A stretch of 36,381 nucleotides of DNA, from assembly GCA_024400995.1 (NCBI GenBank), contig JAKSLU010000015.1, forward strand, positions 1 through 36,381. Reading direction: 5' to 3'. A program made the position numbers and the translations under genes. The DNA is from Bacteroidaceae bacterium (GTDB lineage Bacteria > Bacteroidota > Bacteroidia > Bacteroidales > Bacteroidaceae). The notes beneath the pieces were generated by a model. It made no database searches. It saw only the letters and a list, made by a program, of their open reading frames with translations, and had not been told where the DNA came from. Below are positions 1 through 36,381 of the stretch, piece by piece (within the stretch, counting starts at the first letter, position 1; each line of letters opens with the position of its first letter).

Positions 1-10
1 TAAACGTGAA

Positions 11-51
11 AGTAGGAGATAAACGCCTACGATTAGCGTTTACCTCCTACT
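11..51 (-). terminator. Long inverted repeat downstream of the VanZ-like gene
   Basis: Positions 12-26 and 36-50 form a 15-bp stem with one A/C mismatch, extended by the 11/51 pair, around a 9-nt loop (27-35). It lies just beyond the stop of the minus-strand VanZ-like gene. Only a short T run follows on the minus strand, so a terminator or a 3'-end stabilising hairpin is inferred and not certain. Confidence 0.5.
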
Positions 52-65
52 CGATTATAGCAGAA

Positions 66-118
66 GTAACTCCTTAACCTTAAACTTTAAACTTTAAACC
101 TTAAACCTTACCTTAACC
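66..118. repeat. AT-rich tandem repeat (CCTTAAA/CTTTAAA units) at the 3' end of the VanZ-like gene
   Basis: Degenerate 6-7 bp units, read TTTAAGG or TTTAAAG on the minus strand, run through the last codons and the stop codon of the VanZ-like gene. They supply its C-terminal residues (VKVRFKV). The same motif family returns at 476-576 and 24821-24857. Confidence 0.7.
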
Positions 119-465
119 ATGACAACCACCGCCCAGGCGAGGAGGACGCCGGCGGAGTTGAAGAGAAAGTCGAACCAGTCGCCAGAGCGGCAGGTGGTGG
201 CATAAGCCTGAAGGAGTTCTATACTACCGCTGCAGAGGATGGGGAGTATGACGGTGAGGAGGAGGGGACGACGGGGCTTGTAGCGCTGCGGTGCACGGCT
301 GTACTCAAACCAGATGATGAGACTGGCGACGAGCCAGAGGCCGAGGTGAACAAACTTGTCGATGCCGATGACATGATTGAGTGGTGTCTCAGGTACAGGC
401 ATGAGACACACTATGTAGATGAAGATGAACCACAGAGTGGTGATAGGGTAGTGGCGGAGGGGCAA
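94..465 (-). CDS. VanZ-like small integral membrane protein
   Basis: This 123-aa protein looks like a VanZ-like family member. It has hydrophobic segments at about residues 8-22, 38-52, 68-82 and 100-117. It has the family hallmarks DKFVH (about 36-40), SIELLQ and a following acidic/aromatic D(W)FDFLFNSAG stretch. VanZ relatives occur widely in bacterial envelopes, and the specific role here is unknown. The assigned start is a TTG. The next ATG lies after the first membrane segment, so the TTG start is favoured although unproven. The gene is downstream of the SpmAB-like gene on the same strand, separated by about 115 bp of tandem repeat, and its C-terminus is written by another repeat. No own promoter was recognised, so co-transcription with the upstream gene is plausible. 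Confidence 0.72.
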   Translation of the reverse strand: MPLRHYPITTLWFIFIYIVCLMPVPETPLNHVIGIDKFVHLGLWLVASLIIWFEYSRAPQRYKPRRPLLLTVILPILCSGSIELLQAYATTCRSGDWFDFLFNSAGVLLAWAVVVMVKVRFKV

Positions 466-475
466 GGTTTAGGGT

Positions 476-576
476 CGTTTAAGGTTTAATGTTTAATGAT
501 TAATGTTTAATGATTTACCTTGGTGGGACGGACTGGGGTTAAGGTCAAGGTTAAGGTTAAAGTCAAGGTCAAGGTC
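476..576. repeat. AT-rich tandem repeat between the SpmAB-like and VanZ-like genes
   Basis: Two blocks are visible: GTTTAAT(G) units near 480-515 and GGTTAA/GGTCAA units near 537-575. Together they fill most of the space between the stop of one minus-strand gene and the start of the next. The unit resembles the one at 66-118. Confidence 0.65.
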
Positions 577-580
577 CGAA

Positions 581-1813
581 TCACCCAAAGAATAGGTAGC
601 AGATGCCGATGGCGGCGATGATTCCTACGAGGTCGGCCAGGAGGCCGCAGGTGACGGCATGGCGGGTATGGCGTATGCCAACGCTACCGAAATACACTGC
701 CAGGATGTAGAATGTGGTGTCCGTGCTGCCCTGGAAGATGCACGACAGGCGTCCCACAAAGGAGTCGGCGCCATAGGTCGTCATAGCATCGACCATCATG
801 CCGCGTGCACCACTGCCAGAGAGAGGCTTCATGAGTGCCGTGGGTAGAGCACCGACCCACTGGGCATCGAGGCCCGTCAGATGTACGAGCCAGGTGAGTC
901 CATCGATAATCCAGTCCATGGCACCCGAGGCACGGAATACGCCGATGCTCACGAGGATGGCCACAAGATAGGGAATGATGCGCACAGCGGTCTGGAAACC
1001 CTCCTTGGCACCCTCGATAAAGGCATCATAGACGTTGACTCGCTTGCGCACGCCCGCGCCCAGGAACGCTATTATAATAAGGAAGAGCAACACATTGGCC
1101 ACGTTGGTGCCGACGAGGTTCATCGTCACGCTGTCCAGCTGGCTCATACCCCAGATGAGGCCTCCCACGCAGAGCGTCATGCCGCCCAGGGTGAGGAGCA
1201 GGGTGCGATTGAGGAGGTTGATGCGCTGATAGAGGCTCGTGATGATGATGCCGCCCAGCGTGGCAAAGAAGGTGGCCAGCAGTATGGGCACAAACACGTC
1301 GGTGGGTTGTGCGGCTCCCTGTTGTGCGCGATAGACCATGATGCTCACAGGGATGATGGTCAGGCCCGAGGTGTTGAGCACGAGGAACATGATCTGGGAG
1401 TTGGAGGCCGTGTCCTTCTTGGGATTGAGTTCCTGCATACCCTCCATAGCCTTGAGGCCCAGAGGTGTGGCGGCGTTGTCGAGACCGAGCATATTGGCCG
1501 CAATGTTCATGAAGATGTTGCCCGTCACGGGGTGTCCCTTGGGAATGTCGGGAAAGAGGCGGCAGAACACCGGACTCAGCACGCGGGCTAGGGCATTGAC
1601 CACACCGCCGCGCTCGCCTATCTTCATCACACCGAGCCAGAGGGATAGCACGCCCGTCAGACCGAGAGAGATGTCAAAGGCCGTGCGGGACGTCTCAAAG
1701 GTGGAGTTCATGATGGCGGGGAATACCTCCACATCGCCAAAGAACACGAGTCGGATCACCGCAATCACAAAGGCGATGAAGAAGAATGCTAGCCAGATAT
1801 AGTTAAGTACCAT
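581..1813 (-). CDS. SpmA/SpmB-type fused nucleoside-recognition (Gate) domain membrane protein
   Basis: This 410-aa polytopic protein matches the Bacteroidota version of spore maturation proteins A and B fused in one chain. Two Gate/nucleoside-recognition domains can be seen. The first holds the FDISLGLTGVLSLWLGVMKI region and a conserved NxxANxLGLDNAATPLGLKAM segment. The second holds the RIIPYLVAILVSIGVFRASGAMD region and ends in KPLSGSGARGMM...STDTTFYI. Sporulation is absent in this phylum, so the name reflects homology only; transport or membrane signalling is possible. I chose the ATG at 1813 over an upstream TTG at 1828, because the protein then begins MVLNYIW, as I recall for relatives. 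A TACTTTTG element at 1846-1853 fits as its promoter. It is transcribed divergently from the gene at 1935. Confidence 0.85.
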   Translation of the reverse strand: MVLNYIWLAFFFIAFVIAVIRLVFFGDVEVFPAIMNSTFETSRTAFDISLGLTGVLSLWLGVMKIGERGGVVNALARVLSPVFCRLFPDIPKGHPVTGNIFMNIAANMLGLDNAATPLGLKAMEGMQELNPKKDTASNSQIMFLVLNTSGLTIIPVSIMVYRAQQGAAQPTDVFVPILLATFFATLGGIIITSLYQRINLLNRTLLLTLGGMTLCVGGLIWGMSQLDSVTMNLVGTNVANVLLFLIIIAFLGAGVRKRVNVYDAFIEGAKEGFQTAVRIIPYLVAILVSIGVFRASGAMDWIIDGLTWLVHLTGLDAQWVGALPTALMKPLSGSGARGMMVDAMTTYGADSFVGRLSCIFQGSTDTTFYILAVYFGSVGIRHTRHAVTCGLLADLVGIIAAIGICYLFFG

Positions 1814-1845
1814 GGTTTGAGGGGTCAATCTGTGATAATTCCGTG

Positions 1846-1853
1846 CAAAAGTA
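1846..1853 (-). promoter_or_regulatory. Bacteroidota -7 element (TACTTTTG) for the SpmAB-like gene
   Basis: The minus strand reads TACTTTTG, matching the TAnnTTTG -7 consensus, 32 nt upstream of the chosen ATG. No clear -33 TTTG was seen at the expected spacing. Confidence 0.55.
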
Positions 1854-1896
1854 AGAAAAAGTAAGGAGATACACCGCCTAAGTGGTAGGTTTTTTG

Positions 1897-1904
1897 TAAT
1901 TTTG
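1897..1904 (+). promoter_or_regulatory. Bacteroidota -7 element (TAATTTTG) for the secreted phosphatase/nuclease gene
   Basis: TAATTTTG matches TAnnTTTG and lies 30 nt before the ATG at 1935. It faces away from the element at 1846-1853, making this a divergent promoter region. Confidence 0.55.
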
Positions 1905-1934
1905 TGCCGAAAATACCAAAAACCAGTATAAACG

Positions 1935-3110
1935 ATGAAGAAACTACTCTTTGGCCTGAGTCTTTTTGCGATGGCCTTGGTGTTTACCGCCAGTCGTTCA
2001 GCCGCCGATGCTCAGCAGCAGAAGCGTCTGGCCGTCTATGGTGTGGCCTTCTATAATCTGGAAAATGCATTTGACACCATCCATGCTCCCGGTAAGAACG
2101 ACTATGAATTCCTGCCCAGCGGCTCTTACAAGTGGACTGGCATGAAGTATCAGGCTAAGCTCACCAATATGAGCAAGGTGCGCTCCCAGCTTTGCACCGA
2201 CAAGCTGAAGGCAGGAGCTGCCGTGATAGGTGTATCCGAGGTGGAGAACCGTGCTGTGGTGGAGGATATCCTCCGTCAGCCCAGCCTCAAGGGTCGTGGC
2301 TACCGCATCCTGCACTATGAGAGTGCTGACCACCGTGGAGTGGAGTGCGCTCTGATTTACAGTCCCCGCTTCTTCCAGCTGGAGGACTCCCTCTACGTGC
2401 CCTACATCTACCCCGAGGACGCCGAGCATAGCAAGGAGCTGCCGCTTGGCTTCACTCAGACTGCTGATGGTACTATCAACGTGTTGCCTCTCTATGGCGA
2501 CACCACACATATCACCCGTGGCTTCCTCGTAGGTGTAGGTCGTATGGCCGGCGAGCGTGTGGCGGTCATTGTCAACCACTGGCCCAGCCGTGGTGCTGCG
2601 AGTCCTATCCGCGAACGTGCAGGCAAGCAAGTGCGCGCCCTCTGCGATGCTCTGGTAAAGCGCTACAAGGGCGATGTCAAGATGATCGTCATGGGAGACC
2701 TCAACGACGATCCCGACAATCTCTCTATGACCGAGGGATTGAAGTGTAAGTTTACTGCTGATAAGCTCACGAGCGACGCAGACCTCTTCAATCCCTGGTA
2801 CCACACGCTGCGCAAGCAGGGACAGGGCACGCTGCTCTACAATGGTCGCTGGAATCTCTTTGACCAGATACTCGTGAGCGGCAATATGGTCAATCGTGAC
2901 TACAATCTGAAGCATCCCAAGAAGCCCAGCGAGCTCGACCTGAGTGGTGGCCTCACGTTCTGGCAGCACGCCATCTTCATGCGTGACTACCTCTTCCAGC
3001 AGGAGGGCAAGTACAAGGGCTCTCCCCTCCGTACCACAGCTGGCGGGGTATGGCTCAATGGCTATAGCGACCACCTGCCCGCGCAGGTGTATCTCATCAA
3101 AGAGATGTAA
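1935..3110 (+). CDS. Secreted endonuclease/exonuclease/phosphatase (EEP) family protein
   Basis: This 391-aa protein has an N-terminal signal peptide (about residues 1-26). An EEP fold follows, related to DNase I, exonuclease III and sphingomyelinase-type phosphodiesterases. Motifs seen: NLEN at 41-44, the metal-binding Glu in SEVEN (E102), NHW at 214-216, GDLNDDPD starting at G254 and the catalytic SDH at 378-380. All the family's catalytic positions therefore appear intact. Family knowledge supports Mg-dependent phosphodiester hydrolysis. The substrate (DNA, RNA or another phosphodiester) cannot be read from sequence. The signal peptide lacks a lipobox, so a periplasmic or secreted enzyme is expected. 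The gene precedes hisS on the same strand with a repeat-filled gap. Similar proteins are often found near TonB/lipoprotein loci, such as the one at 26150-33865. Confidence 0.86.
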   Translation: MKKLLFGLSLFAMALVFTASRSAADAQQQKRLAVYGVAFYNLENAFDTIHAPGKNDYEFLPSGSYKWTGMKYQAKLTNMSKVRSQLCTDKLKAGAAVIGVSEVENRAVVEDILRQPSLKGRGYRILHYESADHRGVECALIYSPRFFQLEDSLYVPYIYPEDAEHSKELPLGFTQTADGTINVLPLYGDTTHITRGFLVGVGRMAGERVAVIVNHWPSRGAASPIRERAGKQVRALCDALVKRYKGDVKMIVMGDLNDDPDNLSMTEGLKCKFTADKLTSDADLFNPWYHTLRKQGQGTLLYNGRWNLFDQILVSGNMVNRDYNLKHPKKPSELDLSGGLTFWQHAIFMRDYLFQQEGKYKGSPLRTTAGGVWLNGYSDHLPAQVYLIKEM

Positions 3111-3115
3111 TCTTT

Positions 3116-3147
3116 AACGATAACGAAAACGATAACGAAAACGATAA
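3116..3147. repeat. 12-bp tandem repeat (AACGATAACGAA)
   Basis: About 2.7 copies of a 12-bp unit sit immediately after the stop codon of the EEP gene. It contains in-frame TAA triplets and belongs to the class of junction repeats seen elsewhere in the window, with a different unit. Confidence 0.8.
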
Positions 3148-3189
3148 TTTAGTAATTCCCCCTACCTCTCTTCGTCATTCTGTCTCGTA

Positions 3190-3240
3190 GGAGTATTCCT
3201 CCCCTTAAGAGGGAGAGATGGCCGAAGGCCGGAGGGGGTC
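3190..3240. repeat. GC-rich inverted intergenic element in the hisS leader
   Basis: The stretch has a CTCCCCTTAAGAGGGAG-type palindrome followed by GGCC-GAA-GGCC and a G-rich tail. It ends about 10 nt before the hisS ATG. It resembles in plan, though not base for base, the element at 16485-16546. Dispersed elements of this kind are familiar from Bacteroidales intergenic regions. Confidence 0.5.
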
Positions 3241-3249
3241 CTCAATCCC

Positions 3250-4611
3250 ATGGCAACACAGAAACCCAGCATCCCTAAGGGCACACGCGACTTCGGTCCC
3301 GTGGAGATGGCCCGCCGCAACTATATCTTCAACACCATCCGTGACGTATATGCCCTCTACGGCTACCGCCAGATAGAGACACCCTCTATGGAGAACCTCT
3401 CCACCCTCATGGGCAAGTATGGCGAGGAGGGCGACAAGCTCCTCTTCAAGATACTCAACTCTGGCGACTTCACCCGTAGCGTCAGCACCCAGCAGTATGA
3501 GGAGATGACAGCTCCCCAGCTCGCTGCCAAGTTCTGCGAAAAGGGCCTGCGCTACGACCTCACCGTGCCCTTTGCTCGCTATGTGGTGCAGCACCGCGAG
3601 GAGTTGCAGATGCCCTTCAAGCGTTTCCAGATACAGCCCGTATGGCGTGCCGACCGTCCGCAGAAGGGCCGCTATCGAGAGTTCTATCAGTGCGATGCCG
3701 ACGTGGTGGGCTCCGACTCCCTCCTCAACGAGGTGGAACTCATGCAGATCGTTGACGAGGTGTATCACCGCTTTGGTGTGCGTGTGGAGATCAAAATAAA
3801 CAACCGCAAGATACTCACTGGTATAGCAGAGGTACTCGGTGCCGCCGACCGCATCGTGGATATCACTGTGGCTATTGACAAGTTTGACAAGATAGGCCTA
3901 GAGGGTGTCAACAAGGAACTGCTGGAGGGTGGCCTCTCTCAGGAGCAGGTCGATATGCTCCAGCCCATCATCACTCTCTCAGGTACCAATGCCGACAAGC
4001 TCGCCACCATGCGCCAGGTGCTCGCTACCTCCGAGACAGGTCTCAAGGGTTGCGACGAGGTGGAGTTTGTGCTGGGTCAGCTCACTGATCTCCGTTCTCC
4101 CATCAGTCTCGACCTAACCCTTGCTCGCGGTCTGAACTACTATACGGGTTGCATCTTCGAGGTCAAGGCCCTCGATGTGGAGATAGGTTCTATCAACGGA
4201 GGTGGCCGCTACGATAACCTCACAGGTATCTTTGGTATGCCCGGCCTCTCCGGTGTGGGAATCTCCTTTGGCGCCGACCGCATCTACGACGTACTCACGC
4301 AGCTCGACCTCTTCCCCAAGGAGACCCAGGGTGGTGCTCGTCTGCTCTTTATCAACTTTGGCGAGAAGGAGGCCGCCTATTGTCTGCAACTGGCCCGCCA
4401 GACTCGTCATGCTGGCATCCCCACCGAGGTCTATCCTGACTCCGCCAAGATGAAGAAGCAGATGCAGTATGCCAATGCCCTCCAGGTGCCCTACGTAGCC
4501 CTCGTTGGCGAGCAGGAGATGGAGGAGGGCCTCATTGCCCTCAAGGATATGGTGACTGGTGAGCAGCTTATGCTTACTATTGAGGAGGTGATTGGTAAAT
4601 TAGCAAATTAG
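3250..4611 (+). CDS. hisS: Histidine--tRNA ligase
   Basis: This 453-aa class II aminoacyl-tRNA synthetase charges tRNA-His with histidine in the cytoplasm. Visible signatures are KGTRDFGP near the N-terminus (motif 1 region), [10 protein letters not shown] followed by [20 protein letters not shown] (motif 2 with its loop and class II arginine), the histidine-specific [18 protein letters not shown] and the motif 3 [12 protein letters not shown]-terminal anticodon-binding domain (about 355-453) begins at [13 protein letters not shown]. Length is normal for the family. The start ATG follows a GC-rich inverted element, and no Shine-Dalgarno is evident. Its last codons (KLAN then TAG) lie inside a tandem repeat that continues to the next gene 19 bp away, suggesting co-transcription. 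Confidence 0.97.
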
Positions 4612-4630
4612 TGAGTTAGCAAATTAGTAA
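4596..4630. repeat. Tandem AAATTAG repeat bridging hisS stop and next start
   Basis: Units of AAATTAGCAAATTAGTGAGTTAG type encode the C-terminal residues and TAG stop of hisS, then fill the 19-bp gap to the ATG at 4631. Several stop codons occur in all forward frames. Confidence 0.75.
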
Positions 4631-6958
4631 ATGAGCCTTGTCCTCATCCTTCTTCTTATGCTCTGCGCCGCCCCTGTGGTGGCGCAGACTGATACTATAG
4701 CCTCCCCCGACACGGTGAGGCTCGATGAGGCCAGTGTGCGCATCAAGAAGGAACGCTACCGCCGCAAGGACAATCCCGCTGTGGAGCTCATGCAGCGCGT
4801 CATTGCCGCCAAGGGCCAGAACGACTGGACAGCGCGCCACGACTATACCAGTGTGGAGCGTTACACCAAGACCAGCCTCGCCCTCAACGACGTGTCGCCC
4901 AAGCTCATGCAGGCTAGGCCCGACCGCCGCATGCCCTTCCTGCATGAGCAGGTGGAGGTGTGCAACGCCACGGGCAAACTCATACTGCCCTTCACCCTCT
5001 CCGAGACCGTATCTCGCCACATCACCCGCCGCCAACCCTCGCAGGAGTGCGACATCGTCATCGGCCAGCGCCACACAGGACTGGAGGATCTCTTTGATGT
5101 CGGCACCATCACGGCGCAGAGTCTGGACGACATCTTCAGCGAGGTCAACATCATGGACGACGACATCCGTCTCTTTCAGCACCAGATCACGTCGCCCCTG
5201 AGCAGACGCACGGCTCTCTCCTTTTATCACTACTACATAGCCGACACGCTGGACATCGATGGGCTCCGCCTCTACGATGTATTCTTCACTCCCGCCAACA
5301 ACCAGGACTTTGGCTTTCAGGGCTCCATGCTTATAGCCGCCGACTCCACCTATCAGGTACTGCGGGCCAGTCTCTCCCTGCCCCGCGGTACGGGTGTCAA
5401 CTGGGTAGAGAGCCTGCGGATCACGCAGAGTTTCGGCACGTTGCCCACGGGAGAGCATGTGCTCATGGAGGACCACATGGTACTCGAGCTGCGCATCGTG
5501 GAGCAGTTGCAAAAGTTCCTCGTGCAGCGCACCACCCGCTACTCCCAGTTCAGCACAGAGCGTATCGCCTCCCGTGAGTTCCGCCACAATGGTCCCCACA
5601 CCATCGATGCCAATGCCCTACAGCGCACCCCTGACTTCTGGCAGCGCCACCGCTCCGTAGCCCTCACGCAGGGCGAGGCGAGCATCGATCAGTTCAAGCT
5701 CCGTTTTCTCAACACCCGCGGCCTCAAGCCCGTAGTGTGGCTGCTCCGTGCCCTGGCCACCAACACCGTGCCTCTAACCCTCAAGCCAGGCCAGCCCTCC
5801 TATGTAGATATCACCCCCGTCAACACCATCATCTCCTCCAATCCCGTCGATGGCTTGCGCCTGCGTCTCTCAGCCCGCACCACCGCCGAACTCATGCCCC
5901 ATCTGTTTCTCAAGGGCTATGTGGCCTATGGCTTCCGCGACCGCAAGTGGAAGGGCCTGGGCGAGGTGACCTATGCCTTCAACAGTCCCCTGCACAGTCC
6001 ACAGGAGTTCCCCGTCCACAACCTCTCACTGACCTACCAGCGCGACCTCATGGCACCCTCCGACCGTTTCCTCAACACCGACAAGGACAACGTCTTTACC
6101 TCCCTCAAGTGGGCCAAGGTCGAGCACATGATGTACTTTGAGCAGTGGCGTCTGCGCTATGAACGGGAGTGGAAGAACGGCTTCCGTCTTGCCGCCCATC
6201 TGCGGCGCCAGGAGGACAGTCCTGCCGGCCAGCTCCGCTTTACGCCCCTCAGTGCCGATGTCTCGCAGCCCATGGCCGACCTAGGGAGTATCACCTACTC
6301 CGAGGCCTCCCTCACCCTGGCCTATCGTCCAGGTGCGCGTTACATCAACTCCAAGCAGGCACGCCACACCCTCAACAACGATGCGCCCCTCTACTCCCTC
6401 ACCCACACTATGGGTCTGCGTGGTCCTCTGGGCGGTCAGTATAAGTACAATCTCACCGAGGCGCAGATCTACCGCCGTCTGCACCTCGACTCAGGGGGTA
6501 CCCTCGATATCGATGCCCGTGGAGGAATACAATGGAACCGTGTGCCCTTTCCGTTGCTCATCATGCCAGCAACCAATCTGAGTTTTATAAAGCAGCGTGG
6601 CACCTTTGAGCTTATCAATAATATGGAGTTCCTCAACGATAGCTACGCCTCCCTCATTCTCGACTGGGACCTGCAAGGTAAACTCCTCAACCGCATACCT
6701 CTGATTCATCGCCTCAAGTGGCGTGAGTATCTAGGTCTGCGTATGCTTTGGGGTACCTGCCAAGCAGGCGAGGCATTCCTTGCCTTCCCAGAAAATAGCC
6801 ATATCATGTCACCCCGTCGTCCTTACATAGAGGCCTCTGTGGGTCTGCACAACATTCTGCGGGTGCTGCATGTGGAGTATGTCCACCGCTTCACCTACAA
6901 CGAGCTCTCCACCTCGCCCCGCTGGGGCATCCGCCTGAGGCTGAACCTACAGTTCTGA
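4631..6958 (+). CDS. DUF5686-like outer-membrane-associated protein
   Basis: This 775-aa protein has a signal peptide ending near residue 20 (APVVAQ). The N-terminal segment reads VRIKKERYRRKDNPAVELMQRVIAAK with a further conserved YTSVERYTK, typical of the Bacteroidota DUF5686 family. Many family members carry a carboxypeptidase-like regulatory domain before this point. It is absent here, so this is a short form. The C-terminal half is rich in alternating hydrophobic strands and ends in an aromatic (LQF), consistent with a beta-barrel. Outer-membrane location is inferred and the function is unknown. It follows hisS closely and converges on nadB. Strong use of C-ending codons matches the neighbouring housekeeping genes. 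Confidence 0.8.
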   Translation: MSLVLILLLMLCAAPVVAQTDTIASPDTVRLDEASVRIKKERYRRKDNPAVELMQRVIAAKGQNDWTARHDYTSVERYTKTSLALNDVSPKLMQARPDRRMPFLHEQVEVCNATGKLILPFTLSETVSRHITRRQPSQECDIVIGQRHTGLEDLFDVGTITAQSLDDIFSEVNIMDDDIRLFQHQITSPLSRRTALSFYHYYIADTLDIDGLRLYDVFFTPANNQDFGFQGSMLIAADSTYQVLRASLSLPRGTGVNWVESLRITQSFGTLPTGEHVLMEDHMVLELRIVEQLQKFLVQRTTRYSQFSTERIASREFRHNGPHTIDANALQRTPDFWQRHRSVALTQGEASIDQFKLRFLNTRGLKPVVWLLRALATNTVPLTLKPGQPSYVDITPVNTIISSNPVDGLRLRLSARTTAELMPHLFLKGYVAYGFRDRKWKGLGEVTYAFNSPLHSPQEFPVHNLSLTYQRDLMAPSDRFLNTDKDNVFTSLKWAKVEHMMYFEQWRLRYEREWKNGFRLAAHLRRQEDSPAGQLRFTPLSADVSQPMADLGSITYSEASLTLAYRPGARYINSKQARHTLNNDAPLYSLTHTMGLRGPLGGQYKYNLTEAQIYRRLHLDSGGTLDIDARGGIQWNRVPFPLLIMPATNLSFIKQRGTFELINNMEFLNDSYASLILDWDLQGKLLNRIPLIHRLKWREYLGLRMLWGTCQAGEAFLAFPENSHIMSPRRPYIEASVGLHNILRVLHVEYVHRFTYNELSTSPRWGIRLRLNLQF

Positions 6959-6961
6959 GGA

Positions 6962-7018
6962 ATTAAGAATTAAGAGAGAAGAATTCATCTCTCATCATTC
7001 ATCTCTCATCATTCATTT
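6962..7018. repeat. Short direct repeats between converging genes
   Basis: Two AATTAAG units are followed by two perfect 14-bp copies (6987-7000 and 7001-7014) of ATCTCTCATCATTC. GAGAGAAGA also partners with TCTCTC. The repeats fill the 62-bp gap between the converging DUF5686-like gene and nadB. No clear U-tract terminator was found. Confidence 0.65.
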
Positions 7019-7020
7019 TC

Positions 7021-8592
7021 CTACTTATGCGGGTAGTCGATGGTGTAGTGCAGGCCGCGGCTCTCCTTGCGTTCCAGAGCCTGGCGGGTAATGAGGTAGC
7101 CCACGTTGATCATGTTGCGCAGTTCGCACAGATCCTTGGTGGCTACAGTGCGCTTGAACAGGTGTTCCGTCTCCTCATAGAGCAGGTCCAGGCGCTCCCA
7201 GGCGCGGTGCAGGCGAAGGTCGCTGCGCACGATGCCCACGTAGGTGCTCATGATCTGTCCCACCTCCTTGGCATCCTGAGCTATGAGAACCTTCTCCTCG
7301 TTGGTGAGCATACCCTGGTCGTTCCACTCGGGGATGGCCTCGTTGTAGGAGAGACTGTCCACGGCAGCGAGAGAGTGCTTGGCCGCTGCCTCAGCATAGA
7401 CCACCGCCTCGATGAGGGAGTTGCTGGCCAGACGGTTGCCGCCGTGCAGGCCAGTGCAGGAACACTCGCCCACGGCGTAGAGACGATGTATGCTCGACTG
7501 GCCGTCGAGGTCCACCTCGATGCCACCACACATGTAGTGGGCACAGGGGCAGACGGGTATCATCTGCTTGGTGATGTCGATGCCAATGGAGAGGCACTTG
7601 GCGTAGATGTTGGGGAAGTGCTTGCGGGTCTCCTCCGCATCCTTGTGTGTCACGTCCAGACAGACATGATCCAGACCATGTATCTTCATCTCCTTGTCGA
7701 TGGCGCGCGCCACAATGTCGCGGGGCGCGAGGGAGAGACGTTCGTCATACTTCTGCATGAACTCCTCGCCGTTGGGCAGGCGCAAGATGCCGCCATAGCC
7801 GCGCATGGCCTCCGTGATGAGGTAGGCAGGGTGTGCCTCCTTGGGGTTGTAGAGAGCCGTGGGGTGGAACTGCACGAACTCCATGTCCTTAACCTTGCCC
7901 TTGGCGCGATACACCATCGCGATGCCGTCGCCTGTGGCAATGTTGGGGTTGGTTGTTGTGGCATATACAGCACCTGTGCCGCCCGTAGCCATCAGTGTTA
8001 CCTTGGAGAGATAGGTATCAATCTTGCCTTCCGGTGTGAGGACGTAGGCACCATAGCACTCTATGTCGGTAGTGCGGCGTGTCACACGCACACCCAGATG
8101 GTGCTGTGTGATGATCTCCACCGCAAAGTGGTTCTCCAATACCTCTATCTGGGGGCATCGGCGCACCGCCTCGATGAGGCCACGTTGTATCTCGTAGCCA
8201 GTGTCGTCGGCGTGGTGCAGAATGCGGAACTCCGAGTGGCCTCCCTCGCGGTGGAGGTCAAAGGAGCCGTCCTCCTTGCGGTCGAAGTTCACGCCCCACT
8301 GCACCAGTCTCTGTATGCCAGCGGGTCCTCCCTCCACCACCTGGCGTACAGCCTCGGGGTCGCTGATCCAGTCGCCAGCCACCATGGTGTCGTGAATGTG
8401 CTTCTCAAAGTCATCCACCTCAAAGTTAGTCACCGAGCTTACGCCGCCCTGTGCCTTGGCCGTGTTAGCCTCGTCTATTGTAGTCTTGCAGATGAGGCCA
8501 ACCTTACCTTTGCCCGAGGCAGCCACCTGGAGGGCGTAACTCATGCCGGCTACACCAGAGCCAATCACGAGGAAATCAAACTTGCGTATCAT
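7021..8592 (-). CDS. nadB: L-aspartate oxidase
   Basis: This 523-aa FAD enzyme oxidises L-aspartate to iminoaspartate, the first step of de novo NAD synthesis (quinolinate is then made with NadA). The dinucleotide-binding motif GSGVAG is at residues 11-16. The ANTAKAQGGVSSV and REGGHSEFRILHHAD segments, MATGGTGAVY, the substrate-binding HYMCGGIEVD and LHGGNRLASNSLIEAVVYA are all present. These distinguish the family from fumarate reductase flavoproteins by pattern and context. Length is typical. The ATG at 8592 has a TAATTTTG promoter element 22 nt upstream. The gene is transcribed divergently from the Rpn-type gene. nadA and nadC are not in this window. Confidence 0.95.
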   Translation of the reverse strand: MIRKFDFLVIGSGVAGMSYALQVAASGKGKVGLICKTTIDEANTAKAQGGVSSVTNFEVDDFEKHIHDTMVAGDWISDPEAVRQVVEGGPAGIQRLVQWGVNFDRKEDGSFDLHREGGHSEFRILHHADDTGYEIQRGLIEAVRRCPQIEVLENHFAVEIITQHHLGVRVTRRTTDIECYGAYVLTPEGKIDTYLSKVTLMATGGTGAVYATTTNPNIATGDGIAMVYRAKGKVKDMEFVQFHPTALYNPKEAHPAYLITEAMRGYGGILRLPNGEEFMQKYDERLSLAPRDIVARAIDKEMKIHGLDHVCLDVTHKDAEETRKHFPNIYAKCLSIGIDITKQMIPVCPCAHYMCGGIEVDLDGQSSIHRLYAVGECSCTGLHGGNRLASNSLIEAVVYAEAAAKHSLAAVDSLSYNEAIPEWNDQGMLTNEEKVLIAQDAKEVGQIMSTYVGIVRSDLRLHRAWERLDLLYEETEHLFKRTVATKDLCELRNMINVGYLITRQALERKESRGLHYTIDYPHK

Positions 8593-8614
8593 GCGTTTGC
8601 GTGCAATTTTGGTG

Positions 8615-8622
8615 CAAAATTA
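8615..8622 (-). promoter_or_regulatory. -7 element (TAATTTTG) of nadB
   Basis: The minus strand reads TAATTTTG, a match to TAnnTTTG, 22 nt before the nadB ATG. A -33 box at standard spacing is not obvious. Confidence 0.6.
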
Positions 8623-8686
8623 CAAAGATATTCCGATATTCGTACACTTTTCTTTCTCAAAAGCACGCTATATTATATAAAATGTG

Positions 8687-8694
8687 TATATTTG
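8687..8694 (+). promoter_or_regulatory. -7 element (TATATTTG) of the Rpn-type gene
   Basis: TATATTTG matches TAnnTTTG 31 nt before the ATG at 8726. It lies in an AT-rich spacer shared with the nadB promoter. Confidence 0.55.
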
Positions 8695-8725
8695 CGGCCT
8701 AAAACCATAAATAGTTCACTTATAT

Positions 8726-9670
8726 ATGCCTACCCCCAAGTACATCCGTTTTGATTGGGCCGCCAAGAGTATCTTGCGCAACAAGGCCAACTTCGGTATT
8801 CTGGAGGGACTCATCACGGTCCTTTTGGAGGAGCCCGTGCACATCGTCGAGATACTGGAGAGCGAGGGTAATCAGGAGACCTCTACCGACAAGTTCAATC
8901 GCGTTGATATCAAGGCCAAGAACAGCAAGGACGAGATTATCATCGTCGAGATTCAGCTCACCCGAGAGTTGTACTATCTGGAGCGCATCCTCTATGGTGT
9001 GGCCAAGGCCATCACCGAGCATATACAGTTGGGCAACACCTACGAGCAGGTCAAGAAGGTCTATTCCATCAGCATCCTCTACTTCGACTTGGGCAAGGGT
9101 GAGGACTATGTATATCGTGGTCAGACCGTGTTCCATGGTGTGACCAAGCACGATACGTTGCAGATCACCACCAAGGAGAAGAATGTTATCAACATGAAGG
9201 CCCCTGAGGAGGTCTTTCCCGAGTACTACCTGGTGCGTGTCAATGCCTTTAACAAGATAGCAGAGACGCATCTGGAGGAGTGGATCAAGTATCTCAAGGA
9301 TGGTGAGATCAGCGAGACGACCACTGCCCCAGGTCTGCAAGAGGCCAAGCGCCGTCTGGACTACCTGATGATGAACACCCAGGAGAGGCATGCCTACGAT
9401 GAGCATGTCAATGCTCAGATGATCCAGAACGATGTCATCAGCACCGCAATAAAAGAGGGTCGTGCTGAAGGTCGTATCGAAGGCTTGGCTGAGGGTCGTG
9501 CTGAGGGTCGTGCTGAGGGCCGCGCTGAGGGTCGTATCGAAGGCTTGGCTGAGGGCCGTGCTGAAGAGGCCCTAAAGATTGCGCGTAATCTCAAGCAGAT
9601 AGGTCTTCCTGTGGAGTCCATCATAGCCGCTACAGGCCTGACAGAAGATGAGATATCTGCGCTAAGCTAA
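8726..9670 (+). CDS. Rpn-family / PD-(D/E)XK nuclease-type transposase-like protein
   Basis: This 314-aa protein belongs to the group annotated as Rpn family recombination-promoting nuclease/putative transposase. The nuclease core is visible: FKxxF-like LRNKANFGILEG near residues 16-27, then the catalytic Asp in FNRVDIKAK (about residue 60), then IIVEIQ (about 71-76), giving the D...ExQ pattern of PD-(D/E)XK enzymes. Residues about 245-281 are a tetrapeptide repeat (EGRA/EGRI/EGLA). A C-terminal helix-turn-helix-like tail follows (ALKIARNLKQIGLPVESIIAATGLTEDEI), a module common in this group. Family knowledge: Rpn proteins cleave DNA and stimulate RecA-independent recombination, and the repeat length varies between relatives. 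No inverted repeats or target duplication were seen, so it is a resident nuclease gene and not an intact insertion sequence. Confidence 0.85.
   Translation: MPTPKYIRFDWAAKSILRNKANFGILEGLITVLLEEPVHIVEILESEGNQETSTDKFNRVDIKAKNSKDEIIIVEIQLTRELYYLERILYGVAKAITEHIQLGNTYEQVKKVYSISILYFDLGKGEDYVYRGQTVFHGVTKHDTLQITTKEKNVINMKAPEEVFPEYYLVRVNAFNKIAETHLEEWIKYLKDGEISETTTAPGLQEAKRRLDYLMMNTQERHAYDEHVNAQMIQNDVISTAIKEGRAEGRIEGLAEGRAEGRAEGRAEGRIEGLAEGRAEEALKIARNLKQIGLPVESIIAATGLTEDEISALS
9455..9573 (+). repeat. 12-bp coding tandem repeat (EGRA-type) with a 60-bp higher-order period
   Basis: In-frame 12-bp units (GAGGGTCGTGCT and variants) encode EGRA/EGRI/EGLA. A longer block starting GTCGTATCGAAGGC occurs at 9471 and again at 9531, exactly 60 bp (five units) apart, which suggests a block duplication. 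Each unit is a multiple of three, so copy changes would keep the frame. Confidence 0.9.
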
Positions 9671-9706
9671 TAAATGACAATCTAAACTCAACTAACTATA
9701 AACACG

Positions 9707-9739
9707 ATGAAACGCCTCTTGAGCGTTGTAAGTGTTTGA
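9707..9739 (+). pseudogene. Signal-peptide-like stub (10 codons)
   Basis: An ATG opens a reading frame MKRLLSVVSV that stops after ten residues. The start context and first residues resemble those of the secreted protein at 10466 (MKRFIALL). It may be the decayed 5' end of a secreted-protein gene, or a short leader. Evidence is weak. Confidence 0.25.
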
Positions 9740-9755
9740 GGACAACGAAATAATC

Positions 9756-9908
9756 ATGGAAAAGAATATAACATTACCTTTCAACGATGCAAAAAGCTTC
9801 GTAGAATGGGCCAAGACCGCCTTGGACAGGAAGAATGTTTATACCGCAAAAATACAGGAAGAATGGAAAGAGCATATTCAAAGACGCCAAGCGATTGAAA
9901 CAATATGA
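9756..9908 (+). CDS. 50-aa small protein coupled to the downstream gene
   Basis: The frame starts MEKNITLPFNDAKSFVEWAK and ends RRQAIETI. It is charged and predicted helical, with no signal peptide or membrane segment. Its TGA overlaps the next ATG in an ATGA arrangement (9905-9908), so translation of the two is probably coupled. Base composition is AT-rich compared with neighbouring genes, as is that of its partner. I do not recognise the family. The layout (short upstream partner, ATGA overlap, longer second gene) is reminiscent of toxin-antitoxin or other two-protein cassettes, but no toxin fold is evident. Translation is supported mainly by the overlap and by coherent coding sequence. Confidence 0.6.
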   Translation: MEKNITLPFNDAKSFVEWAKTALDRKNVYTAKIQEEWKEHIQRRQAIETI

Positions 9909-10396
9909 TTTCAGCCGTACTAATTAACAAGACATCACCCTATGTTGTTGTTCAGACAACACAGAGTAGCGTCCAGTTCGCAACAGAACAAGGGTTGCTA
10001 TATGAAGTGGGATTTGTCGAAGACTATTCATTAGGGATAGATGGCGTTTACCAATTTTATATTACGAATGTGAATGACACGTTTTCTGTTCGTGATGAAA
10101 AAATACGGGATACGATATGGGCCGTCCTTGAAAACTTCTTTACTGCAAATGAATATGCTATGTTGTACATTTGCGATGTTTCTGATGGCCGACAAACTGC
10201 GAGAAATCGATTGTTCAGGACCTGGTTTGCGGAGTATTCGCGCAATGGCCAATACCAACTGCTGACAGCCGAAGCTTCTTATCTAGGTGAACACTACTTT
10301 GCATCCTTGCTTATTAAGCGCTCCAATCCTCTGTATGATCAATATTCCGTAAAATTTGCAGAGTTTGAGAACAATCTAAAAGAGAAACTGCAGTAA
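9905..10396 (+). CDS. DUF6169-like hypothetical protein
   Basis: This 163-aa soluble protein resembles, from memory, the uncharacterised Bacteroidota family labelled DUF6169. Features seen: an N-terminal beta-rich part (VVVQTTQSSVQFATEQG...YEVGFVEDYS), a central FYITN/TIWAVLENFF segment, CDVSDGRQTARNRLFRTWF (about residues 88-106) and a C-terminal YFASLLIKRSNPLYDQY. The DGRQxxRNRLFxxWF stretch is the most motif-like part and may be functional. It is translationally coupled to the 50-aa protein upstream. The pair has lower GC and different codon use from the flanking housekeeping genes, which suggests horizontal acquisition. No catalytic function can be assigned. Confidence 0.7.
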   Translation: MISAVLINKTSPYVVVQTTQSSVQFATEQGLLYEVGFVEDYSLGIDGVYQFYITNVNDTFSVRDEKIRDTIWAVLENFFTANEYAMLYICDVSDGRQTARNRLFRTWFAEYSRNGQYQLLTAEASYLGEHYFASLLIKRSNPLYDQYSVKFAEFENNLKEKLQ

Positions 10397-10465
10397 CACA
10401 CCAAAACAAACATATATAATCAACCAAATTTTCAATTCAATTTATTAACTAAATACTAACACACA

Positions 10466-13400
10466 ATGAAACGCTTTATTGCTTTACTCATCACGATCGT
10501 AGGTTTGATGAGTTTTTGCCCCCCCCAAGCGTGGGCGGATGATGTGTTCTATGTGAAGAATGTAGAACAGCAGCAGTATCTGGGCATTGAAGGCAATCTC
10601 TCCGTAGTGGAGAGCTCTGATAAACTTCTTTGTACTTTTAGTGCTCAGAGCGATGGCACCTTCAATGTGGGTATCAGCGACAATTATCTCCACATTGGCA
10701 CTGGTAACCGTTGGTCAAAGGGCACTGCTACCAAAGTGACCATCTTCAAGGTCAATGCAGAAGGTACCAGTGCCTCCAAAGTTACTACCCTTGAGGCAGG
10801 TAGCACTTATGTGATGGTGTCATCACCAAACTACGCTATTTCTGGCACCAATTTCGGTACTGGTAATAGCAGACGCCTGAATAGCGAAACTATCACAGTA
10901 GAAAGTACGGTTGCTACAAGCCTCACAGACAATGTGAAGTGGGTGCTTGAACCCTCTGACGTGACTGATGACCGCACCGATATTGAGGGTATCAACCTGC
11001 GCTCTGCATCTGGCGATTACTTGGCTTTCACTTCTGACCATAAAATCTCGGTGAGCCGTGCGCCTTATACCTATAACATCCGCAAGGTGAATCTTGAGGA
11101 TAGTGCTTGGAAAGTATGGAGTGAGGATGAATATCAGTTCAACTCTGGCAGCAACGGCTTCTTCTCTCCTGCACCTAAGAATAACAATGGTAGCCTCAAC
11201 TTCTATTTCTATGAAGCTTCCATCAGTGGAAATACCCTCACCGCTACCCGCGTGGCTCAGCCCGAAGTGGGTAAGCAATATCTCTTCGTGGTAGATAAGG
11301 GCGGTAGCTACTATGCTGCGTATGCAGAGATTGCAACTCGCAAAAACACCACAGGTGAGCGACTTGACGTGGTTGCAGTAGGTACTGGCAGCCTTCCCGA
11401 GAATATCACCATCAATGCAGGCGAATCTACCAGTGATGGCGGTACGATAAACCTTTCTAAATGCGTTTGGGGTATATTGAACTCCACATCGCTGAACACT
11501 GCAAATGTAACTCTTACTGGTAGTGAGACTATCCTTACTCAGGAGCAGCTTAGAGCTACCGCTAATGGTGCCCACTTTGCCATGTCTCCCGTAAGTACCA
11601 ATAGCATTACCAGTTTGAAGTTCTACAATGGTGAAGGCTCTATGGGTACTGAGCTGACTTATGATTATCTGTGCACCCTTGTTTCCTCTGGTACTGACGA
11701 TGTATATTATTTGCGTACAGGAGAGAATAGCTACTTCAAGGCCTCTGCCTTCGGTAAGACTTCCGATGAAGGTGATCGCCAAGGCTTTGTAGTAGGACAA
11801 GGTTCTTCTAATGACGGCACCAACAACTACTCCGATCAGAGTACCAACTGGATTCGCTTCACCCGTAATGGTCAGAGCACCTGGTTGAATAGTCAGACTG
11901 GTGGTGGTACTTACAACACTGGCGCAGGTGGCTGGACTGCTTTTGCTACTTTCGGTCCCTATTATGTAGCTACTATTGTATGCCAGGACGAGACAGATAA
12001 TGTAATCACGACAGAAAAGCGCGTTGTGAAGGCAAATACTTATGTTGAGATTCCCGTAATTGATGGCTATACATATCTCTCTGGTAACGAAGGCTTCGTA
12101 AACGATGCCGACAAGACGTTTACCTTCAAGTACCGTGATGCAGGAGTGAACGTCACTTTCGTTTACACCGACCCTGCAGGTGGTTCTCTTAGTCAAGATG
12201 TAACTTGTACGGAGGGTGAGGCTGTTAGTATTGAGGATGTCCCCACATACCCCTACTTCACTGCCACTGGTTTTGAAGAAAGCGACCTCGTAGCAACTGA
12301 AGAGCATCATGAGTTCCATGTGATTGGAACATGGGAGTTCCCCTTCAAGTTCTCCACTATAAGCGATGGTGCTTTCGATGACAATACTACTTGGTACACT
12401 ATCCAGAATAATGGTAATGCTACCAACAATACTGGTAATGGCCATGTTAACTACACAGGCAATGCCAGTGCAGAAAATGCGATCGGTGCTACCCGCGAAC
12501 TTAAGACCGCCAACCTCTATTGCTTCGTAGCCATCCCCAACACTCCTGGTTACTTTACTCTCTACAACATGGCTGCTGGTGCAGATAAGCCTATGCGTGA
12601 GAAGACCAATCCCTCTTACGTGGACCAGCATCACAACCAGTCACTCATGACCTTCAATCAGGCCGATGATGAAGTAAAACTTGCCGTGCGCGCCAATAAC
12701 GATGGTCTGCAGTTCTATCTCCCCGACTATGATGAGCCCAACTACCGCGCAGTGGTAGGCAAGCATGTTGGCTCCAACTTATCAGTATGGGGTAAAAACA
12801 ACGAAGCCCCTCTCACCGACAATGGTAGCCGCTTCTTCGTTAAGGAGATTGATGACCTCGTAGAAGCAGTTGTAGATCAGCAGGATAACTTTGTACCCTC
12901 TATGATTGTGGGTGAATCCCTGAGCCTTGCATCCAACATTGATGCAGCCATCACAAATTACAAGGCAGAACAGACTCCTGCCACCCTCAAGGCTCTGGCT
13001 GAGGCTAACGCAAATCCCGAAGAGACACCTCTTCGTGAGTTTGATACCAATAAGTACTATCGTCTGATTGACCTTGCCAACCGCTATGTATATGCAGTGC
13101 CTGTGGCCGATAGCGAAGGTACTCCCACCAGTGCTCTTGACCTGAAGATTTATGCTGCTGGTACTGTGGCTACTGATGCTGCAAGCCTCTTCCGTATCCA
13201 CAAGGATGGTGACAACTGCACCATTGAGCACGTCAACAGTAGTTACTATATTGGTGTTCCTCCTCATGGCAATGCCACCCACCTTGCCGCGACAGGAGCT
13301 GAGTTCACTATAGAGAACAATGGCGCCACCAAGTTCCTCTTCAAGAATGGCTCAGAGTATCTCAACACCAACAGCAGTCTTACCCGTGTGGATGGTTGGA

Positions 13401-13990
13401 CTTCTAATGGAGATGGTAGCCAGTGGAAGCTTGAGGAAGTTGCTGCTATTAGCGTAGAGTTCAAGGCCGCTGGTAATGGCTATGCTACTCTCTATGCTCC
13501 TGTAGCAGTAGAAGTTCCTGAAGGCGTTGTGGCATACACCGCAGCTCGCATTGACAACTACCTCACTGCAAATGAGGTGACTGAAGTTCCAGCCAAGATA
13601 GGTGTTGTTTTGAAGAAGACTGTGGCTTCCTCTTCTGATGAGAAGATTATGTTCCGTCTTGCAACTACTGAGCCTGAGGCAGAGTCTGTACTCACTGGTA
13701 CTTGCATTGATCGTGCTACTACTGATGGCAACTATGTATTCTCTATCGTTAGCGAGAATCCTGGCTTCTATAAGTTCGGTGGCGAGAATCTTGCTGCAAA
13801 CAAGGCTTACTATCATCCTACGAGCGCCGATGTTCAGGGCTTCGTTATCGACTTCGGTGGCATAACCACTGGTATCAACGCTGCTCAGCAGGCTCAGGGC
13901 CTGAAGGCCAGCTTCGACCTCCAGGGCCGTCGCGTAAGCAAGGCTGTGCGTGGCCTGTTCATCCACAATGGTGTGAAGGTGATCAAGTAG
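10466..13990 (+). CDS. Large secreted modular protein with Bacteroidales C-terminal module
   Basis: This 1174-aa protein has a signal peptide (about 1-25, ending QAWADD). The body is a string of beta-rich segments. The start (FYVKNVEQQQYLGIEG) and the region around 860-1000 (YYRLIDLANRYVYA...SLFRIHKDGDNCTIEHV...YYIG) have the spacing of ricin-type or beta-trefoil repeats. A region near 505-575 (VVKANTYVEIPVIDGYTYLSG...FTFKYRDA) resembles MucBP-type domains. The last 190 residues match a C-terminal unit frequent in Prevotella-like secreted proteins: GNGYATLYAPVAVEVPEG, then FDLQGRRVSK...RGLFIHNG. The tail may be a sorting signal, possibly for type IX secretion; this is inference. A C8 run at 10519-10526 lies inside the signal-peptide codons. 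No TAnnTTTG element was found upstream, and a strong terminator follows. The function is unknown; adhesion or glycan binding is possible. Confidence 0.85.
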   Translation: MKRFIALLITIVGLMSFCPPQAWADDVFYVKNVEQQQYLGIEGNLSVVESSDKLLCTFSAQSDGTFNVGISDNYLHIGTGNRWSKGTATKVTIFKVNAEGTSASKVTTLEAGSTYVMVSSPNYAISGTNFGTGNSRRLNSETITVESTVATSLTDNVKWVLEPSDVTDDRTDIEGINLRSASGDYLAFTSDHKISVSRAPYTYNIRKVNLEDSAWKVWSEDEYQFNSGSNGFFSPAPKNNNGSLNFYFYEASISGNTLTATRVAQPEVGKQYLFVVDKGGSYYAAYAEIATRKNTTGERLDVVAVGTGSLPENITINAGESTSDGGTINLSKCVWGILNSTSLNTANVTLTGSETILTQEQLRATANGAHFAMSPVSTNSITSLKFYNGEGSMGTELTYDYLCTLVSSGTDDVYYLRTGENSYFKASAFGKTSDEGDRQGFVVGQGSSNDGTNNYSDQSTNWIRFTRNGQSTWLNSQTGGGTYNTGAGGWTAFATFGPYYVATIVCQDETDNVITTEKRVVKANTYVEIPVIDGYTYLSGNEGFVNDADKTFTFKYRDAGVNVTFVYTDPAGGSLSQDVTCTEGEAVSIEDVPTYPYFTATGFEESDLVATEEHHEFHVIGTWEFPFKFSTISDGAFDDNTTWYTIQNNGNATNNTGNGHVNYTGNASAENAIGATRELKTANLYCFVAIPNTPGYFTLYNMAAGADKPMREKTNPSYVDQHHNQSLMTFNQADDEVKLAVRANNDGLQFYLPDYDEPNYRAVVGKHVGSNLSVWGKNNEAPLTDNGSRFFVKEIDDLVEAVVDQQDNFVPSMIVGESLSLASNIDAAITNYKAEQTPATLKALAEANANPEETPLREFDTNKYYRLIDLANRYVYAVPVADSEGTPTSALDLKIYAAGTVATDAASLFRIHKDGDNCTIEHVNSSYYIGVPPHGNATHLAATGAEFTIENNGATKFLFKNGSEYLNTNSSLTRVDGWTSNGDGSQWKLEEVAAISVEFKAAGNGYATLYAPVAVEVPEGVVAYTAARIDNYLTANEVTEVPAKIGVVLKKTVASSSDEKIMFRLATTEPEAESVLTGTCIDRATTDGNYVFSIVSENPGFYKFGGENLAANKAYYHPTSADVQGFVIDFGGITTGINAAQQAQGLKASFDLQGRRVSKAVRGLFIHNGVKVIK
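10519..10526 (+). repeat. C8 homopolymer in a signal peptide
   Basis: Eight consecutive C bases span codons Cys-Pro-Pro-Gln of the signal peptide of the 1174-aa protein. Gain or loss of one base would truncate the product within the signal peptide region, so it is a candidate contingency tract. Confidence 0.85.
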
Positions 13991-14013
13991 GATCTAACTC
14001 TCCACTATACACA

Positions 14014-14054
14014 AGAGTGTACGTCAGACTCCGCTGGTGTACACTCTCTTTTTT
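14014..14054 (+). terminator. Rho-independent terminator of the 1174-aa secreted protein gene
   Basis: A perfect 9-bp stem (AGAGTGTAC at 14014-14022 with GTACACTCT at 14039-14047) is followed by C and six T residues (14049-14054). It lies 24 nt past the stop codon. Confidence 0.85.
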
Positions 14055-14415
14055 ACTATCCCCTATACTAGCGGTTCCTAGTGTAGGGGGTAGTGTGTCG
14101 TAGAGTAGGGCGTAGTGCACACCAGACTATGGTGTAGTGTCTCAAAAAGATTTTGCCCGGTTTCTGTGCACCAATGCTTAAGCGCTTGTGACACACTGGT
14201 TTGCATAGTGTATAGCTCTACACTCATCTACACGCTGTACACTAATGGACCACTCCGTAGCTTTGTCGTGATTGCTCACGGGTCGTTTGTGGACTCGGGT
14301 TGTGCGCAATTTCTGGCTCTGCTTATCGCCCATAAAGGCCATGCACTACTTGTGTAAGGATGCTTTATGTTGTGTTAGTACTGAATGGGAAATGACCGAA
14401 AGGCCCAAATACGCA

Positions 14416-14446
14416 GTATGGCCACACCCTGAAGGCGTGACCATAC
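14416..14446 (-). terminator. Strand-asymmetric hairpin at the 3' end of the small-peptide transcript
   Basis: On the minus strand the arms form an uninterrupted 13-bp stem with two G-U pairs and a 5-nt TTCAG loop. On the plus strand the same two positions become C/A mismatches. The structure therefore favours a minus-strand RNA, consistent with the 3' end of the transcript for the genes at 14472-15608. No strong U tract follows, so termination is less certain than RNA structure. Confidence 0.55.
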
Positions 14447-14471
14447 ATTACTCTGTTAGAGTTCTATACGT

Positions 14472-14657
14472 TTACCAATTGTCCCAGAGGGATTGCTGGC
14501 GGCGGGTACCTGCTTCATCGTTGTCATCGCCCTCACCATCTCCACCACTACCAGGAGTAGGATTACTGACAGACATTAGACTTTCAGAATCAAAAAAAAA
14601 TGATTTCGTGCAAGGCGTTATATAATATTTTTTCGTTATTGTTGAGTAGGTTTTCAT
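14472..14657 (-). CDS. 61-aa small acidic peptide with C-terminal SLWDNW
   Basis: The frame begins MKTYSTITKKYYITPCTKSF, continues through FFFDSESLMSVSNPTPG into a very acidic Gly/Asp run, and ends RRQQSLWDNW. It starts 15 nt after the stop of the upstream secreted-protein gene on the same strand, so the two are probably one operon. Short Bacteroidales proteins with an N-terminal Y.TP/Y.xP motif, an ESLM-like middle, an acidic linker and a terminal (S/N)(L/I)WD(D/N) are familiar to me as unannotated small genes. This recollection is not checked. No known function, and no clear signal peptide or double-Gly leader. An A9 run in the plus strand reads as T9 inside the FFF codons. Confidence 0.65.
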   Translation of the reverse strand: MKTYSTITKKYYITPCTKSFFFDSESLMSVSNPTPGSGGDGEGDDNDEAGTRRQQSLWDNW

Positions 14658-14672
14658 TATTATTGAGTAAGT

Positions 14673-15608
14673 TTATCGTACGTATTTCTTGCCTGACTTA
14701 ATGAATATTCCACGCTGTGCGGTTACTCCTTTGATTTGACGTCCCTGAATGTCATACGATTTGGACGCCTCATTTTGTGCCTGCATATTCAGGATGGAGG
14801 TTGTGAGCTGCTTGTCCTCTCCGAGTATATACATACGGGCGTTTACTACTTCGGTAGAATCTACGGCAGTGCCATAGCCAGTGGATGTTACATCAAAGTG
14901 CCAGCGATAAGCGCCAAGCGCTTTGTTCTCGACATTGATGTAGCCACCGCCTGCTGCCATCGCATACCATCCAGCGGGGCATTTATCTACCTTCTCGTAC
15001 TGACCAGTAAAGGTGAATATCTCGCTGGCCGTGCTAGAGGTAACAGTGTACTTCTCGTCAGCTGTGTGTAGAATACCATCAGTGGACTCAAACTTGTAGG
15101 TGCCTGCCTTTTTGGGAATTATTAGATAGGGAGTGCCAGCCTTTACTATTTCGTCTTTATCAATGTATTTGAATATCAGGGAGAGCTTACCCTCGATAGC
15201 GCTACCAACGAGAGCTTGTGTTTCGGGATTTACATAACCTACCATATAGATACGAGCAAAGGTGAAATCGCCGGCACAATCTGCGGGATTAAGATCAAAA
15301 GGTACAAACCATGCCTGCCGTGTGCCTGCGCTCTTTTCCTGGAAGGTGCGGGTGTAAGTGACAGAGTCATACGTATTCTGCTCGTTAACACTGAAGTTCT
15401 CGCCGTCTTTCAGCTCGATAGTGTTACTGGTAGTACCGGGCTCGTCACCTTCAAGACCACTTTCATGCTCGGTGGTTGGGTCAGAATCTGAATCTGAAAC
15501 AGGAACATAGAGCGCCTGCACAGGAGTGGCGGTGAACCATGAGCCAGCCGCCACCATCATGAAGAGTGCGCACCTGCGAACGCACCAAATAAAATTGCTT
15601 TTTTTCAT
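14673..15608 (-). CDS. Secreted protein with Bacteroidales C-terminal (DIQGR) module
   Basis: This 311-aa protein has an N-terminal signal peptide (about 1-32, ending TPVQA). An acidic Ser/Asp linker (SDSDSDPTTEHESGLEGDEPG) follows. The body has GTRQAWFVPFDLNPADC and PAGWYAMAAGGGYINVENKALGAYRWHFDV, a pattern I know from the C-terminal region of many Prevotella-like leucine-rich-repeat or uncharacterised secreted proteins. The chain closes with SYDIQGRQIKG...RGIFIKSGKKYVR, the same kind of tail as the 1174-aa protein. No recognisable LRRs remain, so it may be the shortened carrier of that module. Its promoter region has a TAAATTTG element (15664-15671) and a C10 tract (G10 on its sense strand). 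It is followed by the 61-aa peptide gene. The function is unknown. Confidence 0.8.
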   Translation of the reverse strand: MKKSNFIWCVRRCALFMMVAAGSWFTATPVQALYVPVSDSDSDPTTEHESGLEGDEPGTTSNTIELKDGENFSVNEQNTYDSVTYTRTFQEKSAGTRQAWFVPFDLNPADCAGDFTFARIYMVGYVNPETQALVGSAIEGKLSLIFKYIDKDEIVKAGTPYLIIPKKAGTYKFESTDGILHTADEKYTVTSSTASEIFTFTGQYEKVDKCPAGWYAMAAGGGYINVENKALGAYRWHFDVTSTGYGTAVDSTEVVNARMYILGEDKQLTTSILNMQAQNEASKSYDIQGRQIKGVTAQRGIFIKSGKKYVR

Positions 15609-15663
15609 GTGTAGGTGTTGAATGTTTATAAATAGATTGAAATATAGCGATATAAATCCGCAG

Positions 15664-15671
15664 CAAATTTA
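15664..15671 (-). promoter_or_regulatory. -7 element (TAAATTTG) of the 311-aa secreted protein gene
   Basis: The minus strand reads TAAATTTG, 55 nt before the ATG. A weak TTTC is present at 15692-15695, close to the expected -33 spacing of about 20 nt. Confidence 0.6.
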
Positions 15672-15725
15672 CGGATTTCAACTGACATAAGGAAACGCCT
15701 GGCCCGACATTTCGTCTATTTTTAT

Positions 15726-15735
15726 CCCCCCCCCC
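15726..15735. repeat. C10 homopolymer upstream of a promoter
   Basis: Ten consecutive C bases (G on the sense strand of the 311-aa protein gene) begin about 55 bp upstream of its -7 element. Length changes could alter transcription or an upstream regulator site. Confidence 0.85.
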
Positions 15736-15872
15736 AGAATTTTGATAATCCAGCATGGCAAAAATCGAAGTGCCTACCCTCTTAACAACTCCGCCTAATT
15801 ACATGAAAGGAGTGTCTCAAGCGGAAAAAAAGACGTTACAAACTACTATATCCAGATAGCTTTTCTGCGTGC

Positions 15873-15908
15873 AGTGTGTACAGTGTGTATAGTGTGTACA
15901 GTGTGCAG
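15873..15908. repeat. Four tandem copies of a 9-bp unit (AGTGTGTAC)
   Basis: Copies start at 15873, 15882, 15891 and 15900. They read AGTGTGTAC, AGTGTGTAT, AGTGTGTAC and AGTGTGCAG. The same words appear scattered in the spacers at 13991-14260 and 36240-36330. Confidence 0.8.
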
Positions 15909-15992
15909 AGCCTGTGCACTACGCATGTAGTTGTGGGAGAGTTGGTTAGATGGTGTTAGTGCACAGGTGTAGATGTTTGGCACAAAGTATTT

Positions 15993-16409
15993 TTAGGTGG
16001 TGAGGAGGGCGAGGGCGCGGTTCTCGGCGTCCTCCATCACGAGGCGCTCGTCGGGCGTCTTGTCGGTGATGCCGCAGAGATGGAGCAGACCATGTGCAAT
16101 GACGCGGTGGAGCTCCTCCTCGTAGGGACGCCCAAAGAGTTCGGCGTTGGTGCGGACCGTGTCGAGGGAGATGTAGATGTCGCCCGAGAGAATGTCATGG
16201 GCGGAGCGATCGAACCCGATGTGATCCGTATAGTAGTCGTGACCGATAAACTCGCGGTTGATGCGCAGTATCTCCTCATCGCTCACGAACACGTAGGCTA
16301 TGTCCCCGATCCTCTTGCCATAGTTCTTTGCTACACACCGCAGCCACGCCGTGGTGGCGGCGGGGACTATCTGTGGCTGTTCTATGTCGATGGCGTTGTA
16401 GGTGATCAT
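15993..16409 (-). CDS. ybeY: Endoribonuclease YbeY (rRNA maturation factor)
   Basis: This 138-aa (from ATG 16409) zinc-dependent endoribonuclease acts in 16S rRNA 3'-end maturation and ribosome quality control. The signature AHGLLHLCGITDK lies near residues 107-119, preceded by GDIYISLD and DYYTDHIGFD. The family pattern is HGxLHLxGxxH. Here the third position after D is Lys, a form I believe is normal in Bacteroidota, where the metal site may be completed differently. An in-frame TTG at 16418 would extend it by three residues, but the ATG is preferred. It sits downstream of ruvB on the same strand, across a 150-bp GC-rich repeated element. Confidence 0.92.
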   Translation of the reverse strand: MITYNAIDIEQPQIVPAATTAWLRCVAKNYGKRIGDIAYVFVSDEEILRINREFIGHDYYTDHIGFDRSAHDILSGDIYISLDTVRTNAELFGRPYEEELHRVIAHGLLHLCGITDKTPDERLVMEDAENRALALLTT

Positions 16410-16559
16410 AGGGTTCAATGCGCTACGCTGTTCAAGGCTTCGCTGTTCAAATACTCAATGGATGAACGGCTACCCTCCAAGGGTATATCACCCTCCCTTT
16501 CGGGGAGGGACACCGAAGTGGCGTAGCCAGCTTCGGAGGGTGGGGCTTTGTGGTCTTCG
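16410..16559. repeat. Repeat-rich element between ruvB and ybeY
   Basis: A CGCTGTTCAA direct repeat (about 16426-16449) is followed by CCCTCC-CTTTC-GGGGAGGG-type palindromes. A GAAG/CTTC inverted pair and a GGGTGGGGCTT tail follow. Plan and composition resemble the element before hisS at 3190-3240. No coding sequence is supported. Confidence 0.5.
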
Positions 16560-17618
16560 TTAGAACAAACTCCGCTGCTGCGCATCCTGATACAACCCCG
16601 TGGGGAGGGGACGCGCCAGATGGGTGTAGGCCAGTTCGGTGACCTCGCGGCCTCGGGGTGTGCGGCGGATGAAACCCTCCTTGATGAGGAAGGGTTCATA
16701 GACCTCCTCCACAGTGCCGGCGTCCTCACCGATGGCGGTGGCGATGGTGGAGATGCCCACTGGGCCACCCTTGAACTTGTCGATAATGGTGGTGAGGAGT
16801 TTGTTGTCAATCTCGTCCAGGCCGTAGCGGTCGATGTTGAGGGCGTTGAGGGCGTACTTGGCTATGTTGAGGTCGATGTTGCCCGTGCCCTTGACCTGAG
16901 CAAAGTCGCGCACGCGGCGCAGGAGGGCATTGGCGATACGGGGCGTACCGCGACTGCGACCTGCTATCTCGGCAGCGGCCTTGGGGTCGATCATGACACC
17001 CAGAATGTTGGCAGAGCGCGTGATGATCATCTCCAGCGTCTTGGCGTCGTAGTACTCCAGATGGAGGTTGATGCCAAAGCGGGCACGCAGCGGAGCCGTG
17101 AGCAGACCAGAGCGGGTGGTGGCACCCACGAGGGTGAAGGGAGCGAGGTCGATCTGTATGGAACGGGCAGCTGGGCCCTTGTCGATCATGATGTCGATGC
17201 GGTAGTCCTCCATGGCGGAGTAGAGATACTCCTCCACCACAGGGGTGAGACGATGGATCTCATCGATAAAGAGGACATCGTTGGGCTCCAGGGAGGTGAG
17301 CAGACCGGCGAGGTCGCCGGGCTTGTCGAGAACAGGACCAGAGGTGAGCTTGAAGCCCACGCCCAGCTCGTTGGCAATGATGTTGGAGAGGGTGGTCTTG
17401 CCCAGTCCGGGAGGGCCATGGAGGAGGGTATGGTCGAGTGGCTCGCCACGGTACTTGGCCGCCTCGACAAAGACGCGGAGGTTCTCCACCACCTTTTGCT
17501 GGCCGCTGAAGTCGCCGAAGGAGAGTGGGCGCAGTGCCTGCTCAAAGTCGCGCTCAGAGCCACCTGGGGTGGGGGCGTGCTGCTCTGCGTGTATGTTGAA
17601 TGTGTCTTCCTGAATCAT
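16560..17618 (-). CDS. ruvB: Holliday junction branch migration helicase RuvB
   Basis: This 352-aa AAA+ ATPase drives RuvA-guided branch migration of Holliday junctions before RuvC cleavage. Seen: the N-terminal [19 protein letters not shown], Walker [10 protein letters not shown] (Lys at about 74), Walker B FIDEIHRL (about 113-120), [22 protein letters not shown] with the sensor region and the C-terminal winged helix ending [14 protein letters not shown]. Length is close to the usual 335-350. The frame can open at a TTG (17630), but that codon overlaps the -7 promoter element, so the ATG at 17618 is chosen. The promoter is duplicated in a 26-bp direct repeat. ruvA and ruvC are not in the window. 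Confidence 0.96.
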
Positions 17619-17627
17619 AGATGGGTG

Positions 17628-17635
17628 CAAAGGTA
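17628..17635 (-). promoter_or_regulatory. -7 element (TACCTTTG) of ruvB
   Basis: The minus strand reads TACCTTTG and ends only 9 nt before the ATG, implying a leader of a few bases at most. An identical copy stands at 17705-17712 within the direct repeat. Confidence 0.6.
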
Positions 17636-17730
17636 CGAATAAGTGAGCGAAATACCAAATTTATTTGAGTATTTCCGAACGTGAGTACCTAAGAGATGTA
17701 GTCTCAAAGGTACGAATAAGTGAGCGAAAT
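17628..17730. repeat. 26-bp perfect direct repeat carrying the ruvB -7 element
   Basis: Positions 17628-17653 and 17705-17730 are identical over 26 bp. Each begins CAAAGGTACGAATAAG. The spacing is 77 bp start to start. Each copy contains TACCTTTG on the minus strand. Confidence 0.9.
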
Positions 17731-17844
17731 GCCAGTTCACAGCAAAAGCCTGTGTGAGATTGTGACAAAAACCGACCTAAACCCGTTTCTGGTAGCATGC
17801 CTGGCACCTTTGGTGCTTTTTGCTTTAACGCGAGGGTTTCACCC

Positions 17845-17909
17845 TCTGTGAGATCTGTGGAATCTGTGTGATCTGTGGGAGTTTTGTTGCGCACAGATTG
17901 CACAGATTG
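17845..17909. repeat. Inverted clusters of a 9-bp repeat (TCTGTGnnA / CACAGATTG)
   Basis: Four tandem 9-mers (17845-17880: TCTGTGAGA, TCTGTGGAA, TCTGTGTGA, TCTGTGGGA) are followed after 11 bp by two copies of CACAGATTG (17892-17909) in inverse sense. The transcript could fold on itself. Such tracts are recognisable as recurring intergenic sequences in Bacteroidales. Confidence 0.75.
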
Positions 17910-18201
17910 CCACGGATTTGATTCGTGTTCAATTTGTGGGCATTTGTGTTGCGCTGCAGGCATCTTATTGGCACCTTCGGTGCTATTGACTTGAACACGA
18001 ATTATCACGAATGAGCCACGAATTATCAGAAATTATTTATTTACTTTAGGTTTGATACGACCTAGTGGTTTTTGTCTAGAATAACGACCACGGGGATTGG
18101 CCAGTAATCCGAATGGGAGGTTCTTTTTTTGTACATAGTACAATAGAGGAGGAGGACGAAAAAAAGTATATATATAATGTGTATTTTCCGTTTTTTTGTT
18201 G

Positions 18202-18209
18202 TACTTTTG
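18202..18209 (+). promoter_or_regulatory. -7 element (TACTTTTG) of topA
   Basis: TACTTTTG matches TAnnTTTG and lies 29 nt before the topA ATG. A T7 run precedes it. Confidence 0.6.
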
Positions 18210-18238
18210 CACCCCGAACACTAAAATGATTCCCTACT

Positions 18239-20557
18239 ATGCCTACAAATAACCTCGTCATCGTGGAGAGCCCTGCCAAGGCCAAGACCATCGAAAAGTT
18301 CCTGGGAAAGGACTACAAGGTGATGTCCAGCTTTGGCCACATCCGCGATCTGAAGAAGAAGAACTTTGGTGTAGATCTCGAGACCTTCCGCCCCGAGTAC
18401 GAGATACCCGCAGACAAGAAGCATATCGTCAGCGAACTGCGCACAGCAGCCAAGGGTGCCTCGACCGTGTGGCTCGCATCCGATGAGGACCGCGAGGGAG
18501 AAGCCATCAGCTGGCATCTGGCCGAGGTACTCAAGCTCGACCCCAAAACGGCGCGCCGCATCGTGTTCCATGAGATCACCAAGCCTGCCATACTCGAAGC
18601 CATCGAGCATCCGCGCACCATCGACCTCCATCTGGTAGATGCCCAGCAGGCACGCCGCGTGCTGGACCGTCTGGTGGGCTTCAAACTCAGCCCCGTGCTC
18701 TGGCGCAAGGTGCGTCCGAGCCTCTCCGCAGGTCGCGTGCAGAGTGTGGCTGTCAAGCTCATCGTAGAGCGTGAGCGTGAGATACAACGCTTCAGCAGCG
18801 AAGCCAACTACCGCGTTGTGGCCGACCTCGTGCTGCCCGACGGCAAGCGTGTGCACTGCCACCTGTCGCGCACGTTCAGCACGCAGGAGGAGGCAGAGGA
18901 CTTTGTGGAGTACTGCCGCACGGCGGAGTTCCACGTGAGCGAGGTGCAGAAGAAGCCTACCAAGCGTAGCCCCGCACCTCCCTTTACGACCAGCACCCTG
19001 CAGCAGGAGGCTGCCCGTCGTCTCGGTTTCCCCGTAGCGCTGACCATGCGCATCGCGCAGAGTCTCTATGAAAGCGGTCTCATCACCTACATGCGTACGG
19101 ACTCTATGAACCTATCCAGTCTCTGCCTCTCCGCCACAGGCAAGATGGTGGAGGAGCAGATGGGCAAGGAGTACCACCAGCGCCGCACCTATCACACCAG
19201 CAGCAAGGGTGCCCAGGAGGCTCACGAAGCCATCCGCCCAGCCTATATGGATCGCAGCGAGGTGAAGGGCAGCATACAGGAACAGCGTCTCTATCAGCTC
19301 ATCTGGCGCCGCACGATGGCCTGCCAGATGGCCGATGCCCAGATGGAGCGTACCACAGCTGTGGTAACCATCAGCGGCAGAGAGGAGCAGTTCATGGCCA
19401 CGGGCGAGGTGGTGCTCTTTGAGGGTTTCCTCAAGCTCTACGAGGATGCCCGCAATGATGAGCACAATGGTGATGAGGACTACCACCGCCTGCTGCCTGC
19501 CATGCAGGAGGGCGACCCCATGACGCTCGATACCCTCACAGCTCAGCAGCGTTACACCCAGGCTCCCGCCCGCTACAACGAAGCCACCCTCGTACACAAG
19601 CTCGAGGAACTTGGCATAGGCCGACCCTCTACCTATGCTCCCACCATCAGCACCATTCAGCAGCGTGAGTATGTGCAGCGCTGCGACCGTGCCGGCGAGG
19701 AGCGTGAGTGCAATGTCATCACCCTGCATGATGGCCAGATCATCCACAGCACCAGCACCGAGAGTATGGGTGCCGAGAAGAGCCGCCTCGTACCTACAGA
19801 TATAGGTACGGTGGTGACGGACTTCCTGCAGGAGAACTTCCCCGACATTATGGACTACAACTTTACGGCCAATGTAGAGAAGGACTTTGATGCCGTGGCC
19901 GAGGGCGAGAAGGAGTGGACGGGTCTGATCAAAGACTTCTACAGTGACTTCAGCGTGGCCGTGGAGGAGTCCATCAACCAGCAGTCGGAGCACAGAGTAG
20001 GTGAGCGCGTACTCGGTACTGACCCCGCTACGGGAGAGCCCGTCAGCGTGAAGATAGGACGCTTTGGTCCCGTGGCACAGATAGGTGCCTCGAACGAGGA
20101 GGGTTCCAAGCCCCGATTTGCTAGTCTCAGACCTGAGATGAGTATCGATAGCATCACGCTGGAGGAGGCTCTCGAACTCTTCCGCCTGCCCCGCCAGCTA
20201 GGCACCATCAATGGTAGTCCCGTGCGCGTGGCCAGTGGTCGCTTTGGCCCCTACGTGCAGCTCGGCAAGCAGTATGTCAGCATACCCAAAGATGAGGACC
20301 CCCTCACTATCGACATCATGCGTGCTGCCGCTCTGCTCAAGGCTGCCAATGAGGCAGAGAAGGCTAGTCACCTCAAGCAGTTTGAGGAGGAACCCGAACT
20401 GGAGGTGCGTGCTGGTCGCTTTGGCCCCTACATCAGCTATAAGGGCAAGAACTACAAGATACCCAAGGCGCAGGCCCAGCGTGCTGCAGAACTCACTCTG
20501 GAGGAGTGCATGACCATCGTCAACACCCCCGCCCCCTCGCGCAAGTCCAAGCAGTAG
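18239..20557 (+). CDS. topA: DNA topoisomerase I (type IA)
   Basis: This 772-aa enzyme relaxes negative supercoils through a 5'-phosphotyrosine intermediate. The N-terminal Toprim domain has IVESPAKAKTIEKFLG (Glu near residue 8) and the acidic SDEDREGEA. SLSAGRVQSVAVKLIVERE and the catalytic-Tyr motif GLITYMRTDS (Tyr about 284) follow, then ARYNEATLVHKLEELGIGRPSTYAPTI. The C-terminus lacks Cys4 zinc fingers. Instead it has three GRFGP(V/Y) repeats (topoisomerase C-terminal repeat type), ending in a basic SRKSKQ tail. This is the usual architecture in Bacteroidota. It heads a close-packed gene run; aroK starts 3 bp after its stop. Confidence 0.97.
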   Translation: MPTNNLVIVESPAKAKTIEKFLGKDYKVMSSFGHIRDLKKKNFGVDLETFRPEYEIPADKKHIVSELRTAAKGASTVWLASDEDREGEAISWHLAEVLKLDPKTARRIVFHEITKPAILEAIEHPRTIDLHLVDAQQARRVLDRLVGFKLSPVLWRKVRPSLSAGRVQSVAVKLIVEREREIQRFSSEANYRVVADLVLPDGKRVHCHLSRTFSTQEEAEDFVEYCRTAEFHVSEVQKKPTKRSPAPPFTTSTLQQEAARRLGFPVALTMRIAQSLYESGLITYMRTDSMNLSSLCLSATGKMVEEQMGKEYHQRRTYHTSSKGAQEAHEAIRPAYMDRSEVKGSIQEQRLYQLIWRRTMACQMADAQMERTTAVVTISGREEQFMATGEVVLFEGFLKLYEDARNDEHNGDEDYHRLLPAMQEGDPMTLDTLTAQQRYTQAPARYNEATLVHKLEELGIGRPSTYAPTISTIQQREYVQRCDRAGEERECNVITLHDGQIIHSTSTESMGAEKSRLVPTDIGTVVTDFLQENFPDIMDYNFTANVEKDFDAVAEGEKEWTGLIKDFYSDFSVAVEESINQQSEHRVGERVLGTDPATGEPVSVKIGRFGPVAQIGASNEEGSKPRFASLRPEMSIDSITLEEALELFRLPRQLGTINGSPVRVASGRFGPYVQLGKQYVSIPKDEDPLTIDIMRAAALLKAANEAEKASHLKQFEEEPELEVRAGRFGPYISYKGKNYKIPKAQAQRAAELTLEECMTIVNTPAPSRKSKQ

Positions 20558-20560
20558 CCT

Positions 20561-21088
20561 ATGAAAAGCATCATCCTCCTTGGCTATATGTGTGCCGGCA
20601 AGACGACAGTGGGTCGCCCCCTGGCACAGGCACTGGGCCTGCGCTTCTACGATTTGGACTGGTACATAGAGGAGCGCTTCCACAAGCGTGTGCCCCGCAT
20701 GTTCGAGGAGGACGGCGAGGAGGTGTTCCGCCGCCGTGAGGCCAATATGCTCAGAGAGGTGGCCGAGTTTGAGGACATCGTGCTGAGCTGCGGCGGAGGT
20801 ACGCCCTGCCACCACGACAACATGGCCTACATGAACCAAGTCGGCACCACCATCTATCTCAAGGCCTCGCCCGACACCCTCATGGAGCACATCCGTCTCT
20901 CCCGAGGTGAGCGCCCCCTGCTCAAGGGCAAGAGCCCCGAGGAACTCCGCCAGTTTGTGCAGGAGCAGCTAGCAGAGCGCGAGACCTACTACATGCAGGC
21001 CCAGCACATCGTGCCCATCGACGTGCTCGACGAGGAGGAGAAGATACAGAGGCTCGTCAGCATTATACAGCAGAAAATTAAGAATTAA
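20561..21088 (+). CDS. aroK: Shikimate kinase
   Basis: This 175-aa P-loop kinase phosphorylates shikimate to shikimate-3-phosphate in chorismate and aromatic amino acid synthesis. Walker A reads GYMCAGKTT (residues 8-16), and the shikimate-binding Asp pair is in FYDLDW (31 and 33). RRREANML and CGGGTPC (77-83) follow, with the lid-type Arg region SRGERPLLKG. Length is typical. The stop lies inside an AATTAAG repeat that supplies the final residues (IKN) and continues to the next start. The topA-aroK spacing of 3 bp indicates co-transcription. Confidence 0.93.
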   Translation: MKSIILLGYMCAGKTTVGRPLAQALGLRFYDLDWYIEERFHKRVPRMFEEDGEEVFRRREANMLREVAEFEDIVLSCGGGTPCHHDNMAYMNQVGTTIYLKASPDTLMEHIRLSRGERPLLKGKSPEELRQFVQEQLAERETYYMQAQHIVPIDVLDEEEKIQRLVSIIQQKIKN

Positions 21089-21107
21089 GAATTAAGATAA
21101 GAATTAA
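21075..21107. repeat. AATTAAG tandem repeat bridging aroK stop and speA start
   Basis: About four AATTAAG/AATTAA units encode the last residues and TAA stop of aroK and continue up to the speA ATG. The layout parallels 4596-4630 and 24821-24857. Confidence 0.8.
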
Positions 21108-23000
21108 ATGCGAAAGTGGCGTATTGAAGACTCCGAGGAACTCTACAACATCAAGGGTTGGGGAGTCAACTACTTTGGTATCAATCAGAGCGGCAACGTA
21201 TATGTGTGCCCCCGCAAGGATGCCGTGCAGGTCGATCTCAAGGAGGTCGTTGATGACCTCGTGGCACGCGACATCACAGCACCTGTGTTGCTGCGCTTCC
21301 CTGATATCCTGGACAACCGCATCGAGAAGACAGCAGAGTGCTTTGAGAAGGCTGAGAAGGAGTATAACTTCAAGGCAGAGCACTTTATCATCTATCCTAT
21401 CAAGGTGAACCAGATGCGCCCTGTCGTGGAGGAGATTATCTCGCACGGCAAGCGCCATAACCTCGGTCTGGAGGCAGGCTCTAAGCCTGAGCTCCACGCT
21501 GTGCTGGCCACCAATATGGACAGTGACTCTCTCATCATCTGCAACGGCCACAAGGACCAGAACTACATAGAGCTCGCCCTGCTGGCCCAGAAGATGGGCA
21601 AGCGCGTGTTCCTCGTCATAGAGAAACTGCCTGAGATGGACATCATAGCTCGCACCGCAGAGAAACTTGGTGTGCGTCCTAATCTGGGCATACGTATCAA
21701 ACTCGCCAGCTCTGGTGCTGGCAAGTGGGAGGAGAGTGGCGGCGATGCCTCGAAGTTCGGCCTGAATAGCTCCGAACTGCTGCATGCACTGGAGATACTG
21801 GACCAGTATGGTATGCATGACTGTCTGAAGCTCATCCACTTCCATATCGGCTCTCAGATCACCAAGATACGCCGCATCAGTACGGCCCTGAGAGAGGCTG
21901 CCCAGTTCTATGTGCAGCTGCATGCCTTGGGCTATAACATTGAGTTTGTCGATTGTGGCGGCGGCCTGGGCGTGGACTATGACGGTACGCGCTCCAGCAA
22001 CTCCGAGAGCAGTGTGAACTATAGCATACAGGAGTACGTCAACGACTGCGTCTATACGCTGGTGGATGCTGCCAACAAAAACGGCATACCACATCCCAAC
22101 ATTATCACCGAGGGCGGTCGCTCCCTGACGGCTCATCACTCTGTGCTCATCCTCGATGTGCTGGAGACGGTGGATGTGCCCCGCATGCGTGAGGACTTTG
22201 AGGCCACGGAGGATGATCACCAGCTGGTGCGTGACCTGACCGACATTTGGGACAAGCTCTCTACCCGATCCATGCTTGAGGACTGGCATGATGCACAGGA
22301 CATCCGCGAGGAGGCCCTCGACCTGTTCCGCCACGGTATTATTGACCTCAAGACCCGTGCCCAGATTGAGAGCATATACTGGAGTCTGAGCCGCGAGATT
22401 GCTGAGTTGTGTCATCATCAGAAGCACGTGCCCGACGAACTGCGCGCGCTGGACAAGCGTATGGCGGAGAAGTACTTCTGCAACTTTAGCCTCTTCCAGT
22501 CGCTGCCTGACTCCTGGGGTATTGACCAGCTCTTCCCCGTCATGCCCATCATGCGCCTGAATGAGCGCCCCACTCGTTCTGCCACCCTGCAGGATATTAC
22601 CTGCGACTCGGATGGTAAGATTGTTAACTACGTCAACGGCAGTCAGCAGACCAACTACATATCTCTCCATGAGGTCAAGCACAACGAACACTACTACATT
22701 GGTGTGTTCCTCGTGGGTGCCTATCAGGAGATACTGGGCAATCTGCATAACCTCTTTGGCGATACCAACGCCGTGCATATCAGCGTGGACAACCAGGGCT
22801 ACTCCATCGACAAGACGATAGATGGTGAGACCGTGGCCGACGTGCTGGAGTACGTGCAGTATGATCCCAAACAGCTCGTGCGCCGCCTCGAGTCGTGGGT
22901 GAGCAAGGCCATCAAGGAGGGCAAGATTACGCACGAGGAGGGCAAGGAGTTCATTAGCAACTATAGGGCTGGACTGTACGGATATACTTATCTGGAATAA
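21108..23000 (+). CDS. speA: Biosynthetic arginine decarboxylase
   Basis: This 630-aa PLP enzyme converts arginine to agmatine for polyamine (putrescine/spermidine) synthesis. Seen: the N-terminal WGVNYFGINQSGNVYVCP, the PLP-lysine motif YPIKVNQMRPV (Lys about 99), GLEAGSKPEL, HFHIGSQ, the glycine-rich FVDCGGGLGVDYDG and TEGGRSLTAHHSVL. The C-terminal part includes FNFSLFQSLPDSWGIDQLFP. The length agrees with the alanine-racemase-fold (fold III) biosynthetic type and not with the small pyruvoyl enzyme. It lies between aroK and ung in a plus-strand run. Downstream polyamine genes are not seen here. Confidence 0.96.
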   Translation: MRKWRIEDSEELYNIKGWGVNYFGINQSGNVYVCPRKDAVQVDLKEVVDDLVARDITAPVLLRFPDILDNRIEKTAECFEKAEKEYNFKAEHFIIYPIKVNQMRPVVEEIISHGKRHNLGLEAGSKPELHAVLATNMDSDSLIICNGHKDQNYIELALLAQKMGKRVFLVIEKLPEMDIIARTAEKLGVRPNLGIRIKLASSGAGKWEESGGDASKFGLNSSELLHALEILDQYGMHDCLKLIHFHIGSQITKIRRISTALREAAQFYVQLHALGYNIEFVDCGGGLGVDYDGTRSSNSESSVNYSIQEYVNDCVYTLVDAANKNGIPHPNIITEGGRSLTAHHSVLILDVLETVDVPRMREDFEATEDDHQLVRDLTDIWDKLSTRSMLEDWHDAQDIREEALDLFRHGIIDLKTRAQIESIYWSLSREIAELCHHQKHVPDELRALDKRMAEKYFCNFSLFQSLPDSWGIDQLFPVMPIMRLNERPTRSATLQDITCDSDGKIVNYVNGSQQTNYISLHEVKHNEHYYIGVFLVGAYQEILGNLHNLFGDTNAVHISVDNQGYSIDKTIDGETVADVLEYVQYDPKQLVRRLESWVSKAIKEGKITHEEGKEFISNYRAGLYGYTYLE

Positions 23001-23021
23001 AAGACCCACCCCCAACCCCTT

Positions 23022-23672
23022 ATGCAAGTCAAGATAGAGAAGAGCTGGGCGGAGCACCTGCAACAGGAGTTCGACGCGCCATATTTCGAGGCATTGACAC
23101 AATTTGTCAAGGCCGAATATGCCGCGGGTCCCTGCTATCCGCCTGCCGGACAGATATTCAGAGCCTTTGATGCCTGTCCTTTTGATCAGGTCAAGGTGGT
23201 CATTCTTGGTCAGGACCCCTATCACGAGCCAGGACAGGCCGAGGGACTCTGCTTCAGCGTGCCCGAGGGAGTGCCTTATCCGCCCTCGCTGCAGAATATA
23301 TACAAGGAGATTCTGAGTGACTGTGGCCAACCGCACGGTATCAGTACTTGGCCCCAGCAAGGCGTCCTTCTCCTCAATAGCACCCTGACTGTGCGCGCCC
23401 ATCAGGCAGCCTCTCATGCTGGACGAGGCTGGGAGCAGTTTACGGATGCTGCCATCCGCGCCCTCGCAACAGAGCGAGAGAACTTGGTATTTATTCTGTG
23501 GGGAGCCTATGCCCAGAAGAAGGGGGCCTTTATCGACCGTCAGCGTCACCTCGTACTACAGTCGGCTCATCCCTCGCCTTTGAGTGCCTATCGTGGGTTC
23601 TTTGGCAATCACCACTTCACACTTGCTAACGACTATCTCAAGCAACATAACCTCAATCCAATACTATGGTAA
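23022..23672 (+). CDS. ung: Uracil-DNA glycosylase (family 1)
   Basis: This 216-aa repair enzyme excises uracil from DNA. The water-activating motif GQDPYHEPGQAEGLCFSVP has its Asp near residue 65. PSLQNIYKE, LLLNSTLTVRAHQAASHAGRGW and the DNA-intercalation loop HPSPLSAYRGFFG (His about 183) are present. All family 1 catalytic elements are intact and the length is typical. Its stop codon region overlaps the start of the secreted GH18 gene by 7 bp (23666-23672) in another frame, so the two are probably on one mRNA. Confidence 0.97.
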   Translation: MQVKIEKSWAEHLQQEFDAPYFEALTQFVKAEYAAGPCYPPAGQIFRAFDACPFDQVKVVILGQDPYHEPGQAEGLCFSVPEGVPYPPSLQNIYKEILSDCGQPHGISTWPQQGVLLLNSTLTVRAHQAASHAGRGWEQFTDAAIRALATERENLVFILWGAYAQKKGAFIDRQRHLVLQSAHPSPLSAYRGFFGNHHFTLANDYLKQHNLNPILW

Positions 23673-24820
23673 AGAAATCTTTCCTCCTGCTGAGTGCTCT
23701 CGTCATGACAATGACGGCAATGGCTCAGAGTGTCAATGTGAACTTTGGTGGCGTGCAGGCTTCCTACAACTCTGCCGATCTGCAGAACATAGCCCTGAGT
23801 GGCAATAACCTTGTGGTGAATGGCATCGACGGCAAGGCCCTCGTCACTGTGCCCCAGAACGAGGTGACGAGCTTGGAGTTCTCTGAGAAGGACGCCAATC
23901 AGGCCGTTAAGTACATGGACGGCAAGCCCGCTCAGTTCGTCTTCTCCTGCATTGAGGTGAACAATGTCAATCCCCTCGTCCACCTCAACTACCGTCTCAA
24001 GCGGACGGGCAAGTACTTGTTCGATGGCGTGATACTCTTCTCCTCTAACATTAACTATAGCACCAAGGAGGATGTGGTCTATCTCCACAACAACGAGAAT
24101 GTGCAGCCCATTCTCCTACATGCTGACCACTATATCCGTCCGCTCAAGGAGCGCGGCATCAAGGTGTTCCTCTCTATCCTCGGCAACCACGATGGTAGTG
24201 GTCTGGCCAACCTGGGACCCGAGCGTGCTCGTGACTTTGCCAAGGCTATAGCTGACACGCTGGACAAGTATGACCTGGATGGCGTCTTCTTTGACGATGA
24301 GTATAGTGACTATGGCAACCACAATTTGAACGTCAATAAGACGGGGTTCACCTCTCCTAGTTATGCCTCAGCTTCGCGTCTAGTATATGAGATAAAGAAG
24401 GCCATAGGTCCCGACCGTTGGACTCTCATCTATCGCTATGGTATCATGTCTAGTCTTGATCCTGTGGATGGTGTGCAGCCTGGCTCCTATATCGACTATG
24501 CCCTGAGCGACTACAATGTGCAGACGGATATGAGTCGCTCCTATCCTGGCATTACGCGTGCACAACAGGGTGTAAACTCTATCAATATGAACAGTCCCTG
24601 GTCTCTGCAGAGCAGGATGGGATATGTGCGCAACCAAGGTTATGGTGCTCTCATGCTCTACAACCTCACACCCTATGATGCTTATGCTTACAGCTACTAC
24701 CAGAAGGGGGCGATGGATGATGTGGCTAAGTACCTCTTTGATGATGAGATCGTTTATGGTACAGGCAAGTACCCCAAGGACTGGACACCCATGAGCTGGC
24801 TGAGTACACCTGTGAGGTGA
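23666..24820 (+). CDS. Secreted GH18 endo-beta-N-acetylglucosaminidase-like protein
   Basis: This 384-aa protein has a signal peptide ending near residue 20 (AMAQ). A short N-terminal beta region (about 22-75, ending VTSLEFSE) follows, and then a TIM-barrel domain. KVFLSILGNHDGSGLANLG and YDLDGVFFDDEYSDYG match GH18 endoglycosidases of the EndoH/EndoF type. The catalytic acid is E212 with D210 before it. The first Asp is D205, and the middle Asp of the usual DGxDxDxE is Phe (F208). Family knowledge: these enzymes cut the chitobiose core of N-glycans. No lipobox is present, so it is secreted or periplasmic. The ATG overlaps the ung stop by 7 bp, an odd genetic partner for an extracellular enzyme. 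Glycan utilisation genes (SusC/SusD) do not adjoin it. Confidence 0.87.
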   Translation: MVKKSFLLLSALVMTMTAMAQSVNVNFGGVQASYNSADLQNIALSGNNLVVNGIDGKALVTVPQNEVTSLEFSEKDANQAVKYMDGKPAQFVFSCIEVNNVNPLVHLNYRLKRTGKYLFDGVILFSSNINYSTKEDVVYLHNNENVQPILLHADHYIRPLKERGIKVFLSILGNHDGSGLANLGPERARDFAKAIADTLDKYDLDGVFFDDEYSDYGNHNLNVNKTGFTSPSYASASRLVYEIKKAIGPDRWTLIYRYGIMSSLDPVDGVQPGSYIDYALSDYNVQTDMSRSYPGITRAQQGVNSINMNSPWSLQSRMGYVRNQGYGALMLYNLTPYDAYAYSYYQKGAMDDVAKYLFDDEIVYGTGKYPKDWTPMSWLSTPVR

Positions 24821-24857
24821 TTAAGGTTTAAAGTTTAAGGTTTAAGGTTTAAGGTCA
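24821..24857. repeat. TTTAAGG tandem repeat before the DUF3109 gene
   Basis: About five TTTAAGG/TTTAAAG units occupy the whole gap between the GH18 stop (24820) and the ATG at 24859. The unit is the same as that at 66-118 in inverse orientation. Confidence 0.85.
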
Positions 24858-24858
24858 A

Positions 24859-25473
24859 ATGAATACCCTCCCTCCCATACTCCAGGTGGGCGATGTGCTC
24901 ATCTCCTCCGATATCATCACAGAGCAGTTCTGCTGTGATCTCTTTGCCTGCCACGGGGCGTGCTGCGTGGAGGGCGATGCTGGTGCACCCGTCACTCTCG
25001 ATGAGGTGGCACAGCTGGAGGACCGCGTGGATGAGGTATGGGATCGCCTCTCTGCAGGTGCCAAAGCTGAAATCAACGCCCATGGTATAGCCTACACAGA
25101 TCAAGAGGGAGACCTCGTGACCAGTATAGTAGATGGTGGCGACTGCGTCTTTACCTTTAAGAGCGCTGAGGAACAGGATTGTGGGAACTACAAGATACCG
25201 CAGGGTTGCACGCTCTGTCTGGTGGAAGACACTAAACCCATCAGTTGCGCGCTCTATCCTATCAGAGAAAAGAACTTTGGTGGAACTGTCTGTCTCAACT
25301 ACCATCGCTGGGCCGTATGCCGCGATGCCGTCAGGTTGGGGCGTGAGTTGCGCATGCCAGTCTATAAGTTCCTACGCGGACCGCTCATCCGCCGCTTTGG
25401 TGAGGAGTGGTATGAGGAACTCTGCGAGGTGGCAGAGCAGATCACTTCTTCTCAAAGTGTTGGTAGTCTTTGA
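24859..25473 (+). CDS. DUF3109 family cysteine-rich protein
   Basis: This 204-aa cytoplasmic protein matches the Bacteroidota DUF3109 family. Cys-rich motifs are visible: FCCDLFACHGACCVEGDAGAPV near residues 24-45, GGDCVF, DCGNYKIPQGCTLCLVEDTKPISCALYPI and a following HRWAVCRDA. The cysteine pattern suggests a bound Fe-S cluster or metal, as in YkgJ-type CxxCxxxCC proteins. The biochemical role is unknown. It probably ends the plus-strand run from topA. Its 3' end overlaps the converging M15-type gene by 32 bp. Confidence 0.88.
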   Translation: MNTLPPILQVGDVLISSDIITEQFCCDLFACHGACCVEGDAGAPVTLDEVAQLEDRVDEVWDRLSAGAKAEINAHGIAYTDQEGDLVTSIVDGGDCVFTFKSAEEQDCGNYKIPQGCTLCLVEDTKPISCALYPIREKNFGGTVCLNYHRWAVCRDAVRLGRELRMPVYKFLRGPLIRRFGEEWYEELCEVAEQITSSQSVGSL

Positions 25474-26053
25474 CCTTTGGCCAGTCTCCTCCCCAGGTAA
25501 ATCCATGAGCGCGAAAGAGCCGATAGGCCAAGTCGCGGTGAGTGATACGCGGTGTGCGTTTGGCGCCCCGTGGCAGGACGACGTTGCCCTTGACGTAGGG
25601 ATTCCACAGCGGGTTGATATCAATGGCCAACCCAAGGCCATGGAGGGAGATGCGCCCAGTCTTGGACCCCGTCATGCGACGATAGTTGAAACATGACGTG
25701 TTGTTGGCCTCCATGGAACGTTCATCACTTGCTCCATACTCATCTACCAGACGGATGGATGCTATGCGGTACTGTGCTCTATAGAGGGAGTCGAAGATGG
25801 CGAGCACATCGCTGGCTATACGCTTGTTGACTACCATCTCGCCCCGTTGTGTACGACCCTCTGCATCGCAATATAGCAGACGTAGATGGCGGAGTTCGGC
25901 ACGGAGGGAGGAGGGTGTATCGGACTTCCATGAGCCACCAGCCTTCATTCGCAGGATGAGGGAGTCACTAAGAGTATCGGAGCGGAAGTCCTGGGCTAGG
26001 GCACAAATGGAAATGCCCCAAAATAGGGTTAGGATGAGATGTATTTTGCGCAT
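25442..26053 (-). CDS. M15-type zinc peptidase (D-Ala-D-Ala carboxypeptidase-like), exported
   Basis: This 203-aa protein has a signal peptide (about 1-21, CALAQ). The C-terminal peptidase core has the M15/LAS metal motif SLHGLGLAIDIN (H138, D145) and the downstream DYQHFE (H199), so all three zinc ligands are present. RRMTGSKTGRIS before the first His is also family-like. Peptidoglycan stem-peptide trimming in the periplasm is expected from family knowledge; the exact cleavage is unknown. A TACCTTTG element ends 7 nt before the ATG, so the mRNA may be essentially leaderless. The gene diverges from the TonB receptor gene and converges on the DUF3109 gene. Confidence 0.87.
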   Translation of the reverse strand: MRKIHLILTLFWGISICALAQDFRSDTLSDSLILRMKAGGSWKSDTPSSLRAELRHLRLLYCDAEGRTQRGEMVVNKRIASDVLAIFDSLYRAQYRIASIRLVDEYGASDERSMEANNTSCFNYRRMTGSKTGRISLHGLGLAIDINPLWNPYVKGNVVLPRGAKRTPRITHRDLAYRLFRAHGFTWGGDWPKVKDYQHFEKK

Positions 26054-26060
26054 TTGGCGG

Positions 26061-26068
26061 CAAAGGTA
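26061..26068 (-). promoter_or_regulatory. -7 element (TACCTTTG) of the M15-type peptidase gene
   Basis: The minus strand reads TACCTTTG with only 7 nt to the ATG at 26053, so the expected start site falls at or next to the initiation codon. Confidence 0.6.
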
Positions 26069-26112
26069 TCAAAAAAACGCAAGAATACGTCCTTAAATCC
26101 TAAAAAAATAAT

Positions 26113-26120
26113 TAACTTTG
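26113..26120 (+). promoter_or_regulatory. -7 element (TAACTTTG) of the TonB receptor/nuclease locus
   Basis: TAACTTTG matches TAnnTTTG 29 nt before the ATG at 26150. It is the only clear promoter seen for the five-gene locus. Confidence 0.6.
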
Positions 26121-26149
26121 CGGCAAAATATCAATAAACTAACAAATCT

Positions 26150-28864
26150 ATGAGTAAAGGTGTAATCCTAATGGCAGCCGCTTTCGCCTTAACCTTCAGT
26201 CAGGTCCAGGCCCAGACAGAGGCTGTCGTTGACTCCCTGTCGCAGGATAATGCCGACTTTACCTTTACGGAGTCACAGCTTGACGAGGATAATGATGCTG
26301 CGCAGACGGTGTCCAATGTTCAGGGTAATGACCCCTATTTGAGTGAAGTAGGCTATGCTTTCAGTGCTATGCGCTTCAGGGTGCGTGCACTGGACAATCA
26401 GTACAACCAGACCTATATCAACGGTCTGCAGATATTCGATACAGAGAGTGGTCGCTTTAACTACAGCAGCGTAGGTGGCCTCAATGATGCTACCCGCAAC
26501 AAGGAGGGCATCGGCTTTGGTCAGGTGGCCAACTATGGCATCAGCGATGTAGGCGGAGCACAGAGTATCAACATGCGAGCCTCTCAGATAGCTGCTGGTA
26601 GTAAACTCTCGGTGAGCGCCTGCAACCGCAACTATGTGGGCCGTGTTATGTTCACCCATGCTACGGGCTATAACAAGAATGGCTGGGCCTTTGCTGGAAG
26701 TGCTGGCTACCGTGGCGCTCCTATGGGATGGGGTAACGTGCCAGGTACTTTCTACAACTCCTTTAGCTATTTTTTGGCTGCGCAGAAGCGTCTCAATAGC
26801 CAGAATGAACTTAGTCTCGTGACCTATGGTGCTCCAACGGAGCGCGCTCAGCAGGGAGCAAGCACCGAGGAGGTGTATGCTCTAGCCAATAGTCACTACT
26901 ACAATCCCAACTGGGGTTATCAAGGCGGCAAGAAGCGCAGTGCCCGCGTGGTCAATAGCTTTGATCCTACCGCCATATTTACCTGGGACTGGAAGAGCCT
27001 CGATGGTACTAAGAAGGTAACGACCAACGCTGGCTTCCACTACTCTATGTATGCCAGCTCTGCTCTGGGCTGGAGCGGCGACGCCTATGACCCTCGTCCA
27101 GACTACTACAAGAACTTGCCCTCCAGCATCTTCGACGTGTACGATCCCACCAAGAACAACGCTCAGTACCTGGAGGAGAACCCCCACATCCTCGACCAGT
27201 GGAACTACCTCTACAGTTACTGGACAAGCGATGAGGCGCATCGCCAGATTAACTGGGATCGTATGTACTACGTCAATCGTCAGAATGGGGGTGAGGCTCT
27301 CTACTATATGGAGAACCGTCACAACGATCAGATGACGACTGCGCTGTCCTCGACCTTCAACCACAGCGTTGATACCCACAACAAGTATGCTCTCGGTGTA
27401 CAGCTCAATACCACCAAGGGCATGCACTACAAGACGATGAACGACCTCCTAGGAGCTCAGTACTATACGGATATCGACAAGTTCGCCTCCAACGACTACG
27501 GTGCAAGTAGCCCCGAGGCTCAGAACGACCTGCTGCATCCCAATCGCCGTATCCAGGTGGGTGACACCTTTGGCTATAACTACAACATCTTTGTGCACAA
27601 GGCCCGCGTCTGGGGACAGTATGAGCACAACAATGGCCCCTGGTATGCTGCCGTGTCCGGTCACCTAGATGGTACCATCATGGAGCGCGAGGGTCTGATG
27701 CAGAATGGCCGCTACGTGGACTATAGCTACGGCAAGAGCGGCGCCGCCAAGTTCCTGAGTGGTGGTGCCAAGGTGACCGTGGCCTGGAGCCCCAACCCCA
27801 ATCACCGCATTCAGCTCACTAACACCCGCGATAGCCGTGCTCCCGAGGCGCGCAACTCCTTTGTGGCCCCCCGCGTGCAGAACAACTACGTGAACAACCT
27901 CAAGGTGGAGCAGATCATGAGCACCGAGCTGAGCTACAAGTTTGTCTTCGGCAAATTCAGCGGTAAGGTGGGTGGTTATCACGCCTACTTCAAGAACGGT
28001 GTAGAGCAGACAGCCTTCTACAATGACCAGCAGAGTACGTTTACCTATCTCACCATGTCGGGCGTGGATCGTCGCCACTATGGCGTAGAGGCCGCCTTCA
28101 ACCTGCAGGTGACCAGCTCTCTCAGCTTCCATCTGCTCGGTACCTATGGCGAGGCCAAGTACATCAGCAATCCCTATGCTCAACTCAATCCGGAGGGTAG
28201 CGAGGCCAAGGAGATTGCCAAACTCAACACCTACCAGGTGACGCACACTCAGGCAGACAACAGCGAGCTTGTCGTGAAGGACGATCTCTGCGTAGTAGCA
28301 GATGGCATGCGTGTAGGCGGAACACCCCTCACTGCTGTGACGCTGGGTGTGAAGTACAATGTGAGCGGCTGGTTTTTCCAGCTCAACGCCAACTACTATG
28401 ATCGCGTATATCTCGCCTTCAGTCCCTATCAGCGCCTCAACAAGACCTACGCTACTGCAGGCAAGGTGCACTTCCCCGTCAACGGCAATCAGTATGATGT
28501 GACCAAGGCCGAGGTAGAGCGCGAGGGTGGTATCCTCTATGACAACAATGGCCGTATCGTGGCCTCCTACGCCAAGGAACAGGAGAAGTTCAAGGGCGGC
28601 TTTATGCTCGATGCCTCTATTGGCAAGTACATCCGCATGCGCCACGGCAAGAGCCTGAGCATCAACCTCAGTCTGCAGAACATCACCAACAACACCAAGA
28701 TGAAGACAGGTGGCTATGAGCAGAACCGCGACGACTTCTACTACACAGAGAGCGGCGGTCAGTACACCAAGGGCGAGGGCAAGGCCTACAGCTTCAGCCA
28801 CAACCCCAAGTACTACTATGCCTTCCCCTTCAACTTCTTCCTCAACATCGGCTTCAAGTTCTGA
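26150..28864 (+). CDS. TonB-dependent receptor (SusC-like barrel, no SusD partner)
   Basis: This 904-aa outer-membrane receptor has a signal peptide ending at QVQAQ (about 22). No N-terminal carboxypeptidase-like domain is present. After an acidic linker, a plug-like region (about 50-150) contains DPYLSEVGYAFSAMRFRVRALDNQYNQTYINGLQIFD, corresponding to the plug segment with its INGL turn. The rest is alternating aromatic strands typical of a 22-strand barrel, closing NFFLNIGFKF with terminal Phe. It resembles the non-SusC/D TonB receptors in Bacteroidota that are followed by DUF5689-type lipoproteins. Import substrate cannot be read from sequence. Neighbours (two secreted nucleases, OB-fold-like lipoproteins) suggest nucleic-acid-derived material. 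It is the first gene of a co-directional locus, with the next ATG 15 bp downstream. Confidence 0.85.
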   Translation: MSKGVILMAAAFALTFSQVQAQTEAVVDSLSQDNADFTFTESQLDEDNDAAQTVSNVQGNDPYLSEVGYAFSAMRFRVRALDNQYNQTYINGLQIFDTESGRFNYSSVGGLNDATRNKEGIGFGQVANYGISDVGGAQSINMRASQIAAGSKLSVSACNRNYVGRVMFTHATGYNKNGWAFAGSAGYRGAPMGWGNVPGTFYNSFSYFLAAQKRLNSQNELSLVTYGAPTERAQQGASTEEVYALANSHYYNPNWGYQGGKKRSARVVNSFDPTAIFTWDWKSLDGTKKVTTNAGFHYSMYASSALGWSGDAYDPRPDYYKNLPSSIFDVYDPTKNNAQYLEENPHILDQWNYLYSYWTSDEAHRQINWDRMYYVNRQNGGEALYYMENRHNDQMTTALSSTFNHSVDTHNKYALGVQLNTTKGMHYKTMNDLLGAQYYTDIDKFASNDYGASSPEAQNDLLHPNRRIQVGDTFGYNYNIFVHKARVWGQYEHNNGPWYAAVSGHLDGTIMEREGLMQNGRYVDYSYGKSGAAKFLSGGAKVTVAWSPNPNHRIQLTNTRDSRAPEARNSFVAPRVQNNYVNNLKVEQIMSTELSYKFVFGKFSGKVGGYHAYFKNGVEQTAFYNDQQSTFTYLTMSGVDRRHYGVEAAFNLQVTSSLSFHLLGTYGEAKYISNPYAQLNPEGSEAKEIAKLNTYQVTHTQADNSELVVKDDLCVVADGMRVGGTPLTAVTLGVKYNVSGWFFQLNANYYDRVYLAFSPYQRLNKTYATAGKVHFPVNGNQYDVTKAEVEREGGILYDNNGRIVASYAKEQEKFKGGFMLDASIGKYIRMRHGKSLSINLSLQNITNNTKMKTGGYEQNRDDFYYTESGGQYTKGEGKAYSFSHNPKYYYAFPFNFFLNIGFKF

Positions 28865-28879
28865 TGCCTAAACGACTCT

Positions 28880-29842
28880 ATGACTATGCGTAAGATATAT
28901 TACTTCCTTGCCATGCTCACGGGCACAATGGCGCTTACGGGCTGTATGGACAATACCGAGGAACCCAACACCGATGACTTTGTCATCACCAGCCCTACCT
29001 CCATCGGCGAGACCAATACGACCATCTATCAGGTCAAGAAGGAGTTCAGCTCCTATATGACCAACAACAATACCGACGTGAAGGTGGAGCGCGACCTCAT
29101 CTTCGAGGGTGTGGTTGTCGCTAACGATGATGGCGGCAATCTCTACCAGACGCTCATCCTCCGCGACATCAATCCCAAGGCCACAGGCGATGCACACGAC
29201 CAGTGCATCCAGGTGGGCATCCGCAACAGCTGGCTCTCTCCCTATTTCAAGCGCGGCCAGCGTGTCAAGATCAACCTCAATGGTCTCTGGGTAGGTAACT
29301 ACAGCAAGGTGCCCAAGATAGGCCAGCCCTATTACACCTCTGCCGGCAATCGCCGTCTGGGTCCGATGCTCTTTGATATGTGTGCCACTAACATTGAGCT
29401 TGTTGGTGCCCCCAATCCTGATGCTCCTGAGCTGACTCCCATAGACTGCACACAGGGCGAGGGACTGTCGTGGCTCAAGGACTCCAAGAACCAGAACCCC
29501 ATGAACGCACCCCGTCTCGTCACCGTCAAGGGTAAGATAGCCGAGGTGCAGGGCAGCAAGGTCAAGTATGCCGATACTGGCGAACTCTCTGGCGAGAAGG
29601 AGCCCCTCCCCAAGGTCTTTGCGCCCGAGGCACTCTACGACGCAGGTTATGCCGTGGATCGTACCCTCCTCGTGAGTGGTGCCAGCAGTCTGAGCATGAC
29701 CATCCGCACCAGTACGCAGAACGATATCAGCTTCCTGCCCATCCCCGACGATGAGCGCAGCTATACTGGCGTGATGACCTACTATAGCGGCTGGCAGATG
29801 CAGCTCCGCCACAAGGACGACATCTATCCCGCAATCAAATAA
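28880..29842 (+). CDS. DUF5689-like surface lipoprotein
   Basis: This 320-aa protein has a lipoprotein signal peptide with lipobox LTGC (Cys22) followed by acidic residues (MDNTEE). The body contains two OB-fold-like halves. The first includes VERDLIFEGVVVANDDGGNLYQTLILRD and RGQRVKINLNGLWVGNYSKVPKIG; the second begins LVTVKGKIAEVQG. This is the pattern I associate with DUF5689. OB-type folds commonly bind nucleic acid or glycans, but no ligand is proven. Alternative starts (ATG ACT ATG) differ by two codons. Its tight position after the TonB receptor suggests it serves the receptor as a SusD substitute; that is inference. Confidence 0.8.
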   Translation: MTMRKIYYFLAMLTGTMALTGCMDNTEEPNTDDFVITSPTSIGETNTTIYQVKKEFSSYMTNNNTDVKVERDLIFEGVVVANDDGGNLYQTLILRDINPKATGDAHDQCIQVGIRNSWLSPYFKRGQRVKINLNGLWVGNYSKVPKIGQPYYTSAGNRRLGPMLFDMCATNIELVGAPNPDAPELTPIDCTQGEGLSWLKDSKNQNPMNAPRLVTVKGKIAEVQGSKVKYADTGELSGEKEPLPKVFAPEALYDAGYAVDRTLLVSGASSLSMTIRTSTQNDISFLPIPDDERSYTGVMTYYSGWQMQLRHKDDIYPAIK

Positions 29843-29925
29843 GGCCTATCAAACAAGGCCATCGAAAAGAGGCCTACTGTTATATTAGTATTCCCCCATC
29901 CTTAGACAATAAAATACACAACAAT

Positions 29926-31557
29926 ATGAAGACTCTCAAGAACATCTTCTCCGTGGCCCTCTTGGCTACAGCCTTAGTAGCCTGCGAGGACGTCCCCATG
30001 CCCTATGAGATCAATATGGGCGAGGATGAACCCGAAACCTCCGTTTACTACTCCAGCACAGCTCTCAACAATGGTTGGAAACTCCAGGCTGAGGGCGTAG
30101 AGCAACTCCAGCCCTGGAGCCAGGGTAGCAGTTACACTCAGGCTACTGGCTATCAGGACTGGGAAGGCACTGGCACCAAGAGCAATAAGGAGGTGACCGG
30201 CTGGCTCATCTCTCCCGCCTTCCATACCGTGGCAGAGACGGGCAAGGTCAAGTTCTACTTTGACTACACCCTCCGCTACACCAACAACGTGAGCGGTTAT
30301 GCCAACAACCACAAGGTGTATGTCACTGACAACTACACCGGCGACGCGACCACAACTACCTGGACAGAACTCAGCTGGAAGCCCAGTCCCTCTGCCTATA
30401 GCGACTGGACGACCTACGGCTCTGGCGACATCCAGCTGCCCAGTGAGTTCGTCAACAAGGAGGGTGTGCACATAGCCTTCTGGTTCCATGCCCCTGCCAA
30501 TGCTTCTACCACATGGGAGCTCCTCAACTTCTATCTTGAGGAGGGCGTAGCTGGTGAACAGGGCGGCAACGAGGGTGGTGATACCCCCGATACCAGTGTC
30601 AACGGCGTGCCCTATACCAGTGCCTCTCTGCAGGAAGGCTGGAAGACTTGGGCAGCCTCTGGCAAGAACAATCCTTGGAGCCAGGGTAGTAGCTACACCC
30701 AGGCCACAGGCTATCAGAAGTGGAGTGGCGACAGCAAGAGCAATCGCGAGGTGGATGGCTATCTCATCTCTCCTGCCTTCAACACTACCGTAGCCAGCGG
30801 CAAGGTCAAGATGTCCTTTGACAACTGCGTGGGCTATGCAGCCAACGACCCCGACTATGCCAAGCACGTCAAGCTCTATATCAGTAAGACCGCCGATGGT
30901 ACCAACTTCAATGCCGCAGAGTGGGAGCAGCTCGACTGGACAGCTACCCATGAGAGCACCAACTGGACTCTCTCTACTGATGAGGTGCAGCTGCCCGAGG
31001 CATACGTCAACCAGGAGAACGTGCATGTAGCCTTCTGGTTCTACGCTCCCGCCGACAAGTCCTCTACCTTTGAACTCAAGACCTTCAAGCTCCTTGAGGG
31101 TGAGGCAGGTCAGCCTGCTCCTGATGGTGGCGAGGGTGGTGATGCCCACGACACGGGCGATGCCGACCTGGTCATCCAGGCCAGCGCTCTCGGTCTGGCT
31201 AATGCTACAGAGGTCAATGGTGTGAACTATCAGGGCTTCAGCTTCACGGCTGATGGCGGTGGCAACCAGAATACTCCCAAGTACTACACCTCAGGCTCCG
31301 CTATCCGCATGTACCCCAAGAACAGTCTAACCCTCACTACCGACAAGACTGTAGATAAGGTAGTCCTGACCTGCGTAGGCGGTAGCGTAGCCAACGGCAA
31401 CGTGGGCTCTACTCCTGGCACCGTTGAGGTGAAGGACCCCACCGTGACGATCAGCGGCATCAATGCCAAGAGCTTCACCATCACCGACAACGATGGTAGC
31501 ACTGGTTCTGCCTCACAGATCCGCATTGTGTCCATTGCGGTATATTATGCCAAGTAA
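29926..31557 (+). CDS. Lipoprotein with duplicated choice-of-anchor-J-like modules
   Basis: This 543-aa protein has a signal peptide with lipobox LVAC (Cys20) followed by EDVPMPYE. Two homologous modules follow, about residues 40-210 and 226-394. Each has NPWSQGSSYTQATGYQ or its equivalent, then (V/G)(T/D)GYLISPAF, a beta-strand stretch, WTxxxxE(V/I)QLP and NVH(V/I)AFW(F)YAPA. This is the choice-of-anchor-J/DUF5017-type jelly-roll pattern. A third, different beta domain (about 408-543) contains VNGVNYQGFSFTADGGG and TDKTVDKVVLTCVGG. Its C-terminus is followed without a gap by the nuclease ATG (TAA then ATG). Binding of an extracellular ligand for the locus is plausible; the ligand is unknown. 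Confidence 0.78.
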   Translation: MKTLKNIFSVALLATALVACEDVPMPYEINMGEDEPETSVYYSSTALNNGWKLQAEGVEQLQPWSQGSSYTQATGYQDWEGTGTKSNKEVTGWLISPAFHTVAETGKVKFYFDYTLRYTNNVSGYANNHKVYVTDNYTGDATTTTWTELSWKPSPSAYSDWTTYGSGDIQLPSEFVNKEGVHIAFWFHAPANASTTWELLNFYLEEGVAGEQGGNEGGDTPDTSVNGVPYTSASLQEGWKTWAASGKNNPWSQGSSYTQATGYQKWSGDSKSNREVDGYLISPAFNTTVASGKVKMSFDNCVGYAANDPDYAKHVKLYISKTADGTNFNAAEWEQLDWTATHESTNWTLSTDEVQLPEAYVNQENVHVAFWFYAPADKSSTFELKTFKLLEGEAGQPAPDGGEGGDAHDTGDADLVIQASALGLANATEVNGVNYQGFSFTADGGGNQNTPKYYTSGSAIRMYPKNSLTLTTDKTVDKVVLTCVGGSVANGNVGSTPGTVEVKDPTVTISGINAKSFTITDNDGSTGSASQIRIVSIAVYYAK

Positions 31558-32490
31558 ATGAGACTCTACAAAAGACTAACCTACATTCTCATCGCCGCAC
31601 TGCCCCTCATCGTGAGCAGTTGCGGCGATGATGATGATGGCATTGGCTGGGCCAGCGGCTCTGGTACCCCCTCTGGGTACAAGGCTCCGACGTCCGTCAC
31701 CAGCCGTATGGAGTGCCCGCGTCTCAAGGGCGATGCCAACGAGCAGCTCATAGCCCACTGGACTACCAACCTGAGTCGAGACTCCATTATGACCTACTGC
31801 CTGGCCTATGACCTGCAGAAGCGCCACTCCCGCTGGGTGGCCTTCCGCTATGATGCCCAGACTCGCGACCGCGCCGTTGGTCGCTGGTATGCCGGCAAGG
31901 GCGAGGTTCAGTACCCGCAGGACCCCAGCGTGCCCAATGCCAATGCCCTGCCTGGTGATGCCCTCTACGGCTCAGGCTACAACCACGGCCATCTCTGTGC
32001 CTCGCAGGAGCGATTGTACTCCCAGCAGGCCAACAAGCAGACCTTCTATATGACCAATATGTCGCCCCAGCTAGGAGCCTTCAATCAGGGCTACTGGGTC
32101 ACTCTGGAGAACCAAGTAAACTCTCTGGGACGCGATAAGAACTTTGCAGATACGCTCTATGTCGTCAAGGGTGGCACAATCACCGAAGGCAAGATACTGC
32201 GCACCCTGACGCTGGCAGGAGGCCGACAGATGCCTGTGCCCAAATACTACTACATGGCTCTGCTCAAGGTCAAGAACGGCGTCTATTCCTCCATCGCCTT
32301 CATGATGGAGCACAAGCAGTATGGTTACTCCAACGCCCATCAGGCCCCCCTCTCTGAGATGGTGCAGCACGCCATGACGGTCAATGAGCTGGAGCAGCAG
32401 ACCGGCATAGACTTCTTCTGCAATCTGCCCGACAGTCAGGAAGAGAGCATCGAGTCGCAGCGCTCCACCTCTGCGTGGGGCGTCAAGTAA
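31558..32490 (+). CDS. DNA/RNA non-specific endonuclease, surface lipoprotein
   Basis: This 310-aa protein is a beta-beta-alpha metal nuclease of the Serratia/NucA family. A lipobox VSSC (Cys22) is followed at once by GDDDDG, an acidic stretch like the lipoprotein export signal that sends Bacteroidota lipoproteins to the cell surface. Catalytic map by alignment of motifs: NHGHLCAS with general-base His145, TNMSPQ with N167, FNQGYW with the metal-binding N176, and E184. These match Serratia H89, N110, N119 and E127 in spacing. The usual DRGH motif is NHGH, with the Arg replaced by His. The ATG directly follows the preceding stop, indicating coupling. It is a paralogue of the next gene. Extracellular DNA/RNA cleavage is predicted. 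Confidence 0.9.
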   Translation: MRLYKRLTYILIAALPLIVSSCGDDDDGIGWASGSGTPSGYKAPTSVTSRMECPRLKGDANEQLIAHWTTNLSRDSIMTYCLAYDLQKRHSRWVAFRYDAQTRDRAVGRWYAGKGEVQYPQDPSVPNANALPGDALYGSGYNHGHLCASQERLYSQQANKQTFYMTNMSPQLGAFNQGYWVTLENQVNSLGRDKNFADTLYVVKGGTITEGKILRTLTLAGGRQMPVPKYYYMALLKVKNGVYSSIAFMMEHKQYGYSNAHQAPLSEMVQHAMTVNELEQQTGIDFFCNLPDSQEESIESQRSTSAWGVK

Positions 32491-32521
32491 CAGAATGTAA
32501 ACCTACACTCAGACCACATAC

Positions 32522-33865
32522 ATGACACGATTATATAGCCTCCTCCTGAGCGCACTTCTCTGCATTACGACGCTGGCAGCCAGAGCCCAGGTGGACTTTA
32601 TAGATATCACCCTCAACAGCGGTAGCCGAGTGAGCTACCCCATAGCCAGCGTAGAGAGCGTCAGCTTCCACACTGAGGCTGCGCCTGGTGATGGTAGTTA
32701 TGAGCATCCTTACAGCGTGGCTGAGGCCCTTGTGGCCTATCTCTCCCAGACGGCGGCCCAGCAGGTGTGGGTCAAGGGCGTTATCGTCGGCAGCGTGCAG
32801 GGTTCCTACTACAGCGATGCCACCTTGGCTCTCGAAGGCTCCCCCGCCTCCAATCTGCTGCTGGCCGACACGCGCTGGGAGACGGCTTCAGGCCGCTGTC
32901 TGCCTCTGCAGCTGCCCACTGGTGCGGTGCGCAAGGCTCTCAACCTGCAGGATAACCCTGATAACTTCCACCACGAACTACTCGTATATGCCACCCTAGA
33001 CAAGTACTTTGGCGTGGCAGGTCTCAAGTCTCCCTCGCAGTATGAGCTCGGTCCACTGGCCAGCGATATCGTGCAGGGTAGTGCGCAGCATCCCGGACGC
33101 ATGGAGGTGCCTGCCCTCGTCAGTGGCGATGAGTTTGTGGTGCATCAGGCCTTTGTGACCGACCAGACCACTCAGCGCGTCCCCAACTTCTATGTGAGCT
33201 ACTCCCCCGCTCTGCACCACAGCCATTGGGTGGCCTTTCGCTTTGACGACAAGACCCGCCCCAAGAACACTACCCGCAGCGAGGGTAGCAGCTATCCCCA
33301 GGATCCCGACTGCGCCTCCTCTCTGCCCACTACCGCCTTTGCAGGCACGGGCTACGACCATGGCCACCTCTGTGCCTCGGCTGATCGTCTCTATTCCTCT
33401 AAGGCCAATGAGCAGACCTTCTACATGACCAACATGTCGCCCCAGCTACCCCAGTTCAATCGAACCTACTGGAACTACTACGAGACGTATGTGCAGACTA
33501 TAGGTCGCGATGAGGCCTTTGCCGATACGCTCTATGTGGTCAAGGGAGGCACCATAGCCGATGGTCAGGTGGAAAGACAGCTCTCGTGCAATGGCATCCA
33601 GGTCCCTGTGCCCAAGTACTATTTTATGGCCCTGCTCAAGGTCAAAGACCAGCAGTACAGTGCTATGGCCTTCTGGATGGACCACAAGGAGTACGATACT
33701 GTGAAAGACAAGAACGCCGAACTAGCCGCCTATGCCGTCAGCATTGATGAGTTGGAGAGGCTGACGGGCTTTGACTTCTTCCCCTGTCTGCCAGCAGCCA
33801 CCGAGCAGAGCGTAGAGGGCCAACTCCGCCTGACGGATTGGAACCTGCCCGAAATCCAGCGGTAG
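32522..33865 (+). CDS. DUF6359 (OB-fold-like)-DNA/RNA non-specific endonuclease fusion, secreted
   Basis: This 447-aa protein has a signal peptide (about 1-23, ending ARAQ), with no lipobox. A short N-terminal beta segment (IDITLNSGSRVSYPI...VESVSFHTE) is followed by a DUF6359-like OB-type domain (about 57-170: YSVAEALVAYLSQTAAQQVW, VKGVIVGSVQGSYY, LPLQLPTGAVRKALNL). The nuclease domain runs from about 180 to 447. Its active-site residues are DHGH with His282, TNMSPQ N304, FNRTYW N313 and E321, with spacing identical to the neighbouring paralogue and to Serratia nuclease. Again Arg of DRGH is His. A non-lipidated soluble or exported enzyme next to a lipidated one suggests division of labour between released and tethered nuclease. 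It ends the locus, 154 bp before gyrB. Confidence 0.88.
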   Translation: MTRLYSLLLSALLCITTLAARAQVDFIDITLNSGSRVSYPIASVESVSFHTEAAPGDGSYEHPYSVAEALVAYLSQTAAQQVWVKGVIVGSVQGSYYSDATLALEGSPASNLLLADTRWETASGRCLPLQLPTGAVRKALNLQDNPDNFHHELLVYATLDKYFGVAGLKSPSQYELGPLASDIVQGSAQHPGRMEVPALVSGDEFVVHQAFVTDQTTQRVPNFYVSYSPALHHSHWVAFRFDDKTRPKNTTRSEGSSYPQDPDCASSLPTTAFAGTGYDHGHLCASADRLYSSKANEQTFYMTNMSPQLPQFNRTYWNYYETYVQTIGRDEAFADTLYVVKGGTIADGQVERQLSCNGIQVPVPKYYFMALLKVKDQQYSAMAFWMDHKEYDTVKDKNAELAAYAVSIDELERLTGFDFFPCLPAATEQSVEGQLRLTDWNLPEIQR

Positions 33866-33918
33866 CCCCCCATTTTTGCCCCTTTTTCGCCCTTTAGGTG
33901 CTTTTTGTACCTGAAAAG

Positions 33919-33950
33919 TTTGGCCATGTTTCAGGAAATGGCTAACTTTG
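33919..33950 (+). promoter_or_regulatory. gyrB: gyrB promoter (TTTG-N20-TAACTTTG)
   Basis: TTTG at 33919-33922 and TAACTTTG at 33943-33950 are separated by 20 bp, the full Bacteroidota -33/-7 consensus with ideal spacing. The predicted leader is about 65 nt and contains a 12-bp palindrome at 33958-33969. Confidence 0.8.
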
Positions 33951-33957
33951 CAGCCGT

Positions 33958-33969
33958 TAACGCGCGTTA
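33958..33969. repeat. 12-bp palindrome in the gyrB leader (TAACGCGCGTTA)
   Basis: This is a perfect inverted repeat starting 8 nt after the -7 element, that is at or just after the expected transcription start. It is followed by an alternating GTGTGCGCGCGTGTGC tract. Confidence 0.8.
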
Positions 33970-34019
33970 TGTGTGCGCGCGTGTGCTTATAATATCGTAA
34001 CGAAGAACAAGCAAATATA

Positions 34020-36041
34020 ATGGCAGAAACTCCCCAGACTGGCAACTACAGCGCCAGTAACATTCAGGTGCTCGAAGGCCTTGAGGCCGTGCGCAAGCGT
34101 CCCGCCATGTACATTGGCGACATCAGTGAGCGTGGTCTGCATCACCTCGTGTATGAGACCGTAGATAACTCTATAGACGAGGCTCTAGCAGGCTACTGCG
34201 ACCACATCGAGGTCTATATCAACGAGGATAACTCCATCACCGTGCAGGACAATGGTCGCGGCATCCCCGTGGACGAGCACCCCAAGGAGCATCGCTCCGC
34301 TCTGGAGGTGGTCATGACAGTGCTCCACGCCGGTGGTAAGTTCGATAAGGGCTCCTACAAGGTCAGCGGTGGTCTGCACGGTGTGGGTGTGAGCTGTGTC
34401 AATGCTCTCTCTACCCACATGATGTCCCAGGTCTTCCGCGATGGCAAGATCTACCAGCAGGAGTACGAAAAGGGCAAGCCCCTCTATCCTGTCAAGGTGG
34501 TAGGCGAGACCGACAAGCGCGGTACGCGTCAGCAGTTCTGGCCCGATGGTGAGATTTTTACCACCACCATCTATAGCTATGAGACTCTGGCCAATCGTAT
34601 GCGCGAGCTGGCCTACCTCAACGCCGGTATCACTATCGTGCTCAAGGACCTGCGTCCCGATGAGGAGGGCAACCTCCGCGAGGAAACCTTCCATAGCGAT
34701 GAGGGTCTGCCAGAGTTCGTCAAGTACATCGACCAGCACGATGGCCGTACGCCTCTCATTCAGGATGTGATCTGTATCACTACCGAGAAGGCTGGCATAC
34801 CCATTGAGGTGGCCCTGACCTATAATACCTCCTTCAAGGAGAAGATTCAGTCCTACGTCAACAATATCAATACCCACGAGGGTGGTACCCACCACGCTGG
34901 TTTCCGCACGGCTCTGACCCGCGTGCTCAAGAAGTACGCCGAGGACACCGCCGGCAAGCAGATCGAGAAGGACAAGATAGAGATTTCCGGTGAGGACTTC
35001 CGTGAGGGTCTGACCGCCGTCATCAGTGTCAAGGTGGCCGAGCCTCAGTTTGAGGGTCAGACCAAGACCAAGCTCGGCAATAGCGAGGTGGCTGGTGCCG
35101 TCAACCAGGCCGTGGGTGAGGCTCTCGCCTACTACCTAGAGGAGCACCCCCAGCCCGCCAAGGTGATTGTCGACAAGGTGCTGCTCGCCGCCAAGGCCCG
35201 TATAGCCGCCCTCCGTGCCCGTGAGCAGGTCATCCGCAAGAGTCCCATGACCGGTGGCGGAATGCCCGGCAAGCTCGCTGACTGTTCCTGCAAGGATCCC
35301 CAGCAGTGTGAGATTTTCCTCGTCGAGGGTGACTCCGCCGGTGGCTCTGCCAAGCAGGGACGTAGCCGTCTCACTCAGGCCATCCTGCCCCTGCGCGGTA
35401 AGATTCTCAACGTCGAGCGCGTCCTCTCTACCAACTGGCACAAGGCCCTGGAGAGCGACGAGGTGCGCAATATCATCCAGGCCCTAGGCATCCGTTTCGT
35501 GCTGGAGGATAAACCCAGCAACGAGCCCACTGAGGACGATGGTGAGGCCAGCTACATGCACTCCTATGTGCCCGATGCCAATATCGAGAAGCTCCGTTAC
35601 GACAAGTGTATCATCATGGCCGATGCCGATGTCGATGGTCAGCATATTGCTACGCTCATCATGACGCTGTTCTATCGCTACTTCCCCCGTGTAGTCAAGG
35701 AGGGTCACCTCTACATTGCCATGCCTCCTCTCTATCAGTGCATCAAGGGCAAGACCAAGCGCTACTGCTACAACGATGCCGAGCGTGCTGCCTTTGCCGA
35801 GGAGTTCGGCGGTGGCACTGAGAGCGGCATCACCGTCAAGCGATTCAAAGGTCTGGGCGAGATGAACGCCGAGGAACTCTGGGAGACCACCATGAACCCC
35901 GACACCCGTCTCCTCAAGCGCGTGACTCTTGAGGATGCAGAGAACGCCGACGCCACCTTCTCCATGCTCATGGGTGAGGATGTGGCACTGCGTCGTGACT
36001 TTATCGAGAAGAATGCTACCTACGCCAACATCGATGCCTAA
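34020..36041 (+). CDS. gyrB: DNA gyrase subunit B
   Basis: This 673-aa ATPase subunit of gyrase introduces negative supercoils with GyrA. The N-terminal GHKL domain has VRKRPAMYIGD, the Mg/ATP Glu-Asn region ETVDNSIDEALAG, DNGRGIPVD and the ATP lid KVSGGLHGVGVSCVNALS. The transducer follows, with TKTKLGNSEV. The Toprim domain has EIFLVEGDSAGGSAKQGR and DADVDGQHI. The chain ends in the RFKGLGEMNAEELWETTMNP motif and a normal C-terminus. Length is complete. Gyrase and not ParE is favoured by the overall sequence, but GyrB/ParE discrimination by eye is not absolute. It has its own consensus promoter and a terminator, so it is a monocistronic unit. Confidence 0.95.
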   Translation: MAETPQTGNYSASNIQVLEGLEAVRKRPAMYIGDISERGLHHLVYETVDNSIDEALAGYCDHIEVYINEDNSITVQDNGRGIPVDEHPKEHRSALEVVMTVLHAGGKFDKGSYKVSGGLHGVGVSCVNALSTHMMSQVFRDGKIYQQEYEKGKPLYPVKVVGETDKRGTRQQFWPDGEIFTTTIYSYETLANRMRELAYLNAGITIVLKDLRPDEEGNLREETFHSDEGLPEFVKYIDQHDGRTPLIQDVICITTEKAGIPIEVALTYNTSFKEKIQSYVNNINTHEGGTHHAGFRTALTRVLKKYAEDTAGKQIEKDKIEISGEDFREGLTAVISVKVAEPQFEGQTKTKLGNSEVAGAVNQAVGEALAYYLEEHPQPAKVIVDKVLLAAKARIAALRAREQVIRKSPMTGGGMPGKLADCSCKDPQQCEIFLVEGDSAGGSAKQGRSRLTQAILPLRGKILNVERVLSTNWHKALESDEVRNIIQALGIRFVLEDKPSNEPTEDDGEASYMHSYVPDANIEKLRYDKCIIMADADVDGQHIATLIMTLFYRYFPRVVKEGHLYIAMPPLYQCIKGKTKRYCYNDAERAAFAEEFGGGTESGITVKRFKGLGEMNAEELWETTMNPDTRLLKRVTLEDAENADATFSMLMGEDVALRRDFIEKNATYANIDA

Positions 36042-36156
36042 GCATCGGTTGGGGTAGGGCAGAGCACTCTACCATAAAAAGCAGAGAGGGGCCAGTCGTG
36101 AGACATTTCTCCTCAATGCGTTTTTATTTACTCAACTTACAATAATACCATTTGGG

Positions 36157-36187
36157 CGGGTCTCACTGTGAAGTGGGACCCGTTTTT
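36157..36187 (+). terminator. Rho-independent terminator downstream of gyrB
   Basis: An 11-bp stem (36157-36167 with 36172-36182, one T-G wobble) closes a GTGA tetraloop and is followed by TTTTT (36183-36187). It lies 116 bp after the gyrB stop. Confidence 0.88.
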
Positions 36188-36348
36188 CGGTCGTCCACAC
36201 GGTGGCCTTCCCTAGGCCATACGAATGGAGTTTTGCTGTGTAAAATAGAAAAATCCCACATTTTGTGCACTACGCCGCAATACACTGTGGTACAGAGAGA
36301 TACATAGTGTACGGCCCTGCACTTTTGTAAGCGTCTCCGCGATGACGC

Positions 36349-36380
36349 CTTGTGGCAGTCCTTAGTCTTTCTTACTTTTG
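36349..36380 (+). promoter_or_regulatory. Outgoing promoter at the window edge (CTTG-N20-TACTTTTG)
   Basis: TACTTTTG at 36373-36380 matches the -7 consensus, with CTTG 20 bp upstream. It probably drives a gene just beyond the window. Confidence 0.5.
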
Positions 36381-36381
36381 C

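Follow-up and report, generated by a model that had tools for sequence, protein, structure and literature searches.

A TonB-type receptor, lipoprotein and nuclease locus of Bacteroidota that probably takes up nucleic acids

INTRODUCTION

The present work bears on how Bacteroidota bring DNA through their outer membrane. The closest described system is a gene pair of Riemerella anatipestifer, in which markerless deletion of either RA0C_RS04915 or RA0C_RS04920 brings transformation below detection. In the part of that report available to us, homologues of RS04915 are given from Flavobacteriaceae only, and we noticed no mention of nucleases as neighbours of the pair (PMC8459023). Lower transformation was also described for tonBA and tonBB mutants of R. 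anatipestifer, the tonBB effect being ascribed to iron (PMC8383284). Here we analyse a stretch of 36,381 nucleotides from a gut bacterium of the Bacteroidaceae (contig JAKSLU010000015.1; hereafter, the window) that carries a related receptor and lipoprotein together with nucleases.

RESULTS

Gene content of the locus

The five co-directional genes that a preliminary description had located at 26150..33865 are real open reading frames, all in one direction and correctly placed (Table 1). The Bacteroides-type promoter TTTG-N18-24-TANNTTTG has three exact matches in the window against 0.18 expected, and the one lying between the second nuclease gene and gyrB suggests that this nuclease gene is the last of the operon. 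For the possible -7 box of the operon itself, we used what we take to be the consensus of Bacteroides-type promoters. Scans of the window for tRNA genes and Rfam families found nothing, and those for sigma-70-type promoters and terminators were uninformative.

Table 1. Features of the locus and related elements of the window
Feature	Coordinates	Strand	Basis
TonB-type outer-membrane receptor, 904 aa	26150..28864	+	by eye: signal peptide, aromatic C-terminal end
DUF5689 lipoprotein, predicted OB fold (residues 30-188) and probable second	28880..29842	+	predicted fold
Lipoprotein with two MAM/cleaved-adhesin-type jelly-rolls and a third beta-rich part	29926..31557	+	
Endonuclease_NS nuclease, predicted lipoprotein (Cys then GDDDDG)	31558..32490	+	PF01223 1.4e-39; lipobox
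DUF6359 and Endonuclease_NS nuclease, plain signal peptide (periplasmic or released)	32522..33865	+	PF19886 1.6e-29, PF01223 4.3e-43; no lipobox
Exo_endo_phos_3 (EEP) nuclease, 23 kb from receptor	1935..3110	+	PF19580 4.6e-84
Possible -7 box (TAACTTTG) of the operon, without TTTG at -33	26113..26120	+	read by eye
Bacteroides-type promoter match 5' of gyrB (34020)	33919..33950	+	exact TTTG-N18-24-TANNTTTG

The OB-like lipoprotein and the duplicated jelly-roll of the preliminary description both held up: the DUF5689 protein is predicted to contain an OB fold, and probably a second one, and the two jelly-rolls are accompanied by a third beta-rich part. OB and MAM-type folds also serve other ligands. 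On NF052645, the M949_1556 lipoprotein subfamily, the DUF5689 protein of the window scores 47.3 bits against a curated cut-off of 475, and by sequence it is a homologue outside this curated subfamily. For choice-of-anchor J, the NCBIfam models gave nothing up to E 1, the jelly-rolls sitting in a separate protein.

Regarding the nucleases, the two Endonuclease_NS proteins reach 136.5 and 148 bits on PF01223 (gathering score 23), and both keep the catalytic His and the metal Asn when aligned to EXOG and NucA, in agreement with the intact metal and general-base residues read earlier from the letters. The alignment of the first with EXOG covers the active-site motifs, and the second nuclease is 47% identical to the first. 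A lipobox is present in 59 of 80 NS ORFs, 51 of these 59 having at least two acidic residues after the Cys, and is missing in 102 of 114 EEP ORFs. Each of the 29 genomes tested has EEP genes, whether or not it carries the locus. In many relatives the Exo_endo_phos_3 gene adjoins the receptor, whereas the one in the window, the sole such gene found in the source genome (68% complete), lies far off.

The receptor and its distribution

In the window receptor the Plug domain scores 14 bits, below the Pfam gathering score of 23.9, with 26 bits in the locus receptors of genomes G089 and G060; a sequence comparison with the PDB gave no match up to E 1. CarboxypepD_reg had no match in the window receptor or in the Flammeovirga locus receptor and was found in the receptors of loci L223 and L226, so this domain is not constant in the clade. 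Thirty-two locus receptors, including the R. anatipestifer type, form one clade against five paralogs (support 100/100).

The window receptor was matched in 48 of 61 related genomes, five of which (G046, G049, G051-G053) hold distant paralogs only. The remaining 13, three of them congeneric (G005, G016, G018), gave no match, which indicates that the receptor is not essential. Among 18 same-class genomes, the best match ranged from E 5.8e-57 to 2e-117, the next other receptor having a strength of 1.7e-16 at most, and it adjoined a DUF5689 lipoprotein in 17. This pairing of the receptor with a following DUF5689 lipoprotein was found in many Bacteroidota, with the DUF5689 gene within 2 kb of the receptor in 20/20 congeneric loci and in 78 of the 80 named loci (the best 80 of 589 confirmed stretches). 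In a plasmid collection the receptor matched six records, two of them weakly (23%), and three gave annotated loci; all six are typed as non-mobilizable and range from 21 kb to 1.8 Mb, giving no sign of mobile carriage.

Nuclease genes are linked to the receptor

A conserved linkage of nucleases to the receptor, whose absence the preliminary description had named as refuting, was kept in all four sets of loci. All 20 congeneric loci of the window type have a nuclease gene within 6.5 kb of the receptor, as do 13 of 15 loci of a set that includes seven congeneric genomes with a diverged type, 15 of 19 class-level loci and 78 of 80 named loci (again the best 80 of 589); an NS or EEP neighbour is missing in two, four and two loci of the last three sets. 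The congeneric loci were taken from 21 window-type loci with a nearly complete receptor (L002-L022), leaving out G011, at a contig start, and not counting split or partial copies. The class-level set comes from 20 loci out of 35 matched genomes, L133 having no receptor, and was chosen by the lipoprotein, so that its DUF5689 count is not independent. Several named loci are the same contigs as congeneric ones (e.g. L141 and L034), and the sets are therefore not additive.

As a control, of 108 other Plug-type receptors in five genomes only one lay within 6.5 kb of a nuclease, as against all five locus receptors of the same genomes. Distances were measured here from the Plug match rather than the gene, one further receptor stood at 6.96 kb, and the Plug-based list of receptors is incomplete, since it lacks three of these five locus receptors.

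The partner nuclease varies among Endonuclease_NS, Exo_endo_phos_3 and Endonuclease I, three families for which Bacteroides finegoldii, Aureibacter and Flammeovirga provide annotated loci. In three of the four sets Exo_endo_phos_3 prevails as the partner, a point absent from the preliminary description. Domain fusions (DUF5689 with Endonuclease I, DUF6359 with Endonuclease_NS) also occur. The linkage extends over Bacteroidales, same-class genomes outside that order, and Cytophagales; we found no report of it for this receptor type in literature listings.

Relation to the transformation pair of R. anatipestifer

Genome G308 has the order recA, four genes, comEC, two genes, an EEP gene, the receptor and DUF5689, which fits the tags RA0C_RS04870, 04895, 04910, 04915 and 04920, and by this gene order we take G308 for R. 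anatipestifer. The G308 lipoprotein reaches 599 bits on NF052645, above the cut-off of 475, with a choice-of-anchor J match and a weak DUF5017 one, and the G308 receptor has CarboxypepD_reg; these domains agree with the pair as described in the available part of the original report (PMC8459023). Between the window and G308, the receptors share 26% identity and the DUF5689 proteins 31% over 226 residues. Judged through gene order, the window receptor and DUF5689 protein appear to be orthologous to RA0C_RS04915 and RA0C_RS04920, a link to transformation that the preliminary description missed.

DISCUSSION

A receptor and a lipoprotein related to a DNA-uptake pair, joined to two nucleases, point to capture, cutting and import of DNA. 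From homology, gene order, linkage, predicted folds and export signals, we consider it likely that the locus serves the uptake of nucleic acids across the outer membrane, acting in this way on outside DNA. In the series of steps that we infer, the DUF5689 protein, with its OB fold, and the jelly-roll lipoprotein would keep DNA (or RNA) from outside the cell close to the receptor. Cutting would fall to the surface-anchored Endonuclease_NS, and passage through the outer membrane to the receptor, energised by TonB; the plain-signal nuclease and the Exo_endo_phos_3 enzyme may complete the breakdown, either in the periplasm or outside. The receptor/DUF5689 core would correspond to the module on which natural transformation of R. 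anatipestifer depends. The preliminary description had already proposed nucleic acid as the substrate, and this is well supported. Given the added surface nuclease, scavenging of nucleotides, phosphate or nucleosides seems the likeliest main use here, and a nutritional purpose (phosphate or nucleosides) is plausible.

Surface nucleases would destroy transforming DNA, so foraging and transformation partly conflict. One could argue that the locus is mainly a natural-transformation receptor importing intact DNA for ComEC, with nucleases that trim or regulate entry. The locus has homology and gene order in common with the essential R. anatipestifer pair, which favours this, as do the matches to ComEC in 28 of 29 genomes (the source genome included, in two segments) and to DprA in 21 of 21, and the position of recA and comEC in G308, G322 and G333, no more than 12 kb from the receptor. 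However, ComEC and DprA are near-universal, occurring also in G039, G054, G058 and G059, which lack the locus, and competence genes are thus uninformative as a discriminator; G038 carries the locus with no ComEC match, no ComEC match lies near the receptor in those 29 genomes (positions compared by eye), and a surface-anchored nuclease speaks against intact DNA. We regard this explanation as unlikely.

Far less probable is that DNA traps or biofilm are the target of the nucleases, with a merely co-expressed receptor importing something else. According to the portions of the sources at hand, P. intermedia NucA and NucD are DNases acting on biofilm and neutrophil traps (PMC12568770), and a title among the references of PMC12566107 connects R. 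anatipestifer M949_1556 with antigenicity and pathogenicity; the domain fusions, the three paired nuclease families and the transformation phenotype of the related receptor argue against it. An Endonuclease_NS gene of P. nigrescens, a relative of P. intermedia, lacks an annotated TonB receptor within 9 kb, and the P. intermedia results are therefore perhaps of no relevance to the locus. NucD was also considered as an experimentally tested member and set aside, the 577-aa neighbour of the P. nigrescens NS gene showing no similarity to the jelly-roll protein.

Iron, haem or glycan uptake is the job of many Bacteroidota TonB receptors, but that this is such an ordinary receptor with nucleases nearby by chance is scarcely credible in view of the control receptors and of a linkage that spans orders. 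In its favour, the available text of one study reports strong induction by iron depletion of P. gingivalis PG1019-1022, a TonB receptor with a DUF4876 protein (PMC10434189). PG1019-1022 was not retained as a relative, DUF4876 being set apart from DUF5689 by label alone.

Building on the nucleic-acid uptake system that we favour, we tentatively suggest, with slightly more doubt than confidence, that in Bacteroidota a dedicated TonB receptor and OB-fold lipoprotein, and not a type IV pilus/secretin, could carry DNA across the outer membrane as a phylum-wide module, which a gut/rumen branch would have made into a PUL-like DNA-foraging system by recruiting surface nucleases. The receptor family of the transformation pair, described from Flavobacteriaceae only, is here traced to Bacteroidales and Cytophagales and tied to nucleases. 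Common gut bacteria thus offer a candidate nucleic-acid receptor family that can be put to the test, of relevance to gene exchange, phosphate/nucleoside nutrition and DNA turnover in gut and rumen.

Comparison with known systems

The preliminary description likened the locus to a polysaccharide utilisation locus. The likeness to SusC/SusD loci stands for the layout, in which one operon combines a TonB receptor with lipoproteins and degradative enzymes, but the SusD and SusC/RagA models have no match in the five genes, and the enzymes are nucleases. In Flavobacterium johnsoniae, PusCD (PUL-like TonB systems) and the Endonuclease I-family EndA1/EndA2 are induced by low phosphate; in contrast to the present locus, the EndA genes are listed as orphans, and the Pi-induced TonB receptor Fjoh_0545 is of the pf14905 type, as far as the available part of the study goes (PMC8115612). 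ExeM/NucH of Shewanella and Vibrio joins two OB-like regions, a lamin-tail domain and EEP in a single protein, and the part of the source at our disposal does not mention a linked TonB receptor (PMC6085458). Similar parts occur as separate genes in this locus family, with LTD in Flammeovirga, and the EEP protein of G308 shows a weak NF033681 trace (22 bits vs 300).

With respect to the R. anatipestifer pair, whose G308 version has a choice-of-anchor J domain and a divergent EEP nuclease neighbour, the window differs in its separate, doubled jelly-roll protein, in a receptor where CarboxypepD_reg was not found, in the two Endonuclease_NS genes of its operon and in the distance of 23 kb to its EEP gene. 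Both share, however, a receptor of the same clade and an adjoining DUF5689 lipoprotein, in the same order.

A conserved receptor operon with two nucleases

The five genes lie where the preliminary description had placed them, and the second nuclease proved to be a fusion of DUF6359 with an Endonuclease_NS (NS, PF01223) domain. The Bacteroides-type promoter consensus has three exact matches in the window, against 0.18 expected. One of them belongs to gyrB, so the operon probably stops at the second nuclease. The other two are found at 9847-9882 and 17628-17659, both on the minus strand. Among the best 80 of 589 matching stretches, the named entries close to the locus are Bacteroidaceae and Prevotellaceae assembled from metagenomes of herbivore guts, the best of the matches listed being L160, from horse faeces (71% identical).

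Features of the receptor-nuclease locus and related genes
Feature	Position	Strand	Remarks
Exo_endo_phos_3 (EEP, PF19580) nuclease gene	1935-3110		next gene: histidyl-tRNA synthetase-like
M15-peptidase gene	25442-26053	divergent	upstream flank of the five-gene locus
TonB-type receptor	26150-28864	+	gene 1 of the operon
DUF5689 lipoprotein	28880-29842	+	gene 2; 15-base gap after the receptor
Jelly-roll lipoprotein	29926-31557	+	gene 3; 83-base gap after the DUF5689 gene
First Endonuclease_NS gene	31558-32490	+	gene 4; 0-base gap after the jelly-roll gene
Second Endonuclease_NS gene	32522-33865	+	gene 5; 31-base gap after the first NS gene
Bacteroides-type promoter match	33919-33950	+	exact, ahead of gyrB
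gyrB	from 34020		downstream flank of the five-gene locus
DUF5689-Endonuclease I fusion	L225:12855-15047		Flammeovirga kamogawensis; adjoins the DUF5689-DUF6359-LTD protein

Nucleases accompany the receptor across genomes

The locus is real and conserved. Of 61 genomes, 48 had a receptor match, which in five was a distant paralog only; the remaining 13 gave no match, three of them congeneric. In all 20 congeneric loci of the window's type the DUF5689 gene came next, with an NS gene within 6.5 kb in 19, an EEP gene in 14 and at least one of the two in every locus. A nuclease was also present in 13 of 15 more divergent loci (NS in 8, EEP in 13), in 15 of 19 loci from same-class genomes (EEP in every case) and in 78 of the 80 named loci, the best 80 of 589 matching stretches (NS in 47, EEP in 71, both in 40). 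As a control, we took 110 Plug-type receptors from five genomes and set aside the two that were locus receptors; one of the remaining 108 lay no more than 6.5 kb from an NS or EEP match and another at 6.96 kb, while the locus receptors of the same genomes were at 347-744 bases (5/5). EEP itself was found in 29 of 29 genomes tested, with or without the locus.

Neither nuclease was present in some loci with full flanks (L064, L126, L129, L130, L136 and L218), nor in the flanks of the distant TonB receptor paralogs L066-L070, which were complete in two of the five. These paralogs form a separate clade. Contig L164 carries the title Eggerthellaceae bacterium UBA5906 and yet a Bacteroidales-type copy of the locus (42% receptor identity); it is probably a mislabelled or contaminated bin.

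Nuclease partners change between loci

The nuclease partner varies in family and in position. NS lies downstream of the receptor in the window's genus, and in many other loci a divergent EEP gene lies upstream. Bacteroides finegoldii carries an upstream NS fused to a fimbrillin domain and a downstream EEP; the order in Aureibacter tunicatorum is receptor, DUF5689, DUF5689, Endonuclease I, EEP, EEP, and that in F. kamogawensis is EEP, EEP, receptor, DUF5689-DUF6359-LTD protein and the Endonuclease I fusion. It is difficult to account for such repeated recruitment of nucleases, with the same accessory domains fused to them, if the receptor does not handle nucleic acid.

Seven loci from genomes labelled as the same genus (L052, L054-L056 and L060-L062; genomes G017, G015, G031, G013, G027, G035 and G002) carry a version resembling that of B. 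finegoldii, with 35-40% receptor identity, an upstream NS and, where tested, a fimbrillin domain. These deeply diverged copies hint that the locus has been replaced or exchanged. On the second replicon of P. nigrescens (L224:6833-9882), an NS gene has a 577-aa neighbour, and the 9 kb around it hold no TonB receptor by annotation.

The distant EEP gene of the window forms a pair (1935-4611) with a 453-aa histidyl-tRNA synthetase-like gene. Four congeneric loci (L034, L037, L042 and L048) have a divergent EEP adjoining the receptor, with a gene of 454-476 aa after it; if this is the same gene, the pair may have relocated in the window's lineage.

The locus core resembles a transformation pair

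According to PMC8459023, Riemerella anatipestifer RA0C_RS04915 is a barrel with a carboxypeptidase-regulatory domain, and RS04920 carries DUF5689, DUF5017 and choice-of-anchor J. Markerless deletion of either rendered transformation undetectable (limit about 4e-10, versus 5e-5), and the same text prints the tags RS04870 for recA, RS04895 for comEC and RS04915/RS04920 for the pair.

To assess orthology, we searched the family of a genome whose M949_1556 lipoprotein exceeds the cut-off. There G308, a 2,164,087-base contig, has the order recA, four genes, comEC, two genes, EEP, receptor and DUF5689 lipoprotein. Locus tags conventionally rise in steps of five, and counting from recA as RS04870 gives RS04895 for comEC, RS04910 for EEP, RS04915 for the receptor and RS04920 for the lipoprotein. 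The identification of G308 as R. anatipestifer, and of RS04910 as the EEP gene, is our inference. The G308 lipoprotein exceeds the M949_1556 cut-off and matches choice-of-anchor J and, weakly, DUF5017, and its receptor matches CarboxypepD_reg. The window's proteins align with them at 26% identity over 882 residues (receptor, E 5e-72) and 31% over 226 residues (lipoprotein, E 9e-13).

All 32 locus receptors split from the five paralogs in the tree (support 100/100). Across 18 same-class genomes, the best match of the window receptor had an E value of 5.8e-57 or better, and other receptors 1.7e-16 or weaker. This match lay beside a DUF5689 protein in 17 of the 18; the exception is G077, where they fall on separate contigs.

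A putative nucleic-acid uptake system

The preliminary description had proposed nucleic acid as the substrate, a view that the findings support. The locus is best read as a nucleic-acid uptake system. The OB and jelly-roll lipoproteins would capture nucleic acid, a surface-anchored NS nuclease would cut it, TonB would drive its passage through the receptor, and nucleases with plain signal peptides would complete degradation. Nuclease location in this model rests on export signals: an acidic signal behind the lipobox cysteine bears on where a protein is located. A lipobox was present in 59 of 80 NS ORFs, with two or more acidic residues after the cysteine in 51 of the 59, and absent from 102 of 114 EEP ORFs (repeated contigs included in both counts).

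A surface nuclease favours the entry of DNA as food, and kinship with the transformation pair favours the passage of at least some long DNA. Being almost universal, ComEC and DprA are of no help in deciding between food and genes. In one genome, G038 (99% complete), receptor, DUF5689 and EEP all had matches and ComEC had none.

Comparison with known systems

Among the top listings of open-access full texts, there was no account of this receptor together with nucleases or in Bacteroidales. Extracellular nucleases are prevalent among Bacteroidota in sediment metagenomes, according to PMC8289736, in which the word TonB is absent. ExeM joins OB-like regions and an EEP domain within one protein, and deletion of the OB-like regions leaves it almost inactive (PMC6085458). 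The regulated TonB systems of PMC10434189 (iron) and PMC8115612 (phosphate), set apart by their labels only in the portions available, are of other types than the locus. Transformation was lowered in R. anatipestifer tonBA and tonBB mutants, the tonBB effect being attributed to iron by the authors of PMC8383284. By sequence comparison, the locus core is best read as related to the known, little-studied transformation pair of R. anatipestifer.
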